Translations under genes and position numbers: made by a program
Assembly (NCBI RefSeq): GCF_000348685.1
Contig: NZ_ANLA01000013.1
Location: forward strand, 1-64,000
Direction of reading: 5' to 3'
Source of the DNA: Xanthomarina gelatinilytica
GTDB lineage: Bacteria > Bacteroidota > Bacteroidia > Flavobacteriales > Flavobacteriaceae
DNA: 64,000 nucleotides
Shown here: piece after piece, positions 1-64,000 of the stretch
Position numbering within the stretch: the stretch's first letter is position 1
Layout: each line of letters starts with the position of its first letter
Notes under the pieces: generated by a model
What the model was told of the DNA's origin: nothing
Database searches by the model: none
The model's input: only the letters and a program-made list of their open reading frames with translations

Positions 1-315
1 AGCCTCTCCTGTTGGTCCAAAATTTAATGGAATTGGAGGTTGCTCGTAATCTTTAATTTCACCATGAGCATGCTCAAACTTGTTAACGTTATCACCCAAA
101 GCTTTAAGCAAACGCTTGGCGTGTTGTGGTGTTAAAATAATTCTGGATTTAACCTTGCTTTTTGGGGTTCCTGGCATGATGCTTACAAAATCTATCACAA
201 ATTCTGATACGGAATGATTGATAATAGCCAAGTTGGAATAGGTTCCTTCGGCCACTTTTTCATCCAGTTCTATGTTAATCTGTCCTGGTTTTTTTTGATT
301 CTTTTCGTCTGACAT
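1..315 (-). CDS. DUF3467 family protein, C-terminus cut by window edge
   Basis: I translated this from the ATG at 315; about 105 residues are visible and no stop is reached before the window begins. The protein opens with a Lys/Gln-rich tail, followed by a beta-rich core (INIELDEKVAEGTYSNLAII, then a SEFVIDF stretch and a PGTPKSKVKSRIILTP stretch) and a short helix (HAKRLLKALGDN). This is the DUF3467 pattern, a short cytoplasmic family of unknown role. As far as I recall it commonly follows rpoC in Bacteroidota, and that is its position here. It starts about 20 bases past the rpoC terminator, so it may be expressed by read-through or from its own promoter. The family call is fairly secure; the function is unknown. 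Confidence 0.85.
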   Translation of the reverse strand, partial: MSDEKNQKKPGQINIELDEKVAEGTYSNLAIINHSVSEFVIDFVSIMPGTPKSKVKSRIILTPQHAKRLLKALGDNVNKFEHAHGEIKDYEQPPIPLNFGPTGEA

Positions 316-334
316 AATCTGTTAAATTTTAAAC

Positions 335-362
335 AAAGAATCCTGCAATAGCAGGATTCTTT
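335..362 (-). terminator. rho-independent terminator after rpoC
   Basis: A perfect 12-bp stem (AAAGAATCCTGC pairing with GCAGGATTCTTT) closes a 4-base loop. On the minus strand it is followed by a T-rich run (TTTGTTT). It lies 34 bases past the rpoC stop and 20 bases before the DUF3467 start, so it probably ends the long ribosomal/RNA-polymerase transcript and may let some polymerase through to DUF3467. Confidence 0.85.
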
Positions 363-395
363 TAATTATTTATTTTTAAATGAATACACAAAACA

Positions 396-3300
396 TTAAT
401 TGTAATTAACTTCTTGTTTTGCTTGCATCATTTCATCGAATTCTTCTTTAGAACCAACAATTATGTTCTCATATGTTCTCATACCTGTTCCTGCTGGAAT
501 TCTATGACCTACAATAACATTTTCTTTTAGTCCTTCCAATTCATCTACTTTACCATTTACAGCTGCTTCGTTAAGTACTTTTGTTGTTTCCTGGAACGAT
601 GCTGCGGAAATAAACGATTTAGTTTGTAACGATGCTCTGGTAATACCTTGTAAAATTGGTGTTGCAGTAGCTGGTTGTGCATCTCTGGCAACAATAAGGT
701 TCTTATCTTCTCTTCGAAGAATAGAGTTCTCATCTCTCAATTCACGAGGTGATATTATCTGTCCTGGTTTAATAGTTGCGGAATCTCCTGCATCTTCAAC
801 CACTTTCATTCCAAATACTTCGTCATTTTCTTCAATGAAATCTGATTTGTGAACTAATTGGTCTTCTAAGAATGTGGTATCTCCAGAGTCGATTATTCTT
901 ACTTTACGCATCATTTGTCTAACTACAACCTCAAAGTGCTTATCGTTAATTTTCACACCTTGTAAACGGTAAACTTCTTGAACTTCATTTACCAAATATT
1001 GTTGTACTGCTGAAGGTCCTTTAATATCCAAGATATCATTTGGAGTTATAGATCCATCTGATAAAGGCATACCTGCTTTAATAAAATCGTTTTCTTGTAC
1101 AAGAATTTGATTTGATAACTTAACAAGGTATTTTTTAACTTCACCTAATTTAGATTCCACTATAATCTCTCTATTACCTCGTTTGATTTTTCCAAAAGAA
1201 ATCACACCATCAATAGCACTTACTACTGCTGGATTGGAAGGGTTACGTGCTTCAAACAATTCTGTTACACGTGGTAAACCTCCTGTAATATCTCCAGATT
1301 TAGCAGACTTACGTGGGATTTTAACTAAAATTTTACCAACTTTAATTTTATCGCCATCGTCAATCATTAAATGCGCTCCAACCGGTAAGTTGTAAGAACG
1401 TATGGTCTCTCCTTTTGAATCTTCAATATGAAGCGTAGGGATTAACTTTTTATTTCTGGATTCAGAAATTACTTTTTCTTGGAAACCTGTTTGCTCATCT
1501 ATTTCTACTTGGTACGTAATACCTTGTTCAATATTTTCGTAGCGTACTTTTCCAGCAAATTCTGAAATAATTACTCCGTTATATGGATCCCAAGAACATA
1601 CAACATCTCCTTTTTTAACTTCATCGCCATTCTTCACATAAATAGAAGATCCGTAAGGAATGTTATTGGTACTTAAAACAATACCTGTTTTCTTATCTAC
1701 CAATTTAAGCTCAGAAGTACGGGAAATAACAATGTTTACTTGTTCACCCTGACTGTTTTCACCTTTTACGGTTTTTAAATCGTCAATTTCTGCTATACCG
1801 TCAAACTTAACGGTTAGCTTGTTTTCTTCAGAAATGTTTCCTGCAATTCCACCTACGTGGAACGTACGCAATGTTAACTGTGTACCAGGTTCTCCAATAG
1901 ATTGAGCTGCCACAACACCTACTGCTTCTCCAAGTTGTACCATTTTGTTGGTAGCCAAATTACGGCCATAACATTTGGCACAAATACCTTGTTTTGCTTC
2001 ACAGGTTAATGGTGAACGTACTTCTACTGTTTCAAGTGGAGAGTCTTCAATAGATTTGGCTGTTGCTTCATCTATTAGTTCTCCTGAGGCCACAAGTAAT
2101 TCGTCTGTTAATGGATTATATACATCATTTAAAGAAATTCTTCCTATAATTCTATCTTGTAAAGACTCTACAACTTCATCATTTTTCTTTAATGGCGTTA
2201 CTTCCACACCTCTAAGGGTTCCACAATCTTCGCTATTAACAATAACGTCTTGTGAAACATCCACCAAACGACGTGTTAAATAACCCGCATCTGCTGTTTT
2301 AAGAGCTGTATCTGCAAGACCTTTACGAGCACCATGCGTAGAAATAAAGTATTCTAAAATAGATAGACCTTCTTTAAAGTTGGAGAGAATTGGGTTTTCG
2401 ATAATCTCGCCTCCTCCAGCATTGGATTTCTTAGGTTTTGCCATCAATCCACGCATTCCTGTAAGCTGACGGATCTGTTCTTTGGATCCACGAGCACCAG
2501 AATCAAGCATCATATACACCGAATTAAACCCTTGTTGGTCTTCACGAATACGTTTCATGGACAACTCGGTCAACTCAGCATTGGTTGAAGTCCAGATATC
2601 GATAACTTGGTTATAACGCTCATTGTTGGTTATAAGTCCCATGTTATAGTTGGCCATAATACCATCTACCTGCTTGTTAGCGCTAGCAATCATATCATGC
2701 TTTTCTGGTGGTATGATAATATCTCCTAAACTGAACGATAATCCACCTTTAAAGGCGAAATTATATCCTAAGCTTTTAATTTCATCAAGAAACTCTGCCG
2801 TTTCTGGAACAGAAGTTACTTTTAAAATATCACCAATAATGTTTCTCAATGATTTTTTGGTAAGTACTTCGTTAATGTATCCAGCAGCATGAGGTACGTT
2901 TTGATTGAACAATACACGTCCTACTGTTGTAGGAATAATTTGCAATGTTAATTCGCCTTCCTCGTTAAAGTCGTAAGTTCTTACTTTAATGGATGCATTT
3001 AAGTCCACACGCTTTTCATTGTAGGCAATAACCACCTCTTCTGGTGAATAGAACGTTAATCCTTCACCTTTGATTTGTACATCTTTGGTAGATTTACGCT
3101 CTTTGGTCATATAGTAAAGACCAAGTACCATATCCTGAGAAGGTACAGCTACAGGAGAACCATTTGCAGGGTTTAAGATATTGTGGGAAGCCAACATTAA
3201 TAATTGAGATTCCAAAATAGCTTCTGGTCCCAACGGCAAGTGTACTGCCATTTGATCCCCATCGAAATCGGCATTAAAAGCAGTTGTTACAAGTGGGTGT

Positions 3301-4697
3301 AACTGAATGGCTTTTCCTTCTATCAATTTAGGTTGGAATGCTTGAATTCCTAATCTGTGTAAGGTAGGAGCACGATTTAAAAGCACTGGATGTCCTTTTA
3401 AAACATTCTCTAAAATGTCCCAAACCACAGGTTCTCTTCTATCTATAATTTTCTTTGCAGATTTTACTGTTTTTACTATACCTCTCTCTATTAATTTTCT
3501 TATAACAAAAGGTTTGTAAAGTTCAGCTGCCATGTTCTTTGGCAATCCACATTCGTATAATTTTAATTCTGGTCCAACAACAATTACCGAACGAGCAGAA
3601 TAGTCCACACGTTTTCCTAATAAGTTTTGACGGAAACGACCTTGTTTCCCTTTTAATGAATCTGAAAGTGATTTTAAAGGTCTGTTTGAATCTGTTTTAA
3701 CTGCTGATGACTTACGTGTGTTATCGAATAGCGAATCTACAGATTCCTGCAACATACGCTTTTCGTTACGTAAAATAACTTCTGGTGCTTTTATTTCAAC
3801 AAGTCTTTTAAGACGGTTGTTTCTAATAATCACACGTCGGTATAAGTCGTTTAAATCTGAGGTAGCAAAACGACCACCATCAAGAGGTACCAAGGGACGT
3901 AATTCCGGTGGAATGATTGGAATGACTTTCATGATCATCCATTCTGGACGATTTTCCCTGTTTTCGTTTGATTCACGAAGGGCTTCCACTACTTGTAACC
4001 TTTTTAAAGCTTCGGTTTTACGTTGTTTAGACGTTTCTGTGTTTGCTTTATGACGTAATTCAAACGACAAACTGTCTAAATCAATTCTTGCCAATAAATC
4101 TATTAAACATTCAGCTCCCATTTTAGCAATAAACTTGTTAGGATCTGAATCTTCAAGGTATTGGTTTTCTTTTGGAAGGGTTTCCAGAATGTTCAAATAT
4201 TCTTCTTCCGTTAAGAAATCCATTTTTTGCAAAGGCTCTCCTTCTGCATTATTTGCAATACCTGGTTGAATAACTACGTAACGTTCGTAGTAAATTATCA
4301 TATCCAGTTTTTTAGATGGTAATCCTAAAAGGTAACCTATTTTATTTGGTAACGAACGGAAATACCAGATATGCGCAACAGGAACAACCAAATTAATATG
4401 TCCTACTCGATCTCTACGTACTTTCTTTTCTGTTACTTCCACACCACAACGGTCGCAAATAATACCTTTGTAGCGAATTCTTTTATATTTTCCACAAGCA
4501 CACTCGTAATCCTTAACAGGACCAAAAATACGCTCACAGAATAAACCATCACGTTCTGGTTTATGAGTTCGATAATTGATAGTTTCTGGTTTTAGGACTT
4601 CACCTCGAGATTCTGCTAAAATAGATTCTGGTGATGCTAAACCAATGGAGATTTTGTTAAATCTCTGTACTGTATTCTTATCTTGTTTTCTTGCCAT
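396..4697 (-). CDS. rpoC: DNA-directed RNA polymerase subunit beta'
   Basis: Largest subunit of RNA polymerase, 1433 residues, cytoplasmic. It carries the N-terminal zinc ribbon (C66, C68, C81, C84), the catalytic magnesium motif NADFDGDQM at roughly residue 475, and a second zinc site with the cysteines of CGTLRG and [11 protein letters not shown] in the C-terminal half. The bridge-helix/trigger-loop region contains [20 protein letters not shown] and FHVGG. The length fits Bacteroidota beta' subunits. The ATG at 4697 directly precedes the conserved start MARKQDK. It lies 90 bases after rpoB in the same transcript, with two small hairpins in the gap. Nothing is missing or broken. Confidence 0.99.
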
Positions 4698-4715
4698 CTT
4701 TTATGTTTTTAGTAT

Positions 4716-4779
4716 GGAGAGCCCGCGAGCTCTCCTTACATACAACGCTTGTTTTAATTGGGACAGTTGCGAATTGTCC
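4716..4779 (-). other. two hairpins in the rpoB-rpoC spacer
   Basis: The first hairpin has 7-bp arms, GGAGAGC and GCTCTCC, at 4716-4735 around a 6-base loop. The second has 5-bp arms, GGACA and TGTCC, at 4761-4779. Neither is followed by a T run in the transcript direction, so they look like RNA-processing or stability elements rather than terminators. The role is inferred. Confidence 0.5.
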
Positions 4780-4787
4780 TCTCGAAA

Positions 4788-7700
4788 TTACTCTTCTAAT
4801 CTAATGTCCAGTCCTAATCCTTTCAATTCGTGCATAAGTACGTTGAAAGATTCTGGTAATCCAGGTTCTGGCATTGGTTCACCTTTTACAATACTTTCAT
4901 AAGTTTTAGCTCTACCAATAACATCATCAGATTTCACGGTCAATATTTCTCTTAATGTTGCAGATGCACCATATGCTTCTAATGCCCAAACTTCCATCTC
5001 TCCAAAACGTTGTCCTCCAAATTGTGCTTTACCACCAAGAGGTTGTTGTGTAATCAATGAGTAAGGTCCTATAGAACGTGCGTGCATTTTATCGTCAACC
5101 ATATGTCCTAATTTTAACATATAGATCACTCCAACTGTTGCAGGTTGGTCAAAACGATCTCCTGTTCCACCATCATATAGATAGGTGTGTCCAAATCTTG
5201 GAATTCCAGCTTCATCTGTAAATTTATTGATTTGGTCTAGAGATGCACCATCAAAAATTGGGGTTGCGTAGGTACGCCCTAACTTTTGTCCAGCCCAACC
5301 AAGAACCGTTTCGTAAATCTGCCCAATGTTCATACGGGAAGGTACACCTAATGGGTTTAGAACTATGTCCACAGGCGTTCCATCTTCTAGGAATGGCATA
5401 TCTTCTTGACGTACTATTCGAGCAACAATACCTTTGTTACCATGACGTCCTGCCATTTTATCTCCAACTTTTAGTTTACGTTTTTTAGCTATGTAAACTT
5501 TAGCTAATTTTATAATACCAGCTGGTAACTCGTCTCCAACAGAAATGGTAAACTTCTCACGACGCAAAGATCCTTGTAAATCGTTTTCCTTAATCTTGTA
5601 GTTATGGATCAAGTCGGCTACCAGTTTATTGGTATAATCGTCTGTTGTCCATACTCCTGTGGTTAAATGTGTATAATCATCTACGGCATTTAACATTTTA
5701 AGGGTGTACTTTTTACCTTTTGGCAATACTTCTTCACCTAGATCATTATAGACACCTTGAGCTGTTTTACCTCCAACGATTGCAAAAAGTTTTTCAACTA
5801 AAACTTCTTTTAAATCGTCGAATTTTTTATCGTAGATACCCTCAAGTTGTGCAATATCTTCTTTATCTTTTGCACGTTTACGTTTATCTTTTACTGCACG
5901 AGCAAATAATTTTTTATCTATTACCACACCATTTAATGAAGGTGATGCTTTTAAAGAGGCATCTTTAACATCTCCTGCTTTATCACCAAAAATAGCTCGT
6001 AATAGTTTTTCTTCAGGAGTTGGATCGCTTTCACCTTTTGGTGTAATTTTTCCAATAAGAATATCTCCTGGTTTTACTTCAGCACCAATACGGATCATTC
6101 CATTTTCGTCAAGGTCTTTGGTAGCCTCTTCAGAAACGTTAGGAATATCGTTGGTAAGCTCTTCGTTTCCTAATTTGGTATCTCTCACTTCAAGAGAATA
6201 CTCATCAATATGGATGGATGTAAAGATATCTTCGCGAACTACTTTTTCAGAAATTACGATCGCATCCTCAAAGTTATACCCTTTCCAAGGCATGAAGGCT
6301 ACTTTCATATTTCTTCCTAAGGCCAATTCTCCTTTTTGAGTTGCATAACCTTCACATAGCACTTGCCCTTTAACAACTTTATCTCCTTTTTCTACAATGG
6401 GTTTTAAGTTGATGGATGTTCCTTGGTTGGTTTTTCTGAACTTGATTAAAGGGTAGGTTTTAACATCGCTATCAAAACTTACTTTTGCCTCGTCTTCTGT
6501 TCTATCATACTTGATAGTGATCTCGTTGGCATCTACATACTCTACCACTCCATTTCCTTCAGCATTGATCAATACACGGGAATCTGAAGCTACTTGTCTT
6601 TCCAGTCCGGTTCCAACAATAGGAGCTTGAGGACGTAATAAAGGGACAGCTTGACGCATCATGTTAGATCCCATCAAGGCTCTGTTTGCATCATCATGTT
6701 CCAAGAATGGAATTAAGGATGCCGAAATGGAAGCAATTTGGTTTGGTGCAACATCTGTATAATGAACTTGGCTTGGTTCCACAACAGGAAAATCGCCTTC
6801 CATTCTGGCAATTACCTTATCGTGAAGAATTTTACCAGTATCATCTACCTTAACGGTTGCTTGAGCGATCATTTGCTCTTCTTCTTCTTCTGCACTTAAG
6901 TAAACAGGTTCTCCTTTAATATCTACAACACCATCTGTTACCTTTCTATAAGGTGTTTCAATGAATCCCATGGAATTCACTTTAGCATAAACAGAAAGTG
7001 AAGAAATAAGACCAATGTTTGGACCCTCTGGAGTCTCAATTGGACAAAGTCTTCCGTAATGTGTATAGTGAACGTCACGAACCTCGAAACCTGCTCTCTC
7101 ACGTGATAAACCACCTGGTCCCAGAGCCGATAAACGACGTTTGTGGGTTATCTCTGCCAATGGGTTTGTTTGATCCATGAACTGAGATAATTGGTTGGTT
7201 CCAAAGAATGAATTAATAACAGACGATAAAGTCTTGGCATTAATTAAGTCTATTGGCGTAAATACTTCGTTATCACGAACGTTCATACGCTCACGAATGG
7301 TACGCGCCATACGCGCTAAACCAACACCAAATTGAGATGACAATTGTTCACCAACTGTACGTACACGACGGTTGGATAAGTGATCGATATCGTCAATCTC
7401 TGCTTTGGAATTAATAAGCTCGATTAAATATTTTATAATGGTAATGATATCTTCTTTGGTAAGTACTTGCTTATCCATTCCAATATCCAAACCTAATTTT
7501 TTGTTCATTCTGTAACGACCTACTTCCCCTAAAGAGTAACGTTGGTCTGAAAAGAATAATTTATCAATGATACCACGTGCTGTTTCCTCATCTGGCGGCT
7601 CAGCATTACGCAGTTGTCTGTATATGTGTTCAACAGCTTCTTTTTCAGAGTTTGTTGGATCTTTTTGTAAGGTGTTGTGGATAATGGCATAGTCACCTTG

Positions 7701-8600
7701 TTGCGCGCTTTCTTTGTGTAAAAGAATGGTTTTTACGCTTGTTTCAAGGATTTCCTCAATATTGTCTTTATCTAAAACAGTATCACGATCCAGAACTATT
7801 TCGTTTCTCTCAATGGATACTACCTCACCAGTGTCTTCATCTACAAAATCTTCATGCCATGTATTAAGGACACGAGCTGCAAGTTTACGCCCTAGAACCT
7901 TTTTTAATCCAGCTTTTGAAACTTTTACTTCTTCAGCAAGGTCAAATATTTCAAGTATGTCTTTGTCACGCTCAAAACCAATAGCTCTAAATAATGTTGT
8001 TACAGGTAATTTTTTCTTACGATCGATATAGGCGTACATAACAGAGTTAATGTCTGTTGCGAACTCAATCCAAGAGCCTTTGAAAGGAATAACTCTTGCA
8101 GAATATAATTTAGTTCCATTTGCGTGGAAAGATTGTCCAAAAAACACACCAGGAGAACGATGTAATTGAGAAACCACAACACGTTCTGCACCATTGATAC
8201 AAAACGTACCAGAAGGTGTCATGTAAGGGATGGTACCTAAATACACATCTTGAACAATGGTCTCGAAATCCTCATGTTCAGGGTCTGTACAGTACAGTTT
8301 TAATCTAGCCTTAAGTGGAACGCTATATGTAAGTCCTCTTTCAATACATTCTTCAATGGTATATCTAGGTGGATCGATAAAGTAATCTAAAAATTCTAAA
8401 ACAAATTGATTACGTGTGTCTGTTATTGGGAAGTTTTCCATGAAGGTGTTATAAAGACCTTCATTACCTCTTTCTTCTGATTTAGTTTCTAACTGGAAAA
8501 AATCCTGAAAGGATTTAATCTGAATATCCATGAAATCTGGATATTCTGTTCTATTGATAATAGACGAGAAGTTTAATCTTTCAGCTTGTGTTACTAACAT
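4788..8600 (-). CDS. rpoB: DNA-directed RNA polymerase subunit beta
   Basis: Second-largest RNA polymerase subunit, 1270 residues from the ATG at 8600. A TTG one codon upstream is open, but the ATG gives the usual flavobacterial start [13 protein letters not shown]. Visible landmarks include the rifampicin-pocket segment ([19 protein letters not shown] followed by [13 protein letters not shown]), the C-terminal [12 protein letters not shown] motif and [20 protein letters not shown] near the end. The rifampicin pocket carries the usual sensitive-type residues (Q in SQFMDQ, H in THKRR, S in RLSALG). It is co-transcribed with rplL upstream and rpoC downstream. Confidence 0.99.
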
Positions 8601-8668
8601 CAATGGACGGAATTTTGATTAAAAAAAAATGTTTGTTATAGCCTACTGGCTATATACGACAAATGGTC

Positions 8669-8697
8669 TAGGTCTTAGAGAGCGTTCTCCAGACCTA
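8669..8697 (-). other. hairpin in the rplL-rpoB spacer
   Basis: TAGGTCT at 8669-8675 pairs with AGACCTA at 8691-8697, with an extra GAG/CTC inside. The 124-base spacer also has a small AGCC/GGCT hairpin near 8640-8651. In other bacteria this spacer holds an attenuator or processing site that sets the ribosomal-protein to polymerase ratio. There is no T run after the hairpin, so a processing signal is the better guess. Confidence 0.5.
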
Positions 8698-8724
8698 AAC
8701 CTTTGTTAATTTTGGGTGTTAAGC

Positions 8725-9099
8725 TTACTTAAGCTCAACCTCAGCTCCAGCTTCCTCTAAAGATGCTTTTAAAGCTTCTGCTTCATCTTTAGAAACTCCT
8801 TCTTTGATTGGGCTTGGTGCACCATCAACTAATTCTTTAGCTTCTTTTAATCCTAAACCAGTTAATTCTTTAACCAATTTAACTACTGCTAATTTAGAAG
8901 CACCAGCTGCTTTAAGGATAACATCAAATTCTGTTTGCTCTTCTGCAGCGTCTCCACCACCAGCAACAGGACCAGCCATAGCTACAGCAGCAGCTGCAGG
9001 CTCGATACCATACTCATCTTTTAATATAGTTGCTAACTCGTTTACTTCTTTTACTGTTAAGTTAACCAATTGTTCTGCGAAATCTTTTAAATCTGCCAT
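8725..9099 (-). CDS. rplL: ribosomal protein bL12 (L7/L12)
   Basis: Stalk protein of the large ribosomal subunit that recruits translation factors; 124 residues, the usual length. The N-terminal dimerisation helix ([20 protein letters not shown]) is followed by an Ala/Gly-rich hinge near residues 35-52. The C-terminal factor-binding domain contains [37 protein letters not shown] and the ending GAEVELK. The ATG at 9099 is the only sensible start. It lies 62 bases after rplJ in the ribosomal operon. Confidence 0.99.
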
Positions 9100-9161
9100 T
9101 TTCTATCGTTTTTAATAGTTTTAATAAAATATAATTTGTTTAAGTGCGTACACGTTTAAGA

Positions 9162-9683
9162 TTATCCTTCTTTTTCGGATAATGTTTTTATAATACCTGC
9201 TAATTTACCTCCACTTGATTTAAGTGCAGAAATAACATTTTTAGCTGGAGATTGTAATAATCCAATAATATCTCCAATAACTTCTTCTTTAGATTTAATA
9301 TCAACTAAAGCGTCTAGTTGTGCATCGCCAATATAAATTGCCTCCTCAATAAAAGCACCTTTTAAAAGTGGCTTATCTGATTTTTTACGGAAGTTTTGGA
9401 TTATTTTGGCTGGAGCATTACCGGTTTCAGAATACATTACTGAAGTGTTTCCTTTTAAAGTAGAAGGAAGTTCTCCAAAATCTTTATCTGATGCCTCCAT
9501 TGCTTTAGCAAGCAAGGTATTTTTAACTACTGCTAATTTTACGTTTGCTTTAAAGCAAGCACGACGTAAGTTTGAAGTACTAGCTGCGTCCAATCCTGAT
9601 ATATCTGCTAAGTAGATATTTGTATTATCAGCTAATTGCGCAGTTAAGTCTTCGATTACTTGTGATTTTTCTTCTCTTGTCAT
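9162..9683 (-). CDS. rplJ: ribosomal protein uL10
   Basis: Base of the ribosomal stalk, binding 23S rRNA and bL12 dimers; 173 residues. The N-terminal half shows the L10 pattern (MTREEKSQVIEDLTAQL, then SNLRRACFKANVKLAVVKNT with LAKAMEASD). The C-terminal helix that binds bL12 is present (LLQSPAKNVISALKSSGGK). Only 19 bases separate it from rplA, so there is no room for the long L10 leader used for autoregulation in E. coli. Confidence 0.98.
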   Translation of the reverse strand: MTREEKSQVIEDLTAQLADNTNIYLADISGLDAASTSNLRRACFKANVKLAVVKNTLLAKAMEASDKDFGELPSTLKGNTSVMYSETGNAPAKIIQNFRKKSDKPLLKGAFIEEAIYIGDAQLDALVDIKSKEEVIGDIIGLLQSPAKNVISALKSSGGKLAGIIKTLSEKEG

Positions 9684-9702
9684 AATAAAAGTTTTAAACT
9701 AC

Positions 9703-10392
9703 TTAACCGATTTTAGGATCAACAGCTACACTTGGACTCATGGTAGAAGACATGTAAATGCTTTTTACATAAGTACCTTTGGCTGCAGTTGGTTTTAGTT
9801 TTATTAATGTTTGTAATAATTCGTTTGCGTTGTCCACAATCTTATCAGCACTAAAAGATGCTTTTCCTATTGAGGCATGAACGATTCCTGTTTTATCAAC
9901 TTTAAAGTCAATTTTACCAGCTTTAACATCGCTAACAGCTTTAGCAACATCCATTGTTACAGTTCCTGTTTTTGGGTTTGGCATTAAACCACGAGGACCT
10001 AACACACGTCCTAAAGGACCTAATTTACCCATTACGCTAGGCATGGTTACAATAACATCTACGTCTGTCCATCCACTCTTGATTTTATCAAGATACTCGT
10101 CTAAACCTACATAATCTGCGCCTGCTTCTTTAGCTTCTGCTTCTTTATCTGGAGTTACCAATGCTAAAACTTTTACGTCTTTACCAGTACCATGAGGAAG
10201 TGTTACAACACCTCTTACCATTTGATTGGCTTTTCTAGGATCTACTCCTAAACGAACTGCTATATCAACAGATGCATCAAATTTGGTATTGGTTATATCT
10301 TTTACTAATGCTGATGCTTCAGTAATAGAGTAAAGTTTTCCTTTTTCTATCTTTGCTAAAGCTTCTTTTTGTTTTCTTGTTAATCTTGCCAT
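9703..10392 (-). CDS. rplA: ribosomal protein uL1
   Basis: L1-stalk protein of the 50S subunit and, in many bacteria, a translational repressor of its own operon; 229 residues, standard length. Diagnostic stretches are [40 protein letters not shown] and PKTGTVT. It starts with the ATG at 10392, 17 bases after rplK, as expected for the paired rplK-rplA arrangement. Confidence 0.99.
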
Positions 10393-10409
10393 TTTAAAAA
10401 TTTTTTAGA

Positions 10410-10850
10410 TTAATTAGGGGCTTCGCCACCTTTTACAGTTATACCCATTGATCTTGCAGTACCTGCTACCATTTTCATGGCAGCTTCAATAGTAAATGCG
10501 TTTAAATCTTGCATTTTGTCTTCTGCTATGGTTCTAATCTGATCCCAAGAAACTTTTGCAATTTTTTTAATATGAGGTTCTCCTGAACCTTTTTTTACTT
10601 TGGCCGCTTCTAATAATTGTACAGCTGCAGGTGGTGTTTTGATTACAAAGTCAAATGATTTGTCTTTGAAAACCGAAATCACCACTGGTAAAACTTTACC
10701 AGGTTTATCTTGGGTTCTAGCATTAAACTGCTTACAGAACTCCATGATGTTAACTCCAGCGGCACCTAAAGCGGGTCCAACCGGTGGCGACGGATTCGCT
10801 GCACCTCCCCTAACTTGTAGTTTAACTACTTTACTTAACTCTTTTGCCAT
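10410..10850 (-). CDS. rplK: ribosomal protein uL11
   Basis: Part of the GTPase-associated centre of the large subunit; 146 residues. The N-terminal domain has the proline-rich [20 protein letters not shown] segment and [12 protein letters not shown]. The C-terminal RNA-binding domain ends with the typical [13 protein letters not shown]. It follows nusG after 75 bases, the usual secE-nusG-rplK-rplA order. Confidence 0.99.
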
Positions 10851-10925
10851 TTTTTAATAATTTAGTTTTTGTGCAATTCTTATTGTTTAGAAGCTTAAGA
10901 TCACACGTTATGTTTGTAACAATTA

Positions 10926-11480
10926 TTATACTTTTTCAACCTGCATATAACTTAATTCCAATGGTGTTTTTCTTCCGAAAATCTTAACCATCACTTCAAG
11001 CTTACGCTTTTCTTCATTAATTTTCTCGATGGTACCATCAAAACCATTGAATGGGCCATCAATTACTTTAACAGTTTCTCCTACTTTAAATGGTATGGCA
11101 ACACTTGCGTCTGCATCTACAGTAAGCTCGTCTACCTTTCCTAACATTCTATTTACTTCAGATTGTCTTAAAGGCACTGGATCCCCTCCTTTTGTCTCTC
11201 CTAAAAACCCGATAACATTTGTCACCGATTTGATAATGTGAGGGATCTCTCCTGTTAAATTAGCTTTTATCATGATGTAACCTGGAAAATAAACCTTTTC
11301 TTTGTTTATTTTCTTTCCGTTACGTATTTGAATTACTTTTTCGGTTGGAACTAAAACTTGGTCTACATAATCTTCTAAGCCCAATCTAGCAATTTCTGTT
11401 TCGATGTAAGCCTTAATTTTATTTTCTTGACCACTTACAGCACGTACTACGTACCATTTTTTTCCATTCCCTTCAGACAT
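10926..11480 (-). CDS. nusG: transcription termination/antitermination factor NusG
   Basis: Elongation factor that binds the beta' clamp and links RNA polymerase to Rho or ribosomes; 184 residues. The NGN domain begins with KKWYVVRAVSGQENKIKAYI and includes VYFPGYIMIKANL. The C-terminal KOW domain contains FKVGETVKVIDGPFNGFDG. Start ATG at 11480, 11 bases after secE. The length is typical of the core housekeeping NusG, not of a specialised paralog such as UpxY/LoaP. Confidence 0.98.
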   Translation of the reverse strand: MSEGNGKKWYVVRAVSGQENKIKAYIETEIARLGLEDYVDQVLVPTEKVIQIRNGKKINKEKVYFPGYIMIKANLTGEIPHIIKSVTNVIGFLGETKGGDPVPLRQSEVNRMLGKVDELTVDADASVAIPFKVGETVKVIDGPFNGFDGTIEKINEEKRKLEVMVKIFGRKTPLELSYMQVEKV

Positions 11481-11491
11481 AAAATCTTTTT

Positions 11492-11689
11492 TTAACCGTT
11501 AATGAATTTAAAATAGAACCCAACAACTTTACTAAATACGGTATCCACTCCCCAAATTGCTAAAGAAAAAACAATTGAAAACACAGCTACCAAAACTGTT
11601 AAACTTTGTGCCTCAGCCATGGTTGGCCAGGTTACATTGTTCTTTAATTCACCAAATGATTCTTTTATATAGTTTATAATTCCTGCCAT
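11492..11689 (-). CDS. secE: preprotein translocase subunit SecE
   Basis: Small subunit of the SecYEG channel, 65 residues with one membrane helix at about residues 30-50 (a LTVLVAVFSIVFSLAIW stretch). The amphipathic segment before it has the family pattern KNNVTWPTMAEAQ. I chose the ATG at 11689; the reading frame stays open further upstream only because it runs through the tRNA-Trp gene, which cannot be coding. It lies 17 bases after the tRNA and 11 bases before nusG. Confidence 0.95.
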   Translation of the reverse strand: MAGIINYIKESFGELKNNVTWPTMAEAQSLTVLVAVFSIVFSLAIWGVDTVFSKVVGFYFKFING

Positions 11690-11706
11690 TATAATACATT
11701 TATTTG

Positions 11707-11779
11707 CACGGGTTGAGAGACTCGAACTCCCGACACCTGGTTTTGGAGACCAGTGCTCTACCAACTGAGCTAAACCCGT
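11707..11779 (-). tRNA. tRNA-Trp (anticodon CCA)
   Basis: A 73-base cloverleaf read on the minus strand. The acceptor arm ACGGGTT pairs with AACCCGT, discriminator G. The D arm is AGCTCAGTTGGTAGAGC, the anticodon stem CTGGT/ACCAG encloses CTCCAAA with anticodon CCA, and the T arm contains GTTCGAGTC. The CCA end is not encoded. Its position between tuf and secE is common in bacteria. Confidence 0.97.
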
Positions 11780-11784
11780 AAATA

Positions 11785-11823
11785 CAAGTGAAGGCATTCC
11801 GAAAACGGAATACCTTAACTTGA
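11785..11823 (-). other. hairpin between tuf and tRNA-Trp
   Basis: An imperfect hairpin: an 11-bp AAGGCATTCCG arm pairs with CGGAATACCTT (one C-A mismatch), extended by an outer CAAGT/ACTTG pairing. The minus strand shows no T run after it, so it is more likely a stability or tRNA-processing structure than a terminator. The tRNA begins 5 bases later. Confidence 0.5.
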
Positions 11824-11840
11824 TATTTAATTAAACTTTA

Positions 11841-13028
11841 TTAGTCTAAAATTTCAGTTACCTGACCAGCTCCAACTGTTCTTCCTCCTTCACGGATTGC
11901 GAAACGAAGACCAACATTCATTGCAATTGGTTGGATTAACTCTACTGTGATTGTTAAGTTATCTCCAGGCATTACCATCTCAACACCATCAGGAAGCGCA
12001 ATGTTTCCAGTTACGTCTGTTGTACGAACGTAGAACTGTGGACGGTAGTTGTTATGGAATGGAGTGTGACGTCCACCTTCTTCTTTTTTAAGGATATAAA
12101 CCTCAGCTTTGAATTTTTTGTGTGGTGTTACTGAACCTGGTTTAACGATAACCATACCTCTAGAGATTTGGGTTTTATCAATACCTCTTAATAAGATACC
12201 AGCGTTATCCCCAGCTTCTCCTCTATCTAAAATTTGACGGAACATTTCGATTCCGGTAATAGTAGAAGTTAATTTTTCAGCTCCCATACCAATAATTTCA
12301 ACAGGATCTCCTGTATTGGCAATACCAGTTTCGATACGACCTGTAGCTACAGTTCCACGACCAGTAATTGAGAATACATCTTCGATAGGCATCAAGAAAG
12401 GCTTATCAACTTCACGTTGTGGCTCTTCAATCCAGTTGTCTACAGCTTCCATTAATTCCATTACTGTATCAACCCATTTTTGCTCACCGTTTAATGCTCC
12501 TAAAGCAGAACCAGCAATTACAGGACCATTATCTCCATCGTACTCATAGAAAGATAATAAATCTCTAATTTCCATTTCTACCAATTCCAATAACTCAGCA
12601 TCATCAACCATATCCACTTTGTTCATGAATACCACGATACGAGGAATACCTACTTGACGTCCCAATAAGATGTGCTCACGAGTTTGTGGCATAGGACCAT
12701 CAGTAGCCGCAACTACTAAGATAGCACCATCCATTTGAGCAGCACCAGTAACCATGTTCTTTACGTAATCCGCGTGACCTGGACAGTCAACGTGAGCGTA
12801 GTGACGATTAGCTGTTGCATATTCTACGTGTGATGTATTAATTGTAATACCTCTTTCTTTTTCTTCTGGTGCGTTATCAATTTGATCAAATGATCTCGCT
12901 TCTGATAAACCTGCATCAGCTAATACTTTAGTAATAGCAGCAGTTAAAGTTGTTTTACCGTGATCTACGTGTCCAATTGTACCAATATTTAAGTGTGGTT
13001 TTGAACGATCGAAAGTTGCCTTTGCCAT
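11841..13028 (-). CDS. tuf: translation elongation factor Tu
   Basis: GTPase that delivers aminoacyl-tRNA to the ribosome; 395 residues, complete. The GTP-binding motifs are GHVDHGKT (about residue 19), [12 protein letters not shown] (about 81) and NKVD (about 136). Domain 2 contains the [14 protein letters not shown] segment and domain 3 ends with [17 protein letters not shown]. It follows the tRNA-Thr(GGT) gene after 69 bases and precedes tRNA-Trp, a tRNA-tuf-secE-nusG arrangement shared by many bacteria. Confidence 0.99.
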
Positions 13029-13097
13029 GTTTTAAATAATTTAATCTTAGTTATATAATAATATTAGTGTATTCTAATTTAATCCATCTTTAAAAAG

Positions 13098-13169
13098 AGC
13101 CAATGACGGGAATTGAACCCGTGACCTCTTCCTTACCAAGGAAACGCTCTACCCCTGAGCTACACCGGC
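13098..13169 (-). tRNA. tRNA-Thr (anticodon GGT)
   Basis: A 72-base cloverleaf on the minus strand. Acceptor GCCGGTG pairs with CATTGGC (two G-T wobbles), discriminator T. The anticodon stem TTTCC/GGAAG holds loop TTGGTAA, anticodon GGT. The T arm contains GGGTTCAATTCCC. It is the fourth tRNA of the cluster and lies nearest to tuf. Confidence 0.95.
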
Positions 13170-13179
13170 TTTAAAAAAG

Positions 13180-13252
13180 AGCGAGAGACCGGGTTCGAAC
13201 CGGCGACATTCAGCTTGGAAGGCTGACGCTCTACCAACTGAGCTACTCTCGC
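13180..13252 (-). tRNA. tRNA-Gly (anticodon TCC)
   Basis: A 73-base cloverleaf on the minus strand. Acceptor GCGAGAG pairs with CTCTCGC, discriminator T. The anticodon stem TCAGC/GCTGA holds loop CTTCCAA with anticodon TCC, and the T arm contains CGGTTCGAACCCG. Ten bases separate it from the Thr gene. Confidence 0.96.
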
Positions 13253-13307
13253 AATATTTAATATCCTGTATTTTAATCCGTATTATTTTTAGCCTTTAAA
13301 AATAATG

Positions 13308-13389
<82 letters not shown>

Positions 13390-13466
13390 AATTAAAATGT
13401 TTCACTCTATTAAAGAACTTCATCTAATTTAGCCTTTTAAAAGCCTGTGAAAATTAGATTTTTTTG

Positions 13467-13540
13467 AGCCGATGGAGGGACTCGAACCCACGACCTGCTG
13501 ATTACAAATCAGCTGCTCTAGCCAGCTGAGCTACATCGGC
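13467..13540 (-). tRNA. tRNA-Thr (anticodon TGT)
   Basis: A 74-base cloverleaf on the minus strand. Acceptor GCCGATG pairs with CATCGGC, discriminator T. The anticodon stem GCTGA/TCAGC holds loop TTTGTAA with anticodon TGT. It is the first gene of the tRNA-tuf-secE-rpo transcript, about 50 bases after its promoter. Confidence 0.96.
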
Positions 13541-13559
13541 TTTCTTAACTTTTTTCACT

Positions 13560-13585
13560 AAAAAAAAGCCCGCTATTTCTAACGG
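13560..13585 (-). terminator. GAAA-loop hairpin with T run, just after the tRNA operon promoter
   Basis: On the minus strand CCGTTA pairs with TAGCGG around a GAAA tetraloop (13570-13585), and two bases later a run of eight T residues follows. That is the shape of an intrinsic terminator. It ends hpf transcription if it works on that transcript. However, the tRNA promoter's -7 element lies at 13590-13597, so the same hairpin should also be the first thing transcribed in the tRNA/tuf leader. Confidence 0.6.
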
Positions 13586-13589
13586 ACTG

Positions 13590-13620
13590 CAAATGTATAT
13601 ATTTATTTTCTTTTTCAAAA
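13590..13620 (-). promoter_or_regulatory. promoter of the tRNA-tuf-ribosomal-rpoBC transcript
   Basis: On the minus strand TTTTG (13616-13620) is followed after 18 bases by TACATTTG (13590-13597). This matches the Bacteroidota vegetative promoter (TTG-type -33 box, TAnnTTTG -7 box). The gene downstream is tRNA-Thr(TGT) at 13540. Confidence 0.8.
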
Positions 13621-13640
13621 CATTTTTTCTGAAAAATTTC

Positions 13641-13943
13641 TTATAAATGTGCTCTAAGTTTTTCTTTTCGTTTTTTTAGCTGTCTCTCCAATGAGGCTAC
13701 TGCCAAATCTGTTCCTTCTTCAAAAGTTTTACATTGCTTTTTTACAACCAAACTATCTCCAGGGACACTTACCCGAGCTTCAAATATTTTATTTTCCTTG
13801 TCACTGGTGTTCTCTACTTTTAAATAAACATCTGAACTAATGACTTTATCATAAAATAAATCCAACTTGTCCATACGCTTTTGAATAAAGTCTATCAATT
13901 TCTTGTCTGCATTAAAATTGACCGATTGCGTGTTTACTTTCAT
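13641..13943 (-). CDS. hpf: ribosome hibernation-promoting factor, short HPF/RaiA type
   Basis: A 100-residue protein with the beta-alpha-beta-beta-beta-alpha pattern of the HPF/RaiA family (MKVNTQSVNFNADKKLIDFI, DVYLKVENTSDKENKIFEAR, and a final LERQLKKRKEKLRAHL helix). These proteins bind the small subunit in stationary phase and block or dimerise ribosomes. Only the N-terminal domain is present, so it is a short form without the dimerising tail of long HPF. It lies 39 bases after the recombinase gene on the same strand and is probably co-transcribed with it. Confidence 0.9.
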   Translation of the reverse strand: MKVNTQSVNFNADKKLIDFIQKRMDKLDLFYDKVISSDVYLKVENTSDKENKIFEARVSVPGDSLVVKKQCKTFEEGTDLAVASLERQLKKRKEKLRAHL

Positions 13944-13982
13944 ACTGCTTTTGTTTTAGAATTAGACAATAAGTTATGCTGG

Positions 13983-14873
13983 CTATTTTTTACTTCTAGG
14001 GTGTGTGTTTAGGTACACTTTTTTTAACTCGGCGATACTGTTGTGAGTGTAAACTTGTGTAGCAGCTAAACTGGAATGTCCCAAAAGTTCTTTTACAGCA
14101 TTTAAATCTGCACCTTGGTTTAGTAAATGTGTTGCAAAAGAATGCCTTAATATATGTGGGCTCTTTTTCACTTTACTGGATACTAAACTAAAATACTCAT
14201 TAATTATTCGGTAAACAAGTGTTTCATAAATTTTAACGCCATTTTTTGTTAAAAAAAGAACCTCTTTATCTGTAATATTTTCCAATTGATTTCTAAATCC
14301 TAAATAAACATTCAGGCTTTCCATAACCATATTCAATAATGGCACATAACGTTCTTTGTTTCTTTTTCCAAGCACCTTTAAGGTTTTATTGGAAAAGTCA
14401 ATATCCTTTAGTTTTAGTTCTATCAATTCCATCCTTCTTATTCCAGTGGAATAGAACAGTTCTATAATAAGTTTGTTTCTAACACCTTCAAAATCGTTGG
14501 AGTAATTAATGTCATCCAAAACGTTTGCTATTTCAGTTTCGGAAAAAGGGACTTGTATTTTTTTACTGGTTTTTAAAGCCTTGTGCTTAGCCAGAGGATT
14601 GATTTGAATGCTTTCTGTTTTCAATAAAAATTTATAATATGAATTTAGGGCTGAAACTTTTCGGTTGATACTTCTGTTTGAAATACCTTTTTCCACTAGA
14701 CTCACGATCCAACTTCTAATTTGGGAATAGTTTACCGTATCTATGGAGTTGTTGCCATATTCCAAACCTATAAACCCTGAAAACTCAACGATGTCTTTTT
14801 GATAGGCATGTATGGTAAGTTTCGAATATTTTTTTTCAAGTAATAAATAATCTAAAAAAGCATTTAAAGACAT
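13983..14873 (-). CDS. xerC: tyrosine recombinase, XerC/XerD type
   Basis: A 296-residue site-specific recombinase. The N-terminal SAM-like core-binding domain (residues 1-85) is followed by the catalytic domain with the full active site: R146, K170, H240, R243, H266 and nucleophile Y275 in the QVYTH motif. Length and motifs fit the chromosome-dimer-resolving XerC/D enzymes rather than phage or transposon integrases. Its location next to hpf and rpsU, without mobile-element genes, also argues for the housekeeping role. Which of XerC and XerD it is cannot be told from this window alone. Confidence 0.88.
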   Translation of the reverse strand: MSLNAFLDYLLLEKKYSKLTIHAYQKDIVEFSGFIGLEYGNNSIDTVNYSQIRSWIVSLVEKGISNRSINRKVSALNSYYKFLLKTESIQINPLAKHKALKTSKKIQVPFSETEIANVLDDINYSNDFEGVRNKLIIELFYSTGIRRMELIELKLKDIDFSNKTLKVLGKRNKERYVPLLNMVMESLNVYLGFRNQLENITDKEVLFLTKNGVKIYETLVYRIINEYFSLVSSKVKKSPHILRHSFATHLLNQGADLNAVKELLGHSSLAATQVYTHNSIAELKKVYLNTHPRSKK

Positions 14874-14931
14874 TTGCAGGTAAATATTGTTCAGTAAATA
14901 TATGAAATTTAAAAGTAGATGGCCTCAAAAC

Positions 14932-14982
14932 AAAAAAATCCTGCCAAACCGTTGCTTAAGCTATGGTTGACAGGATTTTTTA
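14932..14982 (-). terminator. terminator after rpsU
   Basis: AAAAAATCCTG and CAGGATTTTTT form the arms of a hairpin with an inner CCAAACC/GGTTG pairing. The run of T on the minus strand marks the end of the rpsU transcript, 24 bases past its stop. The A run on the other side makes it look bidirectional. Confidence 0.75.
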
Positions 14983-15005
14983 TGTGGATTTAACAAATTT
15001 TGAGA

Positions 15006-15200
15006 TTAGATGTTTTCTTGATCTCTTAAATGTTGAATGTATTGCGCTTTTTGAATTTGAGCTCTACGTACTACAGATGGCTTGTTAAACTGCTTACGAG
15101 CTTGTAATGCACGTTTTGTTCCAGTTTTGTCAAACTTTCTCTTATAACGCTTTAACGCTCTATCTATATTTTCTCCTTCTTTTATTGGTATTATTAACAT
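15006..15200 (-). CDS. rpsU: ribosomal protein bS21
   Basis: Small-subunit protein, 64 residues, very basic, with the typical IPIKEGENIDRALKRYKRKF start and the helix FNKPSVVRRAQIQKAQYIQH. In Flavobacterium bS21 helps to hide the 16S anti-Shine-Dalgarno sequence. The gene stands alone between a clear promoter and a clear terminator. It has an unusually strong Shine-Dalgarno sequence for this phylum, consistent with autoregulation. Confidence 0.97.
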   Translation of the reverse strand: MLIIPIKEGENIDRALKRYKRKFDKTGTKRALQARKQFNKPSVVRRAQIQKAQYIQHLRDQENI

Positions 15201-15207
15201 AGTGTCT

Positions 15208-15220
15208 TAACCTCCTCTCT
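15208..15220 (-). promoter_or_regulatory. extended Shine-Dalgarno sequence of rpsU
   Basis: On the minus strand AGAGAGGAGGTTA ends just upstream of the ATG at 15200, with the GGAGG core about 10 bases before the start codon. It matches 11 of 13 bases of the ideal complement to the 16S rRNA 3' end. Other starts that I checked in this window lack such a match. Confidence 0.85.
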
Positions 15221-15237
15221 TTTAGAATTTCAGTTTG

Positions 15238-15267
15238 CAAATATAAAAACAAATTGATAATGCACAA
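15238..15267 (-). promoter_or_regulatory. promoter of rpsU
   Basis: On the minus strand a TTG (15265-15267) is followed after 19 bases by TATATTTG (15238-15245). This fits the Bacteroidota consensus. It predicts a short leader of about 30 bases before the ATG, containing the strong Shine-Dalgarno sequence. Confidence 0.7.
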
Positions 15268-15367
15268 TTAAAAAATTATTTTTTTTGAACAAATATGTTT
15301 TACTCGCAAAAAAAATTAAGAAGCTCAAAACCAGCAGCTATCATTAAAACCATTTCATTCAATTCTC

Positions 15368-16792
15368 TTACTCTTTGAATAAGGAAGAACGTTTGGTCAG
15401 GTCTTGAATGAGTTTTTCTTCTTCTTCACTTTCCAATAACGTGTTATAATTTTTCCAAAAGGCCTTGTTGTAAGGTCTTGGAGAAAAAATATCTGGATCC
15501 CAAGTACTGTTTAAGGCCTCTTTTATCTTTTCTTTATCCAAAATAATCTCTGTGAACAATATTTCCTGCACAGTATAATAATAGCGTTCTTCCGGATTGC
15601 TTTCTTCCTCTTCTCCAGCAGCAAGGTTTCCTGTTTTAGTTCCAACATTTACCAGTTTTGGTGTTTCGTAATAGATATAACTAGGGTACATTTTATCTTG
15701 GTATTCCATATAATTAATAATCAACTTATGGTTTACCTGTGTTCCAAAAAGAGTTTTGCTCCTACTTTTTTGTGCACTGGAAGCAGCTACCAATTCATAT
15801 TCAATTTTTTTTATGGCGTAAGTGTCCCAGTAAATATAAATCCAACCATTGGCATGATACCCATCATTGTAGATACCTTTGGTTTCCAGGTTAATGTAAT
15901 CCTTGCCTTTTGAAATCTTTATTTTATAAATTTTCCTATCATTGTCCACCAAAATGGTATCCAATGAAAACAAATGTTGGTCTAACATCTTTTCGTTGAA
16001 CAACGCTCTTGGTTTATTGGAATTTCTAACCAAGTTAAGCTTGCCATGAAACAAGTTCTCCAAACCATTGATTCTGGTGTCATTCCATTTAATGGCTTTA
16101 ACCAAAGAAGATGTTTTAATGGTGTCCCTTTTTAAATTTCTGGCTTTTAAATCCTTGTTGTTGGATTTGTCCTTTAAGTATGCCGTATAGGTTAATAAAC
16201 TATCCACATCCCTTAGGTCGTAACTTTTCCTTACCTCATCGACATTGATTTTTAGGAACTCTGTGGTGTTTGTTTGATAACTGGAATCATACAGAGTGAT
16301 GGCACCTTCCACCAACCATTTAAATTCCTTTTTATTTCGTTCTTTATGTCTAACAAACCCCTTTTCCAGATAAGCTGAATCCGGTAAATTTTCAGAAAGT
16401 CTTTCCAAAGCCCTTAACACGATATCGTTCCCTGTTTTTGGTCTGGTATCGGCAACCAGGAGTATTTCATCCAAGGAAGCCACATCTGGTTCCAAATACA
16501 CATCAAAACTACTGTCGAATTCATTCACTGGGACCTTATAACTTTTATAACCTATGGATGAGATTACCAACGTGTCTCTTACATATTTTTCTGGCACAAC
16601 CAAAACAAACTTTCCATCTGCATTGGTAATGGTTCCTGTGGTTGTGTTCTTAACATACACACTGGCACTCTCCAATGGCATAAAGGTTTCAGCATCCAAT
16701 ACCGAATTTTTAATTTCGGTTTGTGAAAAAATTGACAAACCACTTAAAAATATAAGAAGACCTAAAACATGTTTGAAAGGGGATGGTTTCAT
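15368..16792 (-). CDS. secreted carboxypeptidase-like regulatory domain protein
   Basis: A 474-residue exported protein. An N-terminal signal peptide (about residues 1-23, ending IFSQ) is followed by a carboxypeptidase-regulatory-like beta-sandwich at about 25-110 (ASVYVKNTTTGTITNADGKF, then a VISSIGYKSYKVPV strand). This fold also begins many TonB-dependent outer-membrane proteins, but the rest here is a soluble-looking region rich in Lys/Asp and does not show a beta-barrel. The remainder resembles uncharacterised Bacteroidota proteins of this architecture. It is the last gene of a four-gene minus-strand run, 14 bases after the acyl-CoA dehydrogenase. Function unknown; probably cell-envelope located. 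Confidence 0.75.
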   Translation of the reverse strand: MKPSPFKHVLGLLIFLSGLSIFSQTEIKNSVLDAETFMPLESASVYVKNTTTGTITNADGKFVLVVPEKYVRDTLVISSIGYKSYKVPVNEFDSSFDVYLEPDVASLDEILLVADTRPKTGNDIVLRALERLSENLPDSAYLEKGFVRHKERNKKEFKWLVEGAITLYDSSYQTNTTEFLKINVDEVRKSYDLRDVDSLLTYTAYLKDKSNNKDLKARNLKRDTIKTSSLVKAIKWNDTRINGLENLFHGKLNLVRNSNKPRALFNEKMLDQHLFSLDTILVDNDRKIYKIKISKGKDYINLETKGIYNDGYHANGWIYIYWDTYAIKKIEYELVAASSAQKSRSKTLFGTQVNHKLIINYMEYQDKMYPSYIYYETPKLVNVGTKTGNLAAGEEEESNPEERYYYTVQEILFTEIILDKEKIKEALNSTWDPDIFSPRPYNKAFWKNYNTLLESEEEEKLIQDLTKRSSLFKE

Positions 16793-16806
16793 AATATATG
16801 GGTTAC

Positions 16807-17973
16807 TTAAGTAGCAGGTTTATAGTTTTTATCGTCCAAAATCATTTTGGCCAAAATTTCACGAAGAATTTCTGAAGTCCCTCCACCAATGGGGCCCAAT
16901 CGGCTATCGCGAAGCAGTCTGGCCATTGGGTATTCTTCCATATAACCATAACCTCCTAAAAACTGAAGGCACTCGTTTATAACTTCGTCTGCCATTTTAG
17001 TGGATTTTAATTTGGACATGGTGGCCTGTTTTACAACGTATTCCCCTTTATCCAATCTGTAAGCAACAGAATAATTGAATTCACGGCAAACTTCCATTTC
17101 TGAATACAATTCGGCATATCGATGCCTTAAGGCTTGAAATTGATCTATGGTTTTACCAAAAGCCGTTCGTTCACTCATGTATTGTTTTGCATAGTCCAAC
17201 GCGTATTCAGCCCTTGCATGCGCATTGATTCCCATAATCAATCTTTCCAAGGCAAAATGCTGCATGATGTACGGAAAGCCTTTACCTTCTTCTCCCATTA
17301 ATTGATTGGCAGGAACAACCACATTATCGAAAGCTATTTCGGCAGTATCACTAGCTCTCCAACCCAGTTTGTCTAATTTGGTGGCAGAGATTCCCGGTGT
17401 TTCCCTATCCACGATAAAAATGCTCATTCCCCGATGTCCTGCATCTGGGTCTGTTTTTGCAGCAACCACTAAATAATCGCTATAAACACCATTGGTAATA
17501 AAAGTTTTAGAACCATTGATAATGTAAGTATCCCCTTTTTTTACAGCTGTGGTCCTCATGCCTGCCACATCGCTTCCTCCAAATGGTTCTGTAATACACA
17601 AGCAGCCAATTTTATCTCCAGATATACTAGGGGCTAAATATTTTTCTTTTATCTCATGGCTTCCTTCCTTATTAACATGGGTCATGGCCAAATAGGCATG
17701 AGCCCACATATTTGCTGCAAAACCACCTGAGTTTATTTTTTGAAGTTCCTCAAGAAATATCACTGTGTAAAACAAATCCAGGTTTAAACCTCCATAAGCT
17801 TCAGGGTAAGCCAAACCAAAAAACCCCATGTCACCAAACTTTTTCCAAATAAAACGTTCCACAGTTCCTGTTTTTTCCCATTTTTCAATGTGTGGAACCA
17901 CTTCTTTCTGTAAAAAATCTTTAAGACTTTCTCTAAACATTTGATGTTCTTCTGTGAAGTACATACTATTCAT
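16807..17973 (-). CDS. acyl-CoA dehydrogenase
   Basis: FAD-dependent enzyme of 388 residues that oxidises acyl-CoA to enoyl-CoA, as in fatty-acid or branched-chain amino-acid breakdown. It has the N-terminal helical domain, the beta-domain motif CITEPFGGSDVAGMRTTA (about 125-142) and the C-terminal LGGYGYMEEYPMARLLRD and GGGTSEI segments. The usual active-site Glu of medium-chain enzymes (in YEGT) is a Gly here. E243 in ALERL sits where isovaleryl-CoA dehydrogenases keep theirs, so it is probably of that subgroup. It starts 11 bases after the helix-hairpin-helix gene. Confidence 0.93.
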   Translation of the reverse strand: MNSMYFTEEHQMFRESLKDFLQKEVVPHIEKWEKTGTVERFIWKKFGDMGFFGLAYPEAYGGLNLDLFYTVIFLEELQKINSGGFAANMWAHAYLAMTHVNKEGSHEIKEKYLAPSISGDKIGCLCITEPFGGSDVAGMRTTAVKKGDTYIINGSKTFITNGVYSDYLVVAAKTDPDAGHRGMSIFIVDRETPGISATKLDKLGWRASDTAEIAFDNVVVPANQLMGEEGKGFPYIMQHFALERLIMGINAHARAEYALDYAKQYMSERTAFGKTIDQFQALRHRYAELYSEMEVCREFNYSVAYRLDKGEYVVKQATMSKLKSTKMADEVINECLQFLGGYGYMEEYPMARLLRDSRLGPIGGGTSEILREILAKMILDDKNYKPAT

Positions 17974-17984
17974 ACTTTTTCTCT

Positions 17985-18857
17985 TTATTGATTGAGCTTC
18001 AAATATAATTTAATTATCTCGAATTTGTTAGTAGGAAAGCTTTTTACTTTCAATAATTCGTCCAAGGATTTGTAACCTTCCCTTAGGGTTCTTTGTTCTA
18101 TAATATGGTGTGCCACTTCGTAATCTATATATTGTACCGTAACCAATTGCTCTATTGTAGCTTGGTTTAAATCTATCTTTTCAACCTGTTTTGGTGTCTT
18201 AACCGTAAACTGTTCCAAAAGTCGCTCTATAACCTCTGGGGACAAACCGTAAACTTCCTGCAACTGAACATCTGCTATAAAACCACCATATTTCTCCCGA
18301 TACTTGATAATACGTTTTGAATAAGCTTCTCCTATTCCATTAATTCTTTGTAATTGTGTGGCAGTTGCAGTATTTAAATCCTGTTTTTGATCGAAATTTT
18401 TAGGCTGATGTGTTGCGTTTGAATTTATATAATCTTTCTTAATTTTTGGGTTTGTTATCCATTCCGGAAATTTAAAATACGGCGACATGGTAGCAAGCAA
18501 GGAGTCTGATACTTTAGTAACTTGCTGAAATTCCTTTGCAGAATTTACCCATTTGTCCTGAGCGCGAAATTGCAATAGCCTATCAATTTCTTCATTGCTC
18601 ATGCCAAGCGTATAGCCTTTATAATCTGTAATATAATTAGGGTTAAATGGATAAACTTTAGGTTTCCTGTTTTCTATTTCAACCAACCGTAACGAATCTA
18701 TTTCAAAAAGAAACTTGTTTAATCCATCCTTATCAACAGTATCTACATCCTTTGAAAAACTTACAAAAAAATAGAGAGCCTGTAATGAAACAATAATAAG
18801 GATCAATAAAAAAATCCCATTCCGTTGCTTTCTAGTAAACGTGAAATGGGATTTCAT
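17985..18857 (-). CDS. ComEA-like helix-hairpin-helix protein, membrane anchored
   Basis: A 290-residue protein with one N-terminal membrane helix (about residues 13-32) and three helix-hairpin-helix units. The first is around 80-125. The second, LNTATATQLQRINGIGEAYS (about 160-180), is the best match to the DNA-binding form. The third begins IDLNQATIEQLVTVQYIDYE. ComEA-type proteins bind incoming DNA during natural transformation. Many Bacteroidota have such anchored versions without proof of that role. It lies 18 bases after the symporter gene and 11 before the dehydrogenase. Confidence 0.8.
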   Translation of the reverse strand: MKSHFTFTRKQRNGIFLLILIIVSLQALYFFVSFSKDVDTVDKDGLNKFLFEIDSLRLVEIENRKPKVYPFNPNYITDYKGYTLGMSNEEIDRLLQFRAQDKWVNSAKEFQQVTKVSDSLLATMSPYFKFPEWITNPKIKKDYINSNATHQPKNFDQKQDLNTATATQLQRINGIGEAYSKRIIKYREKYGGFIADVQLQEVYGLSPEVIERLLEQFTVKTPKQVEKIDLNQATIEQLVTVQYIDYEVAHHIIEQRTLREGYKSLDELLKVKSFPTNKFEIIKLYLKLNQ

Positions 18858-18875
18858 ATGTTATGGTTTTAAATG

Positions 18876-20498
18876 CTACATGTGTTGTGTTAAATCTTCA
18901 GCACCATCATCCAAAGCTTCATGCTTTACTGTAATTGCTTTGTAGTATTTTTTCAATTCCACCCTTATGATTGGAGATAATAAAACAACTCCAATAATAT
19001 TAGGCACTACCATGGCAAAAATCATAGCATCAGAGAAATTGATTACAGCACCTAGACTAATGGATGCTCCTACAACTACAAAGAATAAAAATAATATTTT
19101 ATAGATTAAATCGGTAATTTTTCCTTTTCCAAATAAAAACACCCAACCTTGCATCCCGTAATAAGACCAAGAAATCATGGTTGAAAAAGCAAACAGGATA
19201 ACAGCTATGGTAAGGATTACGGAGAAATGAGGTATCACACTATCAAAAGCGACAGCTGTAATTTCCACACCTTCTTTAATCTCTACACCATATTCCATAA
19301 AGCCTCCATCAAAGTTTGTAATTACTATAACAAGAGCTGTCATGGTACAAATTACAACCGTATCCACAAAAGGTTCCAACAAAGCAACAATTCCTTCACT
19401 GGCAGGATATTTGGTTCGTACAGCCGAATGCGCAATGGCAGCAGATCCAACACCAGCCTCGTTTGAGAAAGCGCCTCTACGAATACCCTGTATCATAACA
19501 CCTACCAGGCCACCAGCAATACCTAATCCTGAGAAAGCCCCTTCAAAAATCAATGCAAAAGCATCGTCAATTAAATGCCAATTTGCCCCAAGAATAATCA
19601 AGGCAGCAAGCACATAAATACCAGCCATAAAAGGCACCACTTTTTCGGTTACTTTGGCAATTCTTTTAATACCTCCAATAATAACAATCGCTACAAGAAT
19701 AGCCATTACAATACCAAAGTACAAGCCAGCATTACCACCTTCCAACTCAAATAATTTCACAAATTGGGCAGCTGCTTGGTTGGCTTGAAACATATTTCCA
19801 CCACCAAAAGATCCTCCTATAACAAAAATGGCAAATAGAACAGCCAGAACTTTTCCAAAACCTCCCATACCTTTGGATTTTAAACCTTTGGTCAAATAGT
19901 ACATTGGACCACCATAAACGGTTCCATCTTCACCTACATCACGGTATTTAACACCTAATGTACACTCGGCAAATTTTGAAGCCATCCCTAAAAGTCCAGC
20001 AACAATCATCCAGAACGTAGCTCCAGGACCTCCAATGGATAGAGCGACAGCCACACCAGCAATATTACCAAGTCCAACTGTTGCAGATAAAGCAGCAGTA
20101 AGTGCTTGAAAATGACTCACCTCTCCATCTGCACCTTCATTTTTTATGGTCTCAAAAACATCACCACCTTCATTATCTGTTTGGTCTCCATATAAAGTAT
20201 CTGCACCATGCTTTTCAATGTCTTCATATTTACCTCTTACAACCCTTATGGCAGTTCCAAATGCTGTAACATTGATAAATTTAAAATAAATGGTAAAAAA
20301 CAAAGCACCTCCAATAAGAACAATCAATACCCATGGAATTTGATAGGTGTCTGAAAATGGAATTTCATAAAATATGGCATCAACAAACCATCCCGTGTAA
20401 TCCTGAAATACACGATCTATTTTCTCTGAAGTTGTTTCTTGAGCAAACGTTAATATAGGAATAATGAGTGTTAAAAATGAAAGAAGAGCTTTCTTCAT
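18876..20498 (-). CDS. alanine/glycine:cation symporter, AgcS family
   Basis: An integral membrane transporter of 540 residues that takes up alanine or glycine with sodium. Hallmarks are ATVGLGNIAGVAVALSIGGP, followed by FWMIVAGLLGMASKFAE and VYGGPMYYL, and IRRGAFSNEAGVGSAAIAHS in the middle. About eleven membrane segments can be seen. The N-terminus starts like a signal peptide (LLSFLTLIIPILTFAQ) before a short periplasmic stretch, common for the Bacteroidota members. First gene of the run that continues with the helix-hairpin-helix gene. Substrate preference is inferred from the family. Confidence 0.93.
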   Translation of the reverse strand: MKKALLSFLTLIIPILTFAQETTSEKIDRVFQDYTGWFVDAIFYEIPFSDTYQIPWVLIVLIGGALFFTIYFKFINVTAFGTAIRVVRGKYEDIEKHGADTLYGDQTDNEGGDVFETIKNEGADGEVSHFQALTAALSATVGLGNIAGVAVALSIGGPGATFWMIVAGLLGMASKFAECTLGVKYRDVGEDGTVYGGPMYYLTKGLKSKGMGGFGKVLAVLFAIFVIGGSFGGGNMFQANQAAAQFVKLFELEGGNAGLYFGIVMAILVAIVIIGGIKRIAKVTEKVVPFMAGIYVLAALIILGANWHLIDDAFALIFEGAFSGLGIAGGLVGVMIQGIRRGAFSNEAGVGSAAIAHSAVRTKYPASEGIVALLEPFVDTVVICTMTALVIVITNFDGGFMEYGVEIKEGVEITAVAFDSVIPHFSVILTIAVILFAFSTMISWSYYGMQGWVFLFGKGKITDLIYKILFLFFVVVGASISLGAVINFSDAMIFAMVVPNIIGVVLLSPIIRVELKKYYKAITVKHEALDDGAEDLTQHM

Positions 20499-20607
20499 AA
20501 GATATATTATTAGTTAGTTTGTCTATTAAAGGCAGCAAGATGCTAAAAAAAATTGAGTTTTTAAAGTTTCGTCTTTAATTTAACGCTTACCGAAAAAATA
20601 GGAATTT

Positions 20608-21627
20608 TTAAATATTGTACAATGAATTTAACTTTTGAATTTGTTCTGGCCTTCCAAGGACTATAATTTTGGAATTTGGAATTAATTCTAAATCGGCTTC
20701 GGGATTAATCAAGTATTCACCTTGCGCATTTTTAAAACCAATGACACTACAACCTGTTTGCTTTCTAAGGTCTAAGTCCCTAATGGTTTTTATTTGAGAG
20801 GTATCGTATAATTGTTCCACCGAAATTTCTTCAATATTGATGTTGGATTTGCCAACAATGGACAAATTGTCTATAAACTCCAACAAACCAGGAACAACCA
20901 CCAAAGAAGCCATGTGGTCCCCTCCTATTTTATCCGGAAGAATAACATTGTTGGCTCCAGCCAATTTAAGTTTTTTGTAAGAGGTTTCTTGAGAGGCACG
21001 ACTTATAATATTTAGGTCGCTATTTATTTGTCTGGAAGAAAGCACCACAAACAAATTATCGGCATCGTTGGGCAAAGCAGATATTAAGGTGGAAGCCCTT
21101 TCAATACCAGCTTGCAACAATGTTTCGTCTTCATTGGCATTTCCTATTACAAAAGGCACCAATTCACTTTGATATTTTTCGGCAATTTCCTTGTTTTTTT
21201 CTATAACAACAAAAGGTTTCTTGTAAGCCATTAATTTAGTAGCTGCCTGTTTTCCATTTCTACCATATCCACAAATAATAATATGATCTTTAAGGTTGTC
21301 TATCTTTTTTTGCATCTTTCTTTGTTTTAGTCCTTCTAAATTATTCTTGCTTAAAATATACTCCGTAATCACACTAATGGCGTAACCCACAATAACCACA
21401 CTGGTTAAAATCAATAAAATTGTAAACACCTTGGAGCTTTCGTCCAGAGGCTGTACTTCACCAAAACCTACTGTGGTAATGGTAATAACCGTCATGTAAA
21501 AAGCATCTATCCAGGAAAGCTGTGACAATATTTTAAAACCTACCACACCTGCACCCAATAAAATAGCCAATAGAAAAATGGCTGTGTAAATTTTAGATTT
21601 TAATAGTTTGATTAAAGGGTTGTTCAT
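20608..21627 (-). CDS. potassium channel with TrkA-type RCK domain
   Basis: A 339-residue ion channel. Two membrane helices flank the pore loop, with selectivity filter TVGFGE at residues 52-57. The cytoplasmic part has a Rossmann TrkA-N/RCK domain (IICGYGRNGKQAATKL, about 113-230) and a TrkA-C domain at about 255-339. This is the architecture of MthK-like ligand-gated channels. It starts 9 bases past the stop of the small PspC gene, so the two are probably co-transcribed. Confidence 0.9.
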   Translation of the reverse strand: MNNPLIKLLKSKIYTAIFLLAILLGAGVVGFKILSQLSWIDAFYMTVITITTVGFGEVQPLDESSKVFTILLILTSVVIVGYAISVITEYILSKNNLEGLKQRKMQKKIDNLKDHIIICGYGRNGKQAATKLMAYKKPFVVIEKNKEIAEKYQSELVPFVIGNANEDETLLQAGIERASTLISALPNDADNLFVVLSSRQINSDLNIISRASQETSYKKLKLAGANNVILPDKIGGDHMASLVVVPGLLEFIDNLSIVGKSNINIEEISVEQLYDTSQIKTIRDLDLRKQTGCSVIGFKNAQGEYLINPEADLELIPNSKIIVLGRPEQIQKLNSLYNI

Positions 21628-21636
21628 GTGTAAAGT

Positions 21637-21864
21637 TTATAAATCGAATACCGAAGAACGCTTTGTGTATAGTAGATCCTTGATATGCATCCAAAAAGCA
21701 ATAAAAAGATATAAAGCAAAACCAAAACCCAAGGTTACAAAAGTTAAATACATAAAGGAGGTTCTTACAACTTTTGCCCTAATACCCAATCTGTCTGCAA
21801 TTCGCTGACACACATAATACCCATGTTTTTGGAAATAAAGTAAAATTCTGTAAAATAAATTCAT
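21637..21864 (-). CDS. PspC domain protein, short
   Basis: A 75-residue protein with one PspC-like unit: a short amphipathic N-terminus, RIADRLGIRAKVVRTSFMYL, then a membrane helix at about 38-60 (YLTFVTLGFGFALYLFIAF). PspC proteins take part in envelope-stress responses as membrane-bound partners of PspA-type systems; no pspA is visible here. It lies directly before the potassium channel gene. Confidence 0.8.
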   Translation of the reverse strand: MNLFYRILLYFQKHGYYVCQRIADRLGIRAKVVRTSFMYLTFVTLGFGFALYLFIAFWMHIKDLLYTKRSSVFDL

Positions 21865-22100
21865 GCTGCAATTTAAAGATAAAAATTAAGAAAAAATTCT
21901 AAAATTGTTGTTCGCGTTTAAAAGAAAATCAATTTGTGGGACTAACAAAAGGGTTCTTAAGTAAATCTGTGTAATTTATCCGTTTATCAAGAAAAATTCA
22001 AGATTCAAGACTTTTTGGGTGTTTTTATTAAAACACTTAAAAACCTTAACGATTCTGGATTCAAGTTATTTATAGTGAACTCCTTAATTTATCGACTTGC

Positions 22101-23372
22101 CTATTTAACAATCAACGCATTGCCCACAGCACATTTCAAGCATTGGTTTTTATCGCAATATGTGGTTTTAAGTTGAATAAGCGCTTGCGATTGCATGGCT
22201 GTGTGTGAGACTTTTTTTATTTTATTAAAAGCAGAAACGATGCTGTTTTTTTCTGATGGGATCTGCTGGATCAGCTCTAAAAGAAAATCGTTTACATCTT
22301 TCCCTTGATGTCTGGCATAAGCAAACTTTATAGGAATAATGGTGTTTATGATCAATAAATCAACAAAAGCTTTGGTTATTTTTTTGTTTGAAGGTTTAGA
22401 TACTTTTCCAAAGCTATAATGGGTTTCCCAAAAAACAGATGTCGACACTTGAAACAGTTTATATATGGTTTTAAGCGAAGAAATTTCCATTATTTGAGAA
22501 AACAAACTGGAATGCAAGTGATACAGTGTGGCTAATTGCGACAAACGGATGGTTGGAAAATTTTGAGGTCTAAGTCTAAAAAACTGAATTGGCACAACTT
22601 CGGTATCATGCAAATTATATTTTCGTTTTAAATACCTGTACTCCTTCTGCAAGACTAAAAAATAGGGCTCCTGAATGTCTTGGTCCAACAAGCCTGTTAG
22701 TCCAAAAAACAAAGCCTCCAAAGTTGATTGATTGTTTTGCAGTTTTCTAATTATCTGAAAATCTACAGCATTTGCCATGCTAAAAAAAGCTTCCCCATTC
22801 ACTTTCAAACCAAAGTTTTTAGCCAACATTTTAAACAAAACGGCTTCCCAATTGTTTTTGGAATCCTGTAGAAGCTTTTCAATGGTTTCAGACTTTCGCT
22901 CCAAACGCTCTATATACAAACGTTCCAACCAACTTTCGAGGACAAATGGTGCTACCTCAGCAAAATCTGCTTCACAATTAATCCATTTATCTTTTGCTGA
23001 AAGCAATTTACTGTAATTGAGCAAGACCATTTTATCTACAACTTCTTTTAATTCCAAAGTTGGAACAATGGAGTTGTTTTTTCTAAAAATTTCTGTATCA
23101 TGTTCCCAAACCACATGTAAAATCACATTGTCATAGGCTTGATCTGTTTCGTGGTTATGCACAAACCAATCGCTGGATTTAACATGAACCTCCACATTTC
23201 CTGCCCAAAGTTGATCTGCTATTTTTAATTGTGCATTAAAAAAGTCTGGACCAGAATTTGTATTGTGCTGTCCTACCGAAACAATTTCCAAAGTCTCATG
23301 CTGTGTGGTTTTTAAGTGAGCCACAGACATTTTCTTATGTTGCCAGATATAATGTAGAAAATCTTCTTGCAT
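22101..23372 (-). CDS. DUF2851 family protein
   Basis: A 423-residue cytoplasmic-looking protein matching DUF2851, a Bacteroidota family of unknown function. The N-terminal half has a restriction-fold-like run (SVGQHNTNSGPDFFNAQLKI, then WAGNVEVHVKSSDWFVH with His/Asp-rich DNVILHVVWEHD), which could be a PD-(D/E)xK-type nuclease core. The C-terminus carries CDKNQCLKCAVGNAL, a possible metal-binding cysteine cluster. The gene is divergent from egtB with 197 bases between the start codons. The nuclease idea is my inference from the motif layout. Confidence 0.8.
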   Translation of the reverse strand: MQEDFLHYIWQHKKMSVAHLKTTQHETLEIVSVGQHNTNSGPDFFNAQLKIADQLWAGNVEVHVKSSDWFVHNHETDQAYDNVILHVVWEHDTEIFRKNNSIVPTLELKEVVDKMVLLNYSKLLSAKDKWINCEADFAEVAPFVLESWLERLYIERLERKSETIEKLLQDSKNNWEAVLFKMLAKNFGLKVNGEAFFSMANAVDFQIIRKLQNNQSTLEALFFGLTGLLDQDIQEPYFLVLQKEYRYLKRKYNLHDTEVVPIQFFRLRPQNFPTIRLSQLATLYHLHSSLFSQIMEISSLKTIYKLFQVSTSVFWETHYSFGKVSKPSNKKITKAFVDLLIINTIIPIKFAYARHQGKDVNDFLLELIQQIPSEKNSIVSAFNKIKKVSHTAMQSQALIQLKTTYCDKNQCLKCAVGNALIVK

Positions 23373-23569
23373 ACTCTAAAAATAGGGAAAAAACTTAGAT
23401 TTTTAATTAATTTTGAAGGGATTATTCTACGTTTAATAACCTTTATCTGTAATTAATCCCATCTCTTTAGTAAGGTCTTTAAAACAAATAGGACATACTC
23501 CTTAAGCGATTGTTAAAATTATCTTATTCCAAGTTTAAATGTCGCAAAAGCTTATTATATTTAAGGGAT

Positions 23570-24718
23570 ATGCAAGATTTATTACAATTTTACCTAGTCA
23601 CAAGAAATCAAACCGAAGCGCTTTGCAAACCCTTAAAGACAGAGGATTATACACCTCAATCTGCTGAATTTGCCAGTCCTCCAAAATGGCATTTGGCACA
23701 TACCACTTGGTTTTTTGAGGAAATGATATTAAAATCCTATGTTGAAAACTACCAAGTGTTCGACGACTCTTATAGTTTTTTGTTCAACAGTTATTACAAC
23801 AGTATTGGAGAACGTATTGAGCGTAAAAACCGTGGGCTAATTACCAGACCTTCCATAGAAAAGGTTTACGCCTATCGTGAATATATTGACAAACACATGA
23901 TGGAACTTTTAAAAGGTACAGTTTCTGCAGACCTTAAAAAACTGACCATTTTAGGCATCAATCACGAACAACAACATCAAGAATTACTGATAACCGATTT
24001 AAAATATACCTTTTCCTGCAATCCTATTTATCCTAAGTATTCAGAAACAAATTATATAAGCACGAAAAAACAGACATCAGATTGGTTAGAAGTTCCTGAG
24101 GGCATTTACAACATTGGTCACGCAGGAAATGGGTTTTGTTTTGACAATGAGCTGGGAAGACATCGCGTGTTTTTAGAACCATACAAAATATCTAAAACAT
24201 TAGTGACCAACGGCGATTTTATTGAGTTTATAAACGACAAAGGATACCAACAAGCCAAGTATTGGTTGGACGATGCATGGTATTGGCTGCAACAAAACCA
24301 AGTTAAAAGTCCATTGTATTGGAAACTCGTAAACGGTGTTTGGCACCAATACACGTTATCTGGTTTGCAACCTGTAAATCCAGATGCTATATTAACCCAT
24401 GTTTCTTATTATGAGGCTGCTGCTTATGCCTTTTGGGCAGGCTACAGGTTACCAACAGAATTTGAATGGGAAGTCGCTTCCAAAGAGCTGGATTGGGGAA
24501 CTGTTTGGGAATGGACCAATTCGGCCTATTTACCTTATCCCAATTTTAAAATAGCCAAAGGAGCCGTTGGCGAATACAATGGCAAATTTATGGTAAACCT
24601 CATGGTTTTAAGAGGCGCTTCATCAGCTACTGCAAAAAATCACAGTCGCTTTACCTACAGAAACTTTTTTTCACCCAACACACAATGGCAATTTTCTGGA
24701 ATCAGATTAGCTAAATAA
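23570..24718 (+). CDS. egtB: ergothioneine biosynthesis protein EgtB (hercynine oxygenase)
   Basis: Non-heme iron enzyme that joins hercynine and a thiol (gamma-glutamylcysteine or cysteine) with oxygen to make the sulfoxide precursor of ergothioneine; 382 residues. The DinB-like N-terminal domain holds WHLAHTTWFFEE (40-51) and the iron-binding H132-EQQ-H136-QE. The C-terminal FGE-sulfatase fold contains GYRLPTEFEWE and ends with YRNFFSPNTQWQFSGIRLA, nearly diagnostic for EgtB. The start is the ATG at 23570; the frame is open 20 codons further to a TTG, but homologs start here. Next gene 5 bases downstream is egtD. Which thiol it uses cannot be read from the sequence. Confidence 0.92.
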   Translation: MQDLLQFYLVTRNQTEALCKPLKTEDYTPQSAEFASPPKWHLAHTTWFFEEMILKSYVENYQVFDDSYSFLFNSYYNSIGERIERKNRGLITRPSIEKVYAYREYIDKHMMELLKGTVSADLKKLTILGINHEQQHQELLITDLKYTFSCNPIYPKYSETNYISTKKQTSDWLEVPEGIYNIGHAGNGFCFDNELGRHRVFLEPYKISKTLVTNGDFIEFINDKGYQQAKYWLDDAWYWLQQNQVKSPLYWKLVNGVWHQYTLSGLQPVNPDAILTHVSYYEAAAYAFWAGYRLPTEFEWEVASKELDWGTVWEWTNSAYLPYPNFKIAKGAVGEYNGKFMVNLMVLRGASSATAKNHSRFTYRNFFSPNTQWQFSGIRLAK

Positions 24719-24723
24719 CTTAT

Positions 24724-25671
24724 ATGAACACAAAATTTCAAAACGACATAAACGAAGGTTTAAGCAAAGCCTTAAAATCTTTGCCATCTAAATACTTTTA
24801 CGATAAAACAGGTGACGATTTATTTGTTAAAATAATGAATCTCCCAGAATATTATTTAACCAAAGCCGAATTTGACATTTTTAAAAATCAAACCAAAAAC
24901 ATCATAGCAGCATTGGACATCAATCCCAATGTATATTTTGAATTGATAGAGTTAGGAGCTGGCGATGGCACAAAAACCAAAGAATTGCTAAAGGTATTGA
25001 TTTCCGAAAACTTCAACTTCGATTATATCCCAATAGACATTTCCAACAATGCTTTAAAGCAATTGGAAACCAACCTAAACACTGAAATCCCAAATTTGAA
25101 CGTGACCAAGAAACAAGGCGATTACTTTAACGTTTTGGATGGTTTAAAAACTTCCAACCACCCAAAAGTAGTGTTGTTTTTAGGCTCTAACATTGGCAAC
25201 ATGGAAGACGAAAAGGCCAAACGCTTTATTTCCAAGCTAAGCAGCTCTTTAAACCCCAACGATAAAGTGGTTTTAGGTGTGGATTTAATAAAATCCAAAG
25301 ACATTGTTTTACCTGCTTACAACGACAAAGCAGGTATTACCAAAGCTTTCAACTTTAATTTATTGAACAGAATCAATAAGGAACTGGATGCTAATTTTAA
25401 CATAGATCAATTTTCCCACCAACCTGAATACACCGAAACCGAAGGCATTGCCAGAAGTTATATTGTAAGCAATACAGATCAAGAGGTACATATTGGTGCT
25501 TTAAATAAAACCTTTCAATTTAAAAAAGGGGAAAAAATTCACACCGAAATATCCAGAAAATATAACGATGAGATCTTAAATTCCATTCTAGAAAACAGCT
25601 CTTTAAGAATCGTGACCAAACTATTGGATACCAAATCCTACTTTGCCGATTATATTTTAATTAAAACCTAG
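24724..25671 (+). CDS. egtD: L-histidine N-alpha-methyltransferase EgtD
   Basis: SAM-dependent enzyme that trimethylates histidine to hercynine, the first step of ergothioneine synthesis; 315 residues. The family signature KYFYDKTGDDLF and LPEYYLTKAE is at residues 23-55, followed by the SAM-binding ELGAGDGTKTKELL and the LGSNIGNM segment. The substrate-binding end contains EIHTEISRKY-type text (GEKIHTEISRKYND). It overlaps nothing and starts 5 bases after egtB, so the two are surely one transcript. Complete and apparently functional. Confidence 0.94.
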   Translation: MNTKFQNDINEGLSKALKSLPSKYFYDKTGDDLFVKIMNLPEYYLTKAEFDIFKNQTKNIIAALDINPNVYFELIELGAGDGTKTKELLKVLISENFNFDYIPIDISNNALKQLETNLNTEIPNLNVTKKQGDYFNVLDGLKTSNHPKVVLFLGSNIGNMEDEKAKRFISKLSSSLNPNDKVVLGVDLIKSKDIVLPAYNDKAGITKAFNFNLLNRINKELDANFNIDQFSHQPEYTETEGIARSYIVSNTDQEVHIGALNKTFQFKKGEKIHTEISRKYNDEILNSILENSSLRIVTKLLDTKSYFADYILIKT

Positions 25672-25675
25672 AACC

Positions 25676-26347
25676 ATGACCAAAAATGCCAATATGTTAG
25701 GGATTTTAGGTTTGGGCCATAGAAGTACTTTGTTTTATCTAGATGCCCTAAACAAAGCGTACCATGAAGAAGAACAGGGTTACAGCACCTGTCCTTTTAT
25801 ACTGTACAACACTGATTTTAATTCCATTAATCCGTATTTGCCCAATCAGTTTAAAAAACTTCTTCCTACGCTCACAAGCTACCTTAGTAACTTAGAAAAA
25901 CTTCCCATATCACATCTATTGGTTCCTAACATCACATTACACGAGGCCATGGATAAGCTGGATACAAACCTCAAAATCATCCACCCATTGCCCTTAAGTG
26001 TCAATTTCCTTAAAAAAAAGGACATCAAAGAAACAATTGTTTTTGGTTCAAAATACACCATGACTTCCACATATCTTTCAAACTATTTTTCTTCAAAAGG
26101 CATCCAGACCAGATCTCCATCAAACAAAGACGAGGAATTTATTGATGCCCTAAGACAAAAAATCTATTCCAATACTGAGACCTTAGCAGATAGGGATGCC
26201 TACAACGCCCTTATTGTTAAATACAGTAACAAGGCTCATATATTGATAGCTTGCACCGAACTGTCCATTTTAAACCATCCTACTCATGTTGTGGATATGG
26301 CTCAACTTCAAATAACGGAAGCCTTAAAACAAATAAAGCAACATTAA
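25676..26347 (+). CDS. aspartate/glutamate racemase-fold protein lacking one catalytic Cys
   Basis: A 223-residue protein of the Asp/Glu racemase superfamily, 4 bases after egtD. The N-terminal GILGLGHRSTLFYLDALN matches the GxxGGxGPxxT motif in degraded form, and the C-terminal half has ILIACTELSIL with C193, the second catalytic cysteine. The first catalytic position, normally PCNTAH, reads PNITLH (84-89), with Asn85 replacing the cysteine. Ordinary two-cysteine racemisation is therefore unlikely. Its substrate may instead be an ergothioneine-pathway intermediate; that is inference from its operon. Confidence 0.75.
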   Translation: MTKNANMLGILGLGHRSTLFYLDALNKAYHEEEQGYSTCPFILYNTDFNSINPYLPNQFKKLLPTLTSYLSNLEKLPISHLLVPNITLHEAMDKLDTNLKIIHPLPLSVNFLKKKDIKETIVFGSKYTMTSTYLSNYFSSKGIQTRSPSNKDEEFIDALRQKIYSNTETLADRDAYNALIVKYSNKAHILIACTELSILNHPTHVVDMAQLQITEALKQIKQH

Positions 26348-26359
26348 ACACTTACAATT

Positions 26360-27070
26360 ATGAAAAAACCAGATTTTACAGATTTAAAAGCCATGTATGT
26401 TAATTGTACCTTGAAAAAATCGCCTAGACAAAGCCATACCGATGGTTTGATGGAAGTTTCCAGGAAAATCATGAAAGCTGAAGGCGTTTCAGTAAGACAA
26501 ATAAGATTTGTAGATCACGAAGTTGCTTATGGCGTGTATCCAGATATGACAGAACATGGTGTTGAAAAAGATGAGTGGCCAAAATTATTCAAGGATATTT
26601 TTGAAGCCGATATTTTAATTATTGGAACTCCTATATGGTTAGGTGAAAAATCGTCTGTCTGCCAAAAACTCATTGAGCGTTTATATGCCATGAGTGGTAA
26701 AACAAACAACAAAGGTCAATACCTGTTTTACGGAAAAGTTGGTGGTTGTGTCATTACAGGAAATGAAGATGGCATAAAACATTGTGCTATGGGTATTTTA
26801 TACGCTTTACAACATGTTGGGTATTCCATTCCTCCTCAAGCCGATTGTGGTTGGATTGGTGAAGCTGGACCTGGTCCAAGCTATATGGACGAAGAAAGCC
26901 ATGCCAAAGACAACAGCTTTACCAATAGGAACACTACGTTTATGACGTATAATTTACTGCATTTGGCAAAATTACTGAAAGAAAACAAAGGGTATTCCAA
27001 TTATGGAAACTCCAGGGAAGCTTGGGATGATGGAACCCGTTGGAATTTTGAAAATCCTAAATATAGATAA
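26360..27070 (+). CDS. flavodoxin-like NAD(P)H-dependent oxidoreductase
   Basis: A 236-residue protein with a flavodoxin-like fold: a first strand/phosphate-loop region YVNCTLKKSPRQSHTDGL (13-31), a second FMN-contacting segment ADILIIGTPIWLGEKSS (about 88-104), and GYSIPPQADCGWIGEAGPG near 155-173. No disulfide- or iron-sulfur motif is visible. It starts 12 bases after the racemase-like gene and ends the egtBD operon. Its partner is not named by the sequence; possible roles are reductive recycling of ergothioneine sulfoxide or disulfide, which is conjecture. Confidence 0.72.
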   Translation: MKKPDFTDLKAMYVNCTLKKSPRQSHTDGLMEVSRKIMKAEGVSVRQIRFVDHEVAYGVYPDMTEHGVEKDEWPKLFKDIFEADILIIGTPIWLGEKSSVCQKLIERLYAMSGKTNNKGQYLFYGKVGGCVITGNEDGIKHCAMGILYALQHVGYSIPPQADCGWIGEAGPGPSYMDEESHAKDNSFTNRNTTFMTYNLLHLAKLLKENKGYSNYGNSREAWDDGTRWNFENPKYR

Positions 27071-27333
27071 CACTTGGTTCGCCCTTGCCGTTTTTATTAA
27101 GAAGCTTACACATTGCTGTTTAAGAGATATTATCTGCTACTTTAAAAAACAAAACTGCTTAACCAACACTATTAACACATTATAAGTACAGATCCGATAA
27201 TGAGGTCAAATTATTAAATAGTAATCATGGATTATTACGGAAAATATTTAATAATGTGATATATTTACATCTTTTAACAATCATCCATTATTTAACCAAA
27301 AGTTGGCAATAATGGTGTAAAAACTTTAAATCT

Positions 27334-27750
27334 ATGAAGACTTATTTAGGGATTTTATTTTTCGGGGCCCTTTTATTTTCCGGATGCGATCAATCTAAAT
27401 CCAAAACAACAAATAGTAATACTGAGCAGAACGTTACGCAAGAAACACCAGCAGAACAAACAACAAATGCCCTAAAGACCAATTCCAATAAGGCTTCCAG
27501 TGCTCCTACGCAAACAGCTACAGGCATGAATCCAGCTCACGGACAACCTGGACATGATTGTGCCATTCCTGTTGGAGCACCTTTAAATAGTAAAAACAAT
27601 TCATCTCCTGTGGTAAATCCTGGAAGTTCATCACCTGTTATCAACCCAGGAAGCTCCTCTCCTGTTCAGACTGCTCCTGGTATGAATCCGGCTCATGGAC
27701 AACCTGGGCACGATTGTACCATTCCTGTGGGAGCGCCTTTGAATAAGTAA
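27334..27750 (+). CDS. small lipoprotein with duplicated NPAHGQPGHDC motif
   Basis: A 138-residue exported lipoprotein. Signal peptide residues 1-17 with lipobox LFSGC, lipidated Cys18. A Thr/Asn/Gln-rich linker leads to two 22-residue repeats (64-85 and 116-137) differing at one position, each containing MNPAHGQPGHDC and ending VGAPLN. Between them runs a low-complexity SSPVVNPGS/SSPVINPGS/SSPVQTAPG tandem. The two His and one Cys per repeat suggest metal binding. I recall the same motif, often a single copy, at the C-termini of other Bacteroidota proteins. Function unknown. It has its own terminator and stands 263 bases after the egt operon. Confidence 0.8.
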   Translation: MKTYLGILFFGALLFSGCDQSKSKTTNSNTEQNVTQETPAEQTTNALKTNSNKASSAPTQTATGMNPAHGQPGHDCAIPVGAPLNSKNNSSPVVNPGSSSPVINPGSSSPVQTAPGMNPAHGQPGHDCTIPVGAPLNK

Positions 27751-27769
27751 TATTTTAAATAAGAAATAA

Positions 27770-27799
27770 AAAAAACCTGAGTTATCGCTCAGGTTTTTT
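27770..27799. terminator. bidirectional terminator between lipoprotein and cysteine synthase genes
   Basis: AAAAAACCTGAG (27770-27781) pairs perfectly with CTCAGGTTTTTT (27788-27799) around a 6-base loop, with A and T runs on either side. It serves both converging genes. Confidence 0.9.
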
Positions 27800-27846
27800 A
27801 TTTATTAAGATTCTTCGGTTGTTTTATTCCTCTGAACGACAGGAAG

Positions 27847-28827
27847 TTATTCAATATAACCCATTTTCTTCATCCAATCGTCGTTAAACATTTTGCCTAC
27901 ATATCTGCTGCCATGATCGTGGAATAAAACCACAACCACATCGTCTTTTGTAAAGTGTTCTTTTAATTGCAACACGCCTTTAATGGCTGCTCCAGCAGAA
28001 TTCCCTAAAAACATGCCTTCTTTCTTTGCCAATAATTGGGTGTAAACAGCTGCATCCTTATCGGTTACTTTAGTAAACCCATCAATAATATCGAAATCCA
28101 CATTTTTAGGTAAAATGTCTTCTCCTATCCCTTCGGTAACGTAAGGGTAAATTTCATTTTCATCGAAAACACCTGTTTCATGATATTTTTTAAATACAGA
28201 ACCATAGGTATCCACTCCCCAGACTTTCACATCTGGATTTTGTTCTTTTAAATATTTTCCAACACCAGAAATAGTTCCACCTGTACCAACACCAACAACA
28301 AAATGTGTTATTTTCCCTTCTGTTTGTTTCCAGATTTCTGGTCCAGTACTTTGATAATGCGCTTTTGTATTGCTTAAATTATCGTATTGGTTGACATACC
28401 AAGAGTTAGGCGTTTCCTCACCTAAACGCTTAGAAACAGAATAATAAGAACGTGGATCTGTAGGTTCTACATCTGTAGGACAAACAATAACTTCTGCACC
28501 TACTGCTTTCAACATATCTATTTTCTCTTTACTCTGTTTATCAGCCATCACAAAAATGCATTTGTAACCTTTTACTATAGCCGCTAAAGCCAAACCCATT
28601 CCTGTATTCCCAGAAGTTCCTTCTATAATGGTTCCTCCCGGTTTTAAACGTCCATCGGCCTCGGCATCTTCAATCATGGTTAAGGCCATTCTGTCTTTTA
28701 CAGAATTTCCAGGATTAAAGGTTTCGTATTTTGCCAATACCAAACATGGTAATTCTTCTGTTAAGGCATTCATTTTAACCAATGGCGTGTTGCCTATGGT
28801 TTCCAGTATGTTCTTTGCGTAATCCAT
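27847..28827 (-). CDS. PLP-dependent cysteine synthase / cystathionine beta-synthase core
   Basis: A 326-residue fold-type II PLP enzyme. The PLP lysine is in NPGNSVKDRMAL (about residue 46), the substrate loop is EGTSGNTGMGLALAA, and the phosphate-binding GVGTGGTISGVGKYL follows. The C-terminal segment FNDDWMKKMGYIE resembles the end of cystathionine beta-synthase cores more than CysK. Heme-binding and regulatory CBS domains are absent. It could make cysteine from O-acetylserine, or cystathionine/H2S from serine plus homocysteine. I chose the ATG at 28827 because a TAAATTTG promoter box lies at 28846-28853, upstream of it; a TTG at 28848 would sit inside that box. Confidence 0.88.
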   Translation of the reverse strand: MDYAKNILETIGNTPLVKMNALTEELPCLVLAKYETFNPGNSVKDRMALTMIEDAEADGRLKPGGTIIEGTSGNTGMGLALAAIVKGYKCIFVMADKQSKEKIDMLKAVGAEVIVCPTDVEPTDPRSYYSVSKRLGEETPNSWYVNQYDNLSNTKAHYQSTGPEIWKQTEGKITHFVVGVGTGGTISGVGKYLKEQNPDVKVWGVDTYGSVFKKYHETGVFDENEIYPYVTEGIGEDILPKNVDFDIIDGFTKVTDKDAAVYTQLLAKKEGMFLGNSAGAAIKGVLQLKEHFTKDDVVVVLFHDHGSRYVGKMFNDDWMKKMGYIE

Positions 28828-28845
28828 TTTAATTTTTTTCAGTTG

Positions 28846-28853
28846 CAAATTTA
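28846..28853 (-). promoter_or_regulatory. -7 box of the cysteine synthase promoter
   Basis: On the minus strand TAAATTTG fits the TAnnTTTG consensus and stands 19 bases before the ATG at 28827. No convincing -33 box could be placed 19-21 bases upstream. Confidence 0.5.
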
Positions 28854-28905
28854 TGTTTTTGCCATGAATACACGAATTATTTTGGGATGTTTCTAAAAAT
28901 CCTGC

Positions 28906-30141
28906 TTATTCAAAACGAATGGCTTTTACGGGAGAGATTTTGGTAATGATATAGGAAGGCACCAATAACATGGCCAAACACAAGATAAACGTACCTATAT
29001 TCAAGGCCAGAATATAGCTTAAACTAATGTAAACTGGAGCTTCGGTTACATAATACACGTCAGGATTTAAAGGGAATAGTTTGAAGTATTTTTGAGCAAA
29101 CAATAAACCCAATCCTATAACATTTCCCCAAAGAAGCCCTAAAGTGATTAAGTAAGATGCATTGTACAAAAATATTTTTCTAATGGCCCAATTACTGCTT
29201 CCAAGGGCTTTTAAAATACCAATCATTTGGGTTCGTTCCAGAACCAGAACCAATAAAGCTGTAATCATATTGATACCTGCAACCAAGATCATGACACCAA
29301 TAATACCATAGATATTTTTAACAAAAATCTGTATCCATTCAAAAATGGAAGCAAATTTTTGTTCTACCGTTGTTACATTCAACAATGGTGGTGTATTGTT
29401 GTAAACCTCATTGTAAATCTCATTTAGTTTACTGTAATCTGTTACAAAGACCTCAAAATGCCCTGCTTGGTTGTCTTCCCATTTATTAAGACGCTGTAAA
29501 TGGCGCAAATCCCCAAACACATAGGTTTCATCAAAATCCTTAAATCCAGAATTATAAATCCCAACAATATGGTAAGTTATCATGCTTGGAGGCTTGTTTG
29601 GATCATCTTTTCTAAATAAAGTGGTAAAGGAATCACCCAATTTAAACTGTAATCTGTTGGCTAAATATTGGGAAATCAACACCTCTTCATTCCTTTCTCC
29701 CGAATAATCCGGAACTCGTCCTTTCACTAGAAAATCTTGAAAATAGATCCAATTAAAATCGGCTCCTACGCCTTTTAAAATAACAGCCTCAAAGTCGGTT
29801 TCTGTTCTTATTACACCAAATTTGGTTGCCACAGCCTGAATATGTGCCACTCCTTCAACAGATTTAAATTCGGGATAAAAATCCTGTTCCATGGATACAG
29901 GGTTGCCACTTTCTTGAGAATTATTACTGTCGAAATTGGAAATGATGATGTCGCTATTAAAAGCCACCACTTTTTCACGAATCTTTTGTTGCAGTCCTAT
30001 TCCAGTGGCAATGGCAATCATCATCACTATAATACCTATAGCAATGGCAGCAATACCAATTTTTATTATTGGTGCCGAAACACTACTTTTATACGCTTTA
30101 CTATCAATAATGCGTTTGGCTATAAAATACTCAAATTTCAA
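28906..30141 (-). CDS. LolC/LolE-type ABC transporter permease
   Basis: A 411-residue membrane protein: one N-terminal helix (APIIKIGIAAIAIGIIVMMI), a periplasmic MacB-like domain of about 230 residues (SDIIISNFD to about 265), then three helices of the FtsX fold (MILVAGINMITALLVLVLER, then LITLGLLWGNVIGLGLLF, then a final one). This layout fits the permease that releases lipoproteins from the inner membrane. No ATG exists at the start; the best start is the TTG at 30141, giving MKFEYFIAKR. That abuts the ATG of the divergent NamZ gene at 30142. No ABC ATPase is next to it. Confidence 0.87.
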   Translation of the reverse strand: MKFEYFIAKRIIDSKAYKSSVSAPIIKIGIAAIAIGIIVMMIAIATGIGLQQKIREKVVAFNSDIIISNFDSNNSQESGNPVSMEQDFYPEFKSVEGVAHIQAVATKFGVIRTETDFEAVILKGVGADFNWIYFQDFLVKGRVPDYSGERNEEVLISQYLANRLQFKLGDSFTTLFRKDDPNKPPSMITYHIVGIYNSGFKDFDETYVFGDLRHLQRLNKWEDNQAGHFEVFVTDYSKLNEIYNEVYNNTPPLLNVTTVEQKFASIFEWIQIFVKNIYGIIGVMILVAGINMITALLVLVLERTQMIGILKALGSSNWAIRKIFLYNASYLITLGLLWGNVIGLGLLFAQKYFKLFPLNPDVYYVTEAPVYISLSYILALNIGTFILCLAMLLVPSYIITKISPVKAIRFE

Positions 30142-31410
30142 ATGATGCAATTAAAATTTATTCTCCTCAAAAATACAGTTTTATTATTTGTTTTTATACT
30201 CATTTCTTGTGGAAACTTTTCTAGTGCTAAAAACGAAAAGTCACCTACTAAAATCGACCAAGGGTTTGCTTCGCCGCAAGTTAATAGCAATGACAATCAA
30301 ATAATTGTTGGAGCCAACCAAACTGAAAAATACATGCCACTTTTACAGGGAAAACGCATTGGAGTTGTTGCCAATTTAACAAGTGTTATTTTTAAAAATG
30401 AAGCACAAACCACTTACACACATTTGGTAGATTCCTTGCTGGCACTACAAATGGACCTAAGGAAGGTATTTTCTCCTGAACATGGCTTTAGGGGAAATGT
30501 AGATGCTGGGGAATTTGTGGAAAGTGGCAAAGACACTAAAACAGGCTTACCTATAGTTTCGCTGTATGGAAAGAACAAAAAAGCCTCTAAGGAGTCTTTA
30601 AAGGATATTGATATCATGATTTTCGATATCCAAGATGTTGGTGTTCGTTTTTACACATATATCTCTACGTTGCATTATATGATGGAATCTTGTGCAGAAG
30701 CCAATATTCCCTTACTGATATTGGACAGACCAAACCCGAACGGACATTATGTAGATGGCCCAACCTTGGAACCCGAAAACAAAAGTTTTCTTGGCATGCA
30801 TCCCATTCCCTTGGTTCACGGACTGACCATAGGTGAATTTGCCCAAATGCTCAATGGAGAAAAATGGCTGGAAAACCAAGCACAATGCAACATTACCGTT
30901 ATTCCTGCTAAAAATTATACCCACAATAAATTTTACCAGGTGCCTATTAGACCTTCACCAAACCTTCCTAACGATCAAGCCATTAAACTATATCCAAGTC
31001 TGGGACTTTTTGAAGGGACCAACATCAATGCTGGACGAGGAACGAAATTTCAGTTTCAAAGGTATGGAGCGCCTTTTTTAGATAAAAATGTGTTCTTATT
31101 CACATACACACCAAAAGAGAGTTTTGGTGCCAAAAATCCAAAACACAAAGAGGTACTTTGTTATGGTGAAGACTTAAAAAACGATTCCTTATATGCTGAA
31201 GTTTCACTGAAATGGCTTATTAAAGTCTATAATCATGCTACAGACAAGTCCAAGGTATTCAATACTGAAAATTTCACCAAACATGCCGGAACAGATAAAC
31301 TACAAAAACAAATTGAAGCTGGCCTAAGTGAAGCAGACATTAAAGCCACTTGGCAAAAAGACCTGGAAGCCTTTAAAAAACTAAGGGCAAAATATTTGAT
31401 TTATAATTAA
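30142..31410 (+). CDS. namZ: exo-beta-N-acetylmuramidase NamZ (DUF1343, GH171)
   Basis: A 422-residue lipoprotein that removes terminal MurNAc residues from peptidoglycan glycans. Signal peptide with lipobox ILISC (Cys23). The family signatures are GKRIGVVANLTSVIF, SPEHGFRGNVDAGEFVESG, DIQDVGVRFYTYISTLHYMM, LDRPNPNGHYVDGP and LYPSLGLFEGTNINAGRGT. Length fits GH171. The frame is open 100 codons upstream, inside the divergent permease gene, but the signal peptide fixes the start at the ATG at 30142 (or the next one at 30145). The stop overlaps the convergent downstream gene's stop by 3 bases. Confidence 0.9.
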   Translation: MMQLKFILLKNTVLLFVFILISCGNFSSAKNEKSPTKIDQGFASPQVNSNDNQIIVGANQTEKYMPLLQGKRIGVVANLTSVIFKNEAQTTYTHLVDSLLALQMDLRKVFSPEHGFRGNVDAGEFVESGKDTKTGLPIVSLYGKNKKASKESLKDIDIMIFDIQDVGVRFYTYISTLHYMMESCAEANIPLLILDRPNPNGHYVDGPTLEPENKSFLGMHPIPLVHGLTIGEFAQMLNGEKWLENQAQCNITVIPAKNYTHNKFYQVPIRPSPNLPNDQAIKLYPSLGLFEGTNINAGRGTKFQFQRYGAPFLDKNVFLFTYTPKESFGAKNPKHKEVLCYGEDLKNDSLYAEVSLKWLIKVYNHATDKSKVFNTENFTKHAGTDKLQKQIEAGLSEADIKATWQKDLEAFKKLRAKYLIYN

Positions 31411-32186
31411 TCGTAAGGTCTGCCATTGGGCCTTAAATTATTTCTTCTGTAATCTGCCCTGGATTGAATGTTATGGTTTCCATAACGGATATCTGTTAAA
31501 TTGTAGGCTTTGGAATAAGTTGGTTTAGAACGTTCTAAAATATTGTCAATTTTTTTGGTCCTTAAATGTTTGGCATCCAAAAGCTCCTTGGTTTCCATGG
31601 AAGACATGGCATCAGTACCATCAAACGATAAAACCGTTAAACTTTTAGAGTCAAGCTGCAAGGCTTTGGAATCTGCATTCTGAGCCAAACCAACAGGTTT
31701 TGGAAAGTGTTTGATGATTTTATTTTCACTTAAATCCAAGATAGGTATGTTGCTTACTGCCAAGTTGTTGTTAGAGTCAAGCGTATTCAAGCCTCTATGT
31801 AAACCTGAGTCTATTGGCAACAGCCTGGAAATTTTAAAAACAATGGTTTTTCTATAAATGTAGGTGTCGTCCCTTCCTTCAGTATGCACCACAGCAAATG
31901 TATAATCTCCCAGAGGTAAATCGTTTAAAGGGATCCTGATGTCTTTGGTAACATCGTTAATGGCATATTCCCTTAATCCAACATCACCAATTACTTCAAT
32001 TCTATTAAGATCGAATGTGCTTTTTAAATAAAGGGTATCTCCAGAAGTATTTAAATAATGGGTTAAACTTTCGGCCGTTTTATTTACGTTCTTGAAAATT
32101 GCGGAATACACGATATCCTGACTGTAAGATGTATTAAAATAGGCCGCAACCAAAAACAGAAACATTTTGAAATTTAGGGTCTTCAT
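31407..32186 (-). CDS. secreted protein of unknown function (paralog of the 32415 gene)
   Basis: A 259-residue exported protein with signal peptide at about residues 1-22 (ending SYSQ). The frame is open 20 codons further upstream but the ATG at 32186 gives the signal peptide. The region 23-110 (NTSGDTLYLKSTFDLNRIEV, then IRIPLNDLPLGDYTFAVVHT) is a beta-sandwich-like domain shared with the 119-residue protein encoded just upstream. The C-terminal half is rich in Asn, Lys and Leu and shows no recognised domain. Its stop overlaps the NamZ stop by 3 bases. No function can be assigned. Confidence 0.75.
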   Translation of the reverse strand: MKTLNFKMFLFLVAAYFNTSYSQDIVYSAIFKNVNKTAESLTHYLNTSGDTLYLKSTFDLNRIEVIGDVGLREYAINDVTKDIRIPLNDLPLGDYTFAVVHTEGRDDTYIYRKTIVFKISRLLPIDSGLHRGLNTLDSNNNLAVSNIPILDLSENKIIKHFPKPVGLAQNADSKALQLDSKSLTVLSFDGTDAMSSMETKELLDAKHLRTKKIDNILERSKPTYSKAYNLTDIRYGNHNIQSRADYRRNNLRPNGRPYD

Positions 32187-32414
32187 ATGTCTGAAATTTT
32201 GTTTAACAAATTCATTTTTTGCTATAATCAATCCTTTGTTGAACAAATCAAAAATACGACAATGTGGACATGGAATTGAGATTAGAACAACTTATTCGAT
32301 AAGTCCCAAACTAAACCGGACAAACTGTATACAGCAAAACTAAACGTCTAACTTTTAGGCATTTAAACGAATGGCTGTTCCGTTTAAAAAGAAATAATTT
32401 GGACAGAAATATCT

Positions 32415-32774
32415 CTAATTATCTATGGATGCAACAGGATATGCACCAAAAACATGAATTACAAAAATGATTTTTTTTGGAGTTTGATCAACCACAACCA
32501 CATGTTTTCCTTGTGATAAATTGGTAAGGGGAATCTTTAAATCTGTTTCGCTTAAATACACATCCAATTCCCTTTTGTATTTGGAATTTATGGAATATAC
32601 ATGCGAAATCTCTGTATTGCTTTTTAACAATAAGGTATCTTTGGTTGCATTCAGTTCATGAAACAAACTGCTGGCATTAGAGTTTCTGTTTTTCTCAATT
32701 TTGGCAAAAACCGATTGAGAATGTATGGAACCTGATAAAATACCTAGACCTAATGTCAGTAAAAATGTTTTCAA
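32415..32774 (-). CDS. small secreted protein, paralog of the 31407 gene, TTG start
   Basis: A 119-residue exported protein: signal peptide about residues 1-20 (ending SIHSQ), then FHELNATKDTLLLKSNTEIS and LKIPLTNLSQGKHVVVV. These lines align with the larger downstream neighbour, so the two are tandem paralogs, this one lacking the extra C-terminal half. No ATG is available: the frame starts with TTG at 32774, directly next to a run of fifteen A residues (15 T on the coding strand). The gap to the downstream paralog is 228 bases. Function unknown. Confidence 0.65.
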   Translation of the reverse strand: MKTFLLTLGLGILSGSIHSQSVFAKIEKNRNSNASSLFHELNATKDTLLLKSNTEISHVYSINSKYKRELDVYLSETDLKIPLTNLSQGKHVVVVDQTPKKIIFVIHVFGAYPVASIDN

Positions 32775-32787
32775 AAAAAAAAAAAAA
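32773..32787. repeat. homopolymer of 15 A at a start codon
   Basis: Fifteen consecutive A residues, the longest homopolymer I noticed in the window. On the minus strand they form T15, whose last two T are the first two bases of the TTG start of the 32415-32774 gene. Such tracts mutate easily and can also be miscounted in sequencing. Confidence 0.95.
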
Positions 32788-32956
32788 TACTATTAAGTTC
32801 TACAATCCTTGAACTCAACAGTAACCAATTAATCCTCAGGCTAAAACTAAATTAATTTCCAAACCAAACAACAAATAATCCATGAACTGCAAAAAAAATC
32901 AGAAGAACTACAAAAAATTGTTGACAACCTGTTAAAAACCTTTGAATATGAAAGCA

Positions 32957-33802
32957 TTAAACCACATCCTTTCCAGGAATAATGGTAGGTTTTTGATAAT
33001 TTTGAAACGGTTGTTTTAAAAGCTCGCTTATTTGTCCGTTTTTCACTTCATCAGGAAAGACATCCACACCATATACCAATTTCTCCCGATCCAACTCCAT
33101 GTAAGTTCCAAAAAGCCTATCCCAAATAGAAAAAATATTCCCATAATTGGAATCTGTGTAAGGTAACACATAATGATGGTGGACTTTATGCATATCTGGA
33201 GAAACAAAAATATAACTAATGGCTTTATCCAGTTTTTTGGGAAGTTTGATGTTGGCATGTGTTAACTGTGTAAAAACCACAGATAAGGATTGGTACATAA
33301 ATACAATGGCTATAGGTGTTCCCACGATAAAAACACCCATTAAAGTAAAAATAAATCGAATGACGCTTTCCAAGGGATGGTGCCTATTTCCTGTGGTAGT
33401 ATCCACATGGTGGTCTGTATGATGTACCAAATGTATCATCCACAGAGGTTTTACTTTATGTTCTACAAAATGGGCCAAATAGGCTCCAAAAAAATCAAGC
33501 AGCAAGACGCCTAAAACCATGTATAACCAAAGTGGCATGCTTGGCAACCAATTAATAATTCCAAAATGATTGGTTTTAACCCAATCGGCAGAGAGCAACA
33601 ACAAAAAGGCCAAGCCAAAATTCACCACTATGGTTGTAGCCGTAAAAAAGAAATTTGGCCATGCATGTTTCCACTTTTTATAAGAAAACCTCACTAAGGG
33701 AAAAGCACCTTCCAACAGCCAAAATAAAGCAATACCTCCAGCAAGCAGCAAACTTCTGTGAAGTGTAGGAATGGTTTCGAAATAATTAAATATGGTTTCC
33801 AA
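32957..33802 (-). CDS. fatty acid hydroxylase / sterol desaturase family protein
   Basis: A 281-residue membrane-bound di-iron oxygenase. The His clusters are in order: HFVEH (about 111), HLVHHTDHH (about 124), HH of GNRHHP and HKVHHHY (about 205-211), matching the HxxxH/HxxHH pattern of the family. Several membrane helices precede them. Substrate is not shown; hydroxylation of fatty acids or of an isoprenoid is possible, as sterols are not expected. The only possible start is the TTG at 33802 (METIFNYFETIP); the frame has no ATG before residue 75. Confidence 0.88.
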   Translation of the reverse strand: METIFNYFETIPTLHRSLLLAGGIALFWLLEGAFPLVRFSYKKWKHAWPNFFFTATTIVVNFGLAFLLLLSADWVKTNHFGIINWLPSMPLWLYMVLGVLLLDFFGAYLAHFVEHKVKPLWMIHLVHHTDHHVDTTTGNRHHPLESVIRFIFTLMGVFIVGTPIAIVFMYQSLSVVFTQLTHANIKLPKKLDKAISYIFVSPDMHKVHHHYVLPYTDSNYGNIFSIWDRLFGTYMELDREKLVYGVDVFPDEVKNGQISELLKQPFQNYQKPTIIPGKDVV

Positions 33803-33850
33803 GATGGTTGTTTTTTGACTAAATATACTAAAAAAACTCTATTTTGGAAA

Positions 33851-34351
33851 CTACAGTTTTATACGACGTTTCATTGCTTCCACAATATTAAAGGCAGCAG
33901 GACAAATGGCTACATTTTTTAAGGTTAGATTAGATATTTGGTGAAATTTTTTACGGTCTGTATGAGGAAACCCGCTACAAGCTTTAGGTCTTACATCATA
34001 AATTGAACAGTAATTATCAGCTCCCAAAAAAGGACAAGGTACAGATTGCAGCACATAATCGTTATCCTCGTCCACTCGCAAATACGTATCAATAAAATGC
34101 TGTTGCTTCATTTTAAAATGCTTCGCTATACGTACAATATCTTTATCTGTAAACAAAGGTCCAGTGGTTTTACAGCAATTGGCACAATCTAAACAGTCTG
34201 TTCGTTTAAATGCTTCGTCATGTAATTCCTGCATCAAGTAATCCAACTGTTTTGGTGGCTTCTTTTTAAGCTTGGTAAAGAAGGTTTTATTTTCCTTATG
34301 CTTATCTTTGGCGAGTTTTGGAAGACTTTCTAAGTTGGGTTCTAAGTTCAA
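33851..34351 (-). CDS. YkgJ family cysteine cluster protein
   Basis: A 166-residue protein with eight cysteines in the YkgJ pattern: CLDCANCC at about 54-61, CPF near 106, YCSIYDVRPKAC near 114-125, and a last one in AICPAAF. The family probably binds zinc or an iron-sulfur cluster; function is not established. The start is TTG at 34351, confirmed by a TGA stop two codons upstream in frame. It diverges from the methyltransferase gene with 74 bases between, a region of low-complexity AACTTTGAAT-like repeats. Confidence 0.82.
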   Translation of the reverse strand: MNLEPNLESLPKLAKDKHKENKTFFTKLKKKPPKQLDYLMQELHDEAFKRTDCLDCANCCKTTGPLFTDKDIVRIAKHFKMKQQHFIDTYLRVDEDNDYVLQSVPCPFLGADNYCSIYDVRPKACSGFPHTDRKKFHQISNLTLKNVAICPAAFNIVEAMKRRIKL

Positions 34352-34425
34352 AATTCAATGTTTGAGGTTCAAATCCTTACAAAACTATAAAAATCATCTT
34401 AACTTGAAACTTTAAATCTTAAACT

Positions 34426-35127
34426 TTGAATTTGAAAGACCTCTTCGGAAAAGCCTTAATAGATTACCAAAACGGTAATTACACAGAGGATTTAATAACA
34501 TCCACCAACATTTCTGATGAGGATGAACTCCCTCTTCCCTATCTGTTTAGAAATTTTAAAGACATGCCCAAACTGGAACAAAAAGCGCTTCAGCTTTCCA
34601 AAGGTAACGTGTTGGATGTTGGTTGTGGTTCTGGAAGTCATAGCTTGTATTTACAGGAAAAAGGCTTGAGGGTAAAAGCTTTGGATATTTCAAAAGGTGC
34701 CATTGAAGTAGCCAAAAAACGTGGTGTTTTAAATGCCGAATTAAAAGATGTTTTAGATGAAACTGAAACTTTCGATACCATTTTATTATTAATGAATGGT
34801 ACTGGTATTTTCCAAGAACTATCGCAAGTTACCAAGTACTTAAAACATTTAAAGTCTTTATTGAATCCGAAAGGTCAAATCCTGATAGATTCTTCAGACA
34901 TCAAATACATGTACGAAGATGACGATGGTGGTTTGTGGATAGACACCAACGCCAATTATTATGGCGAATTGGATTACTATTTAAGCTATAAAAATGAAGA
35001 CGAAGCACCTATGAAATGGTTGTATCTTGATTTTGAAAGCTTAAAGTTTGCTTGTGAAAGTGTAGGATTGTCTTGTGAAAAAGTGATGGATGGTAAACAT
35101 TTTGATTATTTGGCTAGGCTTACCTAA
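34426..35127 (+). CDS. class I SAM-dependent methyltransferase
   Basis: A 233-residue methyltransferase. The SAM-binding motif VLDVGCGSGSHSLYL is at about 61-75 and the second acidic strand VKALDIS near 84-90; post-motif FDTILLLMNGTGIF follows. The substrate cannot be told. The TTG at 34426 is the only start: an in-frame TAA lies two codons upstream and the next Met is at residue 47, inside the fold. Confidence 0.82.
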   Translation: MNLKDLFGKALIDYQNGNYTEDLITSTNISDEDELPLPYLFRNFKDMPKLEQKALQLSKGNVLDVGCGSGSHSLYLQEKGLRVKALDISKGAIEVAKKRGVLNAELKDVLDETETFDTILLLMNGTGIFQELSQVTKYLKHLKSLLNPKGQILIDSSDIKYMYEDDDGGLWIDTNANYYGELDYYLSYKNEDEAPMKWLYLDFESLKFACESVGLSCEKVMDGKHFDYLARLT

Positions 35128-35163
35128 ACAAAAAAACTTACTAATTACTTACAAACAACAAAC

Positions 35164-36786
35164 CTATTGCTTCACGCCACCAATATAAGTTTGCTCTACT
35201 TTTATGTTTGGGATATTCTTCACATCAGTTGTCATAATATCTTGATCCAAAATAATAAAATCGGCAAATTTCCCGACTTCTATACTTCCTTTTTCATCTT
35301 CTTCAAAATTGGCATACGCAGCCCAAATGGTCATCCCTTTTAAGGTTTCTTCCCTGCTTAAACCATCTTGCATATTAAAACCACCTTCTGGATACCCTTT
35401 AACATCTTGTCTGGAAACAGCTGCATAAAAGGTTAAAAACGGACTTACCTGCTCCACAGGAAAATCGGTTCCCAATGCTACTTTTCCACTGGCATTTAAT
35501 AAGGTTTTATAAGCATAAGCTCCTTTTATTCGCTCAGCTCCTAACCTATCTTCTGCCCAATACATATCGCTTGTAGCATGTGTTGGCTGTATGGAAGGGA
35601 TGATATTTTCATTTTTAAACAACTCAAAATCGTTGTTTGTTATTATTTGGGCATGCTCTACACGCCAACGTCTATCGGTTTCCCCTTGCAAGGTTTTTTC
35701 ATACGTCTTTAACACAAAACGGTTTGCCGAATCGCCAATGGCGTGGGTATTCATTTGATAGTTGGCAGCTTCAATCCTACTGGCCAGGGCTTTAAAATCT
35801 TCAAGACCTATAACCATGGCTCCAAAATGATGATCCTTGTCGGAATAAGGAGCTTTTAAAGCAGCACCTCTAGAGCCCAAAGCACCATCCGCATAGACTT
35901 TTACGGATTGTACATTTAATTGATCCGTTTTAATTTTACCTTTAGTCAAGTAGTAATCCAAATTGTCTTTGGTATTGGACACCATCGCATACACACGCAT
36001 ATGCAAATCGCCTGTTTGCTGCAAACTATCCATTAACTCTATAACCTCTCTGTGTAATCCAGCATCTGAAACTGTTGTCAATCCAAGATTGGTACATATG
36101 TTTTGGGCATCCAATAAGGCATTTATCTGTAATTCCCTATTTGGTTTTGGAAAAATAGCTTCCACAAGTTCCATGGGATTATCAATTAAAACACCTGTTA
36201 ATTCACCATCTTCAATTATTATTTCCCCTCCATCAATTTTAGTTTCTTTTGTAATGTTTGCCAAATCCAAAGCGGCTTGATTGCACAACATGGCATGACC
36301 ATCAATTCTTGTTAAAGCCACTGGAGTATCTGGAAATAGAGCATCCAGTAATTTTTTATTGGGAAACTTTTTGTCTTCCCAATCGTTTTGGTCCCAACCA
36401 CGACCAATAATAAATTCTGCCTGTCTTTCGTTTTGGTAATCCAACACACGTTTCATGACCTCATCGAAACTGGTTGTTCCTCTTAGATCCACTTTTTGCA
36501 AGTTCATCCCTAATCCATAAAAATGACAATGCGCATCAATAAATCCTGGAAATACAGCTTGTCCTTTGGCATCAATAATGGTATCTGCTTCAAACGTATT
36601 TTGTAGGTCTTTGGAAGTCCCTACTTGGAAAAACTTCCCGTCTTTAATGGCGAAAGCTTCCGCTTTATCAAAGTTTGAATTTACAGTATATACATTGGCA
36701 TTGACAACAAGGGTGTCTACCTGTTGTTTTTCTTTTTGGCAAGAGAAAATGAGGATTAAAGCGAAAAGAGAAAGTAGTTTTTTCAT
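35164..36786 (-). CDS. amidohydrolase family protein (YtcJ-like), lipoprotein
   Basis: A 540-residue metal-dependent hydrolase of the amidohydrolase-3/YtcJ group. Lipoprotein signal with LIFSC (Cys16). Metal ligands: HCH in IDAHCHFYGLG (about residue 83), then the RRWRVEHAQI His (about 372), and Asp of LGTDFPVE (about 440). YtcJ-like enzymes act on unknown amides, sometimes fungal or plant compounds. The lipid anchor places it in the periplasm or outer membrane. It converges with the methyltransferase gene, with no strong terminator between. Confidence 0.85.
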   Translation of the reverse strand: MKKLLSLFALILIFSCQKEKQQVDTLVVNANVYTVNSNFDKAEAFAIKDGKFFQVGTSKDLQNTFEADTIIDAKGQAVFPGFIDAHCHFYGLGMNLQKVDLRGTTSFDEVMKRVLDYQNERQAEFIIGRGWDQNDWEDKKFPNKKLLDALFPDTPVALTRIDGHAMLCNQAALDLANITKETKIDGGEIIIEDGELTGVLIDNPMELVEAIFPKPNRELQINALLDAQNICTNLGLTTVSDAGLHREVIELMDSLQQTGDLHMRVYAMVSNTKDNLDYYLTKGKIKTDQLNVQSVKVYADGALGSRGAALKAPYSDKDHHFGAMVIGLEDFKALASRIEAANYQMNTHAIGDSANRFVLKTYEKTLQGETDRRWRVEHAQIITNNDFELFKNENIIPSIQPTHATSDMYWAEDRLGAERIKGAYAYKTLLNASGKVALGTDFPVEQVSPFLTFYAAVSRQDVKGYPEGGFNMQDGLSREETLKGMTIWAAYANFEEDEKGSIEVGKFADFIILDQDIMTTDVKNIPNIKVEQTYIGGVKQ

Positions 36787-36834
36787 GTTGTATATATTAA
36801 TTTACTGTTCTTTTTTATAACGATGTGTAAAAAT

Positions 36835-36866
36835 AACAAAAGCGTTCAAAATTGAACGCTTTTGTT
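36835..36866. terminator. perfect 15-bp hairpin after the LRR gene
   Basis: AACAAAAGCGTTCAA and its exact complement TTGAACGCTTTTGTT are separated by 2 bases. It lies 55 bases past the LRR gene stop and upstream of the amidohydrolase start. Both strands have T-rich ends, so it can act on the LRR transcript. Confidence 0.8.
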
Positions 36867-36887
36867 AATGTTTTAGATTTCTTTGAT

Positions 36888-36916
36888 GAGATTCCTCGAT
36901 TTCTCTCGGAATGACA
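36888..36916. repeat. short imperfect palindrome of the GATTCyTC...GAATGACA type
   Basis: The stretch begins GAGATTCCTCG and ends CTCGGAATGACAG, an imperfect inverted repeat. Related copies are at 27809-27842 and, in reverse orientation, 51070-51095. It looks like a dispersed REP-like element. Confidence 0.55.
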
Positions 36917-36920
36917 GATT

Positions 36921-39332
36921 TTATTCTTTTATGATTTTTGAGATTTGTATGCCAGTTTCGGTTTTAATAGAAACAAAATAAACACCTTTAGATAGCATAT
37001 TTATATTTATTTTCGATTTATTTGTGCTTCCACCAATAACAAATGTTTGTAATTGTCTGCCATTAACATCGAAAATTGAAATGGTTTCTAAAATTCCTTT
37101 ACTGTCTATGGTTAATTCATCCGAAACTGGGTTTGGATAGATTTTTACAGTTGTTTGTAAGATTGATTCTTCTATACTTAAATTTTCAGCAACCGTTGTC
37201 AATTCATCGTTTGTAATTATGGGAGCATTGTAATCAAAATAAATTTCAGCATCGTTAGAAAATGTGTCACCTAAAACTAAGCTTGGTAACGTTTTAATTT
37301 TGAATAAAACATAGCCATCGTTATTGGCATCATCGAATGGTAAATTGATGTTTTCAAAAATAAATTCTACCACATTATCTTCTTTTATTCTAGTCACAAA
37401 GTCATGACTTCCGTTTAGTGGAATTAATGTAGTCACATCGTATTTTGCTAAATCAATGTCGTCTTTAACCACAATATTAACAGCACTTGCAGTTCCTGTG
37501 TTTTCAAAACGAATCATGTAATGTACAAACTTTCCAACTTGTTCTGGAGTAATAATTTCGCCTCCTAAACAGGTTTTATCATTTGGGTCGAAAGAATTGA
37601 CTACTGTTTGATTTAAGATGAATTCATTATCTTCTGGCATCTCATCTCCAGAAACTGGATTAGCAGTTGCAGTAAACATTAAAACGTCGTCTCCATTTAA
37701 TGGTGGTGTATCTGTAGGTGTGTTTAAATTCATGGTGAATGTAATCTCTCTACTTTCAAAAGGTAATAAGTTTGAGAAATTCCATGATAATTCATTTAGA
37801 ACTTGATTGTCTGCTGTTGGATTGGCAGAAACCAAATCCATAACATCATCTTGAAACATCAAGTTAACACTACCACTAAGTTCTGTATTCCCTTTGTTCC
37901 TATAAATTATTTTATAACCTGTATCGAAACCAGGTCTTGCTTGCTCTATAGGTAAGATGGTAATTTCCAAATCGTTATGCACACCATTTGGCACTAAACA
38001 AAAATCTTGATTATAAGGACTTGCATCTGTTGGGAAATTAACTACCAAACTTGCAGGAGTTACTGTAAAATAGGTTGGATTCTCTAAAATTGGTGTTATT
38101 GTGTGAGTACCATATTGGGCTGAAATATTGTAATTTCCAGAATTATCAAAAACATAAACTCCTGTGAGGTTTCCACTATTATTAGTTCTATTCAATTTTA
38201 AATTAGGAAAAACTGGATCGTTTGAATTACAGCCATTTGAGTCTATATCTAATTTATTATCTCCTTGTATGGTATAAAACATTCCTCCTGGCACAAAACT
38301 GCAATAACTATTAACAACACAATTTGTAAGCCCTTCTTGATTAACCAAATATTGTACATTATTTAATTCACGTTCATCAACACAGATATATTCTAAATTA
38401 GGGTTTGAGTCAAAACTTAAAGAATTAGGTAATGTTTCACTACCATTTTTTAAGTATAAAGATGTTAATTGATTATTACTACAACGTAATTCAACTAGAT
38501 TACGTGCATTAGTTAAATCTATGGTTGTCACTTGATTATTATCACAAACTAATTCTCTTAGTTGTGTTAACTCACTTACATCTAAGGATGTTATTTGATT
38601 ATTACTACACCTCAATTCAATAAGAGATGTTAAGTCACTTAAATCTAATGTTGAAAGTTCATGATTTTCAATTTCCATAAAGCCAAGCCCAGTTAATCCA
38701 CTTAAATCCAAGCTTGTTAATTGACCAAAATTACATTCAATAACAAAAAGATTTGGTAAGCCACTCACTTCTAATGAAGTTAATTGATTATTACTAGAGC
38801 ATTTTAATCTTTCAAGACCTGATAAGTTTCTTACATCTAAAGAAGTAAATTGATTGTAGTTGACATATAAATATGCAAGGCTTGATAAACCACCTAAATC
38901 TATAGTGGTTAATTGATTATAATTACAAACGAGAGTATTAAGATTTGTTAAATTAGTTACATTTAATTCTGTTAAATTATTCCATTCACAATCTAAATAA
39001 TTAAGATTTGATAATGAATTAATACTTATTGTAGATATTGAGTTATTACTACAATCCAATTCCCTCAAATTGACAAACATTTCAATACCAATTATTGAGG
39101 AAATATTTTTATTACTTACCCTAAGACCTAAAGCTGCTAAAGCTTCTGAAACCTGTATTTCTCCATCATTATTTGTATCTACATCAGATTCATAAAATCC
39201 ATCTCCATCTAAATCAGCACAATCGGTGTTTACTAAAGCATCTTTAAAATTTGCATCCGGAATATTCACAATTTGGGCTTGTGAAAAAGAAAAGACTAAA
39301 AAAGTCATTAGAAATAAGTAGGAATGTTTCAT
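36921..39332 (-). CDS. T9SS-exported leucine-rich repeat surface protein
   Basis: An 803-residue secreted protein. Signal peptide at 1-19. Residues about 20-60 carry a calcium-type EF-like segment (DLDGDGFYESDVDTNNDGEI). About ten leucine-rich repeats of 21-23 residues follow (ITSLDVSELTQLRELVCDNN is a typical unit). A beta-rich middle part ends with a conserved module around SFDPNDKTC and RFENTGTASA. The last 75 residues are a type A sorting domain (VKIYPNPVSDELTI ... KGVYFVSI), the signal for type IX secretion and surface anchoring. Probable adhesin or binding protein. An (AAT)9 tract lies 23 bases upstream of the ATG. Confidence 0.93.
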   Translation of the reverse strand: MKHSYLFLMTFLVFSFSQAQIVNIPDANFKDALVNTDCADLDGDGFYESDVDTNNDGEIQVSEALAALGLRVSNKNISSIIGIEMFVNLRELDCSNNSISTISINSLSNLNYLDCEWNNLTELNVTNLTNLNTLVCNYNQLTTIDLGGLSSLAYLYVNYNQFTSLDVRNLSGLERLKCSSNNQLTSLEVSGLPNLFVIECNFGQLTSLDLSGLTGLGFMEIENHELSTLDLSDLTSLIELRCSNNQITSLDVSELTQLRELVCDNNQVTTIDLTNARNLVELRCSNNQLTSLYLKNGSETLPNSLSFDSNPNLEYICVDERELNNVQYLVNQEGLTNCVVNSYCSFVPGGMFYTIQGDNKLDIDSNGCNSNDPVFPNLKLNRTNNSGNLTGVYVFDNSGNYNISAQYGTHTITPILENPTYFTVTPASLVVNFPTDASPYNQDFCLVPNGVHNDLEITILPIEQARPGFDTGYKIIYRNKGNTELSGSVNLMFQDDVMDLVSANPTADNQVLNELSWNFSNLLPFESREITFTMNLNTPTDTPPLNGDDVLMFTATANPVSGDEMPEDNEFILNQTVVNSFDPNDKTCLGGEIITPEQVGKFVHYMIRFENTGTASAVNIVVKDDIDLAKYDVTTLIPLNGSHDFVTRIKEDNVVEFIFENINLPFDDANNDGYVLFKIKTLPSLVLGDTFSNDAEIYFDYNAPIITNDELTTVAENLSIEESILQTTVKIYPNPVSDELTIDSKGILETISIFDVNGRQLQTFVIGGSTNKSKININMLSKGVYFVSIKTETGIQISKIIKE

Positions 39333-39355
39333 AAATTTTGGGTTTAGTATTACAC

Positions 39356-39382
39356 AATAATAATAATAATAATAATAATAAT
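39356..39382. repeat. trinucleotide repeat (AAT)9 upstream of the LRR gene
   Basis: Nine tandem AAT units (ATT on the coding strand), 23-50 bases upstream of the LRR protein start codon, in its leader or promoter. Repeats of this kind can change length during replication. Confidence 0.97.
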
Positions 39383-39424
39383 AGATGTAATCAAATTTGA
39401 TGTTTTTGTTGAAAAAAAATAATT

Positions 39425-39454
39425 GACACCCCTAAAGTCCCCTCAAGGGGACAA
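39425..39454 (+). repeat. left inverted repeat of the DUF559 cassette
   Basis: Begins GACACCCCTAAAG and ends with CAAGGGGACAA. It contains the 7-bp-arm palindrome GTCCCCT-CA-AGGGGAC at 39437-39452. Confidence 0.9.
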
Positions 39455-39482
39455 CATTCAGATTTTTTTAGTAGCTTTAAAA

Positions 39483-39848
39483 ATGGCAAATAAAATAATT
39501 CCATATAGATCTGATCTAAAATTCCTTGCTAGAGAGCTTAGAAAAAACAGCACCCTCGCCGAAGTGATTCTTTGGCAAAATATTAAAAAAAGGGCTTTAG
39601 GTGTTCAGTTTCATAGGCAAGTTCCTATGGTAAATTATATTGTAGATTTTTATTGCCATGAGCTTGGCTTGGCTATAGAAATTGATGGCTCCATACATGA
39701 TCATTCTTTCTTGGAAGACGCTAAAAGACAAGGTGAGATTGAGGCTTATGGTGTTACTTTCATTAGATTTACCAATGAAGAGGTTAAAAAAGATTTATTG
39801 AATGTTTTACTTGCCATAGAAGATAAAATCAAGGAGTTAATGGATTAG
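39483..39848 (+). CDS. DUF559 (Vsr-like) endonuclease
   Basis: A 121-residue protein of the DUF559 family, a PD-(D/E)xK nuclease related to very-short-patch repair enzymes. The ELRKNSTLAEVILW helix (18-31) and FHRQVPM (43-49) precede catalytic D55 in YIVDFYC and E66/D68 in AIEIDG; H72 and H74 and the FIRFTNEEV ending complete the family pattern. I used the ATG at 39483; an open TTG at 39423 would run through the inverted repeat. Family members are often found alone and their targets are unknown. No partner methyltransferase is present. It is the only gene of the cassette 39425-39934. Confidence 0.88.
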   Translation: MANKIIPYRSDLKFLARELRKNSTLAEVILWQNIKKRALGVQFHRQVPMVNYIVDFYCHELGLAIEIDGSIHDHSFLEDAKRQGEIEAYGVTFIRFTNEEVKKDLLNVLLAIEDKIKELMD

Positions 39849-39904
39849 TTGTTTCATAGAGTTATTCTATTTTAATTATCTAAAAACAATGGCAACCTCC
39901 TAGG

Positions 39905-39934
39905 TTGTCCCCTTGAGGGGACCATAGGGGTGTT
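39905..39934 (-). repeat. right inverted repeat of the DUF559 cassette
   Basis: Begins TTGTCCCCTTG and ends TAGGGGTGTT; matches the complement of the left end at 27 of 30 positions. Immediately outside, TTTAGGGTGTTTT looks like a partial second copy of the outer edge. Confidence 0.9.
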
Positions 39935-40027
39935 TTAGGGTGTTTTTAATAGAACGCTTTTTTTGATAATTTAGGTTTAATTAATAAGGTTGCCACGTCG
40001 TTTCACTTCTCGCAATGAAATTCCTTT

Positions 40028-41761
40028 TTAAAAATCAAACTTATAAGTAGCTCCAGCTAGAATCTGTATGCTTTGCACTGGATAATTCAACCAACGTTGG
40101 TAGTTTTGATTGGCTATGTTGTTCGCTTTGGCAAATACAGAAAGTTTGTCGTTAATATGATATCCTACATGCGCATTGGCATCAAAATAAGCATCCAAGG
40201 TCGTGGCGCCATAGGAAACTACTGGTGTGGTTGTAACATACACCTGATCTTTGCGTTCTCCAACATAAAACAAGCTGGCTCCAGCAAACCAATGTGTATC
40301 TATTTGGTAATCCATAAATAAGGAACCTGTGACACTAGGCAAGTTCCAAGCTTCACTTTCATTATCTGTACTGTATGCAAAAAAATCGGCTTTCACTCCC
40401 AATTTAAAATTCCTATTGACATCCACACTTAATTCCCCTCCAATATTAAAGGTGGACACATCGTCGTAAACCACAGAAAACGAATTCCCAAATTGATACG
40501 TCTCGTCTGGATTTACAAAATCTATCTCGTTATGTCTATATAAGGCTTTGTTGCTTTCAGCATAATAAGCACCTTGAATATCATAGCTTACACTATTGGA
40601 AACTTTCCCTTTCAATCCCACATAACCATGGTATTGCTGATCTGTAGGCGCAATCAATAAGGTTGGGGACACAAATTTGTTTTCTTCGGCAAAATTCTCA
40701 TAGGTATTCTGTATCAAACCTCCTTTAATCCCTCCATAAGCTATTAAAACCTCATCCACTATTCTGTAGGAAGCGGCAATATTTGGATAAATATAAAATT
40801 TGCTATCACTGGCTTCGGTATCGTTTAAATAGTATAAAGAAACCCCTAAATCCAGCGTTAAATCGTCTTGTGTGTAGCGATAGCTTGGTGCCAAACCTAT
40901 ATTGAAGTTTCCATATGTATTTTCAGCATCCACTTCATAATATCTATCGAAAGAGCCTCCAAGGAAATCAAACATCACTTTGGTAGAAATCTCTATATCT
41001 GCAATGGGAATATCTGCCGACATAGCTGCCGAAAACCTGTTTTCTGAAGAACCATACGAGTCTCCAAAATGCCTAAACATCACTTGAGCTGTTTTAAAGT
41101 AAGTGTCCTCAAAAGAAATATCCCCTCCAAGATGTCCACCATAAAATGTATGACTCACACCTAATTGGGCTTCTGGGGACGACTCGTTATAATAAGGTTG
41201 TGGCAAACCGTACCAATTAAAAACCTGATGTTTAAAACCTCCTTCTACATTCCAACTTAAATCTCGTTCTTTTCTAGAAAAATCAATCTGTAAATGGCTA
41301 TCGTAAAAGTAATCATCCAACAAAACATCATCGATACCTCCTTGTGTAGAATGATGCGTAAAATAACCTCCTATTTGGTCTGTTTTACTTAATTCATGGT
41401 TGAGATACACTTCCCCTAAAATGGACGAATAACTACCAAGTGCCAAGGAGGCATAATTATCATACAGTTTGGCTGGCTTTTCCTTATCCAAAACGGCTGC
41501 TTTTCCTTTGGCAGGCGTAAAGGTTGAAGCTACAGGAAATGAAAAAATATGATATTGAATCTCTTTTTTTGTAGTGGTTTCATCATCATCCAATTGCGGC
41601 GTTTCTTTTACTTTAAACGCATCTGAAATTGTAGGTGTATATGGTTTTACAACTTGAATGACATCGGTTTTAATGGTATCGTTGCCTCTTTCCTGAGCCC
41701 AAGAAAGGGAAACACTCAAGGTGATTAAAATGATACTGATTTTATGAATGTGCTTTCGCAT
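40028..41761 (-). CDS. outer-membrane beta-barrel, TonB-receptor-like
   Basis: A 577-residue outer-membrane protein. Signal peptide at about 1-22 (ending SWAQ). There is no plug domain; after a short linker (DVIQVVKPYTPTISDAF) the rest is alternating strands with aromatic girdles, ending in ILAGATYKFDF with a terminal Phe, the mark of an assembled barrel. It resembles the barrel part of TonB-dependent receptors and is annotated as such in relatives. The TPR gene upstream (ends 41905) is 144 bases away, on the same strand. Confidence 0.82.
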   Translation of the reverse strand: MRKHIHKISIILITLSVSLSWAQERGNDTIKTDVIQVVKPYTPTISDAFKVKETPQLDDDETTTKKEIQYHIFSFPVASTFTPAKGKAAVLDKEKPAKLYDNYASLALGSYSSILGEVYLNHELSKTDQIGGYFTHHSTQGGIDDVLLDDYFYDSHLQIDFSRKERDLSWNVEGGFKHQVFNWYGLPQPYYNESSPEAQLGVSHTFYGGHLGGDISFEDTYFKTAQVMFRHFGDSYGSSENRFSAAMSADIPIADIEISTKVMFDFLGGSFDRYYEVDAENTYGNFNIGLAPSYRYTQDDLTLDLGVSLYYLNDTEASDSKFYIYPNIAASYRIVDEVLIAYGGIKGGLIQNTYENFAEENKFVSPTLLIAPTDQQYHGYVGLKGKVSNSVSYDIQGAYYAESNKALYRHNEIDFVNPDETYQFGNSFSVVYDDVSTFNIGGELSVDVNRNFKLGVKADFFAYSTDNESEAWNLPSVTGSLFMDYQIDTHWFAGASLFYVGERKDQVYVTTTPVVSYGATTLDAYFDANAHVGYHINDKLSVFAKANNIANQNYQRWLNYPVQSIQILAGATYKFDF

Positions 41762-41904
41762 AGGTAATATTTTGATTAACGATTGATTATTAACGATCCG
41801 TCCAAACGTGTCCTTAAGGTTTGGGCAGGTTTTTTGATCTACTGAAAATTGAGACTGCCTGTCCTCCTAAAGTTTTAGAGAAGATGGGAAAACTGCAAAC
41901 ACAG

Positions 41905-44900
41905 TTAATCCTCATCTGGTACAATGGACGAGTTTGTTTTTGCTTGTTCGGTTTTTATGTTACTTAATGTGTCCTGGGCTTGGCTTACAACTTCTGGGAA
42001 TTCCTTAAAGTTTTCCATCACACTCTCCAAGATATAAGTTGCTTGAAAGGCATCGTCCAGCTGATAAAAGTTCTTAGCCATAAGCACCAAACCTTTCGCA
42101 CTAAAATATTTATAACTGGAATAGTCTTTTGCCAAACGTTGAACCGTTTCGTTGGAAGCTTCATACGCTCCTGCCTTATTTTTAAAATATGCCTGATAAT
42201 ACAAAGCTTCTGCAGCTGCTTCACCAGTAGCTGTTTTTTCCACTTCGGCATAAGCTGTCTTAGCTCGTTCTTCGTTATTGGTCTTCATGGCCGAACGTGC
42301 AATGATTACATGTGCATCACTTTTGATTTTTGAATCCACAACCCCTTGACTCAACACCTTTTCGGCATAGGCAACAGCTTCAGAATATGCTTCCAACTGA
42401 TAATTGGCTTTCATTAAATTGGATTGTGCAAAAACGACGTTTTGAGGAAAACTCGCTTCCTGCTCCAAACGTTTCAATACAGGAATGGATTCCATCCATT
42501 GTTTGTTTTCCAAATAAATTTGAGAAACCTTAAACAGCGATTCTTGGGTAAACTCACTTGGCGAAGCATCTGCCACGTATTGATAATGTGGAATGGCGTT
42601 CTCCTTCAACCCTTTTTTATCGTACAGTTTGGCTAGGTAAAAATGTGCCTGTAAGGCATGTAAGCCTTTGGGAAACTGACTTAAATAACTATTGAATTGC
42701 TTAATGGCATCATCTGTTTTATTGTCTATATATTTTTTCTCGGCAGATTCATAGGTGGTATGATCCAAATCGGCATCTGTTACTTCCACATAATCCAAGG
42801 TTCTTACCCAAGTGGCATAGTCGTTAACACGACCCAAATCGATATAAATTAAACGCGCTGTGGACACAGCTTGATTGGCTTCTGCAGTTCCTGGATAATC
42901 CTTGGCAATGGCTTTAAAGGTGTTTAAAGCTTGTTCGTTATCACTGTTATTGTAATGTATCAAACCTTGTCGCAACATGGCTCTTGGCACAAAAGTGCTC
43001 ATTTGATAATCTGTTTGAAGCCTGTTGTACATCTTTAAAGCTTTAACATCCTCATTGGCTTTCACATAAGAATTCCCTAGTTCGAACATGGCATCATCAC
43101 GAAAGGTTGATTTTGGATATTTTTGCAGGAAAGTTTCCAGTTCCGATATTTTTTTCGAGGCCTTTCCTTCGTAACCATAACTGATAGCTTGTTGAAAAAA
43201 CGCATAATCTGCATCTATTTTATTTATTTTTATGGCTTCATCATAAGCATCAATGGCTTGAGCATACTGACTTGATACAAAATAAGCATCTCCTAATCGT
43301 AAATAAGCATCGTTCAACCTAATGGCGTCGTCCTGCTTATTACCTATAAATTGCTTGAAATTTTGAATGGCTTGCAAGTAGTTTTTTTGCTTAAAATAGG
43401 TATAGGCCAAATTATAATATATGTTTTTGTATTCTATGGTCTCTGCTGCATGGCTTTGCTGCAAAAATTGTTTAAAGCCTATTAAAGCTTCTTCGTAATT
43501 GGACACATTGTAATTGGTTTCAGCTTTCCAAAAAGTCGCTCTGGTTGTGAATTTTGAATCCCTTGGTTCTTTTAAGGAATTGGAAAACATGCTTAAAGCT
43601 TCTTGATATTTACCTTCGTTATACAGTTCCATCCCTCTGTAAAAAGCCACTTTTTGATAAGCTACCTTGTTTTCGAAACTGTTTTTGCCTTTTAAGAGTT
43701 TTAAAGCTTCCTGATAATTTTTGGACGTAATATAGGAGTCTATTAAAAGGGTTTCTATGTCCTCTTTATAAGCTGAATTGGGATAGGTTTCCAGATAGCT
43801 GGTCAATACCTGTGGAACAGATTGATATGGGTTCCCAATTTCATAGCTTATTTTTGCATAGTTTAACCAGGCATCTTCTTGGATTTTTAAATCGAAATCC
43901 ATTTGAGACGCATTTCGAAAGGCATTTAATGCCTCTTGTTTTTTGTTAACATGCACATAGCTTTCACCCAAATGGTAATAAGCATTTTGTGCTACGGCAT
44001 TTTTACCATTCACTATTTTGTTGAATTCTGAAATGGCCTTATCGTAATTGCCTTGCTTGTAATATGCATAGCCCAATTGATAGTAATCTGTGTTGCTCCA
44101 TTTTCCTTGTTTGCCTTTATATTCTGATAAATATGGAATGGCTTCGGCATATTTTTCAAGATTGAAATAGCTTTCTCCTATAATTTTATTAAGCTCGGAT
44201 ACTTCGTTTCTATCGCTATTGGGTAACTGTTCTTTGGCCAATGCAATGGCTTCTTCAAATTTTCCGAGTTTAAAGTTTAAATCCGCTTGATAATAAGACA
44301 GTTTTTCCTTGTATTTTTCGTTATCGCTAACTTGATCGAAATATTGATTGGCTTGGTTGTAATCATCACTTTCATAAGCCATAAAACCTATATAATACTT
44401 AGCTTGGAAGCCATACTTTTGGGAATTTTCCACTCGCGAAAGATATTTTTTGGCATCCTTGAAATTTTTAGTTGTAAAAGCCACATAACCATTGTTGAAA
44501 TTGAATTTTTCACGCTCGTTTCTAGCCAAGGAAGTTTCATCTACTTTGTCATACCACTTTTTGGCATAAGCAAATTTACCATTGTTAAAATAATATTCTG
44601 CCACATCTACATAGGCCGTATTCCGTTTGGTACTTGTTGGATAATCGTTTACAAAATCCTCCATTAATTGGTCGGCATTTTGCTGATTTAAACGTACGGC
44701 ACAATTGGCAATGTAAAAAGCACAATCGGATTCCAACAGGTCCGTTTCTGCTGTTTTTTTAATTTCGGAAAATAATGTTTGAGCAGCTGCATACTGTTGG
44801 TTTTCATACAAGGCCAAAGCTTTTTGATAGGTTGCCAGATGATTGGTGTAAATGGCAGATTGCTGACTAAATACATGAAGGCTAAAGCTAAAAGCAATAA

Positions 44901-44928
44901 AAAAAATAACTATTTTTTGGGTACTCAT
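41905..44928 (-). CDS. large periplasmic tetratricopeptide-repeat protein
   Basis: A 1007-residue protein with signal peptide (about 1-21) and then TPR units almost to the end: e.g. YQKALALYENQQYAAAQTLF, YYQLGYAYYKQGNYDKAISEF, FQQAISYGYEGKASKKISEL. I count roughly 18-20 repeats by eye. It is probably a periplasmic scaffold for envelope proteins such as the barrel encoded downstream. No catalytic motif. A -7-type box stands 24 bases before the ATG. Confidence 0.85.
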   Translation of the reverse strand: MSTQKIVIFFIAFSFSLHVFSQQSAIYTNHLATYQKALALYENQQYAAAQTLFSEIKKTAETDLLESDCAFYIANCAVRLNQQNADQLMEDFVNDYPTSTKRNTAYVDVAEYYFNNGKFAYAKKWYDKVDETSLARNEREKFNFNNGYVAFTTKNFKDAKKYLSRVENSQKYGFQAKYYIGFMAYESDDYNQANQYFDQVSDNEKYKEKLSYYQADLNFKLGKFEEAIALAKEQLPNSDRNEVSELNKIIGESYFNLEKYAEAIPYLSEYKGKQGKWSNTDYYQLGYAYYKQGNYDKAISEFNKIVNGKNAVAQNAYYHLGESYVHVNKKQEALNAFRNASQMDFDLKIQEDAWLNYAKISYEIGNPYQSVPQVLTSYLETYPNSAYKEDIETLLIDSYITSKNYQEALKLLKGKNSFENKVAYQKVAFYRGMELYNEGKYQEALSMFSNSLKEPRDSKFTTRATFWKAETNYNVSNYEEALIGFKQFLQQSHAAETIEYKNIYYNLAYTYFKQKNYLQAIQNFKQFIGNKQDDAIRLNDAYLRLGDAYFVSSQYAQAIDAYDEAIKINKIDADYAFFQQAISYGYEGKASKKISELETFLQKYPKSTFRDDAMFELGNSYVKANEDVKALKMYNRLQTDYQMSTFVPRAMLRQGLIHYNNSDNEQALNTFKAIAKDYPGTAEANQAVSTARLIYIDLGRVNDYATWVRTLDYVEVTDADLDHTTYESAEKKYIDNKTDDAIKQFNSYLSQFPKGLHALQAHFYLAKLYDKKGLKENAIPHYQYVADASPSEFTQESLFKVSQIYLENKQWMESIPVLKRLEQEASFPQNVVFAQSNLMKANYQLEAYSEAVAYAEKVLSQGVVDSKIKSDAHVIIARSAMKTNNEERAKTAYAEVEKTATGEAAAEALYYQAYFKNKAGAYEASNETVQRLAKDYSSYKYFSAKGLVLMAKNFYQLDDAFQATYILESVMENFKEFPEVVSQAQDTLSNIKTEQAKTNSSIVPDED

Positions 44929-44951
44929 AAAAGCGTTTTTTCAATTAAAAT

Positions 44952-44959
44952 CAAAGATA
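44952..44959 (-). promoter_or_regulatory. -7 box of the TPR/barrel operon
   Basis: TATCTTTG on the minus strand, fitting the TAnnTTTG consensus. A 7-bp inverted repeat (TTATAAC at 44974-44980, GTTATAA at 44992-44998) covers the place of the -33 box and could be an operator. Confidence 0.4.
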
Positions 44960-45066
44960 ATTCAATCTGCATGTTATAACGTTAGAATTATGTTATAATT
45001 ATAAACAGTCTTGTAAATATTGTATTTTAGACTACTTTTACACTTTAAACCAAGCAAAAAAAACCT

Positions 45067-45855
45067 ATGGATTTAACCGAATTGTCTGAACATTCCAAAC
45101 ACCAACACCAAACCAGACATCCATGGGAACAAGCACGATTGGAATTTGTGTATAAACTTATAAACAAACATGCTTCCAAAAAATCACATCCCGTGTTTTT
45201 GGACATTGGTTCCGGCGATACTTTTGTGTCCGAAAACCTGTTGTTAAAAATACCTCATGGTAGGTTTTATTGTGTGGATACAGCCTTTACCAAGGAACAT
45301 TTGGAGTTTTACACAAAAAAATACAGCCATAAAAACATTCAGGTTTTTAATTCGGCAATTGCAGCGTTGAGGGCAATTAATTGTGAAATAGATTATGTAC
45401 TGGCTCTAGATGTCATGGAACATGTTGCAAACGATTTGGATTTTTTAAAGGACATTTCCAATATGGAAAAAGTAACAGAAAACACTAAAATTGTCTTAAC
45501 GGTTCCAGCGTTTCAATCTCTATTTAGTCATCATGATGTGCTATTGGGCCATTACAGACGTTATAACAACAACACCTTAAAGCAAGTAACTAAAAAGGCA
45601 GGCTTGGAAATCATATCCATAGGTTATTTTTTTATGTCTTTATTGATTGCCAGAATTTTAATAAAGTTTAAAGAAAAAATTATAAAACCCAAAAGCAAAA
45701 AAACCCATGTTGCACAATGGCAACAAGGTAAATTAGTTACCAATTTGTATAAAAACATACTTATATTTGATTTTAAAACAAGTAGCTTGTTAGAAAAAAT
45801 ACATTTAAAGCCCAAAGGCTTATCCAACTATATGGTATGCAAAAAACCTGTATAA
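45067..45855 (+). CDS. class I SAM-dependent methyltransferase
   Basis: A 262-residue methyltransferase. SAM-binding motif FLDIGSGDTFVSENLL at about 44-59 and the VLALDVMEHVANDLDFL segment (about 118-134). A hydrophobic C-terminal stretch (YFFMSLLIARILI) hints at membrane association. The gene opens a four-gene plus-strand run with overlapping ends: it overlaps the next GT2 gene by 19 bases. Methylation of a glycan or glycolipid is inferred from the cluster. Confidence 0.8.
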   Translation: MDLTELSEHSKHQHQTRHPWEQARLEFVYKLINKHASKKSHPVFLDIGSGDTFVSENLLLKIPHGRFYCVDTAFTKEHLEFYTKKYSHKNIQVFNSAIAALRAINCEIDYVLALDVMEHVANDLDFLKDISNMEKVTENTKIVLTVPAFQSLFSHHDVLLGHYRRYNNNTLKQVTKKAGLEIISIGYFFMSLLIARILIKFKEKIIKPKSKKTHVAQWQQGKLVTNLYKNILIFDFKTSSLLEKIHLKPKGLSNYMVCKKPV

Positions 45856-46565
45856 TCATTCCTTGTTATAACGAGTCGTCCAGATTGGATTTGGATGCTT
45901 ATAATGGGTTTTTGAATTCCCATCAAGAACTGGATGTGTGTTTTGTAAATGATGGAAGTACCGATAATAGCCTTTTTATATTGGAGCAGTTGGCAACCAA
46001 CTTTGATACGGTTTCTGTGATCCACCTTGAAAAAAACCTTGGTAAGGCAGAAGCCATTAGACATGCTGTGCTACATTTAAGCGAGAAAAATTATGCCTAT
46101 TTGGGTTATTTAGATGCAGATTTATCCACTTCCCTGGATGAAATGTTGCGTATCACCCGGTTTAGTTCCAGTACTTCAAAATTCATTCTTGGTTCCAGAA
46201 TAAAAACGCTAAATACCACGATAGAAAGAAGTGCGATTCGTCATATATTAGGTCGTTCACTGGCAACCATAGTCAATACATTTATATTGAAACTTCCTAT
46301 TTACGACACGCAATGTGGTGCCAAACTTATTGAAAATTCTTTAGCCAAAGATATTTTTAAACAGCCTTTTGTTAGCAAATGGCTATTTGATATAGAACTT
46401 CTTTTAAGGACCAACAAACTAAAAGGCGCCACTTTTTGCAAACAGCACATACTTGAAGTTCCATTGAACAAATGGCAAGACAATGGAAACACCAGAATTA
46501 CGTTTATGGATTTTATTAATATTCCTATAGATTTACTGAGAATATATTTCCAGTACCAAAAATAA
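45837..46565 (+). CDS. glycosyltransferase family 2 (dolichol-phosphate-mannose-synthase-like)
   Basis: A 242-residue GT2 enzyme. N-terminal CIIIPCYNESSRLD, the FVNDGSTDNS nucleotide-binding loop and the DADLST metal-binding motif are all present. C-terminal region carries IYDTQCGAKLI, seen in polyprenyl-phosphate sugar transferases. Such enzymes charge undecaprenyl phosphate with a sugar, which the GT-C-like protein encoded immediately downstream could use. Confidence 0.88.
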   Translation: MQKTCIIIPCYNESSRLDLDAYNGFLNSHQELDVCFVNDGSTDNSLFILEQLATNFDTVSVIHLEKNLGKAEAIRHAVLHLSEKNYAYLGYLDADLSTSLDEMLRITRFSSSTSKFILGSRIKTLNTTIERSAIRHILGRSLATIVNTFILKLPIYDTQCGAKLIENSLAKDIFKQPFVSKWLFDIELLLRTNKLKGATFCKQHILEVPLNKWQDNGNTRITFMDFINIPIDLLRIYFQYQK

Positions 46566-46566
46566 G

Positions 46567-47913
46567 ATGCTTAAAAAAGGAAGCCAATATATCAACAAAT
46601 ATCCCATAGCCATTTTATTGGTTTATGGCATCCTCTTAAGACTGTTGGTGTTTGTTTGCTATCATGATGTGACCCTTTATCCAGACTCTGAAGATTACAC
46701 AAATTTAGCCCAATACCTCTTACATTTCAGCTTGGAAAACTACACAGGGGAACGCACACCAGGACTCCCTCTTTTAATTGCATTAACTGGTGGAAACCTC
46801 TATGCAACAGTAGCTATCCAAACAGGTATTGGACTGCTTGGTATGTATTTAATTTTCGATTTTAGTAAAACCAAAACCGGAGAAAAACAAACGGCTTTTT
46901 GGATTGCCGTAATAACCACATCTTTTTTACACCTTGTGTTTTATGAATTTGCCATTCTAACCGAAACCCTTACCTTATTTTTCTTATTGTTATCGTTCTG
47001 GTATATCCAAAAATTTAAGCTCCTGGAACCTAAAACAGCCTTGAAACACTATGTAGTTCTATCCATTATATTAAGTTACTTATATTTGGTAAGACCTATG
47101 TTTATTTATGTTCCCATAGGCTTTTCATTATTTTATTTAGTTAAAAATTTCAATTTTGATATAAGAAAAACATTTATAAAATCCCTAAGTATGTCCTTGC
47201 TTCCCTTAGTGACTTTTTATGCTTGGTGTTCGGTAAACGAAAAAAACATCGGGCAATTTACAAGCTCTTACTACTTGGGAATAAATTTGGCTCAAGTTGC
47301 AACCCCTTTCTTTGATAAAGCGCCAGAAGAACATCGGTTAATTAGGGATATTTTTGTAAAACACAGGGATTACGTAGAGCAAAACCTGCCAAAAAAAGAG
47401 TATGCCATGACAGCTTGGTATGCTCACGATGAACTGATTGAGAAAACAGGTTTGTCCAGGCAGGAACTTATGTACAAGCTTGGAGAGATCTCTAAGGGTT
47501 TGATAACATCGCATCCAGATCTGTATGCAAAGCAAGTATTGATTTCCTTTAAGGATTTTTGGTTTACCACATCTATTTTATGGAATGCCAACAAGTTTCA
47601 AAACATATATGTTAGAAAAGCCTTCATCGGTTTGTGGAACTATGTACAAAGGTTTTTACTTATTTTAATCCATACGCTTTTTCTGGTATTTGCCATTAAA
47701 AAACTGTTTCTGTTTTTAAAATCCAAAGGTAAACCCTTTGACCTGGACATTTTGCTGGTAGCAATTATACTTTGTGGTGCCTTGGCACAGGCTTTGGTGG
47801 TTTATGGTTCAAATTCCAGATTTTCCTTTCCCTATTTCCCTTTAATTGTTTACTTTGTGGTAGTAAATGTAACGACCCTAAAAAATAACTATGCAAAACG
47901 TACTTTATCTTAA
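46567..47913 (+). CDS. GT-C-type membrane glycosyltransferase, ArnT/GT39-like
   Basis: A 448-residue protein with about ten membrane helices. The first extracytoplasmic loop has LYPDSEDYTNLAQYL with the acidic pair expected for GT-C enzymes, followed by YTGERTPGLPLLIAL. It probably transfers a sugar from a polyprenyl-phosphate donor on the outer face of the membrane. A paralog of equal length lies at 59473-60819. It starts 1 base after the GT2 stop and overlaps ftsE by 23 bases. Confidence 0.78.
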   Translation: MLKKGSQYINKYPIAILLVYGILLRLLVFVCYHDVTLYPDSEDYTNLAQYLLHFSLENYTGERTPGLPLLIALTGGNLYATVAIQTGIGLLGMYLIFDFSKTKTGEKQTAFWIAVITTSFLHLVFYEFAILTETLTLFFLLLSFWYIQKFKLLEPKTALKHYVVLSIILSYLYLVRPMFIYVPIGFSLFYLVKNFNFDIRKTFIKSLSMSLLPLVTFYAWCSVNEKNIGQFTSSYYLGINLAQVATPFFDKAPEEHRLIRDIFVKHRDYVEQNLPKKEYAMTAWYAHDELIEKTGLSRQELMYKLGEISKGLITSHPDLYAKQVLISFKDFWFTTSILWNANKFQNIYVRKAFIGLWNYVQRFLLILIHTLFLVFAIKKLFLFLKSKGKPFDLDILLVAIILCGALAQALVVYGSNSRFSFPYFPLIVYFVVVNVTTLKNNYAKRTLS

Positions 47914-48580
47914 AGATGCTTCCATATTTCAAGGTGAAAACCTCGTGCTTTCAGACATTAACATTGAAATAAACAAAGGCGAATTTGTTTACTTAATAGG
48001 TAAAACAGGAACTGGAAAAAGCAGTTTCATGAAAACACTTTACGCCGATTTGCCTTTAACCAAAGGCGAAGGCAGCATTGTGGATTTCAATTTACGAACG
48101 CTTAAAGAGAAAGATATTCCGTTTTTAAGACGCAAGCTAGGTGTCGTGTTCCAGGATTTTAAATTACTGACCGATAGAACCATTAACGATAATTTACTGT
48201 TTGTGTTAAAAGCTACAGGCTGGAAAAACAAAAATGACATGAACACGCGTGTGGAAGAGGTTTTAAACAAGGTTGGCATGAAAACCAAAGGCTTTAAATT
48301 TCCTCATGAACTTTCTGGTGGCGAACAACAACGTGTAGCCATTGCAAGGGCTTTGCTGAACAATCCCGAGTTAATACTTGCCGATGAACCTACTGGAAAC
48401 CTGGATCCACAAACCAGTATTGAAGTGATGGAAGTGCTACAAGACATCAATAAAAACGGAAACACCATTTTAATGGCAACCCACGACTATGCCTTGTTGT
48501 TAAAATACCCTAGCAAAACCCTTAAATGCGACGAAAATCAGGTATTTGAAGTGGTACAAAGAAACAAATCAACCACTTAA
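47891..48580 (+). CDS. ftsE: FtsE-like ABC ATPase
   Basis: A 229-residue ATPase of the FtsE/LolD/MacB group. Walker A GKTGTGKS (37-44), signature LSGGEQQRVAIARAL, Walker B LILADEPTGNL, and the switch His of MATHDYALL. FtsE works with FtsX to control peptidoglycan hydrolases at division, but no FtsX gene is adjacent. It overlaps the upstream GT-C gene by 23 bases, so it is co-transcribed with the glycan genes. Naming follows similarity; the partner is unknown. Confidence 0.85.
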   Translation: MQNVLYLKDASIFQGENLVLSDINIEINKGEFVYLIGKTGTGKSSFMKTLYADLPLTKGEGSIVDFNLRTLKEKDIPFLRRKLGVVFQDFKLLTDRTINDNLLFVLKATGWKNKNDMNTRVEEVLNKVGMKTKGFKFPHELSGGEQQRVAIARALLNNPELILADEPTGNLDPQTSIEVMEVLQDINKNGNTILMATHDYALLLKYPSKTLKCDENQVFEVVQRNKSTT

Positions 48581-49497
48581 TAAGCGTGTAAATAGGCATT
48601 AATAAGTAAGGAGCATTTTTTGGCTCCTTGTGCATTTAAATGATCTGCATCGTGAAAATCCTGCAACTGGAATCTAGAGTCCCTGGATAAATCCACTCGT
48701 GTAACGTTTGGGTTGGTTTTTGCCAAATCATCACAAGTCTTATCAATTTTTAGAAGTTTTTCGGGATTTAAATGATCCAGATAGTCTGGATAAACTGGCA
48801 TATTGACCAACAGCACTTGTATGTTTTTTTGTTCACAAAAAGTTATCATATTTTGAATCCTTTCTGTATTCTGTTTAAAATCCATAGAACCATCTTCATG
48901 TTTTCTGGCAACAACTTTTGACAGATAGGCCATTTCCAATGAATCCACAGTTGATAGGTATGTATTTCCCCAACCCTTTTCATCGCAACCAATCAAGCTG
49001 CCTTCCCTTTGGTAATCTAGAAAGGTTTTAAAAGTTTTATCAAACTTCCTGGTTAATGCCAAACTGTATTTTTTTGGATCGTACCAGGCTATCAATGGGA
49101 CTTTCAAATCCATTTGAGCCTCATAAAAGTATTTTCGCCAGATATCTTCTTGGGTATTATCTGCTTGACTCAAGGTGGTATATTCCACAGATATGATAAG
49201 GTATTTTAAATGTGGTAAATGGTCAATGTGTTTTTCAAACAACAATTTATCAAAATAAATGGTCTGACTTACATTTGATAGGTTGTAGGTTTTTAAAGAA
49301 AGCCATTCTGGATTTATTCCAAAAAAAGTATGCGAATCGCCCAACACAAGCACTTCAATATCATCCATGTTATTGGAAATCTGCTCATGTTTATAGGTGT
49401 AATTATTTGGAACCGAACGGTAAAATACCTCAGCAAGCATCCATACAACTACTATTGGAATTAAAAACAGACTGATATGAGTGAGTAGTTTCTTCAT
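48577..49497 (-). CDS. SGNH-fold hydrolase/acetyltransferase-like membrane protein
   Basis: A 306-residue protein with one N-terminal membrane anchor (about 9-25) and an extracytoplasmic SGNH domain: GDSH at 53-56 with the catalytic Ser, and the Asp-x-x-His pair in FHDADHLN near 285. Proteins of this kind act with MBOAT partners to O-acetylate surface polymers (compare AlgJ/AlgX with AlgI). The MBOAT gene lies directly upstream; its stop overlaps this ATG in the sequence TAATG, so the two are translationally coupled. It converges on ftsE with a 4-base stop overlap. Confidence 0.85.
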   Translation of the reverse strand: MKKLLTHISLFLIPIVVVWMLAEVFYRSVPNNYTYKHEQISNNMDDIEVLVLGDSHTFFGINPEWLSLKTYNLSNVSQTIYFDKLLFEKHIDHLPHLKYLIISVEYTTLSQADNTQEDIWRKYFYEAQMDLKVPLIAWYDPKKYSLALTRKFDKTFKTFLDYQREGSLIGCDEKGWGNTYLSTVDSLEMAYLSKVVARKHEDGSMDFKQNTERIQNMITFCEQKNIQVLLVNMPVYPDYLDHLNPEKLLKIDKTCDDLAKTNPNVTRVDLSRDSRFQLQDFHDADHLNAQGAKKCSLLINAYLHAY

Positions 49498-50927
49498 TAA
49501 AACTGAAAATATATAAACGGTTGTGTGTCTCCTGCAAAATAAAAAATAGCAAAGGCCAATCCATAATAAATAGCTATTCGGATGGGTTTGGATGCTATAA
49601 AATCTATTTCCAATACATGTTTTTTATCTCTTTGAAGCCATTCAAAAACCATATAAACCATTAAAAACAACACCAAACCTCTTGACACTGTTGGAAATGA
49701 AAACAAAGAAAAATTAAACATCCCTTGTAAATACAAAAACGCATGAGTTATATTTTCTGCCCTAAAAAACACCCAAGCCAAAAGCACAATAAAGAACGTA
49801 AAGCCTATTTGTAAAGTGGTTTTGAAACTAGGGAACCATCTCCCTTTATCTGCCACGTCCTTAAAACTGGCATGTGTTTTCTGAAACATAAGAGGCAGAA
49901 AAAAAAGTGCATGTATCAATCCCCAAATTATAAAGGTCCAATTGGCACCATGCCAAAAACCACTTAAAAGAAAAACAACAAAAATATTACGTATCCACTT
50001 GGGTCTGGACACTTGATTGCCTCCTAGGGGAATATACACATAATCGCGAAACCAAGTACTCAAGGAAATATGCCAACGTCTCCAAAATTCCCCAAGGTTT
50101 CTGGACAAATAAGGTGCATTGAAATTCTGCATCAAATCAAACCCCAGTAATCTGGCTGAACCTATGGCAATATCAGAATAGCCTGAAAAGTCGCCATAAA
50201 TTTGGAACGCGAAAAAGAAAGCCCCAAAAAACAAGGTGCTTCCACTATACTCTGTGTAATGGGTGAAAATGTCGTTTACGGCCAAAGCACAATTATCTGC
50301 TATCACCATTTTTTTGAAAAGTCCAAGCAGGATCAACCTTAAACCATCAACACTTTTTGTATAATCAAAGGTTCTTTTTCTTTCAAATTGTGGCAATAAA
50401 TTGGAAGCCCTTTCTATAGGTCCAGCAACCAATTGAGGAAAAAAGCTCACAAATGCAAAGAACGATAACATATTGTTGGTAGGTTCTATGCGCTCTCTAT
50501 ATACATCAATGGTGTAACTTAAGGTTTGAAAGGTGTAAAAACTAATCCCAACAGGCAGTAGGATATCTAAAGTACTCGATTCTAAAGACCTTCCAAAAAG
50601 CAAGAAAACCTCTTGAAAAGATTCCAAAAAGAAGTTGTAATACTTAAAAAAACCCAGAATGCCCAAATTCACCATGAGACTTGTGATTAAAAGCAGGTTT
50701 CTTTTGGACTTAGCCTTGGTTTTCGCCAAAAGACGTCCTACGGAATAGTCTACCAAAGAGCTTAAAAAAATAAGCCCTAAAAAACGCCAATCCCAACATG
50801 CATAAAAGAAATAACTTGCCACAAGAAGGAACAAGTTTTGGATTTTAATGTTTTTGTTGAAAACAAACCAATACAACAAAAAGATTATTGGCATAAAAAT
50901 GGCAAAATCTATGGTATTGAATAGCAT
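49497..50927 (-). CDS. MBOAT family O-acyltransferase, AlgI-like
   Basis: A 476-residue polytopic membrane enzyme that passes acetyl groups across the membrane onto polysaccharide. The MBOAT/AlgI marks are FFPQLVAGPIERASNLLPQF, FQIYGDFSGYSDIAIGSARL and the catalytic His in LLSGFWHGANWTFIIWG, followed by RRWHISLSTWFRDYVYIPLGG. It pairs with the downstream SGNH protein. The ATG at 50927 ends a long gene-free gap in the upstream direction. Confidence 0.93.
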   Translation of the reverse strand: MLFNTIDFAIFMPIIFLLYWFVFNKNIKIQNLFLLVASYFFYACWDWRFLGLIFLSSLVDYSVGRLLAKTKAKSKRNLLLITSLMVNLGILGFFKYYNFFLESFQEVFLLFGRSLESSTLDILLPVGISFYTFQTLSYTIDVYRERIEPTNNMLSFFAFVSFFPQLVAGPIERASNLLPQFERKRTFDYTKSVDGLRLILLGLFKKMVIADNCALAVNDIFTHYTEYSGSTLFFGAFFFAFQIYGDFSGYSDIAIGSARLLGFDLMQNFNAPYLSRNLGEFWRRWHISLSTWFRDYVYIPLGGNQVSRPKWIRNIFVVFLLSGFWHGANWTFIIWGLIHALFFLPLMFQKTHASFKDVADKGRWFPSFKTTLQIGFTFFIVLLAWVFFRAENITHAFLYLQGMFNFSLFSFPTVSRGLVLFLMVYMVFEWLQRDKKHVLEIDFIASKPIRIAIYYGLAFAIFYFAGDTQPFIYFQF

Positions 50928-51069
50928 TGGTTTTGGTTAGAAGTTGGTTGTAAATGTAACAATCTATTTTTACTATTGAAACTAAAAAAAAGACTGGTGG
51001 TAAATATATACTTTTTTAAATCATTCTAAATGGCTTAAAAAGCGTGTTCTTAGCAATAATTTTTGTTTT

Positions 51070-51095
51070 GTCATTCTGAACAAAGTGAAGAATCC
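51070..51095. repeat. REP-like motif, reverse orientation
   Basis: Reads GTCATTCTGAACAAAG, continued by TGAAGAATCC; its complement matches the GATTCyTC...GAATGACA pattern seen at 36888-36916. Confidence 0.5.
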
Positions 51096-51299
51096 ATTAA
51101 AAATCAATGAGCTTCCTCCTTCAACGGAATAACAAAATATCAAACATTCCATATAATGAGATAGTACGCAATATTCATTAAATAATTTCATGTTACAAAC
51201 AAATAGCGTCCAAAACGATTTAATAAAACAGCTGAAGTGATAGCATTACTTTGGCTAAATGGCTTTTTAAAAAATAAGAAGTTAAAATGTCAGGGTACG

Positions 51300-51480
51300 T
51301 TATAAAACGGCCTATCGAAAATTTATCGTAAAATTTGAAGTGAAGCTACCGTAAAAATTTTAGGCTGTTTGAGCTAGCTAAAACTTTTGAAATAGCAATG
51401 AACATAACAGCGAGTTCCTAAAATTTAGGTGGCAAACGATAAATTTAGGTAAAGGTTCGTAAGCCTAGACTTTTTTGTTT
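51300..51480. repeat. structured intergenic repeat in the 755-bp gap
   Basis: The gap 50928-51682 holds no convincing gene. Within it two nested inverted pairs can be seen: AAATTTATCGT (51319-51329) with ACGATAAATTT (51436-51446), and AAATTTTAGG (51355-51364) with CCTAAAATTT (51417-51426). An AT-rich stretch with CTTTTTTGTTTCTTTTTT follows at about 51469. I recall very similar text at many places in other flavobacterial genomes, so it is probably a dispersed repeat; copies here could not be counted. Confidence 0.5.
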
Positions 51481-51682
51481 CTTTTTTGGTCAATGCAAAT
51501 CGACGTAGGAGATTCATGAATACAATAATTTAAAAATAATAAATCATGAACTAAAAAAGAAAATTATTTAGGACAATATTGGTTACAAACATTTTTTTAA
51601 TGGTTGTCTAAAGAATGAATTTCATGCAATTAGTGAAAATTGCTTCAATAATCATTAGATTTGAACCACAGAACCAACAGGC

Positions 51683-52567
51683 ATGCTATCCATTTTAATA
51701 CCTACATATCATTACAACGCGTATCCTTTAGCCCAGGAACTTGAAAGACAAGCTTTGGATGCTAATGTTGTGTTTGAGCTAATTTGTGTGGATGATGGCT
51801 CTTTTTCTGATGCAAACATTGAAAACCAAAAAATAAACAGTTTAACCAACTGTAAATTTATAGAAGCCAAAAAAAATGTTGGTAGAACAGCCAGTAGGTT
51901 GTTTTTGGCAGAACAAGCGCAATATCAATGGCTGTTATTTATTGATGCAGATGTCCTGCCCAAAAACCAGGATTTTCTGGTTAAATACCTTAACGAGATG
52001 AAAAAAAACCATGAAGCAGTTTTTGGTGGTTTTGCGTATAAGGACACCTCGTATTCCAAAAACAACTCGTTACGTTATACTTTTGGAAAAAAACGTGAAG
52101 AGGTAGATGCTTCCAAAAGAAACAAAACCCCTTATAAGGTGATAATTTCTGCCAATTTTTTGATAAAAAAAACGCTGTACTTAGAACTGATAAAGAACCA
52201 TACAGACAACAGTTACGGGATGGATTATTTAATAGGCTCCTTATTAAAAACCAACCAAAGCAATGTTTGGCACATTAACAATGAAGTGTATCATTTTGGA
52301 CTGGATGATAACACAACCTTTCTTAAAAAAACAGAACATGCCATGCAAACCCTTTACCATTTGTATGCCTCCAATAAGGTAAACAAAAACAACATTAGCC
52401 TTTTAAAAGCATATGGTTTTCTTAAGTTTTTATACTTACATAGGCTTTTTGGAACATGTCTGTCTTATTTCGACTCTAAAATAAAATTGAACTTAACCCA
52501 AGAAAACCCAAATATGTTTTTATTTGATCTGTATAGATTGGGTTATTTTTGTAGATTACACCATTAG
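51683..52567 (+). CDS. glycosyltransferase family 2
   Basis: A 294-residue GT-A enzyme: N-terminal MLSILIPTYHYNAYPLAQEL, nucleotide site LICVDDGSFSDANIE and metal-binding FIDADVLPK. The C-terminal half differs from usual GT2s and ends LFDLYRLGYFCRLHH. It is the first gene after the 755-base gap. The stop precedes the next ATG by a base, so the two GT2 genes are coupled. Acceptor unknown. Confidence 0.85.
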   Translation: MLSILIPTYHYNAYPLAQELERQALDANVVFELICVDDGSFSDANIENQKINSLTNCKFIEAKKNVGRTASRLFLAEQAQYQWLLFIDADVLPKNQDFLVKYLNEMKKNHEAVFGGFAYKDTSYSKNNSLRYTFGKKREEVDASKRNKTPYKVIISANFLIKKTLYLELIKNHTDNSYGMDYLIGSLLKTNQSNVWHINNEVYHFGLDDNTTFLKKTEHAMQTLYHLYASNKVNKNNISLLKAYGFLKFLYLHRLFGTCLSYFDSKIKLNLTQENPNMFLFDLYRLGYFCRLHH

Positions 52568-52568
52568 A

Positions 52569-53516
52569 ATGAAACCATTTTTTTCCATAATCATCCCTTT
52601 ATACAATAAAGAAAAGCACATTAAAAACACCTTACAGAGTGTTCTTGACCAAAGCTTTTCAAATTATGAGGTTATTATCGTTAATGATGGCTCTACCGAC
52701 AATAGTTTAAATCAAGTAAACGCTGTAATCGATGAAAGAATAAAGGTATATTCCATAGAAAACTCTGGCGTTTCTGCAGCCAGGAATTATGGGATAAAAA
52801 AAGCCCAAGCAGAGTATATAGCTTTTTTGGATGCCGACGATTTGTGGGAAAGCCACCATTTAAAAAATCTGGACGAACTTTTAAAGACTTTTCCAGATTG
52901 TGGACTTTATGCAACTGCTTATAACAGAAAACTACAAGATAAAATATTCAAGGTTAAGTACCATTTAATTCCACATGACACAACATGGATGGGTATTGTT
53001 TCTGATTATTTTAAATCAAGCATTTATAATCCCATAGCTTGGACTTCGGCTGTAATGGTTCCAAAAAAAATTCTGGAAACACTAAATGGTTTTGATGAAA
53101 ATATTACCCTTGGAGCAGGAGAAGACACTGACTTATGGATAAGAATCGCTTTAAAATATCGAATTGCATTTCACAGTAAAGTAACTGCCATACATAATTT
53201 ACATGCAGATAACAGATTATCTAATACAAATACCAACAAAAGAGCTTTCATAGATTTGAACAAATATGAAACATTTGCATCCTCCAACAGTTCATTAAAA
53301 AAATATTTAGATATAAATAAATTTTCTATAGGCCTACAATATAAGCTATCTGGAAACAAAGAAAGAGCCCAAACCATGTTTGAATCTTTGGATACAAGAA
53401 GCTTAAATAAGAAACAACTTTTTTTAATGAGATTAAACAGACCCTTGTTACACTTATTTGTAAAAATTCAAAATGGATTACGAACTATAAACATCAATTT
53501 AACCCCTTTTCACTAG
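52569..53516 (+). CDS. glycosyltransferase family 2
   Basis: A 315-residue GT2 enzyme from the ATG at 52569 (a TTG 15 codons earlier is open, but lies inside the previous gene). Motifs: FFSIIIPLYNKEKHIKNTL, IIVNDGSTDNS, and FLDADDLWESHH with the DxD metal site. The typical acceptor-side segment GAGEDTDLWIRIAL is present. Its 3' end overlaps the converging ketoisomerase gene by 18 bases. Confidence 0.9.
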   Translation: MKPFFSIIIPLYNKEKHIKNTLQSVLDQSFSNYEVIIVNDGSTDNSLNQVNAVIDERIKVYSIENSGVSAARNYGIKKAQAEYIAFLDADDLWESHHLKNLDELLKTFPDCGLYATAYNRKLQDKIFKVKYHLIPHDTTWMGIVSDYFKSSIYNPIAWTSAVMVPKKILETLNGFDENITLGAGEDTDLWIRIALKYRIAFHSKVTAIHNLHADNRLSNTNTNKRAFIDLNKYETFASSNSSLKKYLDINKFSIGLQYKLSGNKERAQTMFESLDTRSLNKKQLFLMRLNRPLLHLFVKIQNGLRTININLTPFH

Positions 53517-53915
53517 AACAAATTCTTTGTAATTTCTAATATAATCAGATTCATCATATTCTTCAGAAGCCAAGACCAAGCATACAGAACCTGAAGAAAA
53601 GTTCTCCAGCTCACGCCAAATCCCATTGGGTATCAACAAACCTTTATTGGGCTTGTTTAAGGTTATTTTGGTTTTTTGGTTTCCATCGTCCAAAACCACA
53701 TCAAAACTACCACTTAAAGCTATTAAAAACTGATATAGATTTTTATGTGCATGACCTCCTCTATAGGCATTACTGGGCACATCATATAAGTAATACACAC
53801 GTTTCACAGAAAAAGGAATACAGTCTTTTTCAATAACAGACAGGTTCCCTCTACCTTTTTTATCTTCAATTTTTGGAATCTCTAAAATCTTTACTTCTTC
53901 AAGTTTTGTATTCAT
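53499..53915 (-). CDS. sugar 3,4-ketoisomerase, FdtA/QdtA family
   Basis: A 138-residue cupin that moves the keto group in dTDP-4-keto-6-deoxyglucose from C4 to C3. The catalytic His pair is in YRGGHAHKNL (H55, H57), followed by FDVVLDDG and the LLIPNGIWRELENFSSGSVC beta-strands. With the aminotransferase encoded at 57233-58363 it would make dTDP-3-amino-3,6-dideoxyhexose (the Fuc3N/Qui3N route). Galacto and gluco products cannot be told apart. It overlaps the upstream GT2 by 4 bases (ATGA). Confidence 0.87.
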   Translation of the reverse strand: MNTKLEEVKILEIPKIEDKKGRGNLSVIEKDCIPFSVKRVYYLYDVPSNAYRGGHAHKNLYQFLIALSGSFDVVLDDGNQKTKITLNKPNKGLLIPNGIWRELENFSSGSVCLVLASEEYDESDYIRNYKEFVLVKRG

Positions 53916-54733
53916 AGTGTTTTTTTAAAATCCTTAATCCCTTTTAAAGCCAACTTGACTTTTTCAAAAACGTCACTAAATTTAATATACTTGTTTTTTA
54001 CAAGAAAGTATACGTATCGAACAATCCAAAAATAAGCTAGTTTTTTATACTTGTAATAGTTTAAAGCACCTCTGGCGTAAACAATCTCGTCATCACCTAA
54101 CTTTCTACCTGAATTATGCTCTGAATGTGCAACTATAAAAGCATTGTTAAAATAAATTAATCCATTTTGTTTTAATATGTTTCTGCAAAAAAGAGATTCT
54201 TCTGCCGTAGGAAATGGAGCTCCCAGCCCAAACCTAACATCAAAAGTAATTTTTTTATTTAATATAAGTTTCCTGTTAATTGCCATTTCAATCGATGACA
54301 TACCTCTTATTGTCTTCAGGTTGTGTTTACAGTCTTTAATTGGGTATTTCCTGAAATCATCACCTTTAAAGTTTTTGGCTTTAAAATGAATCAATGCTGC
54401 TTCAGGATACAACTTAAAAGCTTCCATTATTTTGTTTTCAAAGCCTTCCAAGTAAACAACATCGTCATCTGCAAGTAAACAAATATCTCCAATGGCATGT
54501 TGTATGGCTAGATTTCTACTTCGGCTCAAACCTCTTTCAAAGGCATTGATTACACGAATGTTGGGCTTATGGGAAACCAATAGCTTATGCTCACTGGTTT
54601 GATTAATTATCAAAAGATGGTAGTGCTCCAGATCATTGTTTTTAAACATGTTATCAATAAAATCCAAAGTGGTCCTGTTGGTTGTAGCCACCAAAATTTC
54701 AAAGGGAATATGAGTTTTTTCTGAAATGTTCAT
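53912..54733 (-). CDS. glycosyltransferase family 2
   Basis: A 273-residue GT-A-fold transferase: FEILVATTNRTTLDFIDNMF, LLIINQTSEHK, and the acidic metal site LLADDDVVYLEGFE. In place of the usual NDGS loop it has NQTS, as in some atypical GT2s. The C-terminal region contains GLGAPFPTAEESLFCRNIL. The ATG is at 54733, sharing that base region with the divergent glycosyltransferase open frame. It overlaps the ketoisomerase by 4 bases, so they are coupled. Confidence 0.82.
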   Translation of the reverse strand: MNISEKTHIPFEILVATTNRTTLDFIDNMFKNNDLEHYHLLIINQTSEHKLLVSHKPNIRVINAFERGLSRSRNLAIQHAIGDICLLADDDVVYLEGFENKIMEAFKLYPEAALIHFKAKNFKGDDFRKYPIKDCKHNLKTIRGMSSIEMAINRKLILNKKITFDVRFGLGAPFPTAEESLFCRNILKQNGLIYFNNAFIVAHSEHNSGRKLGDDEIVYARGALNYYKYKKLAYFWIVRYVYFLVKNKYIKFSDVFEKVKLALKGIKDFKKTL

Positions 54734-54774
54734 TGAAACGAGTATCTTTGAACAACAAAGGTATCAAAATAAGC

Positions 54775-55926
54775 ATGCAAATACTTTTAATTGGAGAATT
54801 TAGTCGGTTGCATAATTCACTAAAAGAAGGCTTACAAAAATTAGGGCACGAAGTTGTTTTGGTAGGAAATGGCGACCTATTTAAAAACTTCCCTACCGAT
54901 GTTGACCTATCTGTTAAAACCTGCAACAAGCCCGTTTTGCTCTTCTTTAGAAAAGCCATCCACAAACTTACCGGATTTGATATAGCCGACTTTGAAGTGG
55001 CTTATAAGTTTCATAAAGCCTTAAAACACCTTCAGGGTTTTGATGTGGTGCAACTTATAAATGAAGATGCCCTTTACATACATCCTAGATTGCAAATCCC
55101 TTTATTAGAAAAGCTTTTTAAACAAAACAAAAACCTGTTTTTGCTCTCTTGTGGAGACGATTTTGTAAACATAAATTACTTCTTGAAAGAACAAGAACCT
55201 TATTCCATTTTAACACCTTATTTAAATAACATAAAACTAAAAAAGCAATTTCGGTATTGTTTAAAATATGTCACGCCTGCTTACAGAAAACTTCACGGGT
55301 TTATTTATAAAAACAGTTGTGGCACCATAGCATCAGATATGGATTACCATATTCCTTTAAAGGGCAACCCCAAATATTTAGGGCTGATACCCAACCCAAT
55401 AAACACAGATATTATTGAATTTACTCCTTGCCAGATTACTGATAAAATCCGTATTTTTCATGGTGTAAACACCCTATCACAAATAAAAAAAGGATCCCAT
55501 TTTTTTACGAAAGCCCTAGACATTATAAAAGAAACATATCCAGATAGAGTAGAAATTCATACCACCTACAACTTGCCTTATAAAGAATATATAGAAGTTT
55601 ACAATCAAGCGCATATCCTTTTAGATCAAGTGTACAGCTACGATCAAGGATATAATGCACTAGAAGCCATGGCTAAAGGGAAAGTGGTGTTTACTGGAGC
55701 AGAACAGGCTTGGCTGGACCATTACAATCTAGAAAAAGACACAGTTGCCATAAATGCCTTACCTGAAGTGTCAAAAATTGTTGAAAAACTGGAATGGCTG
55801 ATAGAAAACCCTAAATGTATTGAAGAGATCTCAAAAAACGCCAGAGCATTTATAGAAAAAGAACATCACTACCTAAAGATAGCAAACAGCTATTTAAAGA
55901 TATGGGGAACGCATATTAAGAATTAG
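54775..55926 (+). CDS. glycosyltransferase, GT-B fold
   Basis: A 383-residue protein. It starts MQILLIGEFSRLHNSLKEGL, a typical GT-B first strand and helix. The C-terminal donor site includes QVYSYDQGYNALEAMAKGKV (about 295-315) with the Glu that binds the nucleotide sugar. No membrane segment. The ATG at 54775 is preferred over an open TTG at 54733, which would overlap the divergent gene. It overlaps the converging flippase gene by 11 bases. Confidence 0.82.
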   Translation: MQILLIGEFSRLHNSLKEGLQKLGHEVVLVGNGDLFKNFPTDVDLSVKTCNKPVLLFFRKAIHKLTGFDIADFEVAYKFHKALKHLQGFDVVQLINEDALYIHPRLQIPLLEKLFKQNKNLFLLSCGDDFVNINYFLKEQEPYSILTPYLNNIKLKKQFRYCLKYVTPAYRKLHGFIYKNSCGTIASDMDYHIPLKGNPKYLGLIPNPINTDIIEFTPCQITDKIRIFHGVNTLSQIKKGSHFFTKALDIIKETYPDRVEIHTTYNLPYKEYIEVYNQAHILLDQVYSYDQGYNALEAMAKGKVVFTGAEQAWLDHYNLEKDTVAINALPEVSKIVEKLEWLIENPKCIEEISKNARAFIEKEHHYLKIANSYLKIWGTHIKN

Positions 55927-57232
55927 CGCTTAAATCGTTTTTATCTGGAATCACACCAAAAAGTGATGAGCTGAAAATGAGCAAAATCACACCATAATAC
56001 ATCACGTAGGTTACAAAATGTGCTATGGTTGCTCCTTTTACGCCATAGATGTCAATAAATAAAATACTGGAAACATAGAGAATGAGTACCGAAAATATTT
56101 CGGTTATAATATAATGCCAAAACATACGCTTTGCCAAAAACTGATAAGCAATAACTATGGACAATACTTTAACAAAATCTCCTAAAAGCTGCCATAAAAA
56201 TAAGTCTTCCACTGGTTTAAATTCATTGGAAAAAACAATGGTAATAATATAATTTCTAAGGAAATAGATCACTAACAACCCTAAGGCAAATATGGGAATA
56301 ATGGTTTTATAAAAGTTGAACACTTCACTTCTAAACTCTTTGGCATTGTCTATTTCCGAAAGCCTAGGCAAGATATAAAGCGTTAACAACGAACTAACAA
56401 ACATGAGATAATATTTGGAAATCCGGTTCATGGCCTCCCAAAACCCAGCTTCCTTAAATCCTATATTATCAATGATGTAAGATCTAATGGCAATGGCCAC
56501 CAAAGGCAAGACAATGGCAGAAAACAACGCCATTACAGAATATGAGCTCAGCTTTTTTATAATGCTAAACCTTACCTGACCTACTTTAATCAAAGACATT
56601 AAACTGCGTTGATTGACTATCCCTACCAAAGTAATCAAAAAGATTAGAGATTCTGAAATAACAACAGAAATCAAAGCGCCATCTATTCTATTTTTATATA
56701 TTAAAATCAAGGTAACGGCCACACCTAAAATCTGACCAATGATATTTATAATAATCAGGATTTTAAACTTTGAAAAGCCATTCATTATTGAAAATGTAAA
56801 CATATTCAATGTGTAAAACGGCAAAGCAATGGCCAGGACTTCAATGACGTAAGCATAATCGTTGTACTTCGGAAAAATAATATCGTTAATGTAGTCTGCA
56901 TTAAAATAACACAGAAAAGACACCACAACTGTAGAGATAAAACCAAGATAGAAAGTAGAGGACAAGGTTTTACTTAACTCTACCGTATTGTTTTTAAACT
57001 CTGCTATATATTTTACCACGCCATTGTACAAGCCCAAAGTTGCCACAGACTGAATGGAATACACAAAATTTCTTAAGTTCCCAATAAGAGCCATACCTTC
57101 TGCCCCTATAAAATGAGCTATGGCATTAGAGGTTAGCAAACCTCCAACAATCCTGGTAATTAACGACACAGAATTTAAGGATGCTACTTTTATTAAAACA
57201 TTATTGTTTATGTATTTAATAACTCTTTTCAA
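55916..57232 (-). CDS. Wzx-type polysaccharide flippase, MOP superfamily
   Basis: A 438-residue membrane protein with about 12 helices that moves lipid-linked oligosaccharides across the inner membrane. The N-terminal LNSVSLITRIVGGLLTSNAI and GMALIGNLRNFVYSIQSVA segments fit the flippase family. The start is TTG at 57232, immediately after the TAA stop of the aminotransferase (sequence TAATTG), and no ATG is available until residue 47. Confidence 0.85.
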   Translation of the reverse strand: MKRVIKYINNNVLIKVASLNSVSLITRIVGGLLTSNAIAHFIGAEGMALIGNLRNFVYSIQSVATLGLYNGVVKYIAEFKNNTVELSKTLSSTFYLGFISTVVVSFLCYFNADYINDIIFPKYNDYAYVIEVLAIALPFYTLNMFTFSIMNGFSKFKILIIINIIGQILGVAVTLILIYKNRIDGALISVVISESLIFLITLVGIVNQRSLMSLIKVGQVRFSIIKKLSSYSVMALFSAIVLPLVAIAIRSYIIDNIGFKEAGFWEAMNRISKYYLMFVSSLLTLYILPRLSEIDNAKEFRSEVFNFYKTIIPIFALGLLVIYFLRNYIITIVFSNEFKPVEDLFLWQLLGDFVKVLSIVIAYQFLAKRMFWHYIITEIFSVLILYVSSILFIDIYGVKGATIAHFVTYVMYYGVILLIFSSSLFGVIPDKNDLSANS

Positions 57233-58363
57233 TTAATAGGAATTTATTGCTTTTATAACCTTGCTTACTTCTTGTTCTGTCATTACTGGACTCATTGGAA
57301 GACTTACAACGGTTTCGTGAATGTTTTCTGTAACAGGTAAACTTAAATGATTAAAAGACACTAAAGCCTTTTGTTTATGAGGTGGTATTGGATAATGGAT
57401 TAAGGTTTCAATATCCTGTTTTTTTAAATAAGACACAAAATTTTCCCTATCTTTTACTGTAACCACAAATAGGTGAAAGACATGGTTTTTAGAACCATCG
57501 TAAAATGGAAGCGCTATTTTATTTGTTGAAATGTCGCTTAAATAACGTTTGGCAATAGTTTGTCTTTTTTCATTATCTGCATCTAAGTATTTTAACTTCA
57601 CATTTAAAAACATGGCCTGAACTTCATCCAACCTATTGTTAAAACCCTTAAGTTGATATTCATATTTTTTATCTGAACCATAGTTACGTAATTTTTTAAT
57701 GGTCTCAAACAAAACAATATCGTTGGTTGTTATGGCACCTCCATCTCCCAATGCGCCTAAATTCTTACTGGGATAAAAACTAAAAGCTGCTGCATGACCT
57801 AAATTTCCAGCTTTTTGATTTATTAATTCTGAATCTTGAATTTTAAATTCAGAATTAAAAACAGCTCCATGGGCTTGTGCTGCATCCTCAATTACCAACA
57901 GTTTATGTTTTTCTGCCAATTGGTTTATAACTTCCATATTTGCCAATTGTCCATACAAATGCACAACCATAATGGCTTTAACATGTGGTGTTAGCTGTTT
58001 TTCAATGTCTTTAACCGAAATATTGAATGTGTCTCTTTCTGGTTCAATAAATATTGGATGCAATCCAGAATGGATAACAGACAATACACTGGCAAAAAAC
58101 GTATTGGCTGGAAGCATGACTTGATCTCCAGGTTTTAAAATGCCCAATTCCAAGTAAGCTTTAAAAATTAAAGTTAAAGCATCCAAGCCATTACTGGTTC
58201 CCAAACAGAATTTGGTACCACAGTAGTTAGCAAAATCTGTCTCAAAAGTTTCTACTTCAGTCCCTAAGATATAATGTCCGGAATTTAAAAACTGTTGAAA
58301 TTTCTGTTGAAATTCAGTTTCAAACCTTTTGTTTATTTGCTGAAGATCCAGAAATTTTATCAT
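57233..58363 (-). CDS. DegT/DnrJ/EryC1 sugar aminotransferase, FdtB/QdtB-like
   Basis: A 376-residue PLP enzyme that transaminates a keto sugar, here most likely the product of the nearby ketoisomerase. The aspartate of the PLP site is in VIEDAAQAHG (about 157-166), the PLP Lys is K200 in FSFYPSKNLGALGDGGA. Between them an insert of about 14 residues (170-183) breaks the usual AHGAxYxGKKAG line. It is encoded by a 10-bp inverted repeat. The gene overlaps the FemAB-like gene by 4 bases. Confidence 0.9.
   Translation of the reverse strand: MIKFLDLQQINKRFETEFQQKFQQFLNSGHYILGTEVETFETDFANYCGTKFCLGTSNGLDALTLIFKAYLELGILKPGDQVMLPANTFFASVLSVIHSGLHPIFIEPERDTFNISVKDIEKQLTPHVKAIMVVHLYGQLANMEVINQLAEKHKLLVIEDAAQAHGAVFNSEFKIQDSELINQKAGNLGHAAAFSFYPSKNLGALGDGGAITTNDIVLFETIKKLRNYGSDKKYEYQLKGFNNRLDEVQAMFLNVKLKYLDADNEKRQTIAKRYLSDISTNKIALPFYDGSKNHVFHLFVVTVKDRENFVSYLKKQDIETLIHYPIPPHKQKALVSFNHLSLPVTENIHETVVSLPMSPVMTEQEVSKVIKAINSY
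57825..57856. repeat. inverted repeat inserted in the aminotransferase gene
   Basis: AATTCTGAAT (57825-57834) and its exact complement ATTCAGAATT (57847-57856) surround 12 bases. It is in frame and encodes part of the extra 14 residues of the aminotransferase. Related ATTCAAGATTCAAG text occurs between genes near 21998 and 22051. Confidence 0.75.
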
Positions 58364-59340
58364 ATTAGCGTATGGTTTAGCAAATGATGGTTTTTTGGAA
58401 AAACACTGTAAAAGTCTTGCGAAACACTACTTGCTCCAAAAGACTCTTTCCAAGCTTGCAAACCCGAATTTATTTGTTTTCCTTGGTTTACACTACACAC
58501 ACCAAAATCGAAATACGGTTTGCTTGCAAATACCTCATGAATTAAATGGTGAAATAACAGGTCCAAACTTCCCAATTTCTGCTTGGTATTGTTGGCAGAA
58601 ATATATTGGGCGTGAGCCACTTTAACTGTCTCAAAAATGGTTGTGCCAGCCACAAGTTGCTTATCTTTGTAGACGTTAAACTGCCTGATGTTTTTAGGGA
58701 ACTTGGATTTTAAATACCTTATTTCATCTAAGGTATGCACTGGCTCAACACCATGTTTTTCTTCTAGATTTGGTATGAGAATCTGGTTCCAAAACAACTC
58801 AAAATCTTGTTCCTCTTTAATTAGCAACTCATTTTTTTGTGCTTTTTTAAGTCCTCTTTTTCTATTGGAAGAATATACATCAATGGTTTGACCTGTATCG
58901 ATGCTAAGTGTTAAATCCCTTCTTATAAGCTCTGCTTGAACCTTAAACAATAAATAATCCAGTTCATCACTTGGATGCAAATGGTAAATTTTTGGTGATG
59001 GCTTAATTATTATTTCTTCTATCCCAAGAGTGTCTATAGTTTCCAATAGCTTTTGGAATATTTGAAAAACCAGCTCAAGGCTTGCATGTTTGCCAATTAT
59101 CAAACCTGCATAAGTTAATCCTTGATGCGAGTATAATATGTGATTTTTTATATTGGCAGGAAAGAGAGCCACGAGTTTTTTGTCATTATAAATAAGAAAC
59201 GAGTGGTCTTGAAAACGGTCCTGATGGTATTCCATAAAATCCCGATGACACAAAAACGTACCATTTTTGGAAGCCATAATAAAACGGTTCCAATCGTTAG
59301 CGTATTTAGAAGTATATGTTACAACTTGAAGGTTGTTCAT
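58360..59340 (-). CDS. FemAB/GNAT-like acyltransferase
   Basis: A 326-residue protein of the GNAT superfamily in the FemAB-like arrangement of two acetyltransferase-type domains: NDWNRFIMASKNGTFLCHRDF near the N-terminus and IFETVKVAHAQYISANNTKQ plus LLFHHLIHEVFASKPYFDFG in the second half. Such proteins acylate amino sugars or pass amino acids to them. Between aminotransferase and GT-C gene, the likely task is to acylate the 3-amino sugar. This is inference. Confidence 0.78.
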   Translation of the reverse strand: MNNLQVVTYTSKYANDWNRFIMASKNGTFLCHRDFMEYHQDRFQDHSFLIYNDKKLVALFPANIKNHILYSHQGLTYAGLIIGKHASLELVFQIFQKLLETIDTLGIEEIIIKPSPKIYHLHPSDELDYLLFKVQAELIRRDLTLSIDTGQTIDVYSSNRKRGLKKAQKNELLIKEEQDFELFWNQILIPNLEEKHGVEPVHTLDEIRYLKSKFPKNIRQFNVYKDKQLVAGTTIFETVKVAHAQYISANNTKQKLGSLDLLFHHLIHEVFASKPYFDFGVCSVNQGKQINSGLQAWKESFGASSVSQDFYSVFPKNHHLLNHTLI

Positions 59341-59472
59341 GTCTGTATTTATGAAAATCTAAAATTAAAGTTCTTTTCTTTCAAAAAAAATTTAAGCATC
59401 ATTATTTTTAAAAAGATTTAATCATCAAACAAATTAAAAATAGTATTAAAAAAATAACACCAATGACCTTGA

Positions 59473-60819
59473 TTATTTTTTAAGCAACCTAAATTTATCC
59501 CAAATCCCTCTTTCTTTCAAAAAGAACAAAATGGTAAAAATCATGATAAAATCAAAAGGGTAGCTATATCTGCTATTGGTGCCATAAACAACCATGGCTT
59601 GAAGAAAGGAAGGTGCAAAAACTAAGCAAACAAGCAATAAATCCACACCTACTTTTCTGTTGTAAATAGATTTTAATATTATAATTAGGCTTATTAAAAA
59701 GAAAAGCATGGTCAATAAAAAAAAGATGGTTTTTTGAACAGACCAAATATTTGCAACCATTTTATGAGCCCAAGGAAACCTAAAATTGCTGTCCACCCAT
59801 AAAATACTGGGTTCCCAAAAATCTATCCAAGATCGTGTAAGCACTTGTTTGGCATAGGCTTTGGGATTAGCCATAATGGTAGCTTTGGCAAACTCTCCTA
59901 GTTCATGGGATAAGTCTATAAAACTCAAACCGTAACTTTCAAAAGCCTGGCCTTCACCATAAGCAATCCAAATACTCATGGCAACATCCCTTTTTCCTTG
60001 AATGGTTTCTTCTCTATGCTTTACATAAGGCTTGGCAATCCATTGGTATGCTTCTGGAGCATCTTCAGCAAAATACACACAGTTTTGAGACAAATTCAAC
60101 CCCAAAAAAGTAGTGGACACAAAATAACCTGTATTTAACTTGTTAACATAAGACCAACCAAAATATGCCAGTAATGGAAAAACAAAAAGAATTAATTTCC
60201 TGCTTAAATATGTTTTGAAAGAGCACCTTTTTAAAACAAACAAACCAAAAATCAAAAAAGGCAAATAGGCAAAAAAGGGTTTAACCAATACCAACATCCC
60301 TAAAATGGCACTAAGTAAAAATTCCTTTTTAATATTTTGATTGTATGCGTAAGCAGGTTTGGAGATAAAATAAACAAGGACCGAAACAAAAAACAAAGAA
60401 ATACTTTCCACCAAGATGGCAGTATCATAAAAAAACACGTTTAAAAACGATTGTAAAAAAAGCACTACATAAAAACTTTCTTTTTTTGTAAACTTAAAAC
60501 CTATAAGGGTTTTGTACCAAAATAAAGACCCTAAAACACCCAATAAAAATTGGTACATGACAGCTATTCCTGCCTTTCCAAAAGCAAAGAGCAATAATAA
60601 TGGATATCCAGGGCTTCTCTCTCCTGTATAACCCTCTAAGGAACCTGTGGCCATTTTTTTGGCTAGATTGTGATAACTTCCAGAATCTGGAAACCAACTG
60701 GCATGAGGATAAAATACAAGAAGCAAAACAAACCTAAAGGCAAGGCCAATAAGCAATAAATACAAAAGGTTTTTATCTTTAACAAAAAGGCTTTTTATGT
60801 TCTTGATAAGGTTTATCAC
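59473..60819 (-). CDS. GT-C-type membrane glycosyltransferase, paralog of the 46567 gene
   Basis: A 448-residue polytopic protein of the same length and pattern as the one at 46567-47913: SWFPDSGSYHNLAKKM and GYTGERSPGYPLLLLF in the first outer loop, and GTNSRYSYPFDFIMIFTILF at the end matching GSNSRFSFPYFPLIVYF. It is expected to use polyprenyl-phosphate-sugar donors. It starts with GTG at 60819. The start of the glycan cluster in this direction. Confidence 0.8.
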   Translation of the reverse strand: MINLIKNIKSLFVKDKNLLYLLLIGLAFRFVLLLVFYPHASWFPDSGSYHNLAKKMATGSLEGYTGERSPGYPLLLLFAFGKAGIAVMYQFLLGVLGSLFWYKTLIGFKFTKKESFYVVLFLQSFLNVFFYDTAILVESISLFFVSVLVYFISKPAYAYNQNIKKEFLLSAILGMLVLVKPFFAYLPFLIFGLFVLKRCSFKTYLSRKLILFVFPLLAYFGWSYVNKLNTGYFVSTTFLGLNLSQNCVYFAEDAPEAYQWIAKPYVKHREETIQGKRDVAMSIWIAYGEGQAFESYGLSFIDLSHELGEFAKATIMANPKAYAKQVLTRSWIDFWEPSILWVDSNFRFPWAHKMVANIWSVQKTIFFLLTMLFFLISLIIILKSIYNRKVGVDLLLVCLVFAPSFLQAMVVYGTNSRYSYPFDFIMIFTILFFLKERGIWDKFRLLKK

Positions 60820-60918
60820 TTGGTATTAAAGATAATTGGAATATTTAGCTGGTTTGTTGTTACTTAGTGTAAAAGTGAAAAAAAACAAATGAATCACTTT
60901 TTGGTAAATATAACAAAC

Positions 60919-61149
60919 TTAACTTTTCTTAATTACCAAATAATACAAGTTTATAAAAACTATGGCTCCATTGGAGATGATAATGGGCCAAGACGTTTGC
61001 AACATAAACCCATAAGTAACAAAAAGAACACAACCAATGGTATTTACAATTCGAAGTTTATTGACATCTTTCATCATAAACGAAATCAATAAAGCTGCCA
61101 TGGCAGCATAACCAACCCATTCGGTTAAAACAATTCCTAAAAATTCCAT
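60919..61149 (-). CDS. YgjV-like small membrane protein
   Basis: A 76-residue protein with three membrane helices (FLGIVLTEWVGYAAMAALLI, IVNTIGCVLFVTYGFML, and a C-terminal IIISNGAIVFINLYYLV). It resembles the YgjV family of inner-membrane proteins of unknown role. It is followed, across 81 bases, by typA's terminator side. Function unknown. Confidence 0.65.
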   Translation of the reverse strand: MEFLGIVLTEWVGYAAMAALLISFMMKDVNKLRIVNTIGCVLFVTYGFMLQTSWPIIISNGAIVFINLYYLVIKKS

Positions 61150-61172
61150 AATCTAAATGCTTTTTAAGTTGA

Positions 61173-61207
61173 AAAAAGAGGAATTCCATACTGGAACCCC
61201 TCTTTTT
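61173..61207 (-). terminator. terminator of typA
   Basis: AAAAAGAGG pairs with CCTCTTTTT, with an inner TTCC/GGAA pairing; a T run follows on the minus strand, 24 bases past the typA stop. Confidence 0.85.
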
Positions 61208-61230
61208 ATATAATTATATAACTATTTAAA

Positions 61231-63030
61231 TTAAATAGCTTTGTTTCTTTTGCGTTCCACTTCAGTTAATAAAATTTTACGGATTCGTAAATGATTGGGT
61301 GTTACTTCAACATATTCATCTTTTTGAATATACTCTAAAGCCTCTTCTAAAGAAAATTTAATGGCAGGAACAATTTTAGCTTTATCGTCTGCACCAGAAC
61401 TACGTACGTTACTTAACTTTTTGGTTTTGGTAACATTTACAGTCATATCATCGCCACGGGAATTTTCTCCAATTACTTGACCTTCATAGATTTCTTCACC
61501 TGGATCTACAAAAAACTTACCTCTATCTTGTAATTTATCTATAGAGTAAGGGATGGCCTGACCTTTTTCCATGGATACCAAAGAGCCATTTTGACGTTCT
61601 GGAATACCTCCTTTCAAAGGCTGGTATTCTTTAAACCTATGAGCCATAATAGCTTCTCCAGCAGTAGCCGTTAACAACTGATTTCTTAAACCTATAATCC
61701 CTCTTGAAGGCACCATAAATTTACATACCATTCTATCGCCTTTAGCTTCCATGCTTAGCATCTCTCCTTTTCTGGTAGAAACCATTTCAATGGCTTTTCC
61801 AGAAACTTCTTCTGGTAAATCGATGGTCATTTCTTCTATAGGTTCACATTTTACACCATCAATTTCTTTTATGATTACTTGTGGTTGACCAATTTGTAAT
61901 TCGTAACCTTCACGACGCATGGTTTCAATTAAAACCGATAAGTGTAAAACACCACGTCCAAAAACCATAAACTTGTCTGCACTATCTGTTTCTTGAACAC
62001 GTAAAGCTAAATTTTTCTCCAGCTCTTTGGTCAATCTATCTTTTATATGTCTTGAAGTTACAAACTTGCCGTCTTTCCCAAAGAAAGGCGAATCGTTAAT
62101 GGTAAACAACATGCTCATGGTAGGCTCATCAATGGCTATGGTTTGCAGTCCTTCAGGATTTTCAAAATCGGCAACGGTATCTCCAATTTCAAAACCTTCC
62201 AGTCCAACAATGGCACAAATATCTCCTGTTTGAACCTGCTCTACTTTTTTACGGCCCAAACCTTCAAAAACATGTAGTTCTTTGATTTTGGATTTTACTA
62301 TGGAACCATTTCTTTTTACCAAGGAAATATTTTGTCCTGCTCTAAGGGCTCCACGGGTTAAACGTCCAATGGCAATACGTCCTGTAAAAGATGAAAAGTC
62401 CAAAGAAGTAATTAACATTTGTGTGTTCCCTTCAGGAATTTTTGGAGCTGGTATATGATCAATAACCATATCCAATAAAGGTTCAATGTTTTCTGTTTTT
62501 TGTTTCCAATCGGTACTCATCCAGTTTTGTTTAGCTGAACCATAAACCGTTGGGAAATCCAACTGCCACTCTTCTGCTCCAAGTTCGAACATTAAATCAA
62601 AAACAGATTCATGAACTTCGTCTGGTGTGCAGTTTTCCTTATCCACTTTATTGATAACCACACAAGGTTTTAAACCTAAATCGATGGCTTTTTGCAATAC
62701 AAAACGGGTTTGTGGCATAGGACCTTCAAAAGCATCTACCAGCAACAACACACCATCTGCCATGTTTAGGACACGTTCTACTTCACCACCAAAATCGGCG
62801 TGACCAGGCGTATCTATTATATTGATTTTTGTGTCTTTGTAAATAACAGAAACGTTCTTGGAGGTAATGGTTATCCCTCTTTCACGTTCTAAATCGTTAT
62901 TATCCAGAATCAAATCTCCAGTGTTTTCGTTTTCACGAAACAACTGGCAGTGGTACATAATTTTATCAACCAAAGTAGTTTTACCATGATCAACGTGGGC
63001 AATAATTGCAATGTTTTTAATATTAGCCAT
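61231..63030 (-). CDS. typA: translational GTPase TypA/BipA
   Basis: A ribosome-binding GTPase of 599 residues related to EF-G, needed for stress and cold responses and for 50S assembly. G1 GHVDHGKT at 12-19, G3 [15 protein letters not shown]4 NKVD. The C-terminal domain has the BipA-specific [20 protein letters not shown] and [16 protein letters not shown] and ends with [17 protein letters not shown]. Complete; the ATG is preceded by a TACCTTTG -7 box. Confidence 0.98.
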
Positions 63031-63053
63031 ATAGGTGCTTTATTTTGAGCGTG

Positions 63054-63061
63054 CAAAGGTA
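63054..63061 (-). promoter_or_regulatory. -7 box of the typA promoter
   Basis: TACCTTTG on the minus strand matches TAnnTTTG and is followed by GCACG, with the ATG 23 bases downstream. The -33 box is weak. Confidence 0.55.
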
Positions 63062-63260
63062 CACTATATTTTAGTAATTTTATCATTAAATTTTTGTTAT
63101 TAGTTAATTAAATGTTATAGTTCTTAAAAATTATACTATCTGTTTGTATCTTTCGTTTATAAAATTGATTAATAGTAAATAGCCATACTAACCAATCTGT
63201 TAACCACAACAGGCTTTTTTACATCTGTAATAACATTACGGATTAAAACCCTATTTTAAT

Positions 63261-63623
63261 ATGAAAAAGCAGATTAGTAAATACTCGAAATTTATTCCTT
63301 ATTTATACTTTATAGCAGCTGTTGCCTACTGGTTTACAGACGTTAATAAAAATGAAGGCATTACGGCCTATCCCATTTTATTGATTGCCATCCCTTTTGT
63401 GTGGCAGCTAATTAGGCCTAGCAAGCAACTAAACTTCTCTTTAGGGATTATTTTTGTATGTGTATCATCGTACATGATTTTAGCTTATTTAATAGATTTT
63501 TTCAACATTATCAGTTTCCCTGAAACCCTTAGCAACTTTATTATTTTGGGAGGTATGTTTGTTTTCACAAACTTTTTGATGTCGCTTTGGATGATACGAA
63601 ATAGTATGAAAAAAGCTTTTTAA
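63261..63623 (+). CDS. small membrane protein of unknown function
   Basis: A 120-residue protein with four predicted membrane helices (YLYFIAAVAYWFTDV, PILLIAIPFVWQLI, IIFVCVSSYMILAYLIDFF, IILGGMFVFTNFLMSLWMI). No family recognised. It stands alone between typA (divergent) and kdsA, 35 bases before the latter. Confidence 0.7.
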   Translation: MKKQISKYSKFIPYLYFIAAVAYWFTDVNKNEGITAYPILLIAIPFVWQLIRPSKQLNFSLGIIFVCVSSYMILAYLIDFFNIISFPETLSNFIILGGMFVFTNFLMSLWMIRNSMKKAF

Positions 63624-63630
63624 AAATATG

Positions 63631-63638
63631 TATCTTTG
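63631..63638 (+). promoter_or_regulatory. -7 box of the kdsA promoter
   Basis: TATCTTTG 20 bases upstream of the kdsA ATG, fitting the TAnnTTTG consensus; no clear -33 box. Confidence 0.5.
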
Positions 63639-63658
63639 TGGCCTAAATTTAAGTGATT

Positions 63659-64000
63659 ATGACTCTAAATGACGTGCCTAAAATAAAATTTACCAATTCC
63701 GATAATTTTTTCCTGCTTGCTGGACCTTGTGCCATAGAAGGTGAAGATATGGCTTTACGCATTGCCGAAAAAATCATAGCCATAACCAACAAACTTCATA
63801 TTCCTTATGTCTTTAAAGGTAGCTTTAAAAAAGCCAACAGAAGTAGAATTGATAGTTTTACAGGTATAGGTGACGAGAAAGCCCTTAAAATACTACAAAA
63901 GGTATCCAACACTTTTGATGTACCAACCGTAACAGACATCCATGAAGTCTCTGATGCTGCCATGGCTGCAGCATACGCAGACGTGTTGCAAATCCCAGCT
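63659..64000 (+). CDS. kdsA: 3-deoxy-8-phosphooctulonate synthase, N-terminal part
   Basis: The first 114 residues are visible and the gene runs off the window. KdsA joins phosphoenolpyruvate and arabinose-5-phosphate to make the Kdo precursor for lipopolysaccharide. The NFFLLAGPCAIEGEDMALRI start, the YVFKGSFKKANRSRIDSFTG substrate-binding segment and FDVPTVTDIHE fit the KdsA/DAHP-synthase barrel and are of the KDO8P type (KANRSS-like). The ATG at 63659 begins MTLNDVPKIK. Confidence 0.93.
   Translation, partial: MTLNDVPKIKFTNSDNFFLLAGPCAIEGEDMALRIAEKIIAITNKLHIPYVFKGSFKKANRSRIDSFTGIGDEKALKILQKVSNTFDVPTVTDIHEVSDAAMAAAYADVLQIPA

Follow-up and report, generated by a model that had tools for sequence, protein, structure and literature searches.

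The stretch of DNA analysed here, referred to as the window, comprises 64,000 nucleotides of the Flavobacteriaceae species Xanthomarina gelatinilytica (contig NZ_ANLA01000013.1, positions 1 to 64,000 of the forward strand). The list of its open reading frames (ORFs) contains a compact run of four genes, all on the plus strand, in the order egtB-egtD-RAC-FLD and with intergenic gaps of 5, 4 and 12 nt. A sequence-only reading had placed two extra genes 4 and 12 nt behind egtBD, and both the gene run and the gaps are confirmed. The features of the locus are:

23570..24718, plus strand: egtB, hercynine sulfoxide synthase, closest to the C. thermophilum (cysteine-preferring) type; an ATG start at 23570 is likelier than TTG at 23510
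24724..25671, plus strand: egtD, L-histidine N-alpha-methyltransferase (PF10017, 326 bits)
25676..26347, plus strand: RAC, Asp/Glu-racemase-fold protein with one catalytic cysteine; putative PLP-free C-S lyase
25925..25942, plus strand: PNITLH motif of RAC (P84-H89), which replaces x-A/T/S-N-T-x-H of relatives; N85 is the first catalytic position and I86 replaces the substrate-binding Asn
26252..26266, plus strand: CTELS motif of RAC; its C193 aligns with Cys197 of EcL-DER and is the catalytic cysteine that RAC keeps
26360..27070, plus strand: FLD, flavodoxin-fold FMN protein, RosB-like; optional in the operon

Asn85 of RAC is encoded by nucleotides 25928-25930 and Cys193 by 26252-26254, so that both residues are where the sequence-only reading had put them. 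A PALP protein is encoded convergently behind FLD. A plasmid search gave no match.

The association of RAC with ergothioneine genes can be followed in several sets of genomes. Among 199 genomes of the family there are 14 close orthologs of RAC, including the window's own, with 38 to 100% identity; the next full-length matches reach at most 26% and are generic racemases, and two further genomes hold only broken or partial RAC pieces. All 14 close orthologs sit behind egtB-egtD. A full EgtD is encoded in 82 of the 199 genomes, just 14 of which carry RAC, and the chance of all 14 RAC genomes falling within the EgtD set is 2e-6 if kinship is ignored. A sample of 395 genomes from the phylum includes 128 with EgtD and four with a strong RAC match (above 300 bits, the next match scoring 89); EgtD is present in all four. 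Named genomes were scanned as well: of 175 RAC relatives found there, the best 80 were taken as loci and the 95 weaker ones were left out. The short loci have flanks of about 1.5 kb. Named loci and family genomes overlap and do not form independent sets.

Among the best 80 of 175, egtD lies directly upstream of RAC in 71 loci, the order is egtB-egtD-FLD-RAC in three (L160, L182 and L203), and RAC stands alone in four, all of them from Flavobacterium (L148, L155, L173 and L207). Each of the four Flavobacterium genomes with a lone RAC encodes a full EgtD elsewhere, adjoining a BCCT transporter gene, which indicates that the association outlives the operon. From the EgtD stop to the RAC start the median gap is 1 nt over 74 loci (from the best 80 of 175), 30 of the gaps being negative (overlaps), with the proviso that start codons were chosen mechanically. 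Broken genes occur in some of the loci counted as having an intact order: egtB is split in L156 and damaged in L186, and both egtB and egtD are split in L194. In L202, which is outside that count, egtB and egtD are present as one fused remnant. One RAC-bearing metagenome-assembled genome (MAG) speaks against the pathway link: L142 shows egtB-RAC on a 5-kb contig, and no EgtD was found across the 2.4-Mb MAG. No transporter or salvage gene is a regular partner of RAC in the loci listed (best 80 of 175).

The conserved unit is egtB-egtD-RAC. A four-gene order conserved in Flavobacteriaceae, which the earlier reading had suggested looking for, does not describe these loci, since no more than 14 of the 80 RAC loci (best 80 of 175) contain FLD. 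The cassette is also found in an isolate of Pseudomaricurvus, where its G+C content is 0.478 vs 0.571 and 0.564 in the flanks, and in MAGs named Thiotrichaceae, Endobugula, Hellea and Ghiorsea, for which contamination is possible. The EgtD tree was built from 158 of 177 sequences, after removal of EgtD shorter than 250 aa, four duplicate loci and identical sequences. With a midpoint root, one clade with a support of 0.32 holds 82 of the 83 RAC-linked sequences, L186 lying outside, together with L077, L063 and L099. L063 is the mislabelled egtD locus of a RAC-positive genome (G193), and L099 (G033) comes from a genome without a RAC match. At L077 (G121) a RAC pseudogene lies behind intact egtBD, with FLD also intact, and RAC can therefore be lost. 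Taken together, the linkage makes it very probable that RAC belongs to the ergothioneine pathway.

In profile searches, window EgtB scores 520 bits against TIGR03440 (cut-off 360); EgtD, besides its PF10017 match, scores 283.6 bits against TIGR03438, slightly below the cut-off of 290.9, and is the sole match in the 3.05-Mb genome. The closest solved structures to window EgtB are 8qf6, 6qki and 6o6l, at 395 bits, and the NSYY motif is kept; SYY is found in 75 of the 77 EgtB ORFs of RAC loci (best 80 of 175), while the remaining two come from split genes and are short. EgtB of Candidatus Chloracidobacterium thermophilum favours cysteine, according to passages of PMC10903977. If window EgtB behaves like this nearest, cysteine-preferring enzyme, it would be of the cysteine type; EgtA and EgtC may then need no replacement, which would leave mainly the EgtE step to be accounted for.

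The absence of EgtE, EgtA and EgtC from the window, as claimed earlier, is borne out: no model of the three matched the 37 ORFs scanned, of the 49 ORFs of at least 120 aa, with thresholds of E 0.1 for one set and E 1e-20 for another and with two ORFs judged on their best 25 families. The genome-wide search for egtE that had been proposed returned two matches to the EgtE model (TIGR04343), of 64 and 43 bits against a cut-off of 400. One of them is a SufS (588 bits, cut-off 475) and the other an IscS/NifS-like protein that falls below every cut-off shown, so these two were rejected as an EgtE encoded elsewhere in the genome. The same model matches all 14 control genomes below its cut-off and none above it, and for this reason the absence of EgtE from the genome is not a strong result.

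In other Flavobacteriaceae a class-V PLP protein is a further candidate for the last step. Of 40 egtBD stretches, which were hand-chosen and not random, 13 are RAC loci and 27 lack an intact RAC; in 15 of these 27, the class-V protein is encoded on the strand opposite to egtBD and downstream of them. The best matches of its profile are to cysteine desulfurases (up to 80 bits), ahead of C-DES (66 bits) and Egt2 (41 bits), and a member reaches only 23 bits against the EgtE model. The protein is found in 73 of the 199 family genomes, 55 with EgtD and 18 without, and the 55 make up most of the 68 egtD genomes of the family that have no RAC. None of the 14 RAC genomes of the family has it, in a search in which the profile was positive and at most 10 candidates were scored per genome, nor, with the same profile, do any of the genomes behind 78 of the best 80 of 175 loci in the scan (all but L146 and L197). 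This exclusion counts as weak support, since 18 genomes have the class-V protein without EgtD, 13 EgtD genomes have neither protein, and lineage may be the cause of the pattern.

RAC itself has no match to the EgtE profile and no class-V aminotransferase fold, as judged from profile searches and an AlphaFold2 model. The model, built from 81 sequences, has a mean pLDDT of 95, and its top structural match is the aspartate/glutamate racemase EcL-DER (5hra; Z 25.8, rmsd 2.4 over 219 residues, 19% identity), with lower scores for 1jfl (Z 22.5) and for arylmalonate decarboxylase (2vlb; Z 12.6). The predicted fold is that of the Asp/Glu racemase superfamily (PF01177). The window protein matches Asp_Glu_race at 26.2 bits, below the gathering threshold of 31, and E<=0.001 is reached by 76 of the 81 members.

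The pocket was compared between 81 RAC sequences and 42 generic loci from the family and phylum searches (one gene is represented twice, as L031 and L109). RAC does not have the pair of cysteines of two-cysteine amino-acid racemases, as N85 and C193 occur in all 81 sequences. At position 85 the generic loci all have A, T or S, and at position 86, where RAC has I in 80 of 81 (V in one), they all have N. At position 160 every RAC has R, and 32 of the 42 generic loci have Y or F; position 197 is S in every RAC, P in 36 generic loci and S in two; and position 212 is Q in 81 of 81 against H in 42 of 42. Positions 104 and 164 show further near-invariant changes relative to EcL-DER and RacX. C193 is shared with 40 of the 42, and E195 is present in all 81 RAC sequences.

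These comparisons bear on the earlier statement that the racemase-like protein has lost its first catalytic cysteine. The residue is indeed absent from RAC, but the wording is misleading because it is absent from all 42 generic loci as well. The consequence drawn from the loss, that RAC should not be a racemase, does not hold, since EcL-DER (Thr/Cys) and RacX (Ala/Cys) racemise according to passages of PMC8142540 and PMC12838360. In section 7 of the former, EcL-DER, in which Thr replaces one Cys, converts S-Asp to R-Asp irreversibly, from which its lone cysteine is inferred to act on the L side; E. coli YgeA, equated with EcL-DER in PMC12838360, is listed in a table of PMC8142540 as racemising S- and R-homoserine alike. 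Flavobacteriales RacX (Ala79/Cys193) racemises in both directions, and docking and mutagenesis suggest that the Asn and Thr after its first catalytic position contact the substrate, as described in parts of PMC12838360. As single-cysteine relatives racemise, even both ways, neither the missing cysteine nor the L-side argument is diagnostic for RAC, and a missing first cysteine taken by itself as the sign of a new reaction was rejected on the strength of the generic loci and these racemases. The one-cysteine state is common to RAC and the EcL-DER/RacX branch; RAC's own mark is its remodelled, hardly varying pocket, which, from the aligned residues, appears to be the better argument for a new reaction.

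FLD matches FMN_red at 41.7 bits (cut-off 24). Its closest solved relative by sequence is 5mji (RosB; 140 bits), which is also the nearest by fold (E 5.6e-16) for a structure model of middling quality (pLDDT 75.5), and FLD is predicted to be a RosB-like protein of the NADPH-dependent FMN reductase type with a flavodoxin-like fold. All 32 core FLD orthologs (at least 69% identity) of the family sample occur in egtD genomes (P 6e-15, kinship ignored): five lie within 4 kb of egtD, 10 at 62 to 711 kb on the same contig and 17 on another contig. Weaker matches (45 to 54% identity) fall in EgtD genomes in six of eight cases. FLD was detected in 19 of the 49 RAC genomes searched, which cover 49 of the 80 (best 80 of 175). 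In the phylum sample it is near egtD in three of the 30 best-scoring loci (L222, L237 and L243), none of which has RAC. Being tied to egtD yet sparse in RAC loci, FLD is linked to ergothioneine and not specifically to RAC. The earlier proposal that the two extra proteins belong with the ergothioneine genes is thus upheld for RAC (14 of 14 in the family, 71 of 80 loci among the best 80 of 175) and, more loosely, for FLD (32 of 32). The opposite pattern, neighbours mostly without egtBD, was looked for and is seen neither for RAC, given its linkage, nor for FLD, given its co-occurrence.

Aspartate and glutamate racemases need no cofactor to abstract the alpha-proton from an amino acid. When one Cys is changed to Ser, glutamate racemases carry out a stereospecific beta-elimination of 3-chloroglutamate, as described in section 9 of PMC8142540. 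Given these precedents and the L-side cysteine of EcL-DER, lyase activity would be reasonable for a racemase with one cysteine whose substrate is an L-cysteine S-conjugate carrying a good leaving group. We propose that RAC may well be a PLP-free C-S beta-lyase acting on hercynylcysteine sulfoxide and standing in for EgtE/Egt2, an assignment by analogy that is tentative and falls a little short of an even chance. The proposed sequence would begin with EgtD making hercynine and EgtB joining hercynine and L-cysteine to give hercynylcysteine sulfoxide. Cys193 of RAC, in the same place as the EcL-DER base thought to act on L-amino acids, would then deprotonate the cysteinyl alpha-carbon. Because Asn85 would provide no acid on the opposite face for reprotonation, the sulfenate could leave by beta-elimination, yielding ergothioneine sulfenic acid and aminoacrylate, the latter going to pyruvate and ammonia. 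Thiols would then reduce the sulfenic acid, or a flavin/NAD(P)H enzyme such as FLD would do so in genomes that have one. In the EgtE reaction, as outlined in parts of PMC4493562, the cysteinyl alpha-proton is likewise removed, sulfenic acid is expelled, and a reductant turns it into ergothioneine. The suggestion that an extra protein replaces the sulfoxide-processing step therefore survives in that RAC as an EgtE stand-in is the best explanation, while the lost-cysteine argument offered for it is weak. Further observations count against the lyase role. Of the 82 egtD genomes of the family, 13, among them G121 with its RAC pseudogene, have neither RAC nor the class-V PLP protein, so other lyases must suffice somewhere; and, since the substrate-binding Asn is replaced (I86), the substrate could be something other than an alpha-amino acid held as in EcL-DER.

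For FLD, a role as reductase of ergothioneine sulfenic acid or disulfide, as a finishing or recycling partner independent of RAC, is possible and is put forward with some reserve. It would fit the restriction of all 32 core orthologs to egtD genomes, where most of them lie apart from egtD, the position near egtD in three of the 30 best-scoring phylum loci, and an EgtE chemistry that yields a sulfenic acid in need of a reductant (in the relevant parts of PMC4493562). Against this, only 32 of 82 egtD genomes have FLD at 69% identity or more, the P value ignores shared ancestry, and the nearest solved relative, RosB, is a flavin-modifying enzyme, so that FLD may modify a flavin instead of reducing thiols. 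The wider scheme is an EgtE-free finishing module, in which RAC would act as a cofactor-free C-S beta-lyase that keeps only the L-side cysteine base, FLD (where present) or, in some Flavobacterium, a disulfide reductase would then act on ergothioneine sulfenic acid or disulfide, and the egtB-egtD-RAC cassette would move between phyla; as a whole this scheme is doubtful.

The first alternative to the lyase, and a rather unlikely one, is that RAC acts on another molecule of the pathway, such as histidine, hercynine or an oxidised form of ergothioneine, in supply, salvage or repair. Linkage by itself names no step, other lyases are probably able to perform the EgtE step, as the 13 egtD genomes with neither candidate indicate, and PMC8142540 credits E. 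coli YgeA, which belongs to the same branch, with a weak racemase activity on histidine. However, RAC is mostly part of the core biosynthetic operon, with a small or zero gap to egtD, and the loci listed show it without a regular transporter or salvage partner.

A second alternative, which we consider improbable, makes RAC an epimerase that inverts the cysteinyl alpha-carbon of hercynylcysteine sulfoxide, after which a D-specific fold-II PLP lyase would cleave the product. The cysteate racemase CuyB, which feeds the D-cysteate lyase CuyA, offers a parallel. The CuyB model matches 79 of 81 RAC members at E<=0.001 (with window RAC far below the cut-off, at 39.8 bits against 190), the single-cysteine relatives of RAC are racemases, and a PALP protein is convergent behind FLD in the window. 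That protein, however, is best matched by cysteate, cystathionine and cysteine synthase models, all below their cut-offs, and a PALP homologue occurs in only four of the 80 RAC loci (L135, L136, L137 and L197; best 80 of 175). Moreover, Asn85 would be poorly suited as the acid that reprotonates, and RAC lacks the Asn with which racemases bind their substrate. Least likely of all, and very improbable, is an ordinary amino-acid racemase hitch-hiking in the operon: it would share the fold (Z 25.8) and a catalytic cysteine as in RacX and EcL-DER, but RAC forms a separate group (at least 38% identity to the window protein, then at most 26%) with altered and hardly varying pocket positions, on which grounds an ordinary aspartate racemase was rejected, and its co-occurrence with EgtD survives the break-up of the operon.

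The C-S lyase of ergothioneine synthesis is often left open outside actinobacteria and fungi since generic class-V PLP enzymes and EgtE-like proteins are difficult to distinguish. RAC, preferred here as the candidate lyase, is linked to egtBD and would act independently of PLP by a defined one-cysteine mechanism, which makes the question directly testable with three purified proteins. Among the open-access papers listed in a search of titles and abstract openings, none describes a racemase-like protein in ergothioneine synthesis, with subscription papers mostly outside its reach. If the proposal is true, it would amount to a clear non-homologous enzyme replacement, a racemase turned lyase, with possible use in ergothioneine production strains.

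Among known systems, EgtE and Egt2 (TIGR04343; Egt2 structure 5uts) would share with RAC the proposed step and its substrate, hercynylcysteine sulfoxide; RAC differs in its racemase fold, the lack of a PLP domain and its unrelated sequence, and, should the proposal hold, would replace EgtE without being homologous to it. EcL-DER/YgeA (5hra, 5ell) and Flavobacteriales RacX have the same fold and the same single catalytic cysteine (C197/C193), whereas Thr83 of EcL-DER and Ala79 of RacX correspond to Asn85 of RAC, Asn80 of RacX to Ile86, and the linkage to egtBD is a feature of RAC that these racemases lack. Arylmalonate decarboxylase has a single catalytic cysteine, at the second position. Like other lyases of the superfamily that need no cofactor, this enzyme (2vlb) combines the fold of RAC with non-racemase chemistry, although it is much more distant and decarboxylates rather than beta-eliminates. 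RosB makes 8-aminoriboflavin phosphate for roseoflavin. The title of 5mji names a RosB intermediate, and FLD differs from this nearest solved relative in co-occurring with egtBD. Finally, the EgtB of C. thermophilum (6qki, 6o6l) is the closest solved relative of window EgtB, and an active-site Tyr-Tyr pair is common to both.

Several genes near that for RAC, the racemase-fold protein encoded 3′ of egtD, are candidates for redox or transport functions. In six Flavobacterium RAC loci (L167, L183, L189, L190, L191 and L199) a pyridine-nucleotide disulfide oxidoreductase gene is located between egtB and egtD, and in four of these (L167, L183, L191 and L199) the same interval also contains a gene for a BCCT betaine-type transporter, both identities having been assigned by family searches with the L167 proteins. 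Reduction of oxidised ergothioneine is a candidate role for the oxidoreductase, and transport of hercynine or ergothioneine for the transporter. Directly 3′ of RAC there is frequently a gene for an NmrA-like NAD(P)-binding protein (identified by a family search with the L068 protein), a candidate further redox partner, which is found in the family-genome stretches L067-L070, L073 and L075 and in 21 of the 80 RAC loci L134-L213, the best 80 of 175 relatives. Upstream in several loci with the NmrA-like gene is a putative AraC-type regulator, judged by eye.

Brumimicrobium oceani (L202) retains an intact RAC directly after an egtB/egtD fusion ORF, and a search of its genome found no full EgtD.

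L202 3774-4988, joined ORF, first part of egtB fused to the end of egtD

A separate group of egtBD loci (L080, L082, L097, L098, L100, L102 and L103) has close by an alpha/beta-hydrolase-OsmC fusion (family search with the L098 protein) and/or genes that, from their sequence alone, resemble methionine sulfoxide reductases.

In the window, two further genes lie beyond FLD, the flavodoxin-fold protein gene.

27334-27750, small lipoprotein-like ORF behind FLD
27847-28848, minus strand, PALP-family enzyme, 3′ of FLD and convergent

The lipoprotein-like ORF has no Pfam family match and carries two copies of an imperfect repeat, MNPAHGQPGHDC.IPVGAPL; its 69-73% homologues in L135 and L136 are located behind RAC. 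The PALP-family enzyme scores best against the models for cysteate synthase, with 475 bits where the cut-off is 600, and for cystathionine beta-synthase, with 425 bits where it is 510. A 56% homologue stands in line immediately 5′ of egtB in the RAC locus L197, where its role is perhaps cysteine supply.
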